Shown piece by piece: positions 1 through 45,279 of a stretch of 45,279 nt of DNA (its first letter is position 1; each line of letters begins with the position of its first letter). This stretch comes from Thermoflexales bacterium (lineage in GTDB: Bacteria; Chloroflexota; Anaerolineae; J036; Brachytrichaceae): assembly GCA_019694215.1 (NCBI GenBank), contig JAIBCK010000019.1, positions 1 to 45,279 of the forward strand, in the 5' to 3' direction. The notes beneath the pieces were generated by a model that saw only the letters and a list, made by a program, of their open reading frames with translations, was not told the DNA's origin and did no database searches. Both the position numbers and the translations under genes were made by a program.

Positions 1-848
1 TTCTGCCGATAGGACTGCGTCGTGGCGATGTTGGCGTGCCCAAAGATCTCCTGGACGCGTCGCGGGTTTTCCCCCTCGGCCATGAGGTGCTCGGCGCGCG
101 AGTGGCGCAAGGTGTGCGGGGTGATCTCCCCGTGAAGCCCGGCGGCCCGGGCGTGCTGGCGCGTCATCAACCAGACTGCCTGGCGGGTGAGGCTGCTGCC
201 CGCCGGATTGAGGAAAACGTAATCCGTCGGGCCGCCGGCAGCACTCTCGGCCCGCGCCCCGGCCAGGTAATCGCGCAGGGCCACGATCGCGCGCGGCGAC
301 AGCGGCACGACCCGATCGCGGCTGCCCCGGCCCGCGCAGCGCACCTCGGCCCGTTCCAGGTCCAGGTCGGCAAGCCGCAGGCCGATCACCTCGGACACCC
401 GCATCCCCGACGAATACAACAGCTCCAGCAGCGCGCGATCGCGCCGGGCGCGCATCGGGTTTTCACCGACCGGCGCTTCCATCAAGCGCACCACCTCATC
501 AGGCGTCAAGGTGTGCGGTGCGCGGCGGGCAATCGGCGGCGCGCGCAGGTCGAGGATGGGATCGGCCCCAATGTGGCGGTTGGCGCGCAACCAGGCAAAG
601 AGCGACTTGAGAGCGGCAATCTTGCGGGCGACGGTCGAGGTCGAATAGCGCGCATTCAACTGGGCAATAAATTGAATCACATGGTCGCGCGTAACTTGTC
701 CCCACCCTGCACCATCACCGACTACCCCATTCAGGTAGGTCTCAAACTGTTGCAGGTCATTGCGATACGCCAAAACGGTGTTGTCGGCCGCCCTTCGCTC
801 GCGTTTGAGCGACGACATGTAGGCTTCGGTGATGTGCTGCCTCTCCAT
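1..848 (-). CDS. Xer-type tyrosine recombinase, C-terminus cut by window edge
   Basis: Site-specific tyrosine recombinase of the XerC/XerD type, probably for chromosome dimer resolution or a related recombination. Reading the minus strand from ATG 848 gives an N-terminal SAM-like core-binding domain (about residues 1-90, with LKRERRAADNTVLAYRNDL) and a catalytic domain. Visible catalytic parts are Arg in GMRVSEV, HTLRHS, and GHANIATTQSY with the nucleophile Tyr. The hairpin that normally reads GKG has GRG, so the usual catalytic Lys is replaced by Arg. About 282 codons are present; family members run near 300 residues, so only a short tail is missing. It diverges from serA, and ATG 848 lies 13 nt after a TATAAT on this strand. 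Whether it is XerC, XerD or a phage-like integrase cannot be decided here. Confidence 0.9.
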   Translation of the reverse strand, partial: MERQHITEAYMSSLKRERRAADNTVLAYRNDLQQFETYLNGVVGDGAGWGQVTRDHVIQFIAQLNARYSTSTVARKIAALKSLFAWLRANRHIGADPILDLRAPPIARRAPHTLTPDEVVRLMEAPVGENPMRARRDRALLELLYSSGMRVSEVIGLRLADLDLERAEVRCAGRGSRDRVVPLSPRAIVALRDYLAGARAESAAGGPTDYVFLNPAGSSLTRQAVWLMTRQHARAAGLHGEITPHTLRHSRAEHLMAEGENPRRVQEIFGHANIATTQSYRQ

Positions 849-861
849 TTCTCGGGTGGGA

Positions 862-880
862 ATTATACCCCTCGTATAAT
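862..880. promoter_or_regulatory. Symmetric bidirectional -10 element between xer and serA
   Basis: The 19 bp hold ATTATA (862-867) and TATAAT (875-880) as a perfect inverted pair around a 7-bp spacer. Each arm is a consensus -10 for one direction: TATAAT then 10 nt to the serA ATG at 891, and TATAAT on the minus strand then 13 nt to the recombinase ATG at 848. No clear -35 or Shine-Dalgarno is seen on either side. I infer divergent promoters giving almost leaderless transcripts. Confidence 0.65.
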
Positions 881-890
881 CCGCGCCGTT

Positions 891-2498
891 ATGTCTCAGT
901 TCTCTGTTTTGATCCCCGACGACCTGTCCCCCGCTGGACTCGAGCTCCTGACCGCGGACCCTGCGATTTCGGTCAAGGTCGGGAAGAAGATGTCCCGCGC
1001 CGAGTTGCTCCAGGACCTCGGCCACGCCGACGCGCTGATCGTCCGCAGCGAGACGCGCGTCGACGCCGAGCTGATTGCCGCCGCGCCGGCGCTCAAGGTG
1101 ATTGGCCGGGCCGGAATCGGTGTGGACACGATCGACGTGGACGCGGCGACCCGGCGCGGCATTATTGTCATGAACACGCCACAGGCCAACACCACGGCCA
1201 CGGCGGAGCACACCCTGGCCATGATGCTGGCCCTGGCGCGCAACATCCCGCAGGCCGACGCCTCCATGCACCGTTTGGAGTGGGCACGCGGCCGCTTCAT
1301 GGGCGTGCAGCTGCAGGGCAAGGTGCTCGGCGTCGTGGGATTGGGCCGGATCGGCACGCAGGTGGCGCGGCGCGCCCAGGCGTTTGGCATGGAGATCCTG
1401 GCCTACGATCCCTTCGTCAATGAGGAAGTCGCGCGCGCGAGCGCCATCACGCTGGTCGATCTGGACGTACTGCTGCAGAAAAGCGATTTCGTCACCCTGC
1501 ATTCGTCGCTCACGACCGGCAGCCGTGGCCTGCTCAATGCCGAAAAGCTCGCCCTGATGAAGCCCACCGCGCGCGTCATCAACGTGGCGCGCGGCGCGCT
1601 GATCGACGCCGATGCGCTGGCCGCGGCGCTGAATGCGGGCAAGCTCGCGGGTGCCGCGCTGGATGTCTTCGAGGAGGAGCCGCCGGGCGACCATCCGTTG
1701 CTGCGCGCCCCGGGCGTCATCGTCACGCCACACCTCGGGGCGAGCACGCAGGAAGCGCAGCGCGATGTAAGCGTGCAGATGGCCGAGCAGATTCTGGACT
1801 GTCTGCACGAACGCGATGTGCGCAACGCAGTGAACTTCCCACCGATCGACCCGGCCGCGCTGCCGGTGGTGCGGCCGTATCTGCGGCTGGCTGAGAAACT
1901 GGGCGGCCTGCAAGCCGGGCTGCTCGAAGGTCGCCTCGCGCGGATCGAAGTGGAGTACCGCGGCAGCGACATCGCGCCGCATGTCAAGCCGCTGACGATG
2001 GCGCTGCTGCGTGGTCTGTTGGTGGGCTTTCTCGGCGCGGAGCGCGTCAACTACGTCAATGCCAACCTGATCGCGGCCGAGCGCGGGATCGCCGTTTCTC
2101 AGGCGGTGAACCTGGTCGCGGCCGACTACGTGAACTTGATTTCGTGCCGGGTGACGGGCCATGGCGAGGACGGCAGCGAGCACACCCGCACCGTCGCCGG
2201 CGTGTTGTTTGCGGGGCACGAGCCACGCGTGGTGCGCATCGACGGCTTTCACATCGATGCCGTGCCGGAGGGACAGCTGCTCGTGGTGTCGTCGCGCGAT
2301 GTGCCCGGCGTGATTGGGCGCATTGGCACGATCCTCGGCGCGCATCAGGTCAACATCGGTGAATACCGGCTGGGTCGCACGCACGCCGGCGACCGCGCGC
2401 TCTCCGTCGTCAACCTCGACAACGCCGCGCCCGAGGCCGCGATCAAGGCGCTGCGCGCGCTGCCCGAAGTGATCGCCGTCCGCACAATGACGCTGTAG
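891..2498 (+). CDS. serA: D-3-phosphoglycerate dehydrogenase (long form)
   Basis: Catalyses NAD-dependent oxidation of 3-phosphoglycerate to 3-phosphohydroxypyruvate, the first step of serine synthesis. The 535 residues match the long form of the family. Seen in order: substrate-binding half with GRAGIGVDTIDVDAA and NTPQANTTATAEH, Rossmann nucleotide-binding motif VVGLGRIGTQVARRAQAFG, catalytic His in TPHLGASTQEAQ, an intervening regulatory domain, and a C-terminal ACT domain (SSRDVPGVIGRIGTILG) that usually senses serine. The same frame is open upstream to position 36, but ATG 891 is the right start: the family begins here and the upstream stretch is antisense to the recombinase. First gene of a tight run into the histidine genes, with hisC starting 2 nt after its stop. 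Confidence 0.96.
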   Translation: MSQFSVLIPDDLSPAGLELLTADPAISVKVGKKMSRAELLQDLGHADALIVRSETRVDAELIAAAPALKVIGRAGIGVDTIDVDAATRRGIIVMNTPQANTTATAEHTLAMMLALARNIPQADASMHRLEWARGRFMGVQLQGKVLGVVGLGRIGTQVARRAQAFGMEILAYDPFVNEEVARASAITLVDLDVLLQKSDFVTLHSSLTTGSRGLLNAEKLALMKPTARVINVARGALIDADALAAALNAGKLAGAALDVFEEEPPGDHPLLRAPGVIVTPHLGASTQEAQRDVSVQMAEQILDCLHERDVRNAVNFPPIDPAALPVVRPYLRLAEKLGGLQAGLLEGRLARIEVEYRGSDIAPHVKPLTMALLRGLLVGFLGAERVNYVNANLIAAERGIAVSQAVNLVAADYVNLISCRVTGHGEDGSEHTRTVAGVLFAGHEPRVVRIDGFHIDAVPEGQLLVVSSRDVPGVIGRIGTILGAHQVNIGEYRLGRTHAGDRALSVVNLDNAAPEAAIKALRALPEVIAVRTMTL

Positions 2499-2500
2499 CC

Positions 2501-3622
2501 ATGGACATCGACGGCCTGATCACCCCGCGTGTGCGCGCGATGGCCGCGTACGCACCCATCACGCCCGTGGCCGTTGTTGCGCGCCGGCACGGCCTGGCGC
2601 CGGAATCGATCATCAAGCTGGACGCCAATGAGAACCCGTATGGCCCCAGCCCTCGCGCGATCGAGGCGTTGGCGCGACCCGTCGATGCACACCGCTACCC
2701 GGATCCCGATCAGACGATGCTGCGCGCGGCCGTGGCCGGGTTTTCGGGATGGCCGGCCGAGCGCATCCTGTGCGGCGCGGGCGCAGATGAGCTTCTTCAG
2801 TGGGTCGGTTCGGCGTTTCTGGACCCCGGCGACGCGCTGATCGACCTGCCGCCCACCTTCGGCATGTATCGCTGGGTGGCCGACATCACTGGCGCGCGGC
2901 ATGTGGCGGTCCCTCGCCGCGCCGACTTCGGCGTGGATGTGGCGGCCGTGGCGCGCACCGTCGCGGAAACCCCGCGCGCAAAGCTGCTCATCGTGGCCAA
3001 TCCAAACAACCCGGACGGCGGGCTGCTCTCGCCGGAGACGCTGCAGGCCCTGGCGGAGCTGCCCATCGCCGTGGTCGTCGATGAGGCCTACATCGACTTC
3101 GCAGGCGTGCCCGGTGCGGCCAGCTGGGCGATGGAGCGGCCAAACGTGATGGTGCTGCGCACCTTCAGCAAGCTGGCCGGGCTGGCCGGGCTGCGGGCCG
3201 GCTATGGCCTGTTCCACCCGCGGGTGGCGGCACAACTGTGGAAGCTCAAGCAGCCCTACACGCCGAGCAGCGCAACCAGCGCCGCGGTGATCGCGGCACT
3301 GGGCGATGTCGGGCATTTGACCGAAACGCGCGACCGTATCATCGCCGAGCGCGAACGGTTGTTGGCGGGCCTGCGCGATTTCGGCTGGCTCACGCCGCTG
3401 CCTTCCCGGGCCAACTTCCTGCTCTGCCGAGTCGGGCGCGCACCCATCGGCGTGGCCGCGGCGGGGCGCTGGCTGCGGGACGCGCTGGAGCGGCGTGGGA
3501 TCATGGTGCGCTACTTTGACCGGGAGGGCCTGCGCGACTGCGTCCGGATCAGCATCGGAACACCCGAGGACGGGCGCGCCGTCGTCGACGCGCTGCAGGC
3601 CATTGCCCGGGAGGAGCTGTGA
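2501..3622 (+). CDS. hisC: Histidinol-phosphate aminotransferase
   Basis: PLP-dependent class I/II aminotransferase converting imidazole-acetol phosphate and glutamate to histidinol phosphate. The 373 residues are of normal length. Visible: substrate region [13 protein letters not shown], cofactor region ANPNNPDGG, and the Schiff-base Lys in [16 protein letters not shown]. It starts 2 nt after serA and its TGA overlaps the hisB ATG by one base, so it is co-transcribed and probably translationally coupled. Such enzymes often also accept aromatic amino acids; its place in the his cluster argues for the histidine role. Confidence 0.95.
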
Positions 3623-4212
3623 TGTCCCGAAGTGCAACGATCAAGCGCAAGACAAACGAGACCGATATCACGCTGAGCCTCGAGCTCGATGGCAGCGGCC
3701 AGGCCGACATCGCGACCGGGGTCGGCTTCTACGACCACATGCTCCATCACGTCGCGCTGCACGGGCTGTTTGATCTACGCGTGCGAGCGGTGGGCGACCT
3801 GGAGGTGGACGACCATCACACGGTCGAGGATGTTGCCATTGCGTTGGGCAGCGCGATGAATGAGGCGCTCGGGGAGCGTCGCGGCATCGTCCGCATGGCC
3901 GATGCGACCGTCCCCATGGATGAGGCGCTGGCGCAGGTCGTCGTCGATTTGAGTGGCCGGCCGTATTCGGTCTTCCAGGCCGAATTTGTCGCGCCGAAAA
4001 TCGGGGCCATGACCAGCAGCCTGGTCGCGCATGTCTTCGAGAGCCTGGCCGTGCACGGGCGGATGAACCTGCATGCGCGGGTGCTGTACGGCCGCGACGA
4101 TCACCACAAGGCCGAGGCCCTGTTCAAGGCGCTGGGCCGCGCGTTGTGCGCGGCGACGCGCCTCGACGCCCGGCGCGGCGGCGTGCCCTCGACCAAAGGG
4201 ACGTTGACGTGA
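3622..4212 (+). CDS. hisB: Imidazoleglycerol-phosphate dehydratase
   Basis: Dehydrates imidazoleglycerol phosphate to imidazole-acetol phosphate in histidine synthesis. This is the monofunctional form of 196 residues, without the phosphatase domain of enterobacterial HisB. Metal-binding motifs are visible: [26 protein letters not shown] and [20 protein letters not shown] lies just before it at 3619, but ATG 3622 is preferred: it forms TGATG with the hisC stop and sits behind a strong GGAGG (3610-3614). The next gene overlaps its stop. Confidence 0.96.
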
Positions 4213-4826
4213 TCGCCGTCGTCGACTTCGGTGCCGGGAACCTGCGCAACGTCGTCAAGGCGCTCGAGCACATTGGCGCCCACCCGTACGTCACGGATGA
4301 TCCCGCGACCATCGCCAATGCGGACCGGGTCGTGCTCCCCGGCGTGGGTGCCTTTGCCGATTGCATGAACGGCTTGCGCCAGCGCGGCGTGGTCGAGGCC
4401 TGCATCCAGGCGGCGCGCTCGGGCCGGCCCTTTCTCGGCATTTGCGTGGGCGCGCAGATGCTCTTCGACGCGGGCGAGGAGATGGGCGAGTGGCCGGGGC
4501 TGGGGATCCTGCCCGGCCGCGTCGTGGCGTTTGATGAGCGGGTGCACGCGCAGCGGCTGCCCGTGCCGCACGTCGGCTGGAACCAGCTGCGCGCGCTGAA
4601 CCCGGCGCATCCGCTGCTGCGGGATGTGCCTTCCGCCGCGTATGCCTACTTCGTGCATTCCTATCACCTTCGACCCGCAGATGACTCTCTGACGTTGGTC
4701 GAAGCGACCTACGGCTACCCCTTCCCCGCCATCGTCGGCCGCGACAAGGTGCTGGGGATTCAGTTCCATCCGGAGAAGAGCCAGGCCGTGGGCCTCACGT
4801 TGCTGCGCAACTTCATCACGCTATGA
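4209..4826 (+). CDS. hisH: Imidazole glycerol phosphate synthase, glutaminase subunit
   Basis: Class I glutamine amidotransferase that supplies ammonia to HisF. The 205 residues start with [19 protein letters not shown]. The nucleophile Cys lies in [12 protein letters not shown] and the His-Glu pair in QFHPEKSQ. The frame is open further upstream, but the GTG at 4209 is chosen because it overlaps the hisB stop as GTGA and the family N-terminus begins exactly there. It pairs with hisF two genes downstream; hisA lies between them, the common bacterial order. Confidence 0.95.
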
Positions 4827-5581
4827 CCTTTACGATCTTTCCTGCCATCGACCTACGCGGCGGCCAGGTCGTGCGGCTTCGTCAGGGCGACCCAGCCCAG
4901 TCCACTGCCTATGCGAAAGACCCGCTGGCGGTGGCGAGCCGCTGGCTGGCGGCCGGCGCGGCGTGGCTGCATGTGGTCAACCTCGATGGCGCCTTCGGCG
5001 ACGCGACCGGCGCAGCCATCAACCGCAACGCCCTCGCCGGCCTGGCAGCGCTGGCGGCGCGCAACCACGCCAGCCTGCAACTCGGCGGCGGCCTGCGCAG
5101 CCTGGACGATCTGCAAGCTGCCATCGACGCCGGCGCACAACGCGTGATTATTGGTACCGCCGCGGTCGAGAACCCCGCCCTGGTCGAGGCCGCGCTCGCC
5201 CGCTTCGGCGCGGAGCGCATCGTCGTTGGGCTGGACGCCCGGGCCGGGATGATCGTCACGCGGGGCTGGCAATCCGCCACCCCGATCTCGGCCGCCGACC
5301 TGGGCTGCCAGATGGCGGCCATGGGCGTGCGGCATGCGCTCTTCACCGAGGTGGGCCGCGACGGGATGCTGAGCGGCCCGGCAGCCGAGATGACCGCGGC
5401 CATCGCGCAGCTGACCGACCTGGCCGTGCTGGCCTCGGGCGGCGTGCGCAACCTGGATGACGTGCGGGAGCTGCGGCTGTATGCGCCGCGCGGCGTGGCC
5501 GGCGTCGTGGTCGGGCGCGCGCTGTATGAGGGCACGTTGGACCTTGGCGCCGCGTTGGCTTTGGCAGAGACGGGAGGCTGA
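4823..5581 (+). CDS. hisA: ProFAR isomerase
   Basis: Phosphoribosylformimino-5-aminoimidazole carboxamide ribotide isomerase, a TIM-barrel enzyme performing an Amadori rearrangement in histidine synthesis. The 252 residues show the two barrel-half aspartates in FPAIDLRGGQVVRLRQGD and VVGLDARAG, plus phosphate-binding glycines in LQLGGGLR and LASGGVRN. ATG 4823 overlaps the hisH TGA as ATGA, indicating translational coupling. In some actinobacteria this gene also serves tryptophan synthesis (PriA); no specific sign of that is visible, and a trp operon lies elsewhere in the window. Confidence 0.95.
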   Translation: MTFTIFPAIDLRGGQVVRLRQGDPAQSTAYAKDPLAVASRWLAAGAAWLHVVNLDGAFGDATGAAINRNALAGLAALAARNHASLQLGGGLRSLDDLQAAIDAGAQRVIIGTAAVENPALVEAALARFGAERIVVGLDARAGMIVTRGWQSATPISAADLGCQMAAMGVRHALFTEVGRDGMLSGPAAEMTAAIAQLTDLAVLASGGVRNLDDVRELRLYAPRGVAGVVVGRALYEGTLDLGAALALAETGG

Positions 5582-6358
5582 GTGCTCGCAAAACGCATCA
5601 TCCCCTGCTTCGATGTGGCCGGCGGGCGCGTGGTCAAGGGCGTGCGCTTCACCGACTTCGTCGATGCCGGTGACCCTATCGCGCAGGCCCGCGTCTACGA
5701 CGCGGCCGGCGCCGACGAGCTGGTCTTCCTCGACATCCTGGCCTCGCACGAGTCGCGCGGCACCACGTTGGACATGGCGCGCCGCGTGGCCGATGAGGTG
5801 TTCATCCCCTTCACCATCGGCGGCGGCGTCCGGGCGGCCGACGACTTCCGCGCCCTGCTGCTCGCGGGCGCGGACAAGTGCAGCGTGAACAGCGCCGCCG
5901 TCCAACGCCCCGAGCTGATCAACGAGGCGGCCTGGCGCTTTGGCGCGCAGTGCGTGGTGCTGGCCATCGATGCCAAGCGCGATGAATCCCTGCACGGCGG
6001 GCGGGGGGGCTGGCAGGTGTATCTGAATGGCGGGCGCGTCGGCACAGAGTGGGATGCCGTGGCCTGGGCGCGCGAAGCCGTGTCACGCGGCGCGGGCGAA
6101 ATCCTGCTGACCAGCATGGACACCGACGGCACCCGCGACGGCTATGACCTGCCGATGATCCGCGCCCTCCGCGAGGCCGTCAACGTACCAATCATCGCGT
6201 CGGGCGGCGCGGGACGCCTCGATCACTTCTACGACGCCCTGGAGGCCGGCGCGAGCGCCGTGCTGGCCGCCTCGGTCTTTCACTTTGGCACCTTTGACAT
6301 CGCCACCGTCAAGGCCTATCTGGCGGGGCGTGGCGTGCCCATCCGTCAGACCTCTTGA
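5582..6358 (+). CDS. hisF: Imidazole glycerol phosphate synthase, cyclase subunit
   Basis: TIM-barrel cyclase that joins ammonia from HisH to PRFAR, producing imidazoleglycerol phosphate and AICAR. The 258 residues show [19 protein letters not shown] with the first catalytic Asp, VLAIDAKR with the second, and phosphate-binding [12 protein letters not shown] and IASGGAG. It begins with GTG directly after the hisA stop with no intervening base, so it depends on the same transcript. Confidence 0.96.
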
Positions 6359-6382
6359 CGAGTTGCTATCCACCGTTAGATC

Positions 6383-6997
6383 ATGCTTGACTTGAAATTT
6401 GATTCCGACGGGCTGATCCCCGCCATTTGCCAGGACGTCACCAGCGGGCGCGTGCTGATGATGGCGTGGATGAACGCCGAAGCCCTGCGCCTGACGCGCG
6501 AGCGCGGCGAGGCCACGTTCTGGTCGCGCAGCCGACAGACGTTGTGGCGCAAGGGCGAAAGCAGCGGCAACGTGCTCAAGGTGGTTGAGATCCGCGCTGA
6601 CTGCGATGCGGATGCGTTGCTGCTGCGCGTGGAGGCCGCCGGCCCGGCCTGCCACACCGGTGCCGAGAGCTGCTTCTTTCAGGACCTCGACGGCGCGCGG
6701 CACGAGCCGCCGGCCTCCGGGTTCCTGGTCGCGCTGGATGCGCTGGTTGCCGCGCGGCGCAGCGCCGATCCCGCCACGAGCTACACCGCCCGCCTGCTCG
6801 CCGGGGGACCCTTGACGGTCGCGCAAAAGGTGGGCGAGGAAGGCGTTGAGGTGGCCCTGGCCGCCGTCGCGCAGGATGACACGCGCGTAATCGACGAAGC
6901 CGCGGACCTGCTGTATCACCTCATCGTGCTGCTCCGCGCGCGCGGGCTGTCCCTGCTGGACGTGCTCAAGCGGCTGCGGCAGCGGCATGCGGCGTGA
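6383..6997 (+). CDS. hisI: Bifunctional phosphoribosyl-AMP cyclohydrolase / phosphoribosyl-ATP pyrophosphatase
   Basis: Fused HisI-HisE protein (204 residues) for the second and third steps of histidine synthesis. The N-terminal cyclohydrolase (about 1-110) shows [11 protein letters not shown], the metal site [13 protein letters not shown] and the Cys motif in [11 protein letters not shown]. The C-terminal pyrophosphatase (about 115-204) shows a MazG-like helical pattern with [13 protein letters not shown] and [14 protein letters not shown]. It follows hisF by 24 nt with no obvious Shine-Dalgarno and ends the operon. hisG and hisD are not in the window. Confidence 0.94.
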
Positions 6998-7008
6998 AAA
7001 CGGGGTGG

Positions 7009-7053
7009 GATAATCCCGTGCAGTTCACCCGAAAATATCCGATCTGAAAAGGA
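7009..7053 (+). promoter_or_regulatory. Probable sucD -10 and ribosome binding site
   Basis: GATAAT (7009-7014) lies 45 nt upstream of the sucD ATG, inside the only sizeable gap after the his operon. An AAAGGA (7048-7053) ends 6 nt before the start codon. No convincing -35 was found. Unlike the head-of-transcript genes noted elsewhere, this one has a true 5' leader. Confidence 0.4.
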
Positions 7054-7059
7054 CGATCC

Positions 7060-8118
7060 ATGTCAATCCTCGCAGACAAGAACACCCGATTGATCGTGCA
7101 AGGCATCACCGGCCGCGAAGGTGATTTCCACGCACGCGCGATGCACAAGCACGCCCCCATCGTCGTGGGCGGCGTCACGCCCGGCAAGGGCGGCCTGCAA
7201 CTCGACTACGACGGAGACAAGATCCCGGTCTTCGACACGGTGGGTCAGGCGGCGCGCGAGACCGGCGCGAATGCAACGGTCATCTACGTGCCGGCCAAGT
7301 TCGCGCCGGATGCCATGATGGAAGCCGCCGACGCGGGGCTGAAGTTCATCTGCTGCATCACCGAAGGCGTGCCCGTCCTTGACATGATCAAGGTGCGCGC
7401 GTATCTGGATGCCAAGGGCGCGACCCTGCTCGGGCCGAACTGCCCGGGCCTGATCACCCCGGGCCAGGCCAAGATCGGCATCATCCCGGCCAACATCTGC
7501 ACGCCCGGATCGATCGGCATCGTCTCGCGCAGTGGGACCCTGACCTATGAGGCCATCGCCGCGCTAACGCAAAACGGTTTTGGGCAATCCACCGTGGTGG
7601 GGATCGGCGGCGACCCGGTGCGCGGGCTGGACTTCCTGCAGGTCATCCAGAAATTCAATGAGGACCCGCAGACCGAGGCGATCATCATGATCGGCGAGAT
7701 CGGCGGCAGCGACGAGGAGAAGGCGGCGGCCTGGGCAAAGGCCCACGTCAAGAAGCCGATGGTCGGCTTCATCGCGGGCCGCGCCGCGCCCGAAGGCAAG
7801 CGCATGGGCCACGCCGGGGCGATCATCGAAGGCGGGATGGGCACCGCGGCCAGCAAGGTCGAGGCCATGGAGGCCGCCGGGATCACCGTCGCGGACCTTC
7901 CGACGCAGTTCCCTGACCTGCTCAAGATGCGGCTGTCCAAGGCGCGCAAGACGGTGGCCGTCAAACGTGCAGCCAAACCCGCGGTGAAGAAGCCCGCGGC
8001 CAAGAAGGCGGCGGCCAAAAAACCCGCGGTGAAGAAGCCTGCGGCCAGAAAGGCGGCGGCCAAGCCCGCAGCCAGGAAGCCGGCCGTCCGAAAGCCGGCC
8101 CGCAAGAGCGGGCGCTGA
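7060..8118 (+). CDS. sucD: Succinyl-CoA ligase alpha subunit with a basic C-terminal tail
   Basis: Alpha subunit of succinate-CoA ligase (or a close acyl-CoA ligase), which carries the phosphohistidine and binds CoA. The core of about 300 residues shows [68 protein letters not shown] and the phosphorylated His251 in [11 protein letters not shown]. The family normally ends near residue 290-300; here about 50 more residues are almost only Lys, Ala, Pro and Arg, including two 15-residue tandem copies. The sucC partner is not adjacent and must lie elsewhere. A terminator follows directly. Confidence 0.92.
7975..8064 (+). repeat. 45-bp tandem repeat coding the SucD tail
   Basis: Two adjacent 45-bp units (7975-8019 and 8020-8064) encode [15 protein letters not shown] and [15 protein letters not shown]. 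The flanking stretch to 8115 continues with irregular Lys/Arg-Pro-Ala steps. The composition resembles the disordered basic tails of histone H1-like and HU-like proteins. In-frame expansion of a 45-bp unit is the likely origin. Confidence 0.8.
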
Positions 8119-8128
8119 TTCGAAACCA

Positions 8129-8165
8129 GCGGGGGCGGAGATCGATCCGCCCCCGCCTGCTTTTT
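8129..8165 (+). terminator. Rho-independent terminator after sucD
   Basis: An 11-bp perfect stem (8129-8139 with 8146-8156, GC-rich) closes a 6-nt loop and is followed by CTGCTTTTT. It begins 10 nt after the sucD stop and ends 6 nt before the next start codon, so the following gene either has an unseen promoter or is expressed by read-through. Confidence 0.85.
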
Positions 8166-8171
8166 CAGCCC

Positions 8172-9326
8172 ATGATCGTCATCGATGCGTCGCCGGCCGT
8201 CCACCGCAAGGCGGGGCTGGGCCGCTACGCCGAGGACTTGATCGGCGCGCTGGTCGATGAGAATGGCAGTGAGCGTTATGCGGCGTTTTATCACAACGCG
8301 GCCAGCGCGCGACCGAGCCCGATCATGGAACGCCTGACGTCAATTCGCCACCCGCAGTCGTCCTATCGCTGGCGGATGGTCACCCTGCTCGCTCAGCTTC
8401 TCGGCCGACGCCAGGACCGCGTGGTCGCGCCGCCGGGCGGCACGCTCTCGCTCTTCCACGCCACCGAGCACCTGCTTCCTCGCATCACGGGCGCGCCCAC
8501 GGTCTTCACCCTGCATGATCTGATCTTCCGCGCGTATCCGCGTTTCCACCTGCCGCGCAACTGGATCTACCTGCAGGTGAGCATGCCGCTGTTTCTGCGA
8601 CGCGCCACACAGGTTATTTGCGTGTCTGAATGGACGCGCCGCGACGCCGAACGGCTGTACGGCCTGGACGCGGCGCGCACGCATGTTGTGTATGAGGCCG
8701 CGCACCCGCGCTTCCGGCCGGTGCGTGATCCCGCCCGGCTGCGGGCCGCGCGCGAGAAGTATGGCCTCCCCGAGCGCTTCGTCTTCAGCCTGAGCACGAT
8801 CGAGCCCCGCAAGAACCTGCTTACCCTGTTCGACGCGTGGGCGCGCCTGGATGCCGCCGCGCTGGGCGATTTCGCCGACGCCCCGCTCATCATCGGGGGG
8901 CGTCAGGGCTGGCTAACGGACGAGACCTACGCTGCGGTCAAGGCGCGTGGGCTGGATGGGCGGGTGCGCTTCACCGGCTACATCGAGGACGACGACCTGC
9001 CGGCGTTGCTGTCGCAGGCCGCGCTGTTCTGCTTTCCTTCGCTCTACGAGGGCTTTGGCCTGCCGCCGCTCGAGGCCATGGCCTGCGGCGCGCCGACGCT
9101 GAGCTCGAACGCGTCCTGTCTGCCCGAGGTGCTGGGGGACGCCGCCGAATACGCCGCGCCGACCGATGCCGGCGCATGGGCGGCGGCCATCAGCCGGTTG
9201 CTTGGTGACGTGGGCGCCCGCGCGGAACTGGCGCGGCGCGGCCCCCCCCAGGCCGCCCGGTATTCGTGGGCGCGGGCGGCCCGGGAGACCGAGGCCGTGT
9301 ATGCCACGGCACTCGGTCAACGGTGA
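8172..9326 (+). CDS. Glycosyltransferase family 4 protein
   Basis: Retaining GT-B glycosyltransferase transferring a sugar from a nucleotide donor to an unknown acceptor, probably in cell-surface glycan synthesis. The 384 residues begin IVIDASPAVHRKAGLGRYAEDL, with the Gly-rich acceptor-side loop. The C-terminal donor domain shows STIEPRKNLLTLFDAW and the E-x7-E motif in PSLYEGFGLPPLEAMACG, then CLPEVLGDAAEYAAP. The terminator of sucD ends just 6 nt before the ATG and no Shine-Dalgarno is seen. No neighbouring glycan genes reveal the acceptor. Confidence 0.88.
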   Translation: MIVIDASPAVHRKAGLGRYAEDLIGALVDENGSERYAAFYHNAASARPSPIMERLTSIRHPQSSYRWRMVTLLAQLLGRRQDRVVAPPGGTLSLFHATEHLLPRITGAPTVFTLHDLIFRAYPRFHLPRNWIYLQVSMPLFLRRATQVICVSEWTRRDAERLYGLDAARTHVVYEAAHPRFRPVRDPARLRAAREKYGLPERFVFSLSTIEPRKNLLTLFDAWARLDAAALGDFADAPLIIGGRQGWLTDETYAAVKARGLDGRVRFTGYIEDDDLPALLSQAALFCFPSLYEGFGLPPLEAMACGAPTLSSNASCLPEVLGDAAEYAAPTDAGAWAAAISRLLGDVGARAELARRGPPQAARYSWARAARETEAVYATALGQR

Positions 9327-9347
9327 CGGGCGCCGGTTGCCGCGCGC

Positions 9348-10463
9348 TCAGGGCGCCGGGAAGGCTTCGACCGCCTCGGTGAACTTGTCGAGCGCCGTCT
9401 TGTTGATCGTCACGCCGATGCCCGGACCGGCCGGCAGCGGCATGAGGCCATCCCGGGTCTCGAGCGCCTCGTTCGTGATGTCCTGCTCCCAGTAGCGCGA
9501 GGCCGAGCTGGTGTCACCGGGTTTGCTGAAGTTGGGAAGCGTGGCGAGATGGATGTTGTGCGCGCGTCCAACGCCGGATTCCAACATGCCGCCGCACCAC
9601 ACCGGGGCATCGAAGGCGGCCGAGACATCGTGCACCCGGCGCGCCTCGGCGTGCCCGCCGACGCGGCCAACCTTGATGTTGATCACGCGCCCTGCCCGCA
9701 GCTCGAGGGCCTTGCGCGCGTCACGCGCGGAGAGGATGCTCTCGTCGAGACACAGCGCGGTCTGTATCCCGGCCTGCAGGCGGGCATGGTCGACGATGTC
9801 ATCGTAGGCCAGGGGCTGCTCGATGTAATCCAGCCCGAACTCATCCAGCGCGCGGAACGTCTTCAAGTCCGCCAGCGTATAGGCGCTGTTCGCGTCGACC
9901 GTGAGGTTGATCGACGGGAAGCGGGCGCGGACGGCCGACACCGGCGTCACGTCCCAGCCCGGCTTGATCTTGAGCTTGATGCGCTTGTAGCCCTGCGCCA
10001 CGTGGCGGGCGACGACGTCGACGGTGGCCTCGGCGCTGGGCTGAATGCCGAGCGAGACGCCGACCGGCACGGCATCGCGGGTGCCGCCCAGGAGCTGGCT
10101 GAGCGGGGCGTTGAGGCTGCGCGCCCACAGGTCCCAGAAGGCCATCTCGAGGACGGCCTTGGCCATGCGGTTGCCGCGGAAGGGGGCGAGCACGCCGGCC
10201 AACTGCTCGGGCGTCGAGAAGGCCTTTCCGACGATGCGCGGGATCAGCACATCCTTGAGGATGGCGACCGAGGTCGCGACGGTCTCCTCGCGGTACAACG
10301 GGAAGATATCATCCGAGACCGTCTCGGCCACGCCGGTCAGTCCCCCTGAGAACATCGTGATCAGGGCAAAGTAGCGCGAGGTGGCGACGCCAAAGGAGGT
10401 CTCGAAGCGGAACTTGAGCGGCAGGCGCACAAGGCGGAGCTCGATTCGGTCAAGGGTTAACAT
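9348..10463 (-). CDS. Enolase-superfamily enzyme, o-succinylbenzoate synthase / N-acylamino acid racemase type
   Basis: Member of the muconate-lactonizing subgroup of the enolase superfamily (371 residues). The N-terminal capping domain is followed by a barrel with the KxK pair (K163, K165 in KLKIKPG), metal ligands D190 (VDANSAY), E215 (YIEQP) and D240 (CLDES), and the opposite base K264 (NIKVG). [13 protein letters not shown] is typical of MenC/NSAR enzymes. No menaquinone genes are nearby, so racemase, dipeptide epimerase or OSBS activity cannot be distinguished. The frame is open far upstream, but ATG 10463 is chosen: the family begins [17 protein letters not shown] and a GATAAT sits 9 nt before it. 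Divergent from the CLC gene, tail-to-tail with the glycosyltransferase. Confidence 0.85.
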
Positions 10464-10472
10464 GGTGCCCCG

Positions 10473-10478
10473 ATTATC
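10473..10478 (-). promoter_or_regulatory. -10 hexamer for the MenC-like gene
   Basis: GATAAT on the minus strand, separated by 9 nt from the ATG at 10463, with no Shine-Dalgarno between. It fits the near-leaderless arrangement seen before several other genes here. The divergent CLC gene starts at 10510, so the 46-bp gap must serve both; no clear -10 was found for the plus direction. Confidence 0.45.
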
Positions 10479-10509
10479 GCCGGGAAACCGGTGCTGAAGT
10501 GTCGCCGTA

Positions 10510-11751
10510 ATGCTCGTTTCCCGATACGAAACCATGCCCGACCGCATCCTCGCCCTCCCCGCCCGTATCGCGCGCTGGTCGCTCCTGAGCGCGCTGATCG
10601 GCGCATTGGCCGGTCTCGCAGCGGCGGGTTTGCTGCTCAGCCTGCGCTGGGCGACCGCGCAGTTTGAGGCCAGCGGGGTCGCGCTGCTGTTTCTCATGCC
10701 GGTGGCGACGCAGATCGTCTTCTGGCTGTATGCGCGCTTCGCGCCGAGCGTCGCGCGGGGGACGCCGCTGCTGGTCGAGAGGCTGGTCGACAACCGCGGA
10801 CCGGTGTCGGCGCGCTTGATCCCGATGGCCTTCGTGACGCCGCTGCTGGGCGTATTGACCGGCGCGCCCGCGGCGTCCATCACCGGGACCATACAACTGG
10901 GCGGCGCGTTGGCAGACAGCGTGTCCCGTCTGCTGCGATTGTCGCCGGAGGACCGGCGCATCCTGCTCATGGCCGGCCTCGGCGCCGGATTTGGCGCGGG
11001 AGCCGGCGCCCCGCTGGCGGGGGCGGTGTTTGGGCTCGAGCTCCAACGTCACGATGACATCCGCGGCCGGGGCACGGTCCCGTGTTTGGTGGCCGCGCTC
11101 GCGGCGAACGCCGTGGTGGAAGCGCTGGGGGCGTCGCCGCTGCGGATCCCGTTGACCTCAGCCCTGCCCTCCCTCTCTGCTGCGAGCCTCGCGCTGCTGA
11201 TCGGGCTGGGCGTGTTGTTCGGGCTGTGGGCGCGGCTCTTCCTGATCGCCACGCAGGCGTTGCGGCGCGCCTCCGAACGCCTGGTCGGCCCGCGCGCATG
11301 GCTGCAGCCCGCGCTCGCATCCGTGCTGATCGTTGGCCTGATCGCGCTGGCGGGCTGGCGCGAGGCCGCCGGCTTGAGCACCACCAGCCTTGCCGAAGCC
11401 CTGCACGGCGCGGGTGGCGGGCTCCAGGTGGCCATCCCCAAATTTGTCGTGACCGCGCTGGCCGTGAGTGGTGGCTTTCGGATGGGTGAGGTTACCCCGT
11501 TGTTCGTGATGGGGTCCGGCCTCGGCGTTGCCGCCGGGGGCTCGCTTGGCGTGGCACCGGATGTGCTTGCCGCGTTGGGCATGACCACCGTCTTCGGGGC
11601 CGCGGCCAACGTCCCGCTCGCTGCGGCGATCCTGGCCGGCGAGCGCTTCGGCCCGGCGGTGCTGCCAATGGCGCTCGGTGTGGCGTTGGTCGCCGATCTG
11701 GTCTCCGGCCCGCGTGGCATCTACGGATGGCGCCGCCGGGAAGGCGCGTGA
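10510..11751 (+). CDS. CLC-family anion transporter, fluoride-clade type, gating glutamate replaced
   Basis: Polytopic membrane protein of 413 residues with the CLC fold. Features that I associate with the fluoride (CLC-F/EriC-F) clade rather than the chloride clade are [32 protein letters not shown] and [14 protein letters not shown] (about 325-338). At the place where that clade has GREGT, this protein reads [10 protein letters not shown] (118-127), putting Ile124 where the external gating Glu should be and Ser123 for Arg. Without that Glu, family members lose proton-coupled exchange. No fluoride riboswitch is visible upstream. ATG 10534 is an alternative start. Assignment to the fluoride clade is from memory of its motifs. 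Confidence 0.72.
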
Positions 11752-11803
11752 GCGGGAGAGTCGCCGACATGGCGCGTTCTCAGGCCTGGGCGTGAGACAG
11801 GTC

Positions 11804-11809
11804 GATAAT
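11804..11809 (+). promoter_or_regulatory. -10 hexamer for the ABC exporter operon
   Basis: GATAAT followed by 10 nt and ATG 11820, the same geometry as serA (TATAAT, 10 nt, ATG). An in-frame ATG at 11808 overlaps the hexamer itself, which argues for 11820 as the start. Confidence 0.5.
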
Positions 11810-11819
11810 GCTGGGCTCC

Positions 11820-13592
11820 ATGACAGCCGCAGAATTCAACGTCGCACGCGCGTGGCAACCTGATCGACGCAGTCCGCGCCGCTGGGTGTTCTCCTACCTC
11901 GTCCGCCAGTGGCCGATGCTCGTCGGCATCGTCGTCGGCGCACTCGGCAACGCCGCCGGTGCAGCCATCATGCAATCGCAGATCGGCGCGGCCTTTGGCG
12001 AGATTGCGCGACCCGATTTCTCCCTAGCCGTGGTGACCCAGTGCGCGCTGATCATCATCGGGTCGCAGATCGGGCGCGGCGTGCTGCAGTTCATCCGCAA
12101 CTTTTCAGCGGACTTTGCCGGCCAGCGCCTGGAACGCGACATGCGCGATGAGCTGTATGCCAGCCTGCTGGGCAAAAGCATGTCATTTCACGACCGGCAG
12201 CGCATCGGTGATGTGCTGGCCCGCGCCAGCAATGACGTGCGCGAGCTCAACCTGATGATGTCGCCGGGCGTCAACATCGTGCTCGGCTCGGGCGGCTTCC
12301 TGATCATGCCGCTGCTCGCCACGCCCCAGATCCACCCACAACTCATCGCGGTCCCGCTGGCGTTCTTGGCCGCCTACTTCTGGCTGGTGCGCGACTACCT
12401 CACCCGGCTCGCGCCGGCGACCGATCAGGTGCGCGCCTCGTTTGGCAGGTTGAACACCGCGCTCTCAGAATCCATCGAGGGCATCGAGACGGTGAAGGCG
12501 ACCGCACAGGAGGTGCGCGAGACGCGCCGCTTCGAGGCGACCCTGGCCGATTGGATCGCGGCGACGGTCAAACAGGGCTACACCGAGTCACGCTTCCTGC
12601 CGCTGCTGCTCTACGGGCTTGCGCACGCCTTCGGGCTGTGGCACTCGCTGAGCCTGTTTGCAGCCGGACAAATCGACATTGGCGCCGTCGTCGCCTACAA
12701 CGCGATGCTGACGCTGTTTCAGTTTCCGACCTTCGCCTCGCAGTTCGCCTACTCGCAGCTCGCTTCGGGCTTTGCGAGCGCACGGCGCATCCTGGCCCTG
12801 ATCAACGACGACGCCGGCACCTTCGCACAGCTCAAGGTGGCGGGCGGCGACGGCCACGCCGCGCCGATCCGCGGCGAAGTCGCCTTCCGCAACGTGACCT
12901 TCGGATACGAGGGCGGCCGGCCGGCGCTGCGCGATGTGTCGTTCACGATCAAGGCGGGGCAGACGGTGGCGATCGTCGGGCAGACGGGCTCAGGCAAGAC
13001 CAGCATCATCAAGCTGCTCAACCGCATCTACGATGTCAACGATGGCGAGGTGCTGATCGACGGCGTGGACGTTCGAGAGTGGAACCTTGGCGCGCTGCGC
13101 CGCCAGATCTCGATCATCGAGCAGGACATCTTCCTCTACTCGCGGGACGTGGCTGGCAACATTGCGTTTGGCGCGCCGGATGCCGATCAGGAACAAGTCG
13201 AGGCCGCGGCGCGCGCCGCGCAGGCGGATGGATTCATCCACGGATTCAAGGATGGCTATCAGACCCTGGTCGGTGAGCGCGGCGTCACGCTGTCGGGCGG
13301 CCAGCGCCAGCGCATCGCCATTGCGCGGGCCTTCCTGACGGACCCACACATCCTGATCCTCGACGATGCCACGAGCGCCATCGACTCGGCCACCGAGGAC
13401 GAGATCCAGCGCGCGATTCTGCGCGCTGCGCAGGGCCGCACGACGTTTCTTATCACCCACCGGCTCTCCCAGATCCGCTGGGCGGATGTCATCCTCGTGA
13501 TGCGTGGCGGTGCGCTCGAAGCCACCGGCACGCACGCCGAGCTGCTCGAGCGCTCGCCGAGCTACCGCGCGATCTTCGCGCGTCAGGAGTAG
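11820..13592 (+). CDS. ABC exporter half-transporter, degenerate-site subunit
   Basis: Type IV ABC exporter half: transmembrane domain (about 25-320) plus nucleotide-binding domain. Seen: Walker A GQTGSGKTS (near 390), Q-loop SIIEQDIFLY, canonical signature LSGGQRQR (near 490), Walker B ILILDDATSAID (near 510) and H-loop LITHRLS. The residue after the Walker B Asp is Asp instead of the catalytic Glu, as in the degenerate half of heterodimeric exporters. The partner gene begins 4 nt downstream. An in-frame ATG at 11808 is the alternative start. Substrate unknown; drugs or lipids are the usual cargo of such pairs. Confidence 0.9.
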   Translation: MTAAEFNVARAWQPDRRSPRRWVFSYLVRQWPMLVGIVVGALGNAAGAAIMQSQIGAAFGEIARPDFSLAVVTQCALIIIGSQIGRGVLQFIRNFSADFAGQRLERDMRDELYASLLGKSMSFHDRQRIGDVLARASNDVRELNLMMSPGVNIVLGSGGFLIMPLLATPQIHPQLIAVPLAFLAAYFWLVRDYLTRLAPATDQVRASFGRLNTALSESIEGIETVKATAQEVRETRRFEATLADWIAATVKQGYTESRFLPLLLYGLAHAFGLWHSLSLFAAGQIDIGAVVAYNAMLTLFQFPTFASQFAYSQLASGFASARRILALINDDAGTFAQLKVAGGDGHAAPIRGEVAFRNVTFGYEGGRPALRDVSFTIKAGQTVAIVGQTGSGKTSIIKLLNRIYDVNDGEVLIDGVDVREWNLGALRRQISIIEQDIFLYSRDVAGNIAFGAPDADQEQVEAAARAAQADGFIHGFKDGYQTLVGERGVTLSGGQRQRIAIARAFLTDPHILILDDATSAIDSATEDEIQRAILRAAQGRTTFLITHRLSQIRWADVILVMRGGALEATGTHAELLERSPSYRAIFARQE

Positions 13593-13596
13593 CGCG

Positions 13597-15432
13597 ATGG
13601 GGATGTTCTCTGGGCTCGCCTCCGAGGCCTACGATCGCCAGTACACCGACCGGCAGCTGGCGCAACGGCTGCTGCACTACGCCCGCCCTCACGCGCGCGA
13701 TGCGACGCTCACACTGATCACGATGGCCGGGCTCACCGTGCTCAGCCTGGCAGACCCACTGGTGGTCTCCCGTGCGTTGGACCTGCTCCGTTCCGGGGAT
13801 GCGTCGATCGACCGGGGCGCGCTGCTGGCCGGCCTGATCGGGCTGCTGCTCGCCTTCGCCGTGATGGTCTGGCTGGGCAACCTGCTCCGACGGCGGGCGA
13901 TGGCGCGCCTCGTCGCCAACATGATCGCGCAGATGCGGCGGGACGCCTTCGACGCGGTCATCCATCACGACCTGTCATTCTTTGACAAGTATCAGTCCGG
14001 CAAGCTGATCTCGCGCATCTCGAACGACACCCAGGAGCTCGCGCAGGTCGTCACCCTGGTCGCCGACCTGGGCAACCAGTTCGCGACCCTCGTCATCCTG
14101 CTGATCATTCTGCTCGGCATCTCGGTGCCGATGACACTGGCCGTCGCGGCCGCGGCACCCCTCGTGGCGCTTGCGGCGGCGGGTTTCCGGAAGTTGGCCC
14201 GCACCGTCACGCGCAACGGCTTCCGCGCCATCGCCGACGTGAACAGCGCCATCCAGGAGGCAGTGGCGGGGATCCGCGTGGCGAAGAACTTCAGCCAGGA
14301 GGCCGCGATGTATGACGGCTTCCGGCGCGTCAACCAGCGGTCGTTCGCGGTCAATGTCCGGCGCGGGCTGGTGCTGTCCAACATCTTCCCCACCCTGAAC
14401 GCGCTGACCGGGATTGGCACGGCGGTGCTGCTGCTGGTCGGCGCAAACACGGTGAAGGCCTCAGGGCTGTCGCTAGGCGCGCTCTACCTGTTCATCACCA
14501 GCCTGGACCGCTTCTGGTTTCCGATGACAAACCTGGCCTCGTTCTACAGCCAGATCCAGAGTGGTTTCGCGGCCTCCGAGCGCATCTTCGCGCTGATCGA
14601 CGCCGAAGCCAGCGTCAAGCAGCACGCCAATGCCGCGCCCTTCACACTGACCCGCGGCGAGATCCGCTTCGAGAGGCTGGGCTTTCGATACAACGCACAA
14701 CAGCAAGTCCTAACCGACTTCGACCTAACGATCAAGCCCGGCGAGAGCGTCGCCTTTGTCGGCCACACCGGGGCGGGCAAGAGCAGCCTGGCCAAGCTGA
14801 TCGGCCGCTCATACGAGTTTCAGTCCGGCCGCCTGCTGATCGATGGGCGGGACATTCGCGACTTTGACCTGCCCTCCTACCGCCGCCAGCTCGGCTTCGT
14901 TTCGCAGAGCCCGTTTCTCTTCGCCGGCACGGTCGCCGACAACATCCGTTATGCGGCACCTGAGCTGAGCGACGATGCGCTGCGCGAGGTCGCCGTGCGC
15001 ATCGGGCACGGCGAGTGGCTGGACAGCCTGCCCAATGGGCTCGCCACCGAGGTCGGCGAGCGCGGCGGTGCGCTCTCGCTTGGTCAGCGTCAGCTGGTCG
15101 CGTTGGCGCGTGTGATGGCCCAGCACCCGAAGGTGTTCATCCTCGACGAGGCGACCGCCAGCGTCGACCCATTCACCGAGGCGCAGATTCAGGCCGCCCT
15201 CGATGTGCTGCTGAAGTCCTCGACGTCGATTCTGATCGCCCATCGCCTGTCCACGGTCAAGGCCGTCGACCGCATCATCGTCCTCGACCACGGCCGGATC
15301 ATCCAGCAGGGCGGCCACAACGCCCTGATGGCCCAGGGCGGGCACTACGCCACGCTCTACGACACCTACTTCCGGCACCAATCAGCGGATTATCAGATTA
15401 CGTTGGATTCTCACAAGGCGGTCTCCCCATGA
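13597..15432 (+). CDS. ABC exporter half-transporter, consensus-site subunit
   Basis: Second half of the exporter, 611 residues, with an N-terminal transmembrane domain and a nucleotide-binding domain. Walker A GHTGAGKSSLAKL (near 390), Q-loop GFVSQSPFLFAG, Walker B VFILDEATASVD with an intact catalytic Glu, and H-loop LIAHRLS. The signature is LSLGQ, not LSGGQ. Together with the upstream subunit this predicts one active site (this Walker B with the partner LSGGQ) and one degenerate site. ATG 13597 follows an AGGAG at 13585-13589; the open frame before it overlaps the previous gene. Its stop overlaps the next start (ATGA). Confidence 0.9.
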   Translation: MGMFSGLASEAYDRQYTDRQLAQRLLHYARPHARDATLTLITMAGLTVLSLADPLVVSRALDLLRSGDASIDRGALLAGLIGLLLAFAVMVWLGNLLRRRAMARLVANMIAQMRRDAFDAVIHHDLSFFDKYQSGKLISRISNDTQELAQVVTLVADLGNQFATLVILLIILLGISVPMTLAVAAAAPLVALAAAGFRKLARTVTRNGFRAIADVNSAIQEAVAGIRVAKNFSQEAAMYDGFRRVNQRSFAVNVRRGLVLSNIFPTLNALTGIGTAVLLLVGANTVKASGLSLGALYLFITSLDRFWFPMTNLASFYSQIQSGFAASERIFALIDAEASVKQHANAAPFTLTRGEIRFERLGFRYNAQQQVLTDFDLTIKPGESVAFVGHTGAGKSSLAKLIGRSYEFQSGRLLIDGRDIRDFDLPSYRRQLGFVSQSPFLFAGTVADNIRYAAPELSDDALREVAVRIGHGEWLDSLPNGLATEVGERGGALSLGQRQLVALARVMAQHPKVFILDEATASVDPFTEAQIQAALDVLLKSSTSILIAHRLSTVKAVDRIIVLDHGRIIQQGGHNALMAQGGHYATLYDTYFRHQSADYQITLDSHKAVSP

Positions 15433-16583
15433 CGACACAGCCGCGCCCACTGGGCATCGCCCTGATTGGATTTGGCGGGATTGGCCGCGCGCACGCCCAG
15501 GCCTGGCGCGATGTGGCCCTGCACTACGGGCTCCCCGCCGGCACGCTGCGCCTGGTCGGCGTGGCCACCGCGCGCCCGGAGACGGCGAAACAGGCCGGGC
15601 AGGCGCTGGGCGACGTGATCGCCACATCCGACGCGGGCGCGCTGATCGGGCGCGCCGATGTCGACATCGTGGATGTCTGCACCCCAGGCGACAGTCACCT
15701 TGCGATGGCGCAGCTGGCCTGTGCGGCGCGCAAGCACCTCTATCTTGAGAAGCCGGTCGCAAATGACCTGGCCGACGCGCGGCGCGTGGCCGCGGCGGTA
15801 CGGCAGGCCGGCGTCGCCGCGCAGATCAACTTCAACTACCGTTGGCTCCCGGCTGTCCAACGCATGAAGGAATTGATCGCACAGGGCTTTCTCGGTGAGC
15901 TGCGCGCGGCAAGCGGCCGCTACTGCCGGTCCAGCCACGCCGACCCGCAGCGCGCGCACAGCTGGCGGCACGTCCGGGCGCGCGCGGGCGGCGGCGCGCT
16001 GGCTGACCTCGGGGCGCATGTTCTCGACCTGCTGCAGTGGCTGGCCGGCCCCATCACCCAGGTGCGGGCCGCGACGCGCACCGTGATCGCACAGCGTCCC
16101 ACCCGGGCCGATGGCCCCGCCGATGGCCTCGTGGACACCGACGACGAGGCGCGCGCACAACTGCGGTTTGCAAGTGGCGCCGAGGGGGTGCTCGAAACCA
16201 GCCGCATCGCCATCGGCGCGCTGAATGAGCTGACGCTCGAACTGCGGGGCAGCGCGGGTGCCCTTCGCTTCAACCTCGACGATCCCAACGCGGCGTGGGC
16301 GTATGACGCGACATTGCCCGAAGCCCGCCGCGGCTGGACGCGCCTGGAGACCGTGCAGCGCTATGCGGGTGCCAAACACCCGGACTGGGCGTCGGCTGTG
16401 GGCATCAGCCGCTCGCATTGCGAGGGCGTGTATCAGTTTGCCCGCGCGATCTGGGAGGACCGGCCCGCCGAGCCCGGCCTGCTGGCCGGCCTGCGCGCGC
16501 AGGCGGCGATCGAAGCTGGCTATGCGTCAGCCGGCACCGATGCCTGGGTGCCAGTGTCGACATTCGATCTGGAGGTGCCGTGA
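15429..16583 (+). CDS. Gfo/Idh/MocA-family oxidoreductase
   Basis: NAD(P)-dependent dehydrogenase of 384 residues, acting on an unknown sugar, cyclitol or related alcohol. The Rossmann motif IALIGFGGIGRAHAQAW and the hallmark YLEKPVAND are clear, as is the substrate-domain start INFNYRWLPAVQRMKEL. It begins at ATG 15429, overlapping the ABC subunit stop by 4 nt, so it is translated from the exporter mRNA. Why an oxidoreductase is coupled to the exporter is not evident. Confidence 0.9.
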   Translation: MTTQPRPLGIALIGFGGIGRAHAQAWRDVALHYGLPAGTLRLVGVATARPETAKQAGQALGDVIATSDAGALIGRADVDIVDVCTPGDSHLAMAQLACAARKHLYLEKPVANDLADARRVAAAVRQAGVAAQINFNYRWLPAVQRMKELIAQGFLGELRAASGRYCRSSHADPQRAHSWRHVRARAGGGALADLGAHVLDLLQWLAGPITQVRAATRTVIAQRPTRADGPADGLVDTDDEARAQLRFASGAEGVLETSRIAIGALNELTLELRGSAGALRFNLDDPNAAWAYDATLPEARRGWTRLETVQRYAGAKHPDWASAVGISRSHCEGVYQFARAIWEDRPAEPGLLAGLRAQAAIEAGYASAGTDAWVPVSTFDLEVP

Positions 16584-17059
16584 TGCGTGTCATTCCGCCC
16601 CGAAGCGAACCCCCGTGGACGCCGCCCATCGACCCGCGCAGCGTCGTTGCGCCAAGCCGGGACATCTACGCGGCGATGGGCGAGGAAAACATCTTCGCCA
16701 TGCTCGCAGATTTCTACGTCCGCCTCGAAACGTCCAGCATCCGCTGGATGTTCGCCGATGACATGCGCGAGGCTTCGCGGCGTTCGGCGGCCTTCTTTGT
16801 GGGCCTGCTCGGCGGGCCGCCGCTGTATCTCGAGCGCTATGGTCGGCCGATGATGCGCGCCCGACACCTGCCCTTCCCCATCGACCCGGCGGCACGTGGC
16901 ATCTGGCTGTCGCTGTTTTTGGAGACGCTGGAGGACGCCCCGACGCGCTATCGCTTCCCCGCCCAGCACCTGGATGGCTTCAAGGCCTTTCTGGATGGCT
17001 TCTCGGCCTGGATGATGAACACCGCGCCTACGGAAGCTGATACGCCAGCGTCCCCGTAG
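16583..17059 (+). CDS. Group II truncated haemoglobin
   Basis: Small haem protein of 158 residues with a 2-on-2 globin fold, binding oxygen or NO, or acting in redox protection. Hallmarks: Tyr45 at B10 (FYVRL), YLERYGRPMMRARHLPFPI with proximal His95, and Trp108 at G8 (RGIWLSLFLETLED), which is typical of group II. A proline-rich extension of about 25 residues precedes the globin. ATG 16583 overlaps the preceding TGA (TGATG), so it ends the exporter operon. Its 3' end overlaps the convergent propeller gene by 32 nt. Confidence 0.88.
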   Translation: MRVIPPRSEPPWTPPIDPRSVVAPSRDIYAAMGEENIFAMLADFYVRLETSSIRWMFADDMREASRRSAAFFVGLLGGPPLYLERYGRPMMRARHLPFPIDPAARGIWLSLFLETLEDAPTRYRFPAQHLDGFKAFLDGFSAWMMNTAPTEADTPASP

Positions 17060-18896
17060 CGGTATTGAACGCATACGGCTTGTTGTCGATCAGCATCCAT
17101 TCGGTCGCGCCCTGCCAGCCCATCTCGGTGGGTGTGGACAGCAGAAGCGACGCATTCTTCAATGGGATCGTCTTGCGGCCGGCGCTGACGCCATCCTTGA
17201 GGTTCAGCACATCGACGAGCGCGGAAAACTCGGGTTTGCGCGTGATGCGGATCACGGCCACGCCGCCGGGGGTCAGGGCCGCCGTCCACAGCTCATCGTC
17301 ATCGTCCTTGGAGAGCAGCCCGGACGCGCGCTGTGGCGGGGTGAGCGGCCCACCCTTCATGTCAAAGACGTGCTGCCAGAGCTTGCGGCCACTCGCGATG
17401 TCGATGCCCCACAGCTCGAAGCGCGAGGTCCCGCGGGTGCGATACGCCCGCACGACGAGCACGCCATCCCGAAAGTCCAACGGTCGGATGGTGTAGTCTT
17501 CCTCGGTGAGTATCTCGGCGACCTTGCCGCTGACGTCGCCCATGACAATGGCGCGGTCACCGCCCGCAAAGACGCGATCACCGACCACGACCATGGCCGC
17601 GCTGTCGTGAGACGTGGCGCGCGCACGCGTCGCGCCGGACCAGGCCAGCTTGCCCGTGCCGAGATCGTACTTCTGAAGGCAGGAGTTGGGCGAGCCATAC
17701 CAGGCGTACAGGCCCTTGCCGCTGCTGTCGACGGCGTAGCTGTCGTAGGGATAGCCAACCTGCGGACGTGTCTGCCCGGCGGGCGTGCAGGTGAGCGGGA
17801 ACGAACGCACCTCGCGGCCATCGGCATCGATCAGGGTTGCCAGCGTGGCGAAGGGATCCTTATCCTGCCGTTCGAGCAGCAGGACCTGATCGCCGACGGT
17901 CCACAGCTTGTTGATGCCACTGACGCGCCGTGACCAGACTCTGCCGCCGGACTTGACGTCCAGCGCGGTCACCGTGCTGTCCGCGCTCAGCGCGACCACG
18001 CGCTGACCGACGATGCTCAAGCAGCTTTCGCAACCGCCCGAGATCTGGTCGGGCAGCGTCGTCTCCCACTTTGTCGCGCCGGTATTCGCGTCCAGTCCCA
18101 CCAGGCGCGATTTGTCTGCCGTGACCACCACGTCACTCCCAGCCACGAAGCGCGCGCTCGTCGACGTCGCCGAACGCCACCGGATGGCCGATGTCGATGT
18201 ATCCACGGAGATGATCTTCCAGCGTTCTGCTTCAGGGCTGTCGATGAACAACGCGCGCAGCACCAGAGTGGGCCGATCAGCCACGTCCGTGGCCCCCGGC
18301 AGCAGTCGTCCGTCATACAGATTGACGCGCGCGAATGGCGAAACGATCGCGGCCGGCACGATCGTCGCCAGGGGTCCGCTCTTGCTCGTAAACAACTGGG
18401 CGATGGGGTTGTCGGCGCCGCCCAACGCGAAGACACCCGCGACCAGCGAGGCGACAATCCCCAGGCACACAAACATCAACCCACCCACGGAGACGCACCC
18501 CGCCCTTTGCGCCTTCGGCGACACACCCGCCCCGGGCATTTTCACGGTGGACGTCGTGACAACGACCCTGCCACTCTCCCGCTCCATCGGCCGTGGTGCG
18601 GTCTGACCGTCCCGCAGTCGGTCAACAAAGACCTTCGCCTCCGCCAGCCCCATTCCGGTCTTCTCCCGTACGCGCTTGATAGCCTCGATGACGTTGCCCT
18701 GCTCGGTGAGGTCCAAAATCTCCTGAATGTCGGACGGACCGAGGGGGACGCGCTGCGACGGTGTCTTCGAGCGCATCTCCTCGGGCACCAGGATGGTATT
18801 GCCGCAGTATTCGCAGGTGATGGTGGGAGCGCTCTCCCCCTCGATTCGCGCGGGCGCGCCACAGGAGGGGCACTTGATGGTCGCTGTCTTGGGCAT
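17028..18896 (-). CDS. Membrane-anchored beta-propeller protein with zinc ribbon and L7/L12-like segment
   Basis: A 622-residue protein of unusual build. Residues 1-36 form a zinc ribbon (Cys 9, 12, 28, 31). Residues 53-96 resemble the C-terminal domain of ribosomal protein L7/L12 (EAIKRVREKTGMGLAEAKVF). A hydrophobic helix lies at about 133-159. The rest is a PQQ-like beta-propeller with repeats such as STSAIRWRSAT, NTGATKWETTL, KSGGRVWSRRV and GTGKLAWSG. The likely topology is ribbon and L7/L12 part in the cytoplasm and propeller outside. No enzyme motif is seen, so a scaffold or sensor is plausible. Starts 7 nt after TACACT; overlaps the haemoglobin gene tail-to-tail. Confidence 0.8.
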   Translation of the reverse strand: MPKTATIKCPSCGAPARIEGESAPTITCEYCGNTILVPEEMRSKTPSQRVPLGPSDIQEILDLTEQGNVIEAIKRVREKTGMGLAEAKVFVDRLRDGQTAPRPMERESGRVVVTTSTVKMPGAGVSPKAQRAGCVSVGGLMFVCLGIVASLVAGVFALGGADNPIAQLFTSKSGPLATIVPAAIVSPFARVNLYDGRLLPGATDVADRPTLVLRALFIDSPEAERWKIISVDTSTSAIRWRSATSTSARFVAGSDVVVTADKSRLVGLDANTGATKWETTLPDQISGGCESCLSIVGQRVVALSADSTVTALDVKSGGRVWSRRVSGINKLWTVGDQVLLLERQDKDPFATLATLIDADGREVRSFPLTCTPAGQTRPQVGYPYDSYAVDSSGKGLYAWYGSPNSCLQKYDLGTGKLAWSGATRARATSHDSAAMVVVGDRVFAGGDRAIVMGDVSGKVAEILTEEDYTIRPLDFRDGVLVVRAYRTRGTSRFELWGIDIASGRKLWQHVFDMKGGPLTPPQRASGLLSKDDDDELWTAALTPGGVAVIRITRKPEFSALVDVLNLKDGVSAGRKTIPLKNASLLLSTPTEMGWQGATEWMLIDNKPYAFNTATGTLAYQLP

Positions 18897-18903
18897 GGTC
18901 GCT

Positions 18904-18909
18904 AGTGTA
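18904..18909 (-). promoter_or_regulatory. -10 hexamer for the propeller gene
   Basis: TACACT on the minus strand, 7 nt from ATG 18896, with no room for a Shine-Dalgarno. It matches the TANNNT plus 7 nt pattern also found before the CYTH-CHAD and tupA genes. Transcription would begin at or next to the start codon. Confidence 0.5.
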
Positions 18910-18975
18910 AGGCAGGTGGGCTACTTTGAGGGGGCACCCTGTACCGCGGAATGCCCCCATCGGATCAGGCACGCG

Positions 18976-21900
18976 TCAACGGTGGATCAGCGGCAGGAAG
19001 CGCGTCGGGTAAACGTTGGACTCCACATGCATCTTGATCGTGATCGTTTGCGGGCTGTACAACGCACCCATTGCAGTCACGGTGACCGTCCCGGTGTAGT
19101 CGCCGAGGGGCATGCCGAGCGCGGAGCCCGTCACGATCAGAAGCGATGGCGCTTCGCCGGACACGATGTTGGTCTTGATCCACGGATCGCTCGTCGCCAA
19201 CGTCCATGTCAGCACGCCCAGCCCCTGGTTGGTCACCCAGGTCGACTTGGGGTCGACGGCCGGGCTCCAGGCGTTGAAGACAAAACCCATCGAGCTAGAC
19301 CCCACGTTCAAGGCCGGCACGCTTGGTGGGAACTTCGAGCCGTCCAGCGGATCGGTGCCCAGCTCCAACTCGAGCGCGTCCGAGAACTCGTCGCCATCGG
19401 TGTCCGGGTTGCGCGGGTCCGTGCCGGCCGCCTGCTCCTCGAGGTTGATCAGGCCATCGCCATCCGGATCAGCCAGGGCATCGGCCGGATCGAGCGGGTT
19501 GAATCCGTGTGCCTGCTCCCAGCTGTTGGTCAAGCCATCCTTGTCGTAGTCGGCGATGACGGTGACGGAGACGACCCGCGTGCCCGTCATGATGCCGTCG
19601 CCCACCTGGAACGTGAGCGTGTGCACACCCACCGTTGTCAACGTCACCGATGCGACGTCGCTGTTGGCGATGAGCTTGCCGGCCTTGCGCCAGGAATACT
19701 GGAAGGTCGGCAGCGAATACCCGCCCTGCCCCATCCCCACGCCGATCAGCTGAAGCGGCATGCCTTCGCCTACGACGGCGCCATCCAACGGTGCCTCGAT
19801 GAGCGCCACCGGCGCTTTCTTCTGAAGCGTAAAGGCGGCAGACATGGCGCTGGCGGTATTGAAGCCATCACTCACACGCACGCGGATGCGGGCGGTGTTG
19901 CTCGCCGGGAGCCAGCCCGGGACAAAGCTTGCGCTGTTCTGCGTCACGTAGGGAAGTACCAGCTCCCAGGTCGCGCCGTTGTCGGCGGAGTAGTCGAGCC
20001 CGAACTGCAGCGGCCCACCGTCTGCATCCCCCGCCGCCCACGTCACGGTCATCGGCAGGTCGGGGTTGATCACCGATCCCGACAGTGCGACCGATCCGAT
20101 CGTGGGCGGGATGGACGTTGGGCTGGCCGACCACAGCGTGACGCCATCGTGATACAGGTCCACACCGGTCGCGCCAACCGGGAACGGCACGCGCAACGTG
20201 AAGGACCCATCGGCGCCCTCGTCGAGGTGGTTGTCACCCCGTGATTGCGCAAGGTCGGCCAGGTCATGGGCAATGAGCGCGGCTTCCGGCAGCGCAAAGG
20301 CCTGGTCATGTAGCACGCCATTTCCTGGGCCGAACACGCGCAGGTGGTAGGTTCCCCAGGGTTCCTGAGGCGTAACGGACCCTTCGTTGACTGCCACGAA
20401 GGACAGGCTGGGCGTAACGAGTCCGGTGGCACCGATCTTGCCCGCGAGCCGATACGTTCGCGTGACCGCGACAACTGGCAGCATCGGAGCGGCGGGCCGC
20501 GCCGGACCTGCTCGCTCGGGCGCACCGATCTGCGGCTTCCATCCGGCAGGCAGATAGGCGGGATCGTAGCCCGGACAGACATACAGCGGCAGCATCGGTT
20601 CCTGATAATCAACGCAGAGCTGGGCGAGCAAGTTCTTGTAGTCCTCCAGTTCGAGAACGGTGTTGAAGTTGCGCCGGGCCGGGGCGTAGGAAATCACCGA
20701 CTTGGCCGTGTCAGTCTGATTCGAACCCGAGGCAATCGCGCAAGACTGCGTCAGCAGGAGCTTGAAACCGGAGCCCGTCAGGCGCACCACCCGCGCACCC
20801 GGTTTCGCCTGGGCGTCAAGGGCGTCCTTGAACTCGCGCGTATTGTCGCAGTCGGATGTCCAGCTCAGACCATCTCCATCCCAGCGCCCCTCGTCATATT
20901 TGGAGTGATGGTCGCCGCCTTTGATCGGGACGTTTTCATAGTTGGCCGCACTGCCTGAGACAAAGCCAAAGGCGTGCATCAGCTCATGAGCCATGTAGCG
21001 CCCCGCGACATTCTTCCCAGCATCGATCGAGACGGTCTTCCACCCTGAGTTGCTCACCCCGCCCGCGCTAAGGCCGCCCGTAAGGTTGGCATCAAAAGCA
21101 GCTATCGCCCATGTCGATCCATCGGGATCGAGATACGCCTCGACCTCATCACGGGAATCGCCATCATTCTCGCTGATCGTGATCGAAAATGGCTTCGAGA
21201 ACCACACCGGCGTTTGCGTCGTCCACCAGGCCGAGCCCCAGGTCGTATGCGCGTCCTGTTGGGGATACATTCGACCCAGCGCTGCGAAACCCTCCATGAT
21301 GTTCTGATCATGGTTGCTGTCATTGGGCACGTCGCTGGCATAGATGTTCATCACGCGCACCTTGCGGCGGACGGCGCTCGTATCCACAAAGCGGAATACC
21401 GTGGCGGGGACGTTGAACTGCGTGAGCGTCACCGAGTTTCGTTTGAGCGTGATGCGGGCGCCCTGGAAGTCCTGCCATGGCGTGGGTGTGAGATCGAGCG
21501 CGTCATCGATGTCGACGTTTGCCACGACATTGATGAACGGGCTGATCCCGTCGCCGTTTGAGCTGCCAACGGCGGGCAGTGATTGGCCGGTTGCGTTATA
21601 GAACGACCCGCCGGCAAGCTTCTTGCTCCCGCTGAAGAGCCACTCGACAGTCGCGCTGGTCACGGCATCCTGGCAATCGCCAACTGAACGGGCGTCGATG
21701 GTCACCAGCGTCCGTTTGCCCCAGATCAGCGGTGCGCCGGTGATGGCCTGCTGCGCTCGTGTTCCCACCACAGAGAGCGTGGGCACGGAGAGCGCCATCG
21801 AGCTTGTCGCAACCTGCCCGCTCAGCAGGCGCACGACCACTGGGCCAGAAGTGTCACCCGGCCTGAGGAAGGTCCGAATCTGGGTCGGATCGGTCGCGTC

Positions 21901-24582
21901 CGCGATTCGCTCAGTGCCGCTCCCGACCTTGACATAGGCAGCGGCGCTGCCATCCTGGAAGCCTGCGCCGTCGATGGTGAGCAGGCCACCCACGCCAACA
22001 CACCCGGGCGATATGGCGCTGATAATCGGCTTAAGTTTGAACGGCTGTGCGCTCATGCCGGACTTGAGGCCGTTGGCCTCGGCCTGAAGCTGACCCGTTG
22101 ACGCGGACGCCGGGACCTTGACCGACATGGTCGTGTAGCCTACCGCCTGAATCTCTGCGAGCGGAGCGGGCTTGCCCGACGGGCCGTCCGCACAGCAGAA
22201 TCGCAAAACGTTGAATTCCGGTCCGCGGGTGTCGAATCCGGAGCCGGTAATGATGATGGTCTGGCCCGGCGAACCCGCGGCGGGCAGGAAGGTTGTGATG
22301 GTCGGGACCACGCTGCCGATCGGGCTGGTCACGATGCCGCGCGCAGCGATGGTGCCCGAAAACACGGTGCTGCCGCTGGACGACACCCAGGTGCGGGCGT
22401 TGTCAGCAGCGAGACCCGTGATGCGGTTGCTCTCAACCATCGTGCCGGGCGGGAAGAAGTGCTGCCAGCTGCTGCCCTGGCGGAGTGCGATGCCCTTTGT
22501 CGTGGCCGCCCAGACGCGTCCCTGGGGGTCAATTGAAACATGCGTGACGGTGCTTCCTGGCAGGGCTCCCGTGGCCGAGGTGTACGTCGTCCACGTAAGC
22601 GAAACCGGATCACGATATGACAGGCCCCCATTGCCGCCCACCCACAATCCGCCCGAGGGCTGCACGGCCAAGGCGTTGATTCGGTTCGATGGCAGGCCAT
22701 TTGTCGTGCTGTAGGTACTCCAGCCGCCACCCTGGGACACCAGGGAGTACGACTGCAAGCCAGCCAGCGTGCCGATCCACAGCCGATCACTGGCGTCCAC
22801 GGCCAGCGCGGTGATGGAATCGGAAATCAACGGTGATGTCTGAGTCGTATACGTCAGCCAGTAGCCGCCTTCCGCCCGCAGAGCGAGCCCGGCCGCCGTC
22901 CCCGCCCACATCCGACCATAGCTGTCGCGCACGAGTGCAGTGACATTGTCCGAGGGCAGGCCCGACGCTTGATCGAAGGCCACTGTGCTGGTCGGCGACC
23001 AGCCGACCACGCCATTGGCCGAGGTGCCCAGCCAGAGCAGACCGTCGGAGCCGCGCTGGATGGCCTGAATCGGACTGTTCACGCCGGAAACACTCGTCGT
23101 CACCCAGGTGTTCGAATCGATGTAGCCAAGTGCGGAACCAAGCGCCGCCCAGGTTCGGGTCACTTCGTTATACAGCACGCCGGGCTGCTGTGACGAAGCG
23201 GTGAAGGGGAAGCGCCGCCAGTTGGGCGAGTAGATCGAAAAGCCGGTCCTGTCAGTGTGGCCAAACCACACATCCTCGCCAGCGGCAAGGACCTGTGCGA
23301 CCTGATTGGTCTGCATCGGTGATGTGCCGGTGCCAAACATGCGCCAGGTGCCGTTGTCCCACACCGCGCCGCCGCCCGTGCCACCCTGGAAACTCAACCA
23401 GACACGGCCGGCAAAATCCTCACTGATGTCTGTGGCCTGATTCGAGGGCAGGCCCGGTGACAATGTCGAGTAGTAATCCACCGCATTGCTGAAAAGACCG
23501 ATAGAGTACATGCGACAGACCCCTGCCGCAACCCAGTACTCCGGCATGTCCGGGCTGATCCCGGGGACACTTTCCTCCTGAAGAAACCACAGATCGTGCT
23601 GCGACGTGGTCAGCATGCGCGTGGCGCGGCGCAGACCGCCGCCGCAGCTCGTATTTGCAGGGCTGAAGGTCGTGAAGGAGGAGGCCTGATCCCAGCGCGT
23701 GATCTCCAGCCCATTGCTGAAGTAGACGTAGGTGGTGACCAACGTCGTAAACTCCGCAATGTCGTAGATGTCACTGTTGGGCAGGCCATCCGCAGTATCG
23801 ATCACCTGCCACGTCCAGGGATGCGTGAGGGTGATCTTGACACCGCCCGCGGCCGTGGAGAGCCATATGTGATCAACACCGCTGGCCACAGCGATAGGCG
23901 TCAGCCGATGGATGTCATTGCTGGGTAGCGGCGAGTTGGCCACCGTGTAACGCGTCCAGGTGCCGGCGAACAGATCATAAATGCCAACGCCCAGGTTCGT
24001 CGCTACCCAGAGATCGCCGCCAAAAAGGGCCAGGTCGGTGATGCTGTTGCTGGGCAAGCCCGTCGTCGAGGACAGGATGCTCGTCCAGCCATACACGCCC
24101 AGGTTATTGGGTGCCCATACCCGCAAGCCACCGTTTTGCACGCCGACAAAGAGCCGGCCATCCGGCGCATATTCGATGGCGCTGATCGAAGTCGTGGAGG
24201 AGACGATGTTGTTGATCCGCCAGGTTCCCGTCAACGCCGGTTCTGCGCCAAGGGGCGCAAACCCAACCGGCGCCTGACGGGCGGGGAGAAGCTGCCGACC
24301 CAACTCCGTCCCGTAGCGCGTCGACCAGCCGGGCATGGCAAGATCGGCCACCAGCGCATCCGCCTCGGCGGGTTGCCTATCCAACGTTTCATCGACATCC
24401 GCGACATGGATGCCGTCTGCACCGTTGATCGGCGGCGAAACAGCCGACTGCGTGGTCGTCGGTGAACCCGCCGCATCACCCACCGACACGGGCGAAGCCG
24501 CGCCAACCGGACTCCATCCCATGAGATTCGACATCAGCGCCGCCGCAAGTCCAAGCGACATCAGCCGAGACGGTACTTTCAT
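18976..24582 (-). CDS. Very large secreted multidomain protein with Reg_prop propellers, IPT/TIG, HExxH and TSP3-type repeats
   Basis: About 1,868 residues. A signal peptide (KVPSRLMSLGLAAALMS...) leads into roughly 650 residues of two-component-regulator-type propeller repeats (LWVATNLGVGIYD, LWIGTLAGLQSY, VWAATTKGIALRQ). Two IPT/TIG-like Ig domains follow (ISPGCVGVGGLLTIDGAGF). Near residue 1200 is HELMHAFGF, a HExxH zinc-protease motif, then Ig/PKD-like domains. Acidic calcium-binding repeats lie near 1680-1750 (DKDGLTN, DPDGDGLINLEEQ, DTDGDEFSDALE), then a BACON-like C-terminal domain ending FLPLIHR. ATG 24582 is preferred over 24591 because a GGGGGGAA run ends 9 nt before it. Probably a surface or extracellular protein; whether it is an active protease is unclear. 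Confidence 0.8.
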   Translation of the reverse strand: MKVPSRLMSLGLAAALMSNLMGWSPVGAASPVSVGDAAGSPTTTQSAVSPPINGADGIHVADVDETLDRQPAEADALVADLAMPGWSTRYGTELGRQLLPARQAPVGFAPLGAEPALTGTWRINNIVSSTTSISAIEYAPDGRLFVGVQNGGLRVWAPNNLGVYGWTSILSSTTGLPSNSITDLALFGGDLWVATNLGVGIYDLFAGTWTRYTVANSPLPSNDIHRLTPIAVASGVDHIWLSTAAGGVKITLTHPWTWQVIDTADGLPNSDIYDIAEFTTLVTTYVYFSNGLEITRWDQASSFTTFSPANTSCGGGLRRATRMLTTSQHDLWFLQEESVPGISPDMPEYWVAAGVCRMYSIGLFSNAVDYYSTLSPGLPSNQATDISEDFAGRVWLSFQGGTGGGAVWDNGTWRMFGTGTSPMQTNQVAQVLAAGEDVWFGHTDRTGFSIYSPNWRRFPFTASSQQPGVLYNEVTRTWAALGSALGYIDSNTWVTTSVSGVNSPIQAIQRGSDGLLWLGTSANGVVGWSPTSTVAFDQASGLPSDNVTALVRDSYGRMWAGTAAGLALRAEGGYWLTYTTQTSPLISDSITALAVDASDRLWIGTLAGLQSYSLVSQGGGWSTYSTTNGLPSNRINALAVQPSGGLWVGGNGGLSYRDPVSLTWTTYTSATGALPGSTVTHVSIDPQGRVWAATTKGIALRQGSSWQHFFPPGTMVESNRITGLAADNARTWVSSSGSTVFSGTIAARGIVTSPIGSVVPTITTFLPAAGSPGQTIIITGSGFDTRGPEFNVLRFCCADGPSGKPAPLAEIQAVGYTTMSVKVPASASTGQLQAEANGLKSGMSAQPFKLKPIISAISPGCVGVGGLLTIDGAGFQDGSAAAYVKVGSGTERIADATDPTQIRTFLRPGDTSGPVVVRLLSGQVATSSMALSVPTLSVVGTRAQQAITGAPLIWGKRTLVTIDARSVGDCQDAVTSATVEWLFSGSKKLAGGSFYNATGQSLPAVGSSNGDGISPFINVVANVDIDDALDLTPTPWQDFQGARITLKRNSVTLTQFNVPATVFRFVDTSAVRRKVRVMNIYASDVPNDSNHDQNIMEGFAALGRMYPQQDAHTTWGSAWWTTQTPVWFSKPFSITISENDGDSRDEVEAYLDPDGSTWAIAAFDANLTGGLSAGGVSNSGWKTVSIDAGKNVAGRYMAHELMHAFGFVSGSAANYENVPIKGGDHHSKYDEGRWDGDGLSWTSDCDNTREFKDALDAQAKPGARVVRLTGSGFKLLLTQSCAIASGSNQTDTAKSVISYAPARRNFNTVLELEDYKNLLAQLCVDYQEPMLPLYVCPGYDPAYLPAGWKPQIGAPERAGPARPAAPMLPVVAVTRTYRLAGKIGATGLVTPSLSFVAVNEGSVTPQEPWGTYHLRVFGPGNGVLHDQAFALPEAALIAHDLADLAQSRGDNHLDEGADGSFTLRVPFPVGATGVDLYHDGVTLWSASPTSIPPTIGSVALSGSVINPDLPMTVTWAAGDADGGPLQFGLDYSADNGATWELVLPYVTQNSASFVPGWLPASNTARIRVRVSDGFNTASAMSAAFTLQKKAPVALIEAPLDGAVVGEGMPLQLIGVGMGQGGYSLPTFQYSWRKAGKLIANSDVASVTLTTVGVHTLTFQVGDGIMTGTRVVSVTVIADYDKDGLTNSWEQAHGFNPLDPADALADPDGDGLINLEEQAAGTDPRNPDTDGDEFSDALELELGTDPLDGSKFPPSVPALNVGSSSMGFVFNAWSPAVDPKSTWVTNQGLGVLTWTLATSDPWIKTNIVSGEAPSLLIVTGSALGMPLGDYTGTVTVTAMGALYSPQTITIKMHVESNVYPTRFLPLIHR

Positions 24583-24668
24583 TTCGCGCATTTCCCCCCG
24601 CTACAAGTTCGCGACGTCTTCCTCTGCCGCGTCGAAGGCGGGTTATAGCGCAAACCGGGGAAACCGGA

Positions 24669-24698
24669 CTCTCAGGGATCAGTCATGGTCTCTCAGGG
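24669..24698. repeat. Two 9-bp direct repeats 21 bp apart upstream of the large secreted gene
   Basis: CTCTCAGGG occurs at 24669-24677 and again at 24690-24698, exactly two helical turns apart, in the 110-bp gap before the large secreted gene; the second copy runs into the mobA stop codon. A minus-strand TATAAC (24642-24647) nearby may be its -10. A related TCTCAGGG also precedes the PocR-type gene (31901-31908). Confidence 0.35.
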
Positions 24699-25301
24699 TG
24701 CGAGCGGACCACCAAGTGCGCGCCGCGCGCGGATGTAGGCCTCGGGATCATCGACGGACTCGATCCAGCGCAGATGGGCCGGCACGAGGCGGTTGATCGG
24801 TCGCTGCGCCATGATGCGCTGCAGCGATCTCGCGCCGCCCGCGAAGGCCTCCGGCAGCACCGCCAAAAAGGCAGGCTCGTAGACCGTCACAAGCGGTTCG
24901 GGCCGGTCCGTCTCCGGGTTGATGAACGCGGTGGCCCACTGATTTGGGTCGCGCCCGGCAAGCAAAGCCGTGAGCGCGTCCGCGTCAAAGTGGGGCAGAT
25001 CACACGAGAGCAGCAGCAGGGCGCTTCCCGGGAATCGCGGTTGGAGGGTGAGCACTGCGCCAATGGGGCCATTCCCTGCGAACGCGGGTTCGTCCGCGAT
25101 GCAGTCCTCACATCCCTCGCCTTCGGGCAGTTGGTCGGCCCGCAGCGAGAGGAAGACGCGTTCGCAGACCGGCGCGAGCAGCGCACGGAGCCAGTCCCGC
25201 TGCGCAATGCCATGGTATTCCAGGAGGCCCTTGTCGCGGCCCATCCGACGGCTCTCGCCGCCTGCCAGCACAACGCCGATCAAGGGTGCTGCATGACTCA
25301 T
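24693..25301 (-). CDS. mobA: Molybdenum cofactor guanylyltransferase
   Basis: Transfers GMP from GTP to molybdopterin, forming the guanine dinucleotide cofactor (bis-MGD) used by DMSO-reductase-family enzymes. The 202 residues begin with the nucleotidyltransferase signature VVLAGGESRRMGRDKGLLEY; LLLSCDLPHFD supplies the metal-binding Asp, followed by FINPETDRPEPLVTVY. The start codon lies only 17 bp from the divergent CYTH-CHAD start. No molybdoenzyme is in the window, though a tungstate transporter is encoded about 9 kb away. Confidence 0.93.
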   Translation of the reverse strand: MSHAAPLIGVVLAGGESRRMGRDKGLLEYHGIAQRDWLRALLAPVCERVFLSLRADQLPEGEGCEDCIADEPAFAGNGPIGAVLTLQPRFPGSALLLLSCDLPHFDADALTALLAGRDPNQWATAFINPETDRPEPLVTVYEPAFLAVLPEAFAGGARSLQRIMAQRPINRLVPAHLRWIESVDDPEAYIRARRALGGPLAP

Positions 25302-25305
25302 GCTC

Positions 25306-25312
25306 TATAGTA
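25306..25312. promoter_or_regulatory. Overlapping divergent -10 elements between mobA and the CYTH-CHAD gene
   Basis: TATAGTA contains TATAGT for the plus strand (25306-25311, 7 nt before ATG 25319) and TACTAT for the minus strand (25307-25312, 5 nt before ATG 25301). The whole intergenic gap is 25302-25318. Both transcripts must therefore start at or beside their start codons unless the promoters lie inside the opposite genes. Confidence 0.6.
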
Positions 25313-25318
25313 TCGGAC

Positions 25319-26914
25319 ATGACGTCCAAACTGGAAGTGGAATGGCAATTTGAGGCTCCCGACCTGGACGTCGTCGAGCAGTGGGCGACGGAGCAGACCG
25401 CACGACATGGCGTGAAGGTCGATCCCGCCTCGCGCGTGATCGAGCATGACAGCTACTTCGACACGCAGGACTGGCGATTCTTTCGGGCGGGCTGCGCGCT
25501 CCGCGTGCGCCGCGCGGGGGATGTGTCCACCGCCACGCTCAAGACCTTTGGCCAGCGCCGCGACGGGGCGCATCAGCGCATCGAAATCAGCGAGCCCGTG
25601 GCGTTGCCGCGCCGGACCAGCGCGGCGGGGCTGATCAAAGCCCTCACGGCCCTGCCGGGGCCGGTCGGGGAGCGCATCCGGCTCGTGTGCCGCGACGTGG
25701 CCCTGACTGCGCTGTTCAGCGCGCGCGCCGAGCGCAGGCTGTCGGACGTGCGCCTCGACGGCAGCACCGTCGCCGAGCTGGCGCTCGACACCGTCGCCAT
25801 GACCGGTGGCGCAAAACGCTCCCCGCTCATCGTCAGCCGGGTCGAACTCGAGGCGCGCGGCGAGCCTTTGCCGATACTGCAGACGCTCGCGGACGCGCTC
25901 CGTGACGACCTGGGGCTCAGCCCGGCCGGCGAGTCCAAATACGAGCTCGGGCTGAAGCTGGCCGGGCTGCATCCCACCCTCGCGCCGTTTTGCGGGTCAC
26001 CGGCCTCGGCCGCCGAGTTGGCGGAGACCGAACGCAAGCCGTCGATTGGCGCGCTCGCCTATGCCGTCATGCGCGAGCGCTTTGCGCAGTTCTCGGCCAA
26101 CGAGCCCGGCACCCGCCTGGGGGACGATCCCGAGTTCGTGCATGACATGCGCACCGCCACACGCCGGCTGCGCGCTGCGATGGGATTGTTCGAGCCGTTC
26201 CTGCCCCACCGCGCCATCGCGCTGCGCGATGGCCTGCGTTGGTTCGCAACCCAACTCGGCGCGGTGCGGGACATCGACGTGCAGCTCGAACACTTGACGC
26301 ACGGACAGGATGGCATCGCACTGGTTGATGGCGCCGACGCGGTAATCGGCCTCCTGCGCGCACAACGTGAACAAGCAAGGCTAGCCCTGCTCAGGGCCAT
26401 CGATTCGCCCCGCTACACCCAGCTGCTGGCCGCCTTCGAAGAGATGCTCCGCGCCGGCCCGCGCCGCGCCGATGCCATTCATCGGCAGGCGGCGGATGCG
26501 ATGCCCGCCATGATCGAGGCCCGCTATCGCAAGGTGAACAAGGCCTTCGGCCGGCTCGGGCCGGACTCGCCGCCTCAGGACTACCACGCGCTGCGCATCT
26601 TGATCAAACGATTCCGTTATGCGCTCGAGTTCGCTGAACCCCTGTTTGGCAAGCCCATCAGCGACTACCTTCCGGTCGTCGTCGGCGCGCAGGAAACGCT
26701 CGGCGGATACCAGGATGCGGAAGTCGCCCTTGCCCACCTCCGTGCGCTCAGCCTCTCCCCCGAAGCCCTCTCGACACCGGCGACGCTGCTCGCCCTGAGC
26801 GAGATGTCTCGCCAGCGCATCCTGCAGGGCGAGGCGCTGCGCGCGCGGGCCCCGGAGGAGATCGGCGCGCTGACGGGCAAGGCCTGGCGTCGGTTGAAGA
26901 AAGGGATGCGATAG
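25319..26914 (+). CDS. CYTH and CHAD domain protein
   Basis: 531 residues combining an N-terminal CYTH triphosphate-tunnel domain (about 1-215) with a C-terminal CHAD helical domain (about 245-525). The CYTH start reads EVEWQ where the family has ExExK, so the conserved Lys is Gln, while later tunnel residues such as RVRRAGDVSTATLKTFG remain. CHAD shows the His/Arg-rich helix FVHDMRTATRRLRAAMGLFEP and LRILIKRFRYALEFAEPL, and binds polyphosphate in characterised relatives. Likely role: inorganic polyphosphate or triphosphate binding or turnover. ATG 25319 is chosen because a TATAGT ends 7 nt before it. Followed after 6 nt by the S51-like gene. Confidence 0.85.
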   Translation: MTSKLEVEWQFEAPDLDVVEQWATEQTARHGVKVDPASRVIEHDSYFDTQDWRFFRAGCALRVRRAGDVSTATLKTFGQRRDGAHQRIEISEPVALPRRTSAAGLIKALTALPGPVGERIRLVCRDVALTALFSARAERRLSDVRLDGSTVAELALDTVAMTGGAKRSPLIVSRVELEARGEPLPILQTLADALRDDLGLSPAGESKYELGLKLAGLHPTLAPFCGSPASAAELAETERKPSIGALAYAVMRERFAQFSANEPGTRLGDDPEFVHDMRTATRRLRAAMGLFEPFLPHRAIALRDGLRWFATQLGAVRDIDVQLEHLTHGQDGIALVDGADAVIGLLRAQREQARLALLRAIDSPRYTQLLAAFEEMLRAGPRRADAIHRQAADAMPAMIEARYRKVNKAFGRLGPDSPPQDYHALRILIKRFRYALEFAEPLFGKPISDYLPVVVGAQETLGGYQDAEVALAHLRALSLSPEALSTPATLLALSEMSRQRILQGEALRARAPEEIGALTGKAWRRLKKGMR

Positions 26915-26920
26915 GCGGGC

Positions 26921-27919
26921 ATGGCACACGGTCGGGTGACGCTGATCGGGTCGGGCGAGACCACTGCTGTCGGGGCCCAGGTGCTCGACGTTCTGTTGGC
27001 CGGCCGACGGCGGCCGTATCACATGGCGATGCTCGAGACCCCCGCCGGGTTCGAGCTCAACAGCCCGCGCGTACTCGGGCGGGTCGCGGATTTCTTCGGC
27101 CGCCACCTCGGACCGCGCGGCGCGATTCAGCCCCTGGCCGCGCGCCGGCGCGACGGACCCGGCGGCACCGACGATGCCGCCATTTCCGCACAGTTATCCG
27201 GCATGGATGCGATCTACCTCGGGGCCGGCAGCCCCACGTATGCGATTCATCACCTGCGGGGCACACAGGTCTGGGAAGCCATTCGGCGCGCCTGGCATAC
27301 CGGCACCGATATCGTGCTGGCCAGCGCCGCCGCCATCGCCGCCAGTCGCTTCGCCCTGCCGGTCTATGAAATCTTCAAGGTTGGGCTCGATCCGTTCTGG
27401 ATGGATGGGCTTGACCTGTTGGGCGATCTCGGGGTGTCCGCGGCCATTGTCCCGCACTGGAACAACCCGAGCGGCGGCGACGAGCTCGACACCAGCCGCT
27501 GCTTCGTCGGGCAGGTGCGCTTCGACGCCTTGCAGGCGCGTTTGCCGGCCAACGTCACCACGCTGGGGCTGGATGAGCAGACCGCCCTGATCCTGGACCT
27601 CAAAGCGGGTGACATCGAGGTGCTCGGCAGCGGCGCACTCACGATCCGCTACGGCGACGCGACGCAGTCGTTCGCCGCCCGCCAGCACCTGGCGACCGGC
27701 GCGCTTGGAGATGTGTTTCGTTCGTTGTCCGACATGTCCGCCGGTGCCAGCCCTGCTGATGCGGCGGCGCCAGCAGAGGTGCAGCAATGGGCCGCCGAGC
27801 GCGCGGCCGCCCGGGCGGCCCGGGACTGGCCACTGGCCGATGCCCTGCGCGCCAGAATCACCACGAGCGGCTGGCAAATCGAGGACGGGCCGGAGGGCTA
27901 CACGCTACGCCGTGGGTGA
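26921..27919 (+). CDS. S51 peptidase / cyanophycinase-like protein with a CysS-like C-terminal domain
   Basis: 332 residues in two parts. Residues 1 to about 270 look like the class I glutaminase-like fold of peptidase family S51: VTLIGSGETT, MLETPAGFELNSPRV, IYLGAGSPTYAIHHLRG, a putative nucleophile region VLASAAAIAAS and PHWNNPSGGDELDTSRCFVG. Residues about 285-332 (WAAERAAARAARDWPLADAL, then RITTSGWQIEDGPEGYTLRR) resemble the small C-terminal helical domain of cysteinyl-tRNA synthetase. The enzyme activity is unknown, and SAAA is not the usual SAGA context of active S51 enzymes. It follows CYTH-CHAD by 6 nt and overlaps the convergent DUF2277 gene by 15 nt. Confidence 0.7.
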   Translation: MAHGRVTLIGSGETTAVGAQVLDVLLAGRRRPYHMAMLETPAGFELNSPRVLGRVADFFGRHLGPRGAIQPLAARRRDGPGGTDDAAISAQLSGMDAIYLGAGSPTYAIHHLRGTQVWEAIRRAWHTGTDIVLASAAAIAASRFALPVYEIFKVGLDPFWMDGLDLLGDLGVSAAIVPHWNNPSGGDELDTSRCFVGQVRFDALQARLPANVTTLGLDEQTALILDLKAGDIEVLGSGALTIRYGDATQSFAARQHLATGALGDVFRSLSDMSAGASPADAAAPAEVQQWAAERAAARAARDWPLADALRARITTSGWQIEDGPEGYTLRRG

Positions 27920-28153
27920 GGGCGCGCGGCGCCGCGGTGGCGGGGCGGGCGTGGTCGCAGGGGGCAGCGCGGCCAGCAGGGTCGCCGTCGACGCGGCAAT
28001 CTCGGCGACGGCGCGATCAAACGCGGGTTGATTGGCGCGCGACGGCGCGCGAAAGCCGCTCACCTTGCGCACGTATTGCAGCGCGGCGGCCTGGATTTCT
28101 TCGGCAGATGCGGCCCCGGTCATGACGCGCAGCCGCTTGATGCTTCGGCACAT
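27905..28153 (-). CDS. DUF2277 family small protein
   Basis: 82 residues beginning MCRSIKRLRVMTG and continuing EEIQAAALQYVRKVSGF, which matches my memory of the DUF2277 family pattern (MCRSIKTL, then an Ala-rich helix and VRKVSGF). No function is known to me. The Cys at position 2 and the basic helix suggest nucleic acid or metal binding, but that is conjecture. The C-terminal 20 residues are Pro/Ala/Arg-rich and probably disordered. ATG 28153 lies 8 nt after TATGAT. Confidence 0.82.
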   Translation of the reverse strand: MCRSIKRLRVMTGAASAEEIQAAALQYVRKVSGFRAPSRANQPAFDRAVAEIAASTATLLAALPPATTPAPPPRRRAPSPTA

Positions 28154-28161
28154 GGCCGGGC

Positions 28162-28167
28162 ATCATA
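28162..28167 (-). promoter_or_regulatory. -10 hexamer for DUF2277 gene
   Basis: TATGAT on the minus strand with 8 nt to ATG 28153 and no Shine-Dalgarno. This is another case of the hexamer-next-to-start pattern. Confidence 0.45.
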
Positions 28168-28200
28168 GGCGGCTGCGCGCGATTGTCAATCGGTCCGGCG

Positions 28201-28704
28201 CTAGATGAAGATGATCTGCGCGCCGTCGGTCATGTCCATGAAGTCGGAAGCGGTGACGATGTCCTGCACGCCGTCGACAAAGTCCTCTTTCTTGAGGCCC
28301 ATCATGTCGACGGACATCTTGCAGGCATACAGCTTGGCGCCGCCGTCCACGAGCATCTGCAGATACTCGCCGACGGGGGGCACTTCCAGCTTCTTCATCT
28401 TGTCCTTCATCAGGGCCGTGGCGAAGGCGGTCATGCCAGGGAGGCCACCCAGCATGTTCGGGATGCCGAGGTTGCCTGCCTTGATGCCCATCATCGACAG
28501 CTTCATGCTGGGATTGCCCACCGGCGCGATCTCCAGGTGATCCTGGCGCGTCTTGGTGATGAGGTCCATCCCCCAGAACGTGAAGAACAGCGTGACGTCG
28601 ATGCCGTTGCCCAGCGCCGCCCAGCCCATGACGAGCGCAGGATAGGCCATGTCGAGGGCGCCCTTCGAGCAGATGAACGCGACCTTGCGATTTTCGGTGG
28701 TCAT
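28201..28704 (-). CDS. DsrE2-type sulfur carrier protein
   Basis: 167 residues of the DsrE/DsrF family, DsrE2-like subgroup. Characteristic stretches are VAFICSKGALDMAYPALVMG, VTLFFTFWGMDLI and the conserved Cys in LYACKMSVDMMGL, which in relatives carries persulfide sulfur. ATG 28704 is preferred over the upstream frame because AAGGA lies just before it. Last gene of the five-gene operon, 45 nt after the TusE/DsrC gene, and probably its sulfur acceptor or donor. The sulfur-transfer role follows from the family and has not been shown for this protein. Confidence 0.82.
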   Translation of the reverse strand: MTTENRKVAFICSKGALDMAYPALVMGWAALGNGIDVTLFFTFWGMDLITKTRQDHLEIAPVGNPSMKLSMMGIKAGNLGIPNMLGGLPGMTAFATALMKDKMKKLEVPPVGEYLQMLVDGGAKLYACKMSVDMMGLKKEDFVDGVQDIVTASDFMDMTDGAQIIFI

Positions 28705-28749
28705 GATGTTTGTCCTTGTGCGCACCGCCGCGGGGCGGCGCGCAGCCGT

Positions 28750-29067
28750 CTAGACGCAGCCCTCCGGCTTGCCCAGCCCGGCGATGCGGGCGACCTTCTT
28801 GGCCGGCCCCTTCGGGAAGAGCGAGAACAAGTCCTTCGTGCTCAGGCCCGTGCCGGTCGTGATGCGCCGCAGCGTCGGCGACTTGCCAGCCGCACCGGCG
28901 TCCTGGCGGCTAAAAGTGATGATCTTCCAGTGCTGCTCGCTCAGCGCGGGGATGCCCTCTTCCTTCGCCAGCTCCGTGGCGATCTCCTGGGTCCACTCGG
29001 CCGGGTTCGTCATGAACCCTTCATCGTTGACCGTGACGGTCTTGCCTGCAATCGTTCGCGTAGCCAT
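28750..29067 (-). CDS. TusE/DsrC-family sulfur relay protein
   Basis: 105 residues of the DsrC/TusE family, which moves sulfur on a C-terminal swinging arm. Family parts visible: IAGKTVTVNDEGFMTNPAEW, EEGIPALSEQHWKII and the tail AGLGKPEGCV with the penultimate Cys104 (CysA). The second arm cysteine of true DsrC (CysB, ten residues between it and CysA) is Ala93 here, so it cannot form the DsrC trisulfide and is TusE-like. No tusBCD or dsrAB is nearby; instead it sits with DsrE2, DUF1641 and an SQR-like flavoprotein, so a sulfur shuttle in that system is more likely than tRNA thiolation. Confidence 0.88.
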   Translation of the reverse strand: MATRTIAGKTVTVNDEGFMTNPAEWTQEIATELAKEEGIPALSEQHWKIITFSRQDAGAAGKSPTLRRITTGTGLSTKDLFSLFPKGPAKKVARIAGLGKPEGCV

Positions 29068-29112
29068 GTGTTTTCTCCTTGCTTTTCTGCCGGCGCAAAT
29101 CGCGCCGATGTC

Positions 29113-29787
29113 CTACGGTTCCGGGGTCTTCCCGATGGTGCTCAGCGCGCGCAACGTCAGGGCCAGGCCCCGGCGCGTCTTCGGGTCGCTCATCTGCTTG
29201 AGCAGCGCGCGCACACCAATGTTGATGGGTGCTGCGGCCTCCTCCTCCACGGCATTGACCGTGCTGCGCAGGAAGGTCATGATTTCCGGCTGGGTCATGT
29301 CCTTGACCGTGCGCAGGATGAGCACGATGTTGTCTCCCAGGCGCTCCACTTCCTCGGCGCTGAAGGACGTGACGATGTTGTCGACGATGCGCAGGCCGCC
29401 CTTCGCAAACGCGACATAGCCCTTCTTGTCCAACGTATCAAACGTCGCTTCGGCGCGGTTGAAGACGTCCTTGCCAATCGGGCCGGCGATTTCCATCAAA
29501 CCCGCACCGCTGTCGAGCAGGTCCACGACCTTCTCGATGTTCGGCAGGTTGCGGGCCACCTTCTTCAACAGTCGGATCAGGTCCGGGAGATCAACGTACT
29601 CCTCGATTTCCTGGAGGTGCGCCGAGGCGCGCTCCATGACCGTCGCAGCGATCGGCACGACATCGCGGACCAGCTCGGCGCGATCGGCGCTCGCGCGGGC
29701 GCTGGCCTCGATGTACTCGGTCAGCCGGGCCACCTGCGCGGTCAGCGCATCGAGCTTGGCGTTTAGTTCGGCGAGAGTGGGTTCCAT
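29113..29787 (-). CDS. DUF1641 family protein
   Basis: 224 residues, mostly helical, starting with a coiled-coil-like segment (LAELNAKLDALTAQVARLTEY), then LPDLIRLLKKVARNLPNIEKVVDLLDSGAGLMEI and a C-terminal part of about 100 residues with SFSAEEVERLGDNIVLIL. I recognise DUF1641, which I recall next to NADH dehydrogenase- or SQR-like flavoproteins in other bacteria (for example yjlC-yjlD of Bacillus). Here too it is 8 nt from an SQR-like gene, so a membrane or regulatory partner of that flavoprotein is likely. ATG 29787 is set by AGGAGG just before it; a longer frame exists. Confidence 0.8.
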   Translation of the reverse strand: MEPTLAELNAKLDALTAQVARLTEYIEASARASADRAELVRDVVPIAATVMERASAHLQEIEEYVDLPDLIRLLKKVARNLPNIEKVVDLLDSGAGLMEIAGPIGKDVFNRAEATFDTLDKKGYVAFAKGGLRIVDNIVTSFSAEEVERLGDNIVLILRTVKDMTQPEIMTFLRSTVNAVEEEAAAPINIGVRALLKQMSDPKTRRGLALTLRALSTIGKTPEP

Positions 29788-29795
29788 GTCGCCTC

Positions 29796-31028
29796 CTAGC
29801 GCTTCCACTTCCCGGCCAGGCTCATGCGGGCGGGGAGCGGCAGTTCCTCACCCTTGAGCAACAGATTCCAGTACATCCAGCGGAACAGCAGTTTGCCCCA
29901 GTGGTTGGCCTCCGACTCTTCGAGCAGGGTGAAAGGTCCAACGCCCGGAAGCGGGTAGCGACCCGGAAGCGGCTCGGTGTCGTAGTTGAAGTCGATCAGC
30001 AGTCCCTTGCCAAATCCGGACTCGATGAAGCAGTTGGCATGCCCATCGAACAACGGCTTGAGCTCACCGCCTTCGACATAGCGGACGAAGTTCTCGCCGA
30101 AGGTGTCCACCGCGAAGTGTGCCACTGAGCCCGCCTTGGAGGCCGGCGCATTCGAGGCATCGCCCAGCGCAAAGATGTTCGGATACTTGTTGGAAAGGAA
30201 CGTATTCTTGTTGACCGGGACGAAGTTCAAATCATCGCCCAGGCCAGCCTCGCCGATGACAGGCGCACCCGTATTCAGTGGCACGCTCACGAGCAGGTCG
30301 TATTCGACCTCGCGCTCGTCATACGACACGATCTTGCGGGCATCCGGGTCCGCGCGCTCGATCATGAACTCGGGCTCGACCTTGATGCCCTTCTCCTCAA
30401 GCAGGCCGCCCAGCAGTTTCGAGGCGAGGGGTTTGGTGAAGGCGCCCGGCAACGGCGTGGCGTAGATCAGCTCCACCTTGTCGCGGATGCCACGCTCGTG
30501 GAAATACCAGTCGGCGAGCATCAGGAATTCGAGCGGCGCGACCGGACACTTGATCGGATTCTCAACGACATTGACCACCAGGCGCCCGCCCTTCCAGCCG
30601 CGGAACGTCTCGGCCAGCGCGAGCGCACCCTCGTAGTTGTAGAAGGTGTGGATGGTCTTGCCCCATGCGTCTTCGCTCAGCCCCGGTGTCTGCTCCGGAT
30701 GAATGTCGGCGCCAGTGGCCACGATCAGATAGTCATAGCGTAGGGTGCGCCCATCGCCGAGCTCAACCTTCTGCGCCTCGGGGTCGATGGCGTTGATCTT
30801 CGCCAGAATCAGCTCGGTCCCGGCCGGCATGAAATCACGCTTGGGCTTGATGACGTCCCGCTTCCCATACACGCCAAACGGAATGAACAGGAAACCGGGC
30901 TGGTAGTAGTGGGTGGGGTTCTGATCGACCAGCGTGATCGACCACTCGGCGGTGTCCAGCTGCTTGCGCAACCGGTTCGCCACCATCGTGCCGGCGGTGC
31001 CGGCACCCAGAATGAGCAACTTCTTCAT
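29796..31028 (-). CDS. Sulfide:quinone oxidoreductase-like FAD flavoprotein
   Basis: 410-residue FAD-dependent oxidoreductase. Dinucleotide motif KKLLILGAGTAGTMVANRL at the start, YDYLIVATGADIHP, a second nucleotide-region strand GRLVVNVV, and FALGDASNAPASKAG as the FAD-closing motif. Two cysteines, C161 (PIKCPVAPLEF) and C333 (HANCFIESG), sit where sulfide:quinone oxidoreductases hold their redox pair. The C-terminal part (LLFRWMYWNLLL) could bind membrane. It probably oxidises sulfide or a persulfide and passes electrons to quinone; a type II NADH dehydrogenase is the main alternative. Good purine-rich ribosome site (GGGAGAGAA) before ATG 31028, 22 nt after the regulator gene. Confidence 0.83.
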   Translation of the reverse strand: MKKLLILGAGTAGTMVANRLRKQLDTAEWSITLVDQNPTHYYQPGFLFIPFGVYGKRDVIKPKRDFMPAGTELILAKINAIDPEAQKVELGDGRTLRYDYLIVATGADIHPEQTPGLSEDAWGKTIHTFYNYEGALALAETFRGWKGGRLVVNVVENPIKCPVAPLEFLMLADWYFHERGIRDKVELIYATPLPGAFTKPLASKLLGGLLEEKGIKVEPEFMIERADPDARKIVSYDEREVEYDLLVSVPLNTGAPVIGEAGLGDDLNFVPVNKNTFLSNKYPNIFALGDASNAPASKAGSVAHFAVDTFGENFVRYVEGGELKPLFDGHANCFIESGFGKGLLIDFNYDTEPLPGRYPLPGVGPFTLLEESEANHWGKLLFRWMYWNLLLKGEELPLPARMSLAGKWKR

Positions 31029-31050
31029 GCGATTCTCTCCCTGTTGTATT

Positions 31051-31854
31051 TCAGAGTTGGGTTAACGAAGCAATCTGCCGCAGGCGTCGCGCGTGCGCAG
31101 CGCGCTCCTCGGCCAGGTGGGCAAAAATGTCAGCGACCCGTTGCGCGGCCCGCAGCGCCCGCTGCTGGGCGTTCGCCTCGAGGCGAAATACGGCGTCGGT
31201 CTTGCCCTCGACATACTGCGGTTCCAGTCCGAACAAGTCAGCGATGTCGGACAGTTTTTCCCGCTGGGGCGGCCAGGGCTCGGGGGCAATCCCGCCGACG
31301 ATGACCATGCCCTCCAGAGCGCTGCCGACGCGGATCAGACCGCGCGCGCACAGCAGGCCCATTTCATTCGGGTAGAAGCGCGGCTCGATCGACGGACTTG
31401 CGGCAAGTTGCCGCCAGACCACCGCGCACTTGTCCAACGCATCCTCATTGCGCATCAGCGCCAGGTGATAGCCACACGCGTTGCTGATCTCGGTCACGGG
31501 GCCGCCATTCATGTCCGTCGTGACGATGGTGACCCCCAGCGCGTCCGCAAAGCCATCCTGAATGTGCTGCGCGGCCGTCATCGGCAGCAGCTCGCGCAGC
31601 GACAGGGCCCTGCCGGATCCGACCGGTGGCACGGGCTGCGGTTGGGGCGCGTCCTCAGCGAGTGGATGCGGTGCATCCTCTCCCGCGACGGCACTGTGTG
31701 ACGTCAGCCACCGCGCAATCTCCGGCTGGCGGAAACGCCATTGTTTGCCCACCCGGATGGCAGGCAGTTGCCCGCTCTCGATCATCCGGTAAATCGTCGT
31801 GCGATCGACTTTCAGCAGGTCTTGAACATCCTGCGTCGTGATCAACTCTGACAT
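31051..31854 (-). CDS. Transcriptional regulator with excisionase-type HTH and PocR sensor domain
   Basis: 267 residues. An N-terminal winged HTH of the MerR/excisionase type (residues 3-52: TTQDVQDLLKVDRTTIYRMI, then VGKQWRFRQPEIARWL) is joined by a Pro-rich linker to a PocR-type sensory domain (about 90-195), with Cys127, Cys143 and Cys169. The final helix-rich part (about 225-265) may dimerise. PocR domains are known as small-molecule sensors. As first gene of the sulfur operon it probably regulates it and may sense a sulfur species or redox state through its cysteines, but that is inference. Palindromes in its upstream region are candidate operators. Confidence 0.82.
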   Translation of the reverse strand: MSELITTQDVQDLLKVDRTTIYRMIESGQLPAIRVGKQWRFRQPEIARWLTSHSAVAGEDAPHPLAEDAPQPQPVPPVGSGRALSLRELLPMTAAQHIQDGFADALGVTIVTTDMNGGPVTEISNACGYHLALMRNEDALDKCAVVWRQLAASPSIEPRFYPNEMGLLCARGLIRVGSALEGMVIVGGIAPEPWPPQREKLSDIADLFGLEPQYVEGKTDAVFRLEANAQQRALRAAQRVADIFAHLAEERAAHARRLRQIASLTQL

Positions 31855-32017
31855 GTCGCCTCAGGCCCGTTTGCAGGAGCCTATGGCGACCATATCGTAT
31901 TCTCAGGGACGGCGCAACCGCCCTTTGGCCAGCCAACTGTCTAGAATGCGGCAGAAATAACGGCCAGGCGCGATTTTGATGCATCTGATGCATCACGCGC
32001 ACCTCTCGCAGGGCGCG
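31855..32017. promoter_or_regulatory. Control region of the sulfur operon
   Basis: 163 bp without a gene. It holds a minus-strand TACGAT (31894-31899), a possible -10 about 39 nt before the regulator ATG; a TCTCAGGG (31901-31908); an inverted repeat TTGGC-CA-GCCAA (31925-31936); and a tandem pair TGATGCATC (31977-31985) and TGATGCATCA (31986-31995), the second copy a perfect 10-bp palindrome. The 3' end of the cupin gene lies on the far side. Operator function is inferred from position. Confidence 0.45.
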
Positions 32018-32347
32018 CTAGGCCCGGATCATTGTCAGCAGCATCTTGAATCGGCCGGGAGCGTCCACGGCGTGCGGGACGTTGGCTGGCAGCAGGATGA
32101 CCTCACCCGCAGGCACGACCTGACGCTTCCCGGCGATGGTGATGCCCGCCTCGCCTTCCAAGACCTGGACGAGCGCGTCATACGGCGCGCTGTGCTCGCT
32201 GAGGGACTCCCCGCCGTCAAAGGCGAAGGCCGTCACGGTGCCGGCCGGGCCGGCCATCAGCGCGCGGCTCACCACCGCGCTGTCGCCATACGCGACCAGG
32301 GTCGCGAGGGGGTGGCGGGTCGCCGCAGTCAGTCCTTTCGAGCTCAT
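32018..32347 (-). CDS. Small cupin-domain protein
   Basis: 109 residues forming a single cupin barrel. Motif 1-like AFDGGESLSEHSAPYDALVQVLEGE and motif 2-like PAGEVILLPANVPHAV are seen; the His/Glu metal ligands are partly kept (His57 and His93). Start ATG 32347 overlaps the stop of the Gfo/Idh gene (ATGA), so the two are coupled and probably act on the same sugar or keto-acid compound. A binding or isomerase role cannot be separated by eye. Confidence 0.8.
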   Translation of the reverse strand: MSSKGLTAATRHPLATLVAYGDSAVVSRALMAGPAGTVTAFAFDGGESLSEHSAPYDALVQVLEGEAGITIAGKRQVVPAGEVILLPANVPHAVDAPGRFKMLLTMIRA

Positions 32348-33573
32348 TTGATTGCCTCAGCTTCAACGGGATCGATGCCCGCCTCGCGCAGGAGCGCGGG
32401 GATTTCCACGGGCTGCCCGGTCTTGACCGAGCGCTCCGCAGCAATGCCGATGACGACCGACCAGAAGCCCTCCGCCACGCTGGCCGCCGTCGTCTGCCGT
32501 CCCTCGATGGCGTCGATAAACGCGGCGCGCTCGTAGAACGTGCCGCCGTGGTGGCCGGTCCGGGAGATCAGCTCGGGATACGCCGGCGTCATGACCTTGG
32601 AGGGGCGATTCTCGCCCGCCATGATCTCGAGCTGCGCATTGGTGCGGCGGAACTCGACAAACTCCTCGTTCTCCCAGGCTTTGAGGCGGCCCTCGTCGCC
32701 GCACAGGATCAGCTCCTCATACACCATCGGCGCAAACATGCACAGGTTGAAGTTCGCCCGCACACCGTTCTGATAGGCAACGTCCACAAACGCATTGTCC
32801 AGAATATCTGACTTTTCGCCGTTGTATTCGAAACCCTTGAAGTTCACGGCCTGGCTGCCCGAGGCAAAAACGCGGGTCGGGCGGGCCTGGGCGAACAGGT
32901 TGAAGAGGTCGAAGTAATGGCAACACTTTTCGACCAGTGTGCCACCGGAGAACTTCGAGAACTTGTTCCACTGCCCGACCTTGTCCAGAAACGGCATGCG
33001 GTGTTCGAGAATGGTGATGGTCTTGATGTCGCCGAGCGTCCGCCGATGCAAGGCCTCGTGCACGGCCTCAACATACACGGGCTTGAAGCGATACTGCAAA
33101 CCGACTTGCAGCACGGACGAATAACGGTGGGACATCTGCACCATCTCCCAGGCATCGGCCAGCGTCGTCGCCATGGGCTTCTCCAGCAGGATGTGCTTGC
33201 CCGACTTGACCGCCGCGCGCAGCACGTCGATGTGGGTGTGGTTGGGTGTGGCGATGATGATGCCGTCCGCCGCGGGATCGGCACAGGCCGCCTCGAGCGT
33301 GTCGTAGACGCCCAGCGTTTGGCCAGGCGCATACTGGGCCATGATCGCCCGGGCGCGCTCGACGCTGCGGGGATTGGGGTCATAGACGCCGTTGATCGTC
33401 GCCCGGCCCTCGAGCAGCGTCACCAGCATCTGCTCCTGGCCATTGACGCCAATCCCGATCACGTTGAAGGCATGACGCGGCTTCTCGCGCGCAAAGAGGT
33501 AGTGATCCTTTTCGGGCAGATAGCCAAAACGCGGATTGCTCGCATACGTTGGAACGCGGATTTCCTTTCCCAT
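32344..33573 (-). CDS. Gfo/Idh/MocA-family oxidoreductase
   Basis: 409-residue NAD(P)-dependent oxidoreductase. It starts with a 35-residue extension before the Rossmann strand FNVIGIGVNGQEQM, then GIIIATPNHTHIDVLRAAV and the family hallmark HILLEKPMATTLADAWEM. The second domain holds GLQYRFKPVYVEAVHEAL. An AGGAG lies just before ATG 33573, and a TAGACT on the minus strand (33603-33608) may be the promoter. Together with the overlapping cupin it forms a two-gene unit, probably for a sugar, inositol or similar polyol. It is clearly distinct in sequence from the Gfo/Idh protein at 15429. Confidence 0.9.
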   Translation of the reverse strand: MGKEIRVPTYASNPRFGYLPEKDHYLFAREKPRHAFNVIGIGVNGQEQMLVTLLEGRATINGVYDPNPRSVERARAIMAQYAPGQTLGVYDTLEAACADPAADGIIIATPNHTHIDVLRAAVKSGKHILLEKPMATTLADAWEMVQMSHRYSSVLQVGLQYRFKPVYVEAVHEALHRRTLGDIKTITILEHRMPFLDKVGQWNKFSKFSGGTLVEKCCHYFDLFNLFAQARPTRVFASGSQAVNFKGFEYNGEKSDILDNAFVDVAYQNGVRANFNLCMFAPMVYEELILCGDEGRLKAWENEEFVEFRRTNAQLEIMAGENRPSKVMTPAYPELISRTGHHGGTFYERAAFIDAIEGRQTTAASVAEGFWSVVIGIAAERSVKTGQPVEIPALLREAGIDPVEAEAIK

Positions 33574-33638
33574 GCTGACTCCTGATTCGTGACGTGTCGA
33601 CCAGTCTACCCCTGCCCGGGTCGCGCGGCCAGGTTTCG

Positions 33639-34385
33639 TCAGGCCAGCCGCTCGCCGATGACATAGGCGGCCGCGCGTGGGTCGGTGGGCGCATCAAAGA
33701 AATGGTCGGCCGCGGCCAGCTCCACGAGTTCGCCGTCCAGCATCAGCCCCACCCGGTCCGCGACGCGGCGCGCCTGCGCCAGGTTGTGCGTCACCCACAC
33801 GCAGGTCAGGCCACGCGCCCGTCGCTCGGCCAGCGTGGCCGCCTCGATCAGCCGCACGTTCGCAGGATCGAGATTGGCCGTTGGCTCATCAAGAAGCAGG
33901 ACATCCGGCTCGATCACGAGCGCGCGCGCCAGGGCGACGCGCTGGGCCTCACCGCCGGACAGCGTGTGCGCGGCATCCCCTGCCCGGGCGAGCAGCCCCA
34001 CCCGCTCGAGCGCGGCGTCGGCGCGCGCCAACGCATTGTCCAAGCCGCGCAGCCGCAGGCCGTAGGCGACGTTCTCGCGCGCGCTCTGCCGCAGCAAGGC
34101 CGGTCGCTGAAAGACCGTCGTCACGCGCCGGCGCGTCGGCAGATCCGAAGACGCGAGCGGATCGATCGGCCGGCCCTCGAAGTGCAGCACGCCTGAGCTG
34201 GGGGCCTCCAGGAAGTTGAGCAGGCGAAGCAGCGTGCTCTTGCCTGCCCCGCTCGGCCCGACCAGGGCCAGCGTTTCCCCTCGCCTGAGGTCAAAGGTGA
34301 CGCCGCTCACCGCGCAGCGCGCGCCGTAGCAGCGCGTGACCGACTCAAGCTGAAACAGGGCCGCCCCCATGCCGAAATCAGCCAT
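33639..34385 (-). CDS. tupC: Tungstate ABC transporter, ATP-binding subunit
   Basis: 248-residue ABC ATPase with Walker A GPSGAGKSTLLRLL, Q-loop VFQRPALL, signature LSGGEAQRVALARAL, Walker B VLLLDEPTANLD and H-loop VWVTHNL. It overlaps the permease gene by 8 nt and follows the binding protein TupA, so it energises tungstate uptake. No C-terminal molybdate-binding (TOBE) domain is present, in keeping with TupC rather than ModC. Confidence 0.88.
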   Translation of the reverse strand: MADFGMGAALFQLESVTRCYGARCAVSGVTFDLRRGETLALVGPSGAGKSTLLRLLNFLEAPSSGVLHFEGRPIDPLASSDLPTRRRVTTVFQRPALLRQSARENVAYGLRLRGLDNALARADAALERVGLLARAGDAAHTLSGGEAQRVALARALVIEPDVLLLDEPTANLDPANVRLIEAATLAERRARGLTCVWVTHNLAQARRVADRVGLMLDGELVELAAADHFFDAPTDPRAAAYVIGERLA

Positions 34386-35088
34386 GGGCGCTCACCGCCT
34401 GTAGGCGCGTCAGCAGCAGGTTGCCGACAAAGGCCAGGGTGAGCAGCACAAACCCCAGCGCCAGCGCCCGGTCGAAATTGCCCTGCCCCGTCTCGAGCAC
34501 GATCGCAGTGGTCAGCACGCGCGTCTGCCCGGCCACATTGCCACCGACCAGCATCACCGCGCCAACTTCGGAGATCAGCGCCGCGAAGCCCCCGACCAGC
34601 GCGACGACCACGCCCGTGCGCGCCTCGCGCAGGACGACCGCCGCCAGTTGCAAGCGCGTGGCGCCGAGCGCCAGCACCTGCTGTTTCAGGCCGGCATCAA
34701 CCCCCATCACCGCGGACATCGTCAACGTCGTCACCAGCGGCAGCGCGCGCAGCGCCTGCGCGACGATCATGGCCTCAACGGTGAACAGGCGCGGGATGAA
34801 CGGCAGTCCCAGCGAGCCGAGAATGCCCGAGCGTGAGATAAAGACATACACCAGCAGGCCCAGCACGACCGGTGGCACGCCCATCGCGGTGTAAAGCAGG
34901 GCGAGCGCCCAACGGGGCCGTTTGACCCTAAGCCCCAGCCACGCCCCGGCGGGGATGCCCAGCAGCGCCCCCAACCCAAGCGCCGTGAGCGAGACGCGCA
35001 GCGACGTGCCGATGATCCCCCATACCTGGGGATCAGCCGAAACAAGCAGGCGCAGCGCACCCAGAAGGCCTTTGAGCAGATCATCCAT
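34378..35088 (-). CDS. tupB: Tungstate ABC transporter, permease
   Basis: 236-residue inner-membrane permease with about five or six hydrophobic helices (LRVSLTALGLGALLGIPAGA, YTAMGVPPVVLGLLVYVF, ALGFVLLTLAFVGNLLL) and the cytoplasmic coupling loop near QVLALGATRLQLAAVVLREA. The product lies between TupA and TupC in gene order with a typical overlap to tupC. The 45-bp gap to tupA carries no strong terminator, so the three genes are one operon. Confidence 0.87.
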   Translation of the reverse strand: MDDLLKGLLGALRLLVSADPQVWGIIGTSLRVSLTALGLGALLGIPAGAWLGLRVKRPRWALALLYTAMGVPPVVLGLLVYVFISRSGILGSLGLPFIPRLFTVEAMIVAQALRALPLVTTLTMSAVMGVDAGLKQQVLALGATRLQLAAVVLREARTGVVVALVGGFAALISEVGAVMLVGGNVAGQTRVLTTAIVLETGQGNFDRALALGFVLLTLAFVGNLLLTRLQAVSAHG

Positions 35089-35133
35089 CAGACAGCAAGG
35101 GCCGATTATGCCTGTGCCGGGCTCGCGTCAACG

Positions 35134-36096
35134 TCAGGGATGCGCCTTGCGCCACGCCTCGCTGTCCGCGTAGAACAGCGGTTGGCCATACTGGCTCTGC
35201 CCAAAGGCGGCGATCTTCTCCTGCGTTTCGAGCGAGGTGATCCACGCCGAGAAGGCCTCGGCGTATTTCGCCTTCACCGAGGGATAGCGGGCCGGGTTGA
35301 CCTGGATCACGCCATACGGGTTGAGCAGCGCCTTGTCCTTGTTCTGCGCAATCGAGTCGCCGCCGACCAGGACCTTGAGGAACTTCAGCTTTGAGGCCTG
35401 CGCCAGCCAGGTGCCACGATCGGTCAGGGTATAGCCGCCGCGCTCGTTGGCGAAGGTCAGGGTCTGACCCATGCCTTGACCAATTGCGTTGTACCATGGG
35501 CCGGCCGCCTCGATACCGGCGGCCTTCCACAGCTCCAGCTCCTTGGTGTTCGTCCCGCTCTTGTCCCCGCGCGAGATGAATGGCGCGCCCGCCGCGGCGA
35601 TCTTCTTCAGCGCATCGGCGACGCTGGTCAGCCCGGCCACTTTGGCCGGGTCCTCGGCGGGACCGACCAGGATGAAGTCGTTGTACATCACGTCGCGTCG
35701 GTTGATGCCAAACCCCGCCGCGACAAAGGCATCCTCCTGCGCGCGGGCATGCACGAGCACGACATCGGCGTTCCCATCCTCGCCGAGCTTGAGGGCGGCA
35801 CCGGTCCCCACCGCAACGACCTTGACCTTGATGCCGTTCTTGGCCTCGAAGTCGGGAAGCAGCGCTGCCAGCAGGCCGGTATCGTTCGTGCTCGTCGTCG
35901 TCGAGAGGATCATCTCGTTGGGACCGGCCACGATCGATGTCGGCGTCGGGGCCGCCGAAACCGCCGGCTTTGTGGCGGGCGGGGCTGTGGGGGCCGGTGT
36001 CGCCGGCGGGGCTGCAGCGCAGCCGGCCAGCAGAACGAAGGTGGCCAGTGCCGCGAAAATCTGCGGACCGGTGGGAGATCGGTTTGAAATCGCCAT
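35134..36096 (-). CDS. tupA: Tungstate-binding lipoprotein
   Basis: 320-residue periplasmic-type binding protein. A short signal ends in the lipobox LLAGC with Cys26, followed by a Pro/Ala/Thr linker and the oxyanion-binding signature STTTSTNDTG (65-74), which marks TupA-type tungstate binders. Later come DVVLVHARAQEDAFVAAG, YNDFILVGPAEDPA and FISRGDKSGTNTKEL. A long frame runs upstream, but ATG 36096 gives the lipoprotein start and lies 7 nt after TAGAAT. Tungstate specificity over molybdate is a family inference. Confidence 0.9.
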   Translation of the reverse strand: MAISNRSPTGPQIFAALATFVLLAGCAAAPPATPAPTAPPATKPAVSAAPTPTSIVAGPNEMILSTTTSTNDTGLLAALLPDFEAKNGIKVKVVAVGTGAALKLGEDGNADVVLVHARAQEDAFVAAGFGINRRDVMYNDFILVGPAEDPAKVAGLTSVADALKKIAAAGAPFISRGDKSGTNTKELELWKAAGIEAAGPWYNAIGQGMGQTLTFANERGGYTLTDRGTWLAQASKLKFLKVLVGGDSIAQNKDKALLNPYGVIQVNPARYPSVKAKYAEAFSAWITSLETQEKIAAFGQSQYGQPLFYADSEAWRKAHP

Positions 36097-36103
36097 GCTC
36101 TTG

Positions 36104-36109
36104 ATTCTA
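36104..36109 (-). promoter_or_regulatory. -10 hexamer for the tup operon
   Basis: TAGAAT on the minus strand, 7 nt from ATG 36096, with no Shine-Dalgarno between. It implies a leaderless tupA mRNA. Confidence 0.5.
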
Positions 36110-36153
36110 CGCGCTAGTACAAGATTTCGGGCCGCCCCGGGCGCGCCGCATGC

Positions 36154-36159
36154 TATACT
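36154..36159 (+). promoter_or_regulatory. Extended -10 promoter of the trp operon
   Basis: TATACT preceded by TGC, giving an extended -10 form, about 7 nt before the inferred transcript start near 36166. It directly precedes the T-box leader and is the only good candidate in the gap. Confidence 0.6.
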
Positions 36160-36165
36160 CGTTTT

Positions 36166-36444
36166 CACAGGCGAGGACCCAGACAAGTAGTTGTCGTGAC
36201 GGGAATCCGCCGTTTGCTTGGCAGAGAGTCCGGCCCCGCGGTGAAAGCCGGATCGAGCAATCGGCAACGAATGGACTGGTCAGCCGCAACCCGAACGCCG
36301 CAAGGCCGGTAGGCGCGCCGGAGCCGCGACCGTTATCGCGCGGAGCGCATGATCGTGCGCGAAAGAGGAGCGCCGCAAGGCGTTCGAATCAGGGTGGTAC
36401 CACGAGCAACGCCTCTCGTCCCGATGCGGACCGAGGCGTTTTTT
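36166..36444 (+). ncRNA. T-box riboswitch (tRNA-Trp) of the trp operon
   Basis: Long leader with classical T-box parts. Stem I base pairs GACC (near 36175) with GGTC (near 36278), and its apical region shows AGAGAG (36223-36228) and GGTGAAAGCCGG (36240-36251). The specifier loop reads GAATGGACT, with TGG at 36272-36274 followed by A, so the codon is Trp. The T-box AGGGTGGTACCACG lies at 36391-36404, just before a terminator. Uncharged tRNA-Trp would stabilise the antiterminator and switch on trpEGD. Start of the RNA is inferred from the -10. Confidence 0.92.
36408..36444 (+). terminator. T-box controlled terminator before trpE
   Basis: AACGCCTC (36408-36415) pairs with GAGGCGTT (36433-36440), followed by TTTT. 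The 5' arm lies right after the T-box sequence with which it competes, so this is the regulated terminator of the leader. Confidence 0.9.
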
Positions 36445-36476
36445 GTTGCCCGGCCCATCGGGCGCAGGAGGACTGT

Positions 36477-38033
36477 GTGCCAAAACTGATCATCAAACCT
36501 TCGCTCGATGAAGTGCGCGAGCTGAGCGCGCGCGGCAACCTCATCCCGGTGTATGCCGAATTGCCCGCCGACCTCGACACGCCGGTCTCGCTCTTCCTGC
36601 GGTTGGCGGGCAGCGACCCGGCCTTCCTGCTCGAGTCCGTCGATGGCGGCGAGCGCATCGCGCGTTACTCCTTCATGGGCGTCCGGCTGCGCGAGGCTTT
36701 CATCCTGCGGGGCGGTCAGCTGGCGCGCCATCACCTGACCGATTCCGGGCTGCGCATCGAACCCCTGCCTGAGCCCGTCTCAAATGAGCCCGGCCGCAAG
36801 GGCGACGTCCTCGATGCGCTGCGTGCCGAGATGAAACGTTATGCCTTTGTGCCGCTGCCCAATCTGCCGCGCTTCTGCGGCGGGTTGGTGGGCTACACCG
36901 GCTACGACGTGGCGCGTCAGTTCGAGGCCCTGCCCGAGACCGCGCGAGATGTGCTCGGCACACCGGAGGCCATCTACCTGCTGGCCGACACCCTGGTGGC
37001 CTTTGACCACGCCCGCCAGCGCCTGCTCATCATCGCCTGCGCCTTCACCGATGGCGCGGAGTCGCTGTCAGAGGCCTATGACGATGCCGTGGCGCGCATC
37101 AAGAGCATCTTCGCCCGGCTGTCGGCGCCGATGGCCGACCTCGCGCCCAACCCCGCTGCCGTGTGCTCGCCGGCGCGCTCGAACAAGACCCAGGACGAAT
37201 ACGAGCGGCTGGTCGTGCAGGCCAAGGAATACATCAACGCCGGGGACACCTTTCAGATCCAGGTCTCGCGCCGGCTCGCGCGGCGCACGACGGCCCATCC
37301 CTTTGCGATCTATCGCGCGTTGCGGCGGATCAACCCGTCGCCGTGGATGTTCTACTTCGACTTCGGCGCGCTGCTCGGTTCGAAGGGTGGCAACCCGCTC
37401 CCACCGCTGCGCCTGATCGGCGCATCGCCGGAGATGCATGCGCGCTTCGAGGACGGCATCGCCACCGTGCGCCCAATCGCGGGCACGCGCCGGCGTGGCC
37501 TGACCGAGGCCGAGGACCGCGCCATGGCGCAGGAGTTGATCACCGATCCCAAGGAGCGCGCAGAACACGTCATGCTGGTCGACCTCGGGCGAAATGACAT
37601 CGGGCGCATCGCCAAATACGGCACGGTGAGTGTGCCCGACCTGATGGTGATCGAGAATTACAGCCATGTCATGCACATCGTCAGCAGCGTGCAAGGGACG
37701 GTGCGGGATGGCTTGGACTGCTTTGATGTGCTGCGGGCGAGCTTCCCCGCCGGCACGCTGACCGGGGCACCCAAGGTGCGCACGATGGCGATCATCGAGG
37801 CGCTGGAAGGCGAGCGACGCGGCATCTACGGCGGCTGCGCCGGCTATTTCTCCTTCAACGGCATGATGGACACCTGCATCATCATCCGCACCATCGTCAT
37901 GATCGGCGATACCTGCTATCTCCAGGCCGCGGGCGGCGTGGTGGCTGACAGCACCCCGACCGGCGAATACAAGGAGACGGCCAACAAGCTGCGGGCCACC
38001 ATGGTGGCCATCGACGAGGCCGAGCAGGCCTGA
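36477..38033 (+). CDS. trpE: Anthranilate synthase component I
   Basis: Converts chorismate and ammonia to anthranilate, the first step of tryptophan synthesis. 518 residues. The N-terminal regulatory part carries LLES (51-54), the site where tryptophan feedback binds in relatives. The catalytic core has [66 protein letters not shown]-like [20 protein letters not shown] and [17 protein letters not shown] 36477 is the start: AGGAGG precedes it and the earlier part of the open frame lies inside the T-box. It is followed after 22 nt by trpG. Confidence 0.95.
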
Positions 38034-38055
38034 CCGTTCACACGGAGCACAACGA

Positions 38056-38622
<567 letters not shown>

Positions 38623-38638
38623 CCCCCGGAGCATCCGC

Positions 38639-39655
38639 ATGATTCAACCCCTGATTGCCAAACTGTTTGAACACAAGCCCCTGACCGCCGATGAGTCCGA
38701 AGCGGCCATGGACACCATCATGTCCGGCAACGCCACGCAGGCCCAGATCGGTGCCTATCTCGCGGCGCTGAGGATGAAGGGCGAAAGCGCCGAGGAGATC
38801 GCCGGAAGCGCGCGGGCCATGCGCGCCAAAGCCATCCGCGTGCAGGCGCAGCACACCGATCTCGTCGACATCGTCGGGACGGGTGGCGACCGCTCGGGCA
38901 CGTTCAACATCTCGACCACGGCGGCCTTTGTCGTCGCCGGCGCAGGGGCCACGGTCGCCAAGCACGGCAACCGCGCAGCCTCCTCGCAGAGCGGGAGCGC
39001 AGATGTGCTCACGGCGTTGGGCGTCAAAGTCGACCTGCACCCGGAGCAGGTAGCGCGCTGCATCGACGAGATCGGCATCGGCTTCATGTTCGCGCCGGTT
39101 CATCATCCGGCCATGAAGCACGCGGCGGGACCGCGCCGCGAGATCGCCGCGCGGACGATCTTCAACATCCTGGGCCCGCTGTGCAACCCGGCCGGCGCGC
39201 GCAAGCAGCTGCTCGGCGTGTTCTCCCCCGCCCTCGCGCCCGTGATGGCGGAAACGCTTCGCACCCTCGGGAGCGAGCATGTGCTCGTGGTCAACGGGGC
39301 CGGGCACGTCGACGAGCTCACGTTGGATGGCGAGAACACGATCAGCGAGCTGCACAACGGTCAGATACGCAACTACGCGATCACCGCCTCGCAGTATGGG
39401 CTCTCGCGCGCCGATGTCGACGCGCTCGGCGGGGGCACGCCGGAGTTCAACGCCGCGATCACGCGAAGCATCCTGGAGGACAAGGCCACGCCCGCGCGTC
39501 GGGATGTGGTGGTCTTCAACGCCGGTGCCGCGTTGTATGCCGCTGACATCGCCCCGAGCATCGCAGAGGGCATCACGCAGGCCCGCGCCGCCATCACGTC
39601 GGGACGGGCGCTGCAGAAGCTCGATGCGCTGATCGCCCTCAGCCACAGCGCCTAG
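38639..39655 (+). CDS. trpD: Anthranilate phosphoribosyltransferase
   Basis: Transfers phosphoribose from PRPP to anthranilate (338 residues). The PRPP-binding loop DIVGTGGDRSGTFNISTTAAF, KHGNRAASSQSGSADVLTALG and NPAGARKQLLGVFSP are diagnostic. ATG 38639 lies 16 nt after trpG. The rest of the pathway (trpC, trpF, trpB, trpA) is not downstream; the next gene is convergent, so the operon ends here as trpEGD. No clear terminator is seen in the 31-bp gap. Confidence 0.96.
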   Translation: MIQPLIAKLFEHKPLTADESEAAMDTIMSGNATQAQIGAYLAALRMKGESAEEIAGSARAMRAKAIRVQAQHTDLVDIVGTGGDRSGTFNISTTAAFVVAGAGATVAKHGNRAASSQSGSADVLTALGVKVDLHPEQVARCIDEIGIGFMFAPVHHPAMKHAAGPRREIAARTIFNILGPLCNPAGARKQLLGVFSPALAPVMAETLRTLGSEHVLVVNGAGHVDELTLDGENTISELHNGQIRNYAITASQYGLSRADVDALGGGTPEFNAAITRSILEDKATPARRDVVVFNAGAALYAADIAPSIAEGITQARAAITSGRALQKLDALIALSHSA

Positions 39656-39686
39656 ACGGGCTGGCGCGAGCGGGGGGCGGACCGGG

Positions 39687-40250
39687 CTACGCGGCCTCGC
39701 CGCCGTCCTTGCGAAAGCTGACGAAGAAGAGGATCGCGACGCCTGCCACGATGCAGATGTCGGCGATGTTTGACACCGGCCAGTCAAAGCCGATCTGAGG
39801 GATCTGCAAGTGCAGGAAGTCGGTGACATGCCCGATGCGCAGTCGGTCGATGATGTTGCCCGTCGCCCCGCCCAGCTGCAACCCAAGCGCGACCTTGGAC
39901 AGTTTGTCGCGATCGGGCAGGCGTGGCGCGAAGTAGACGATCATGCCGACGACGACGGCGAAGACGACAAAGAAGATCACCCCGCCCTCGGTCAACAGGC
40001 TGAACGCCGCGCCGGTGTTCTGGGCATGCGTGAGCGTGAAGTAGGGCGTCAGGAAGTCGGCGATCACCTTCGTTTGATATGGCTCGATCGTGGCCTCGAC
40101 CAACCGTTTGGTGATCTGATCGATCAGCAAGGCATCAAACGCAACCATGAGCAGCAGGCCAAAATGCCTGACAAACCAGCTCCTGCCGCGTTGCCCCTGC
40201 AGGGCCTCCACCTCAGCGACCGACGATTCCTGTGTGACCGGGTTCTCCAT
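39687..40250 (-). CDS. lspA: Lipoprotein signal peptidase (signal peptidase II)
   Basis: Membrane aspartyl protease that removes signal peptides of lipoproteins after lipid attachment. 187 residues with four hydrophobic segments. Visible blocks: LLIDQITKRLVE, FTLTHAQNTGAAFSLL, GGATGNIIDRLRIGHVTDFL (Asn132, catalytic Asp144) and SNIADICIVAG (catalytic Asp164). It follows the fusion gene below by 26 nt, with ileS upstream of both, which resembles the conserved ileS-lspA order of many bacteria. ATG 40250 lies 9 nt after TACCAT. Confidence 0.95.
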   Translation of the reverse strand: MENPVTQESSVAEVEALQGQRGRSWFVRHFGLLLMVAFDALLIDQITKRLVEATIEPYQTKVIADFLTPYFTLTHAQNTGAAFSLLTEGGVIFFVVFAVVVGMIVYFAPRLPDRDKLSKVALGLQLGGATGNIIDRLRIGHVTDFLHLQIPQIGFDWPVSNIADICIVAGVAILFFVSFRKDGGEAA

Positions 40251-40259
40251 GCGGCCCGC

Positions 40260-40265
40260 ATGGTA
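40260..40265 (-). promoter_or_regulatory. Possible -10 for lspA
   Basis: TACCAT on the minus strand, 9 nt from ATG 40250 and without a Shine-Dalgarno in the 26-nt gap, suggests separate leaderless expression of lspA or internal initiation. Confidence 0.35.
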
Positions 40266-40276
40266 ACAGACGGCTG

Positions 40277-41563
40277 CTATGCGTCTTTGCGGCGGAACGT
40301 CAACCAGCCCAGGATCCCCGCCCCGATCAGGGCGGCCACGTGGCCGGGGCTGAACGCCAAAGCAGTGCCTATGCGAAACGGCGCGAGTGTCAGGCCGCGG
40401 ACCGCACCGTCGATAAGGCTTGACGCCAGCCCGCCAACGATGAGCGCGTAGGCGACCCGCCGCAGCGTCTCACCAGCACGCGCGCCCATCCACAGCATGG
40501 CGGCCAGCGAAACCCCCAACAGCTCCGTGCCCAACGCCAAAACGCCACCTATGCCCGTGCGAGGGATGCCTGCCACACCGAGCTTGGAGAGCTGGTCAAG
40601 CGCCAGCACGACCCCTGCAACCAGTGCCGGGAGCGATACCAGCGAGAGCCAGGCCGGCCGCTCCGCAGCGTCGCGCTGTGGGCGCGTTACCGCCCGCCCG
40701 GCGGTCTGCGTGCCGCGCGATGCGGGCGCCGCCCCACCCGCGCGCGAGGCCGACAGGGCCGACGCAGGCGCGACAACGGGCGTCGGGCTGCCCCGAAAGG
40801 CCGGCTGTACATCGGTCACGCCGATGTCGATGCGGCCGGTCTGCCAGCTGCGCAGGATCGCGCGCCCATCGGCCTGATCGGTCGAGCGCCCGAGCCGCTC
40901 GACGAGCAACGTCTCGTCTCCACACACCAGCACCGCACAACTGGGGGTGTTGAGGAAGTAGCGGGCTGCCTCAAGAAGCTGCGCGGTGTCCTCGGGCGAC
41001 GCAGAGTGCGCGTTGTCGATGGCAAACAGCAACACCGAGTTGGCCAGCGAAATGGTGTTGAGAATCAGCGAAGGCAGTGCTGCCCGAAAGCGGCGCACAA
41101 ACGCCGTTGTGGCCGCCATCAGGCCCTCGTTGGAGGACGCCGCGGCCTGGCCGCGGTCGGCATCCTCCTGCAGGCGCGTAATGGCCAGGAGCTCGGCGCG
41201 CAGCGCGTTCAGCGCCGGGCGCTCGGTCGGCAACGCCACCCCATCCAGCGTTTCAAGCAACTCGAAGATCAGGCTCTGCCAGGGCCGCAGGTAGCTTGGC
41301 AAGGTGGCGGCATCGACATACGCCGCGATCACCTTGCGGTGCTCCGGCGTGCGCGGCGGCCGGTTGGCGTCCGGCGCAGCCACCCGCAGCACCGCCTCGA
41401 TGTCGCGCGGCCGACCAAACAGGGTGTTCATATGCGGACCCTGCGCCCCGTGCGTGCGATCGAGCAACGTCATCAGCACGGCCAACGCACGCGACTGATC
41501 CTCGGTCAACGACAAGGTTGGCTCGGCGATCGCCGGGGTCCGGGTACGTTGCGCGGTATGCAT
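40277..41563 (-). CDS. KAP-NTPase-like segment fused to a degenerate LspA-like membrane domain
   Basis: 428 residues with two unequal parts. Residues about 78-260 look like part of a KAP-type P-loop NTPase: PWQSLIFELLETL, then the Walker-B-like SVLLFAIDNAHSASPED (Asp183), and FLNTPSCAVLVCGDETLLVERL. No Walker A is visible. Residues about 311-425 are a four-helix segment aligned with LspA: ALDQLSKLG, IPRTGIGGVLALG and GGLASSLIDGAVRG. The catalytic residues are changed: Ala394 for the first Asp and His408 for the second, Ser for Asn, so peptidase activity is unlikely. Starts at ATG 41563, with a minus-strand TACACT at 41578-41583. Its function is unknown. Confidence 0.7.
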   Translation of the reverse strand: MHTAQRTRTPAIAEPTLSLTEDQSRALAVLMTLLDRTHGAQGPHMNTLFGRPRDIEAVLRVAAPDANRPPRTPEHRKVIAAYVDAATLPSYLRPWQSLIFELLETLDGVALPTERPALNALRAELLAITRLQEDADRGQAAASSNEGLMAATTAFVRRFRAALPSLILNTISLANSVLLFAIDNAHSASPEDTAQLLEAARYFLNTPSCAVLVCGDETLLVERLGRSTDQADGRAILRSWQTGRIDIGVTDVQPAFRGSPTPVVAPASALSASRAGGAAPASRGTQTAGRAVTRPQRDAAERPAWLSLVSLPALVAGVVLALDQLSKLGVAGIPRTGIGGVLALGTELLGVSLAAMLWMGARAGETLRRVAYALIVGGLASSLIDGAVRGLTLAPFRIGTALAFSPGHVAALIGAGILGWLTFRRKDA

Positions 41564-41618
41564 GGGTGTGACGTTCAAGTGTAGCGCATGTGCCCGCTAC
41601 TGCACACGATGACTAAGA

Positions 41619-41647
41619 CCGACGGCGGTCGCCCCACCCGCCGTCGG
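41619..41647 (-). terminator. Hairpin after ileS, possible terminator
   Basis: A perfect 10-bp GC-rich stem (41619-41628 with 41638-41647) around a 9-nt loop, 12 nt past the ileS stop. On the minus strand it is followed only by TCTTAGTC, a weak U-tract, so termination may be partial. Confidence 0.5.
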
Positions 41648-41659
41648 CCAGCGCTCGCG

Positions 41660-45058
<3,399 letters not shown>

Positions 45059-45144
45059 GGATGAAAAATGGCTCTTGACCCCACCAGTTGAGGGGCCGCG
45101 CAATGTTACTATGACCGGCAGACGTTGCCATCAATCTACCGCTG

Positions 45145-45192
45145 TAAAATCGCGCGACGCGTGGCGGGGAGTGGGTCACGCCAGGAGAGGAG
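45145..45192 (+). promoter_or_regulatory. Promoter and ribosome site of the LysW-like gene
   Basis: TAAAAT (45145-45150) is a good -10. The leader runs to a strong GGAGAGGAG (45184-45192) 3 nt before ATG 45196. A TTGCCA at 45125-45130 is too close (14 bp) to be an ideal -35. The remaining 45059-45144 carries the minus-strand promoter region of ileS, where CATAGTAACAT is the best -10-like stretch. Confidence 0.4.
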
Positions 45193-45195
45193 ACC

Positions 45196-45279
45196 ATGAA
45201 CATAGCCGAATGCCCCGAGTGCGGGGCGCAAATCGAATTCAAGAGTGCGCCGGTCAAGAATGAGCTGGTCCGCTGCGCC
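45196..45279 (+). CDS. lysW: LysW-type amino-group carrier protein, cut by window edge
   Basis: The first 28 residues show a zinc-ribbon half with CPECG (Cys6, Cys9) and a third Cys27 opening the second knuckle; the pattern MNIAECPECGAQIEF fits LysW/ArgW carriers, which hold alpha-aminoadipate or glutamate through a C-terminal glutamate during lysine or arginine synthesis. That C-terminal EDWGE-type tail lies past the edge and cannot be seen. Another small zinc-ribbon protein is possible. Strong Shine-Dalgarno before ATG 45196. Confidence 0.7.
   Translation, partial: MNIAECPECGAQIEFKSAPVKNELVRCA

Follow-up and report, generated by a model that had tools for sequence, protein, structure and literature searches.

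A type III sulfide:quinone oxidoreductase encoded with a DUF1641 protein and the sulfur carriers TusE and DsrE2: a conserved gene unit probably oxidising hydrogen sulfide

Introduction

Type III sulfide:quinone oxidoreductases (SQRs) have been described as the least known SQRs, and among the closest known systems is the operon MFUM_v2_0219-21 of Methylacidiphilum fumariolicum SolV, in which the genes for a small sulfur carrier and for DsrE2 likewise come after that of a type III SQR (PMC10205796). This operon is induced by sulfide and about 1.7-fold up in sulfide-adapted cells; its carrier is a TusA homologue, and the three reported genes include neither a DUF1641 nor a PocR gene (PMC10205796). 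DUF1641 proteins are known from another context, as ForE of the Bacillus subtilis ForCE system is a DUF1641 protein that is also encoded beside a membrane-peripheral, quinone-reducing dehydrogenase, with a Mo/W formate dehydrogenase as the catalytic partner (PMC8808070). There, ForE1 is needed for formate:menadione activity and most likely also for MK-7 binding (PMC8808070). In Sulfobacillus an SQR and the DUF1641 gene with the next locus tag are both raised (PMC7409299).

Here we analyse a locus of a Thermoflexales bacterium (Chloroflexota) in which the likely partner of the DUF1641 protein is a flavoprotein and the small carrier is TusE instead of TusA. The window, that is the whole stretch of DNA analysed, comprises 45,279 nucleotides. 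No paper describing the full gene set was found in the literature searched, which left out most subscription papers.

Results and Discussion

Gene content of the locus

A sequence-only reading had proposed five linked genes on one strand, and this held up: five co-directional ORFs lie on the minus strand between 28201 and 31854, all at the coordinates given earlier, and their families are supported by profile scores. Together with a candidate operator the features are:

31854-31051, minus strand: regulator with HTH_17 and PocR domains (PF12728 59.3 bits, PF10114 60.8 bits; TIGR01764 46.5 bits, cut-off 28.8)
31028-29796, minus strand: type III SQR with the catalytic residues C161 and C333 (Pyr_redox_2 71.0 bits; NF049943 624.9 bits)
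29808-29113 as ORF, likely 29787-29113, minus strand: all-helical DUF1641 protein (PF07849 in 48/54 aligned members)
29067-28750, minus strand: TusE/DsrC-type sulfur carrier with a single penultimate Cys104 (PF04358, DsrC, 108.5 bits)
28725-28201 as ORF, likely 28704-28201, minus strand: DsrE2-family sulfur carrier with a conserved C135 (PF13686, DrsE_2, 123.3 bits)
31977-31995, minus strand: candidate operator, a tandem pair of 9-bp direct repeats located some 120 bp upstream of the PocR start

Two starts were corrected. Translation of the DUF1641 protein most likely begins at the ATG at 29787, which has the Shine-Dalgarno sequence AGGAGG, and not at the upstream GTG at 29808, while for DsrE2 the ATG at 28704 (Shine-Dalgarno AAGGA) is the likely start instead of the GTG at 28725, from which the residue numbering of DsrE2 (C135) nevertheless runs.

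The flavoprotein

With 624.9 bits the flavoprotein scores above the curated cut-off of 525 for type III SQR (NF049943), and C161 and C333, which align with the two conserved cysteines of human SQR, are invariant in all 110 SQR sequences compared. Human SQR is also the best PDB match of the structure model (TM 0.86), and the top 19 matches are all SQRs (TM 0.77-0.87). NDH-2, a flavoprotein of the same fold that oxidises NADH, scores lower (TM about 0.71). We rejected an NADH dehydrogenase on account of the invariance of the two catalytic cysteines and of a structure nearer to SQR than to NDH-2, so that the refutation envisaged with the earlier reading, relatives that lack the cysteines and group with NADH dehydrogenases, was not borne out. 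By family score and structure model the protein is a SQR, as the earlier assignment of a sulfide-oxidising flavoprotein had it, and the two cysteines had been placed correctly as those expected to carry the persulfide chemistry. From its sequence we infer sulfide as the substrate and coupling to quinone. NF049943 describes a selenoprotein subtype with Sec at HxxU (PMC13188914), the same family by score, whereas C333 is a cysteine here: the window reads HANC, and all 110 sequences have Cys. In two SQR relatives the in-frame TGA codons are the normal stop and a stop upstream of the start, so that selenocysteine was discarded for these as well.

Conservation of the gene unit and exchange of the carrier

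Of the named loci, 64 extend far enough downstream for a comparison; 60 of these show the exact order SQR-DUF1641-TusE-DsrE2, and the remaining four lack only DUF1641, so that TusE and DsrE2 are found behind the SQR in 64/64. The unit is spread over at least six phyla. Within 301 Chloroflexota genomes a DsrC/TusE gene is present in all 16 with a close SQR compared with 7/285 of the others (p 1.7e-21). These four genes are a real gene unit with a linkage far beyond chance, and the linkage assumed from a single locus is thereby borne out elsewhere. Genes for YeeE/YedE occur near four cassettes, which is too rare for them to be counted as members.

Distant SQRs of the same phylum adjoin TusA and not TusE, and in the SQR tree the carrier changes once between the two. 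As 5/16 of the cassette-bearing Chloroflexota genomes also have a TusA gene, the presence of TusE cannot be put down simply to the loss of TusA. Two basal loci also lack DUF1641, and together with the four cassettes mentioned above this indicates that the SQR is able to work without it.

SQRs in general can hand sulfur to small acceptors, and the genome encodes rhodaneses elsewhere, both of which would suit an SQR that acts alone in detoxification and releases polysulfide directly, with TusE and DsrE2 serving only as a buffer of reactive sulfur species in signalling or to protect cysteines. Elemental sulfur has also been proposed as the product of the Methylacidiphilum type III SQR (PMC10205796). 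The two carriers are, however, present in all 64 cassettes and thus tied to the SQR more tightly than DUF1641, which suggests a part in turnover, and we consider such a stand-alone SQR rather unlikely.

The DUF1641 protein

The DUF1641 protein of the window stays slightly below the cut-off of PF07849 (19.0 against 21 bits; 21.6 bits in the genome search), which is matched by 48 of the 54 aligned relatives, the window protein counted in. A profile built for this family matches ForE1 (8rqz) with E=6.6e-9 over 125 positions and weakly YjlC, the membrane coupling protein of the NDH-2 YjlD (PDB 9pxk, 9snk; E=7.6e-4 for 9pxk_E, with matches spanning E 4e-4 to 8e-4). The structure model is all-helical (pLDDT 86.8, pTM 0.40) and found no match among PDB folds in a Foldseek search, so that it is the sequence profiles which connect the protein to ForE. 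Of the DUF1641 loci examined in the phylum, 29/30 adjoin SQR or hydrogenase accessory genes. Due to its kinship to ForE1 and, weakly, to the NDH-2 coupling protein, DUF1641 most likely couples the SQR to membrane menaquinone as a subunit. Of the tethering role that had been suggested for it, coupling of the SQR to membrane and quinone is therefore what we retain, supported by these relatives and by the SQR and hydrogenase neighbours, while the tethering of the sulfur carriers is not. More tentatively, SQR and DUF1641 could form a stable sulfide dehydrogenase of two subunits that reduces menaquinone and needs proteins, namely DsrE2 and a repurposed TusE, rather than small thiols as its sulfur acceptors, and DUF1641 could be a general membrane and quinone adaptor for SQR, NDH-2, formate dehydrogenase and hydrogenase; we consider this wider reading less likely than not.

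The sulfur carriers and the other sulfur genes of the host

Both proposed sulfur carriers match their families. C104 of TusE is kept in 91/91 sequences, and position 93, the CysB site that is a cysteine in DsrC structures, is A, S or T in all of them, which led us to reject a two-cysteine dissimilatory DsrC. TusE passes the broad TusE/DsrC/DsvC family TIGR03342 (77.2 bits, cut-off 53.5) and falls below the E. coli-type TusE equivalog NF008562 (57.5 bits, cut-off 191). DsrE2 has C135 in 88/97 sequences and likewise remains below its equivalog NF047629 (122.7 bits, cut-off 210) while passing the wider PF13686.

Searches of the 96%-complete host genome, done family by family, gave no domain match for TusA, for NIR_SIR (sulfite reductase, DsrAB) or for TusCD/DsrEF; the only DsrE-family match is DsrE2 of the cassette, and its TusE is the only TusE/DsrC gene. 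The earlier statement that dsrAB and tusA are not adjacent can thus be extended to the whole genome, and with no NIR_SIR domain encoded a standard Dsr pathway is not at hand, in agreement with the earlier reading. Rhodanese domains are present elsewhere in the genome (10 matches).

In E. coli TusE is the partner of MnmA, and TusA feeds TusBCD. The operon might accordingly be a biosynthetic relay in which SQR persulfide passes via DsrE2 and TusE to MnmA and feeds tRNA 2-thiouridine formation instead of sulfide disposal, in line with the single-cysteine form, which is that of TusE and not of DsrC, and with this being the sole TusE of the genome. We regard this as improbable, since the homologues of TusA and TusC/TusD are absent, the cut-off of the E. 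coli equivalog is not reached, and each of the 64 loci has an adjacent SQR; moreover, TusE is missing from most genomes of the phylum, and tRNA thiolation there must be independent of it.

Still less probable, and in our view very unlikely, is an entry module of an sHdr-like pathway with its other genes elsewhere, in which TusE and DsrE2 would deliver sulfane sulfur to a heterodisulfide-reductase-like complex. DsrE-type carriers do serve sHdr pathways in other organisms, and the only sHdr-related search, for CCG domains, found two host genes with paired CCG. At 472 and 678 aa, however, their open frames appear unlike the short sHdrB proteins, TusA as the usual sHdr-linked carrier is absent, and the gene clusters that most often neighbour the cassettes include no hdr-like gene.

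The PocR regulator and its candidate operator

The regulator combines an N-terminal BldC/excisionase-like HTH_17 with a C-terminal PocR sensory domain; its HTH remains below the cut-off of the BldC subfamily (24.1 against 77 bits), and a search for solved relatives of the PocR protein gave none. PocR occurs in 26/67 loci, all from Chloroflexota and Actinomycetota plus one unassigned, and ArsR, MerR or Crp take its place at other cassettes. It is therefore lineage-specific and not the integral part of the cassette for which it had been taken.

On the minus strand the upstream repeat reads TGATGCATCAGATGCATCA, an exact match to TGCATCANATGCATCA. With up to two mismatches it is found in 12/32 promoter windows of PocR loci, the only loci in which it is clear, compared with one match in the 371 kb of the PocR loci outside these windows, the consensus having been read from the same data as these counts. 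For the 19-mer with up to three mismatches 0.04 matches are expected per shuffled window. The related BldC of Streptomyces binds direct repeats with one subunit per 9-bp unit, a period shared by the repeats here, although BldC has no sensory domain and a different repeat sequence (PMC5859096). The tandem 9-bp repeats recurring upstream of PocR genes are likely a BldC-type operator, new here, which the regulator is presumed to contact.

Proposed mechanism

We consider it quite probable that the operon specifies a menaquinone-linked sulfide dehydrogenase of two subunits, together with dedicated proteins that carry its sulfur product, under the control of PocR. The SQR would bind H2S, with two electrons passing through FAD and the sulfane sulfur held between C161 and C333, while DUF1641 would dock the SQR at the membrane and aid access to menaquinone, in the way that ForE serves formate dehydrogenase. 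From the SQR the sulfur would then move on as a protein persulfide, carried by C135 of DsrE2 and by C104 in the C-terminal arm of TusE; these two proteins would together take the place held by TusA and DsrE2 beside the distant SQRs. The sequence itself shows the gene content and its linkage, the catalytic residues, the swap of the carrier, the repeat motif and the absence of other relay genes, whereas the hand-off to the carriers and its direction are what we infer. As the genome has no DsrAB, the sulfur probably exits as S0 or polysulfide or goes to rhodaneses or other thiol acceptors, which would make sulfide disposal with energy gain the role of the operon. The HTH/PocR protein would control it by binding the tandem 9-bp repeats that precede the regulator gene.

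Conclusion

In summary, to judge from its sequence, the operon probably feeds the oxidation of hydrogen sulfide into the respiratory chain, with two small proteins as carriers that receive the sulfur. Little is settled about how SQR products are passed on within bacteria, and the cassette ties a type III SQR to defined carrier proteins across at least six phyla. TusA and TusE, structurally unrelated carriers, are exchanged in the same gene context, which points to a role of TusE beyond tRNA thiolation and the Dsr pathway. Furthermore, the 9-bp repeats make it easy to assay a PocR-domain regulator that is connected with sulfur chemistry, and the cassette suggests a function for the long-uncharacterised DUF1641, which becomes testable as a general quinone-coupling subunit.

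Results and Discussion

The five genes proposed in the sequence-only reading were all recovered on the minus strand at 28201-31854, with the same coordinates and short gaps. Pfam and NCBIfam assign an HTH_17 plus PocR regulator, a type III sulfide:quinone oxidoreductase (SQR; NCBIfam score 624.9 bits, cut-off 525), TusE/DsrC and DsrE2; the DUF1641 protein of the window scores under the cut-off, and PF07849 is matched by 48 of 54 aligned members. Shine-Dalgarno sites point to ATG 29787 as the likely DUF1641 start, so that the SQR-DUF1641 gap is 8 bp, and to ATG 28704 for DsrE2. The flavoprotein is indeed SQR-like, as its only conserved cysteines, C161 and C333, are invariant and align with both conserved cysteines of human SQR, and its AlphaFold model (pLDDT 87.0, pTM 0.88) is closer to human SQR (TM 0.84–0.87) and other SQRs (0.77–0.80) than to NDH-2 (~0.71). 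In the selenoprotein subtype of the type III family, marked by Sec within an HxxU motif (PMC13188914), this Sec corresponds to C333 (HANC) of the window SQR.

Linkage of the genes was also found elsewhere. An SQR profile retrieved 80 named loci, and in all 64 with at least 2.4 kb downstream TusE and DsrE2 are present, 60 of them showing the order SQR-DUF1641-TusE-DsrE2 (the cassette). The loci fall into Chloroflexota, Actinomycetota, Bacteroidota, Calditrichota, Ignavibacteriota and Fidelibacterota, with others lacking a phylum assignment, and the set also includes Verrucomicrobiota and Caldifarciminota loci. Individual placements may be wrong because many are metagenome bins, but the cassette is also present in records of the named strains Anaerolinea thermolimosa IMO-1, Thermanaerothrix daxensis GNS-1, Kineosporia sp. 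A_224 and Draconibacterium sediminis JN14CK-3. Among 301 sampled Chloroflexota genomes a DsrC/TusE gene occurs in 16/16 with a close SQR versus 7/285 others. The window's own genome is placed in this phylum through its near relatives, loci L043 and L045 being identical to contigs of sample genomes G037 and G152. YeeE/YedE-type sulfur transporter genes lie close to the cassette at L050, L069, L088 and L089. Other features of the window are:

18976-24591, minus strand, 1871-aa protein with two-component-regulator propeller, TIG and TSP3 repeats
24693-25301, MobA-like gene
25286-26914, plus strand, CYTH-CHAD fusion protein (polyphosphate-related domain pair)
31977-31995, upstream of PocR, two tandem 9-bp repeats, candidate operator
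33639-36267, minus strand, genes for the permease, the ATPase and a PBP_like_2 binding protein of an ABC transporter, the binding protein being by eye of the tungstate type
41588-45064, plus strand, two large ORFs (477 and 679 aa) without Pfam match at E 1e-5

PocR precedes the cassette in 26 of 67 loci, all from Chloroflexota, Actinomycetota or, once, without phylum assignment; at other loci it is replaced by ArsR, Cys-rich MerR or divergent Crp/Fnr genes. The repeat (at most 2/15 mismatches) recurs ahead of PocR, within the promoter window, at 12 of 32 PocR loci, corresponding to 11 of 30 independent cases as L004/L045 and L005/L043 are duplicate genomes, and only once elsewhere in 371 kb of these loci. 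The Cys-rich MerR-family regulators, located immediately 5' of SQR at L059, L072, L077, L089 and L107, are possibly Fe-S or persulfide sensors.

All 91 TusE sequences carry the penultimate Cys104 and lack the CysB cysteine of DsrC; C135 is the single conserved cysteine of DsrE2. The lack of adjacent dsrAB and tusA, already read from the sequence, extends to the whole host genome (96% complete), where neither a NIR_SIR domain nor TusA was found, nor any DsrC/TusE, DsrE or DsrE2 besides those of the cassette. Distant SQRs of the same phylum (under ~41% identity) are instead adjoined by TusA and DsrE2, and TusA occurs in 39/41 genomes with a distant SQR versus 5/16 cassette genomes. The SQR tree (96 sequences, quick search, two long branches, the two carrier sides drawn partly from different sources) shows one carrier change. 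From this pattern and the single change, either TusE took the position of TusA or the two sets diverged long ago. At L127 (G170) a remote, long-branched SQR (34% identity) has a TusE gene 2.2 kb away, outside the cassette order.

A profile built from 54 DUF1641 proteins of the cassette matches ForE1 of the menaquinone-linked formate dehydrogenase ForCE (PDB 8rqz, E 6.6e-9). Weak matches (E 4e-4 to 8e-4) are to YjlC and to the 'NDH-2 membrane coupling protein' (9snk, 9pxk). Formate:menadione activity depends on ForE1, as most probably does the binding of menaquinone (PMC8808070). The DUF1641 model is all helical and extended (pTM 0.40), and no fold match was found for it in the PDB. SQR or HypA/HypB genes adjoin 29 of 30 DUF1641 loci examined in the phylum sample (cassette SQR 10, another SQR 8, HypA/HypB hydrogenase genes 11). 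This pattern fits reports of a Parageobacillus hydrogenase operon beginning with DUF1641 (PMC12976888) and of DUF1641 being raised together with an adjoining FAD oxidoreductase in Ignicoccus (PMC3149612) or with SQR in Sulfobacillus (PMC7409299). Human-type SQR genes, unlike the cassette type, adjoin DUF1641 at L190, L197, L200 and L216-L218, supporting a role as general SQR partner, and HypA/HypB genes at L191-L196, L201, L203, L205, L206 and L208 suggest a subunit of a quinone-linked hydrogenase.

Conclusion

Each constituent family is already known and an SQR-TusA-DsrE2 set has been described from Methylacidiphilum (PMC10205796); the open-access papers searched gave no account of the SQR-DUF1641-TusE-DsrE2 set, of the TusA/TusE exchange or of the candidate operator. 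Beyond gene content, residues and linkage, we infer a mechanism in which SQR would oxidise sulfide, menaquinone would receive the electrons with the assistance of DUF1641, and persulfide would be transferred from SQR to DsrE2 and TusE. Because no sulfite-level pathway was found, the likely end product would be S0, polysulfide or thiol-bound sulfur.

Follow-up and report, generated by a model that had tools for sequence, protein, structure and literature searches.

Gene layout at the ileS–lspA locus

The window, i.e., the whole stretch of DNA analysed here, comprises 45,279 nt from a Thermoflexales bacterium (Brachytrichaceae; assembly GCA_019694215.1, contig JAIBCK010000019.1). On its minus strand, ileS is followed by a 428-codon fusion ORF and then by lspA:

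41660-45058, minus strand: ileS (isoleucyl-tRNA synthetase; tRNA-synt_1 5.7e-76), start uncertain, ATG at 45058 or TTG at 45103
40277-41563, minus strand: KAP–pseudoLspA fusion gene of 428 codons and a stop; homologues found in 27 of the order's 28 genomes; AlphaFold mean pLDDT 78.9
39687-40250, minus strand: lspA, an ordinary lipoprotein signal peptidase (Peptidase_A8 1.8e-35), VTDF and SNIAD catalytic motifs intact

The fusion ORF extends from an ATG at 41563 to a stop at 40277-40279 (428 aa), and its same-genus homologue begins at the equivalent Met. A gap of 26 nt separates it from lspA. On the plus strand, 36150-39655 holds ORFs named from their sequences as trpE, trpG, and trpD, which point toward lspA from the opposite strand.

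The gene order was compared across 25 full-length members of the family, the window protein included (alignment A1; 404-635 aa as aligned), from which G001 and G017, both cut by contig ends, were left out. The reading frames are intact in all 25. Directly upstream, on the same strand, every one of them has ileS, and lspA is the next gene downstream in 22; in 14 of these 22 the nearest candidate lspA start overlaps the fusion stop by 1-8 nt. The original prediction had placed the gene between ileS and the real lspA, in agreement with this survey, and had asked whether the fusion always neighbours lspA; it does in these 22, but not in the three members of genus g2, where lspA lies elsewhere. Since the fusion of g2 stays with ileS after lspA has moved away, adjacency to lspA is not obligatory. 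Among other families of the class, ileS falls inside the fetched stretch at 9 of 21 lspA loci; the ileS–lspA linkage is thus probably old, with the fusion inserted into it.

Several loci depart from the usual arrangement. At L128 a DksA/TraR-like ORF, as read from its sequence, fills the gap. G009 keeps the fusion, and its only other LspA match (L103, 4361-4885, minus strand) differs from the usual lspA of the family, being divergent but intact in its motifs. In G047, which belongs to another family, two tandem lspA genes follow ileS (L107, 2825-3394 and 3388-3921, minus strand), both with Asp at the dyad positions.

Distribution of the fusion

Fusion homologues were found in 27 of the 28 searchable genomes of the order Thermoflexales/'Ca. 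Roseilinea'. The single exception, G019, is a 78% complete assembly in which ileS was not matched either, so the assembly does not contain the locus. The protein search covered 60 genomes, the window's own included, and all 27 that matched belong to the window's family, with no fusion match in any of the 32 genomes from other families of the class. When 400 genomes of the phylum were searched with the profile, eight matched, all from the same family as the window; the threshold was E <= 1e-25 with three candidates scored per genome, at which a very diverged fusion elsewhere could be missed. Across 396 genomes of the class (three candidates scored per genome), the matches listed outside the family correspond to a single half, i.e., to lspA or to a KAP domain. 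No fusion outside the window's family was seen among the matches listed in these class and phylum searches. A protein scan of genome contigs with the window sequence alone found no relative, and a scan with profile A1 found 15 among 36 pattern matches, again all from the same family. The fusion therefore extends throughout one order-level lineage, a wider spread than was supposed when a survey of Chloroflexota was proposed. No description of an inactive LspA or of a KAP–LspA fusion was found in the open-licence papers searched (titles and abstract starts), in keeping with the initial remark that the arrangement has no precedent; within that literature, we regard this as a conserved KAP–pseudoLspA fusion without earlier description.

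The C-terminal half is a pseudo-LspA

40292-40651, minus strand: pseudo-LspA domain, residues 305-424, four predicted membrane helices; 5dir Z 15.2, family profile against 6ryo 1.3e-13
40382-40384, minus strand: Ala394, at the position of the first catalytic Asp (D118 of S. aureus LspA); Asn in 21/25, Asp in 1/25
40340-40342, minus strand: His408, at the position of the second catalytic Asp (D136 of S. aureus LspA); His in 25/25

As a single sequence, the window protein stays below the Pfam cut-offs of both families (Peptidase_A8: E 0.026, 15.2 bits, cut-off 25; KAP_NTPase: E 0.021, 14.5 bits, cut-off 20), so relatives were needed to establish the observation. Peptidase_A8 matches 24 of the 25 A1 members (best 1e-13), and of six relatives scanned singly five exceed the cut-off, L053 (24.1) being just under 25. 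Profile A1 matches the solved LspA structures 6ryo, 9emz, and 5dir at 1.3e-13 to 1.9e-13. In the AlphaFold model of the window protein, pLDDT is mostly 82-97 in the N-domain and about 50-90 in the membrane domain; its residues 302-423 superpose on 5dir with Z 15.2 and an rmsd of 2.4 over 121 residues, and on 6ryo with Z 14.2. The model of L047, a full-length relative, agrees (6ryo Z 15.5; RdrA Z 15.3). The C-terminal domain of the window protein is accordingly modeled with the four-helix LspA fold. This is the segment that the original prediction aligned with LspA, and helices unrelated to LspA, named there as the refuting outcome, are not what the profile and structure comparisons returned.

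The catalytic positions were read from an alignment that combined 27 family LspA, 23 class LspA, and the 25 fusion domains, with the conserved residues and the dyad as assigned in PMC6952399. The first dyad Asp is present in 27/27 family LspA and 23/23 class LspA; in the fusions it is Asn in 21, and the four exceptions are the window (Ala), L032 (Thr), L036 (Asp), and L055 (His). The second dyad Asp is likewise present in 27/27 and 23/23 LspA, and it is His in 25/25 fusions. Ala394 and His408 do stand at the dyad positions, as had been read from the window alone. In S. aureus LspA, D118N and D136N each leave 0% activity according to Table 1 of PMC6952399. All 22 lspA genes adjacent to a fusion keep both catalytic Asp residues with their motifs intact. 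Nine of the family's 27 genuine LspA, including that of the window at 39687-40250, have Ser in place of the conserved Phe in the FNxAD motif.

Apart from the dyad, the N52/G54 (NxGAAF) loop of the beta-cradle is gone in essentially all fusions, in a region whose alignment is unsure; the N52 column has Asn in 1/25 fusions (otherwise gaps or other residues) versus 27/27 and 23/23 LspA. Other pocket positions are kept, i.e., the D21-type Asp in 25/25, K25 in 24/25, D109 in 25/25, R110 in 20/25, and N133 in 21/25. The window copy is more eroded than most members (R110 to Gly, N133 to Ser, N106 to Ser), and substrate binding may therefore be lost in it. Taken together, the LspA half looks catalytically dead not just in the window, where this was first proposed, but across the whole family of 25.

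The N-terminal half is of KAP type

40826-41506, minus strand: KAP-type NTPase fold, residues 20-246; pLDDT mostly 82-97; KAP_NTPase 25/25 at E <= 1; RdrA AAA+ Z 15.5
41393-41416, minus strand: residues 50-57 (GRPRDIEA), where the Walker A loop has been lost; G-x4-GK[ST] here in 17/25 members
41003-41038, minus strand: Walker-B-like strand, residues 176-187, with Asp183; Asp in 23/25; next residue Asn184, acidic in 0/25
40652-40825, minus strand: low-confidence linker, residues 247-304; pLDDT about 37-53 over 250-303; a middle domain lies here in most relatives

The Pfam family KAP_NTPase matches all 25 A1 members at E <= 1 (best 1e-12). Of the six relatives scanned singly, L043 (48.4 bits), L047 (35.8), L042 (23.4), and L053 (23.3) are over the cut-off, and L056 (17.3) and L032 (17.9) are under it. 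The KAP likeness of this part, which could have been refuted by a profile comparison finding it unrelated, is thereby supported, and the features on which it was based are present: Trp95 of the "PWQ" block is invariant (25/25), Asp183 of the Walker-B-like strand is kept in 23, and the VLVCGDETLL strand falls in the sensor region of the N-domain. In the predicted structure, residues 16-253 superpose on RdrA with Z 15.5 and an rmsd of 4.0 over 214 residues. Of the KAP proteins found outside its family, the nearest to the fusion are KAP–FGE proteins of other Anaerolineae. L096 (3093-5153, plus strand) encodes one with a KAP and an FGE-sulfatase-type domain (Pfam FGE-sulfatase 5.4e-41, KAP 6.8e-15), and the ORFs at L097, L098, L099, L100, L105, and L106, from other Anaerolineae, read as KAP followed by a domain of the same type.

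By the strict pattern GxxxxGK[ST], Walker A is present in 17 of the 25 members and absent from eight, among them L051, L052, and the window protein, in which its absence had been noted. The label "NTPase remnant" given to this half fits the window copy but not the relatives with an intact Walker A. On the tree of the neighbouring ileS, the distribution needs four changes, three of them forced by starred branches, i.e., Walker A was lost several times within the family. We considered whether its loss is tied to that of the pocket, which is lost in 4/8 members without Walker A versus 2/17 others; with a Fisher p of 0.059 and only three independent pairs, such a tie is unsupported.

At position 184, directly after the Walker B Asp183, the 25 members have His (19), Arg (2), Lys (2), Asn (1), or Gln (1) and never an acidic residue, whereas each of the seven KAP proteins compared from other families has Asp or Glu there. 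As for P-loop NTPases in general, the lack of this acid would be expected to prevent hydrolysis. The NTPase half thus looks catalytically dead across the 25 members as well, including those that retain Walker A.

The middle domain (A1 columns about 300-500) is absent from the window protein and from L056, and L043 and L049 have low-complexity sequence instead. In full-length relatives it aligns with the stretch that follows Walker B in KAP proteins of other families and is therefore taken to complete the KAP module. A hallmark of KAP NTPases is the insertion of membrane segments into the NTPase domain. By hydropathy and predicted fold, no separate one is seen in the window N-domain, whose single peak above 1.6 (residues 164-182, 1.65) overlaps a helix (143-172) and a strand (176-183) predicted within the globular fold.

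Selection and origin

Nei–Gojobori counting was applied to 12 pairs within genera or of near relatives and to a 13th, distant pair, window–L053. For the 12 closer pairs, dN/dS is 0.09-0.30 in the N-domain and 0.15-0.58 in the pseudo-LspA, versus 0.05-0.22 for lspA in the 11 of these pairs that have an adjacent lspA. The window–L053 pair gives 0.50, 0.37, and 0.33 for N-domain, pseudo-LspA, and lspA, with dS of 1.5, 2.0, and 1.0, respectively. The window and the same-genus G001, compared over 118 codons, give 0.13 at a saturated dS of 2.0. Every domain of all 13 pairs tested is below 1, and the pseudo-LspA is under weaker constraint than lspA, yet not evolving freely. The values below 1 in close pairs argue against simple decay of the gene.

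In the LspA tree, all 25 pseudo-LspA domains group in a single clade (100/99), apart from the family's 25 vertical lspA (100/99). A recent copying of the neighbouring lspA is unsupported, the pseudo-LspA clade not being nested in the lspA of the family; the branches are long and the exact sister is unsure. The tree also holds a divergent LspA-like group with extra N-terminal sequence from other Anaerolineae families (L092, 1521-2465, plus strand; L093, 1883-2884, minus strand; L094, 1771-2523, plus strand), whose members cluster together (86/90). L092 and L094 are above the Pfam cut-off, and L093 and L094 have Asp at both dyad places (LDY, LAD/LKD) with the Asn of the FNxAD motif replaced.

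Discussion

The fusion resembles two known families without conforming to either. It shares with LspA (PF01252) the fold (5dir Z 15.2), four membrane helices, the DxxxK of TM1, the NxxDR-type Asp, the FN-x-A motif in most relatives, and the operon position next to lspA; it differs in the replacement of both catalytic Asp residues, the missing NxGAAF loop, and the large N-terminal NTPase fold. With KAP P-loop NTPases (PF07693, including the Anaerolineae KAP–FGE proteins and QatA) it shares the KAP_NTPase match of the N-domain and a middle domain that aligns with the post-Walker-B region of KAP–FGE; the differences are a C-terminus derived from LspA instead of FGE, D-H/N/K/R/Q in place of DD at Walker B, the loss of Walker A in 8/25, and the N-domain in which no separate membrane insert is seen.

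This anatomy is well supported, and the function is what we infer from it. Two inactive enzymes joined in one protein, of which one is a copy of the enzyme encoded next to it, and a lasting linkage between the genes point to a non-catalytic partner of lipoprotein processing. We tentatively read the fusion as such a partner, a membrane-anchored pseudoenzyme acting as regulator or scaffold, with our confidence a little short of even. The adaptor or regulator role first suggested for the gene is retained in this conditional form. Against it, the pocket of the window copy is further eroded, the N52/G54 loop is gone in essentially all members, lspA adjacency has been given up in g2, and the gene may just have landed in an operon that already existed.

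Both termini of LspA are inside. The KAP-type fold would be cytoplasmic, a placement that suits this topology, and would be tethered by an LspA copy without protease dyad and without substrate-capping loop. PMC6952399 describes the C-terminal residues of LspA as extending into the cytoplasm. The KAP part of many relatives could still bind nucleotide, without the usual catalytic acid. In the membrane, the LspA-shaped part would recognise LspA, Lgt, or the signal peptide of a prolipoprotein, and the KAP part would assemble or gate the LspA/Lgt/prolipoprotein complex, much as the pseudoprotease iRhoms bind clients without cutting them. The iRhoms are a functional analogy only: they too have a membrane protease fold with its catalytic residues lost, and they carry a cytoplasmic extension, but their fold is unrelated to that of LspA and their setting is eukaryotic. 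Recognition of client transmembrane segments by iRhoms is described in PMC7618786. By this analogy, the fusion could be a bacterial counterpart, in which a dead LspA binds lipoprotein signal peptides or LspA and passes them on or retains them, controlled by an ATP-sensing, non-hydrolysing KAP platform; so specific a picture is speculative and, in our judgment, unlikely.

The main rival is that the pseudo-LspA is a membrane anchor only, for a KAP platform that organises some other membrane complex, the lspA neighbourhood being a historical accident in which an lspA copy captured a KAP domain. KAP proteins elsewhere do carry other C-terminal domains, e.g., the FGE-sulfatase of L096, the pseudo-LspA evolves faster than lspA (0.15-0.58 over 12 pairs versus 0.05-0.22 over 11, window–L053 excluded), and lspA is no longer adjacent in g2. 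However, four polar positions of the kind found in the LspA active-site cluster, Asp323, Lys327, Asp385, and His408, are invariant or nearly so, which exceeds the needs of an anchor, and the gene order is kept in 22/25, with overlapping lspA starts in 14. We consider a mere anchor somewhat unlikely.

A second reading takes the gene as degenerating, i.e., the ancestor was an active NTPase–peptidase fusion whose remnant is being lost, above all in the window's genus. The window copy, without Walker A, middle domain, and several pocket residues, seemingly fits, as do the repeated Walker A loss (four changes on the ileS tree, three forced) and the higher dN/dS of window–L053 (0.50 in the N-domain, 0.37 in the pseudo-LspA). 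Against it stand the intact reading frames of all 25 full-length members, the low N-domain dN/dS of the 12 closer pairs (0.09-0.30; 0.13 for window–G001 over 118 codons, at a saturated dS of 2.0), and the invariance of His408. Slow decay becomes the preferred reading only for the window's lineage considered by itself, and for the family it is improbable.

Kinship also makes a defence role possible, i.e., a phage-defence or stress sensor of the QatA/PifA/RdrA sort with the four-helix part as membrane effector. PADLOC models of QatA match 19/25 members (best 2e-9) and those of PifA match 5/25, and RdrA, the AAA+ ATPase of RADAR, is the solved structure nearest in fold to the N-domain (Z 15.5, rmsd 4.0, 214 aligned); RdrA is not among the matches of the PDB profile search at E <= 1, and its genomic setting is different. 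QatA is encoded with QatBCD in the Qat system, and the genes immediately on either side of the fusion are ileS and lspA. The window protein, however, matches no PADLOC model at E <= 0.01, and the acid after Walker B is absent in 25/25. The genomic setting fits poorly as well: unlike mobile defence loci, the gene occurs order-wide as one syntenic copy per genome amid housekeeping genes. We regard this as quite improbable. More doubtful still is a re-tooled enzyme with a new active or metal site built from His408, Asp385, Asp323 (each 25/25), Lys327, and the usual first-dyad Asn (21/25), since that Asn is replaced in the window (Ala), L032 (Thr), L036 (Asp), and L055 (His) and the N52/G54 capping loop is gone.

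LspA is usually regarded as a lone housekeeping enzyme and as an antibiotic target. A conserved inactive LspA–NTPase fusion, kept in one gene cluster across an order, suggests that a dedicated non-catalytic partner can take part in lipoprotein maturation. Such a partner would be a double pseudoenzyme that arose by joining two different enzyme families, and because the repeated loss of the ATP-binding loop is recorded in living relatives, the order of events is testable. Should the bacterial iRhom counterpart prove true, we would know of no pseudo-LspA before this fusion and of no earlier dedicated regulator of the Lgt–LspA step.
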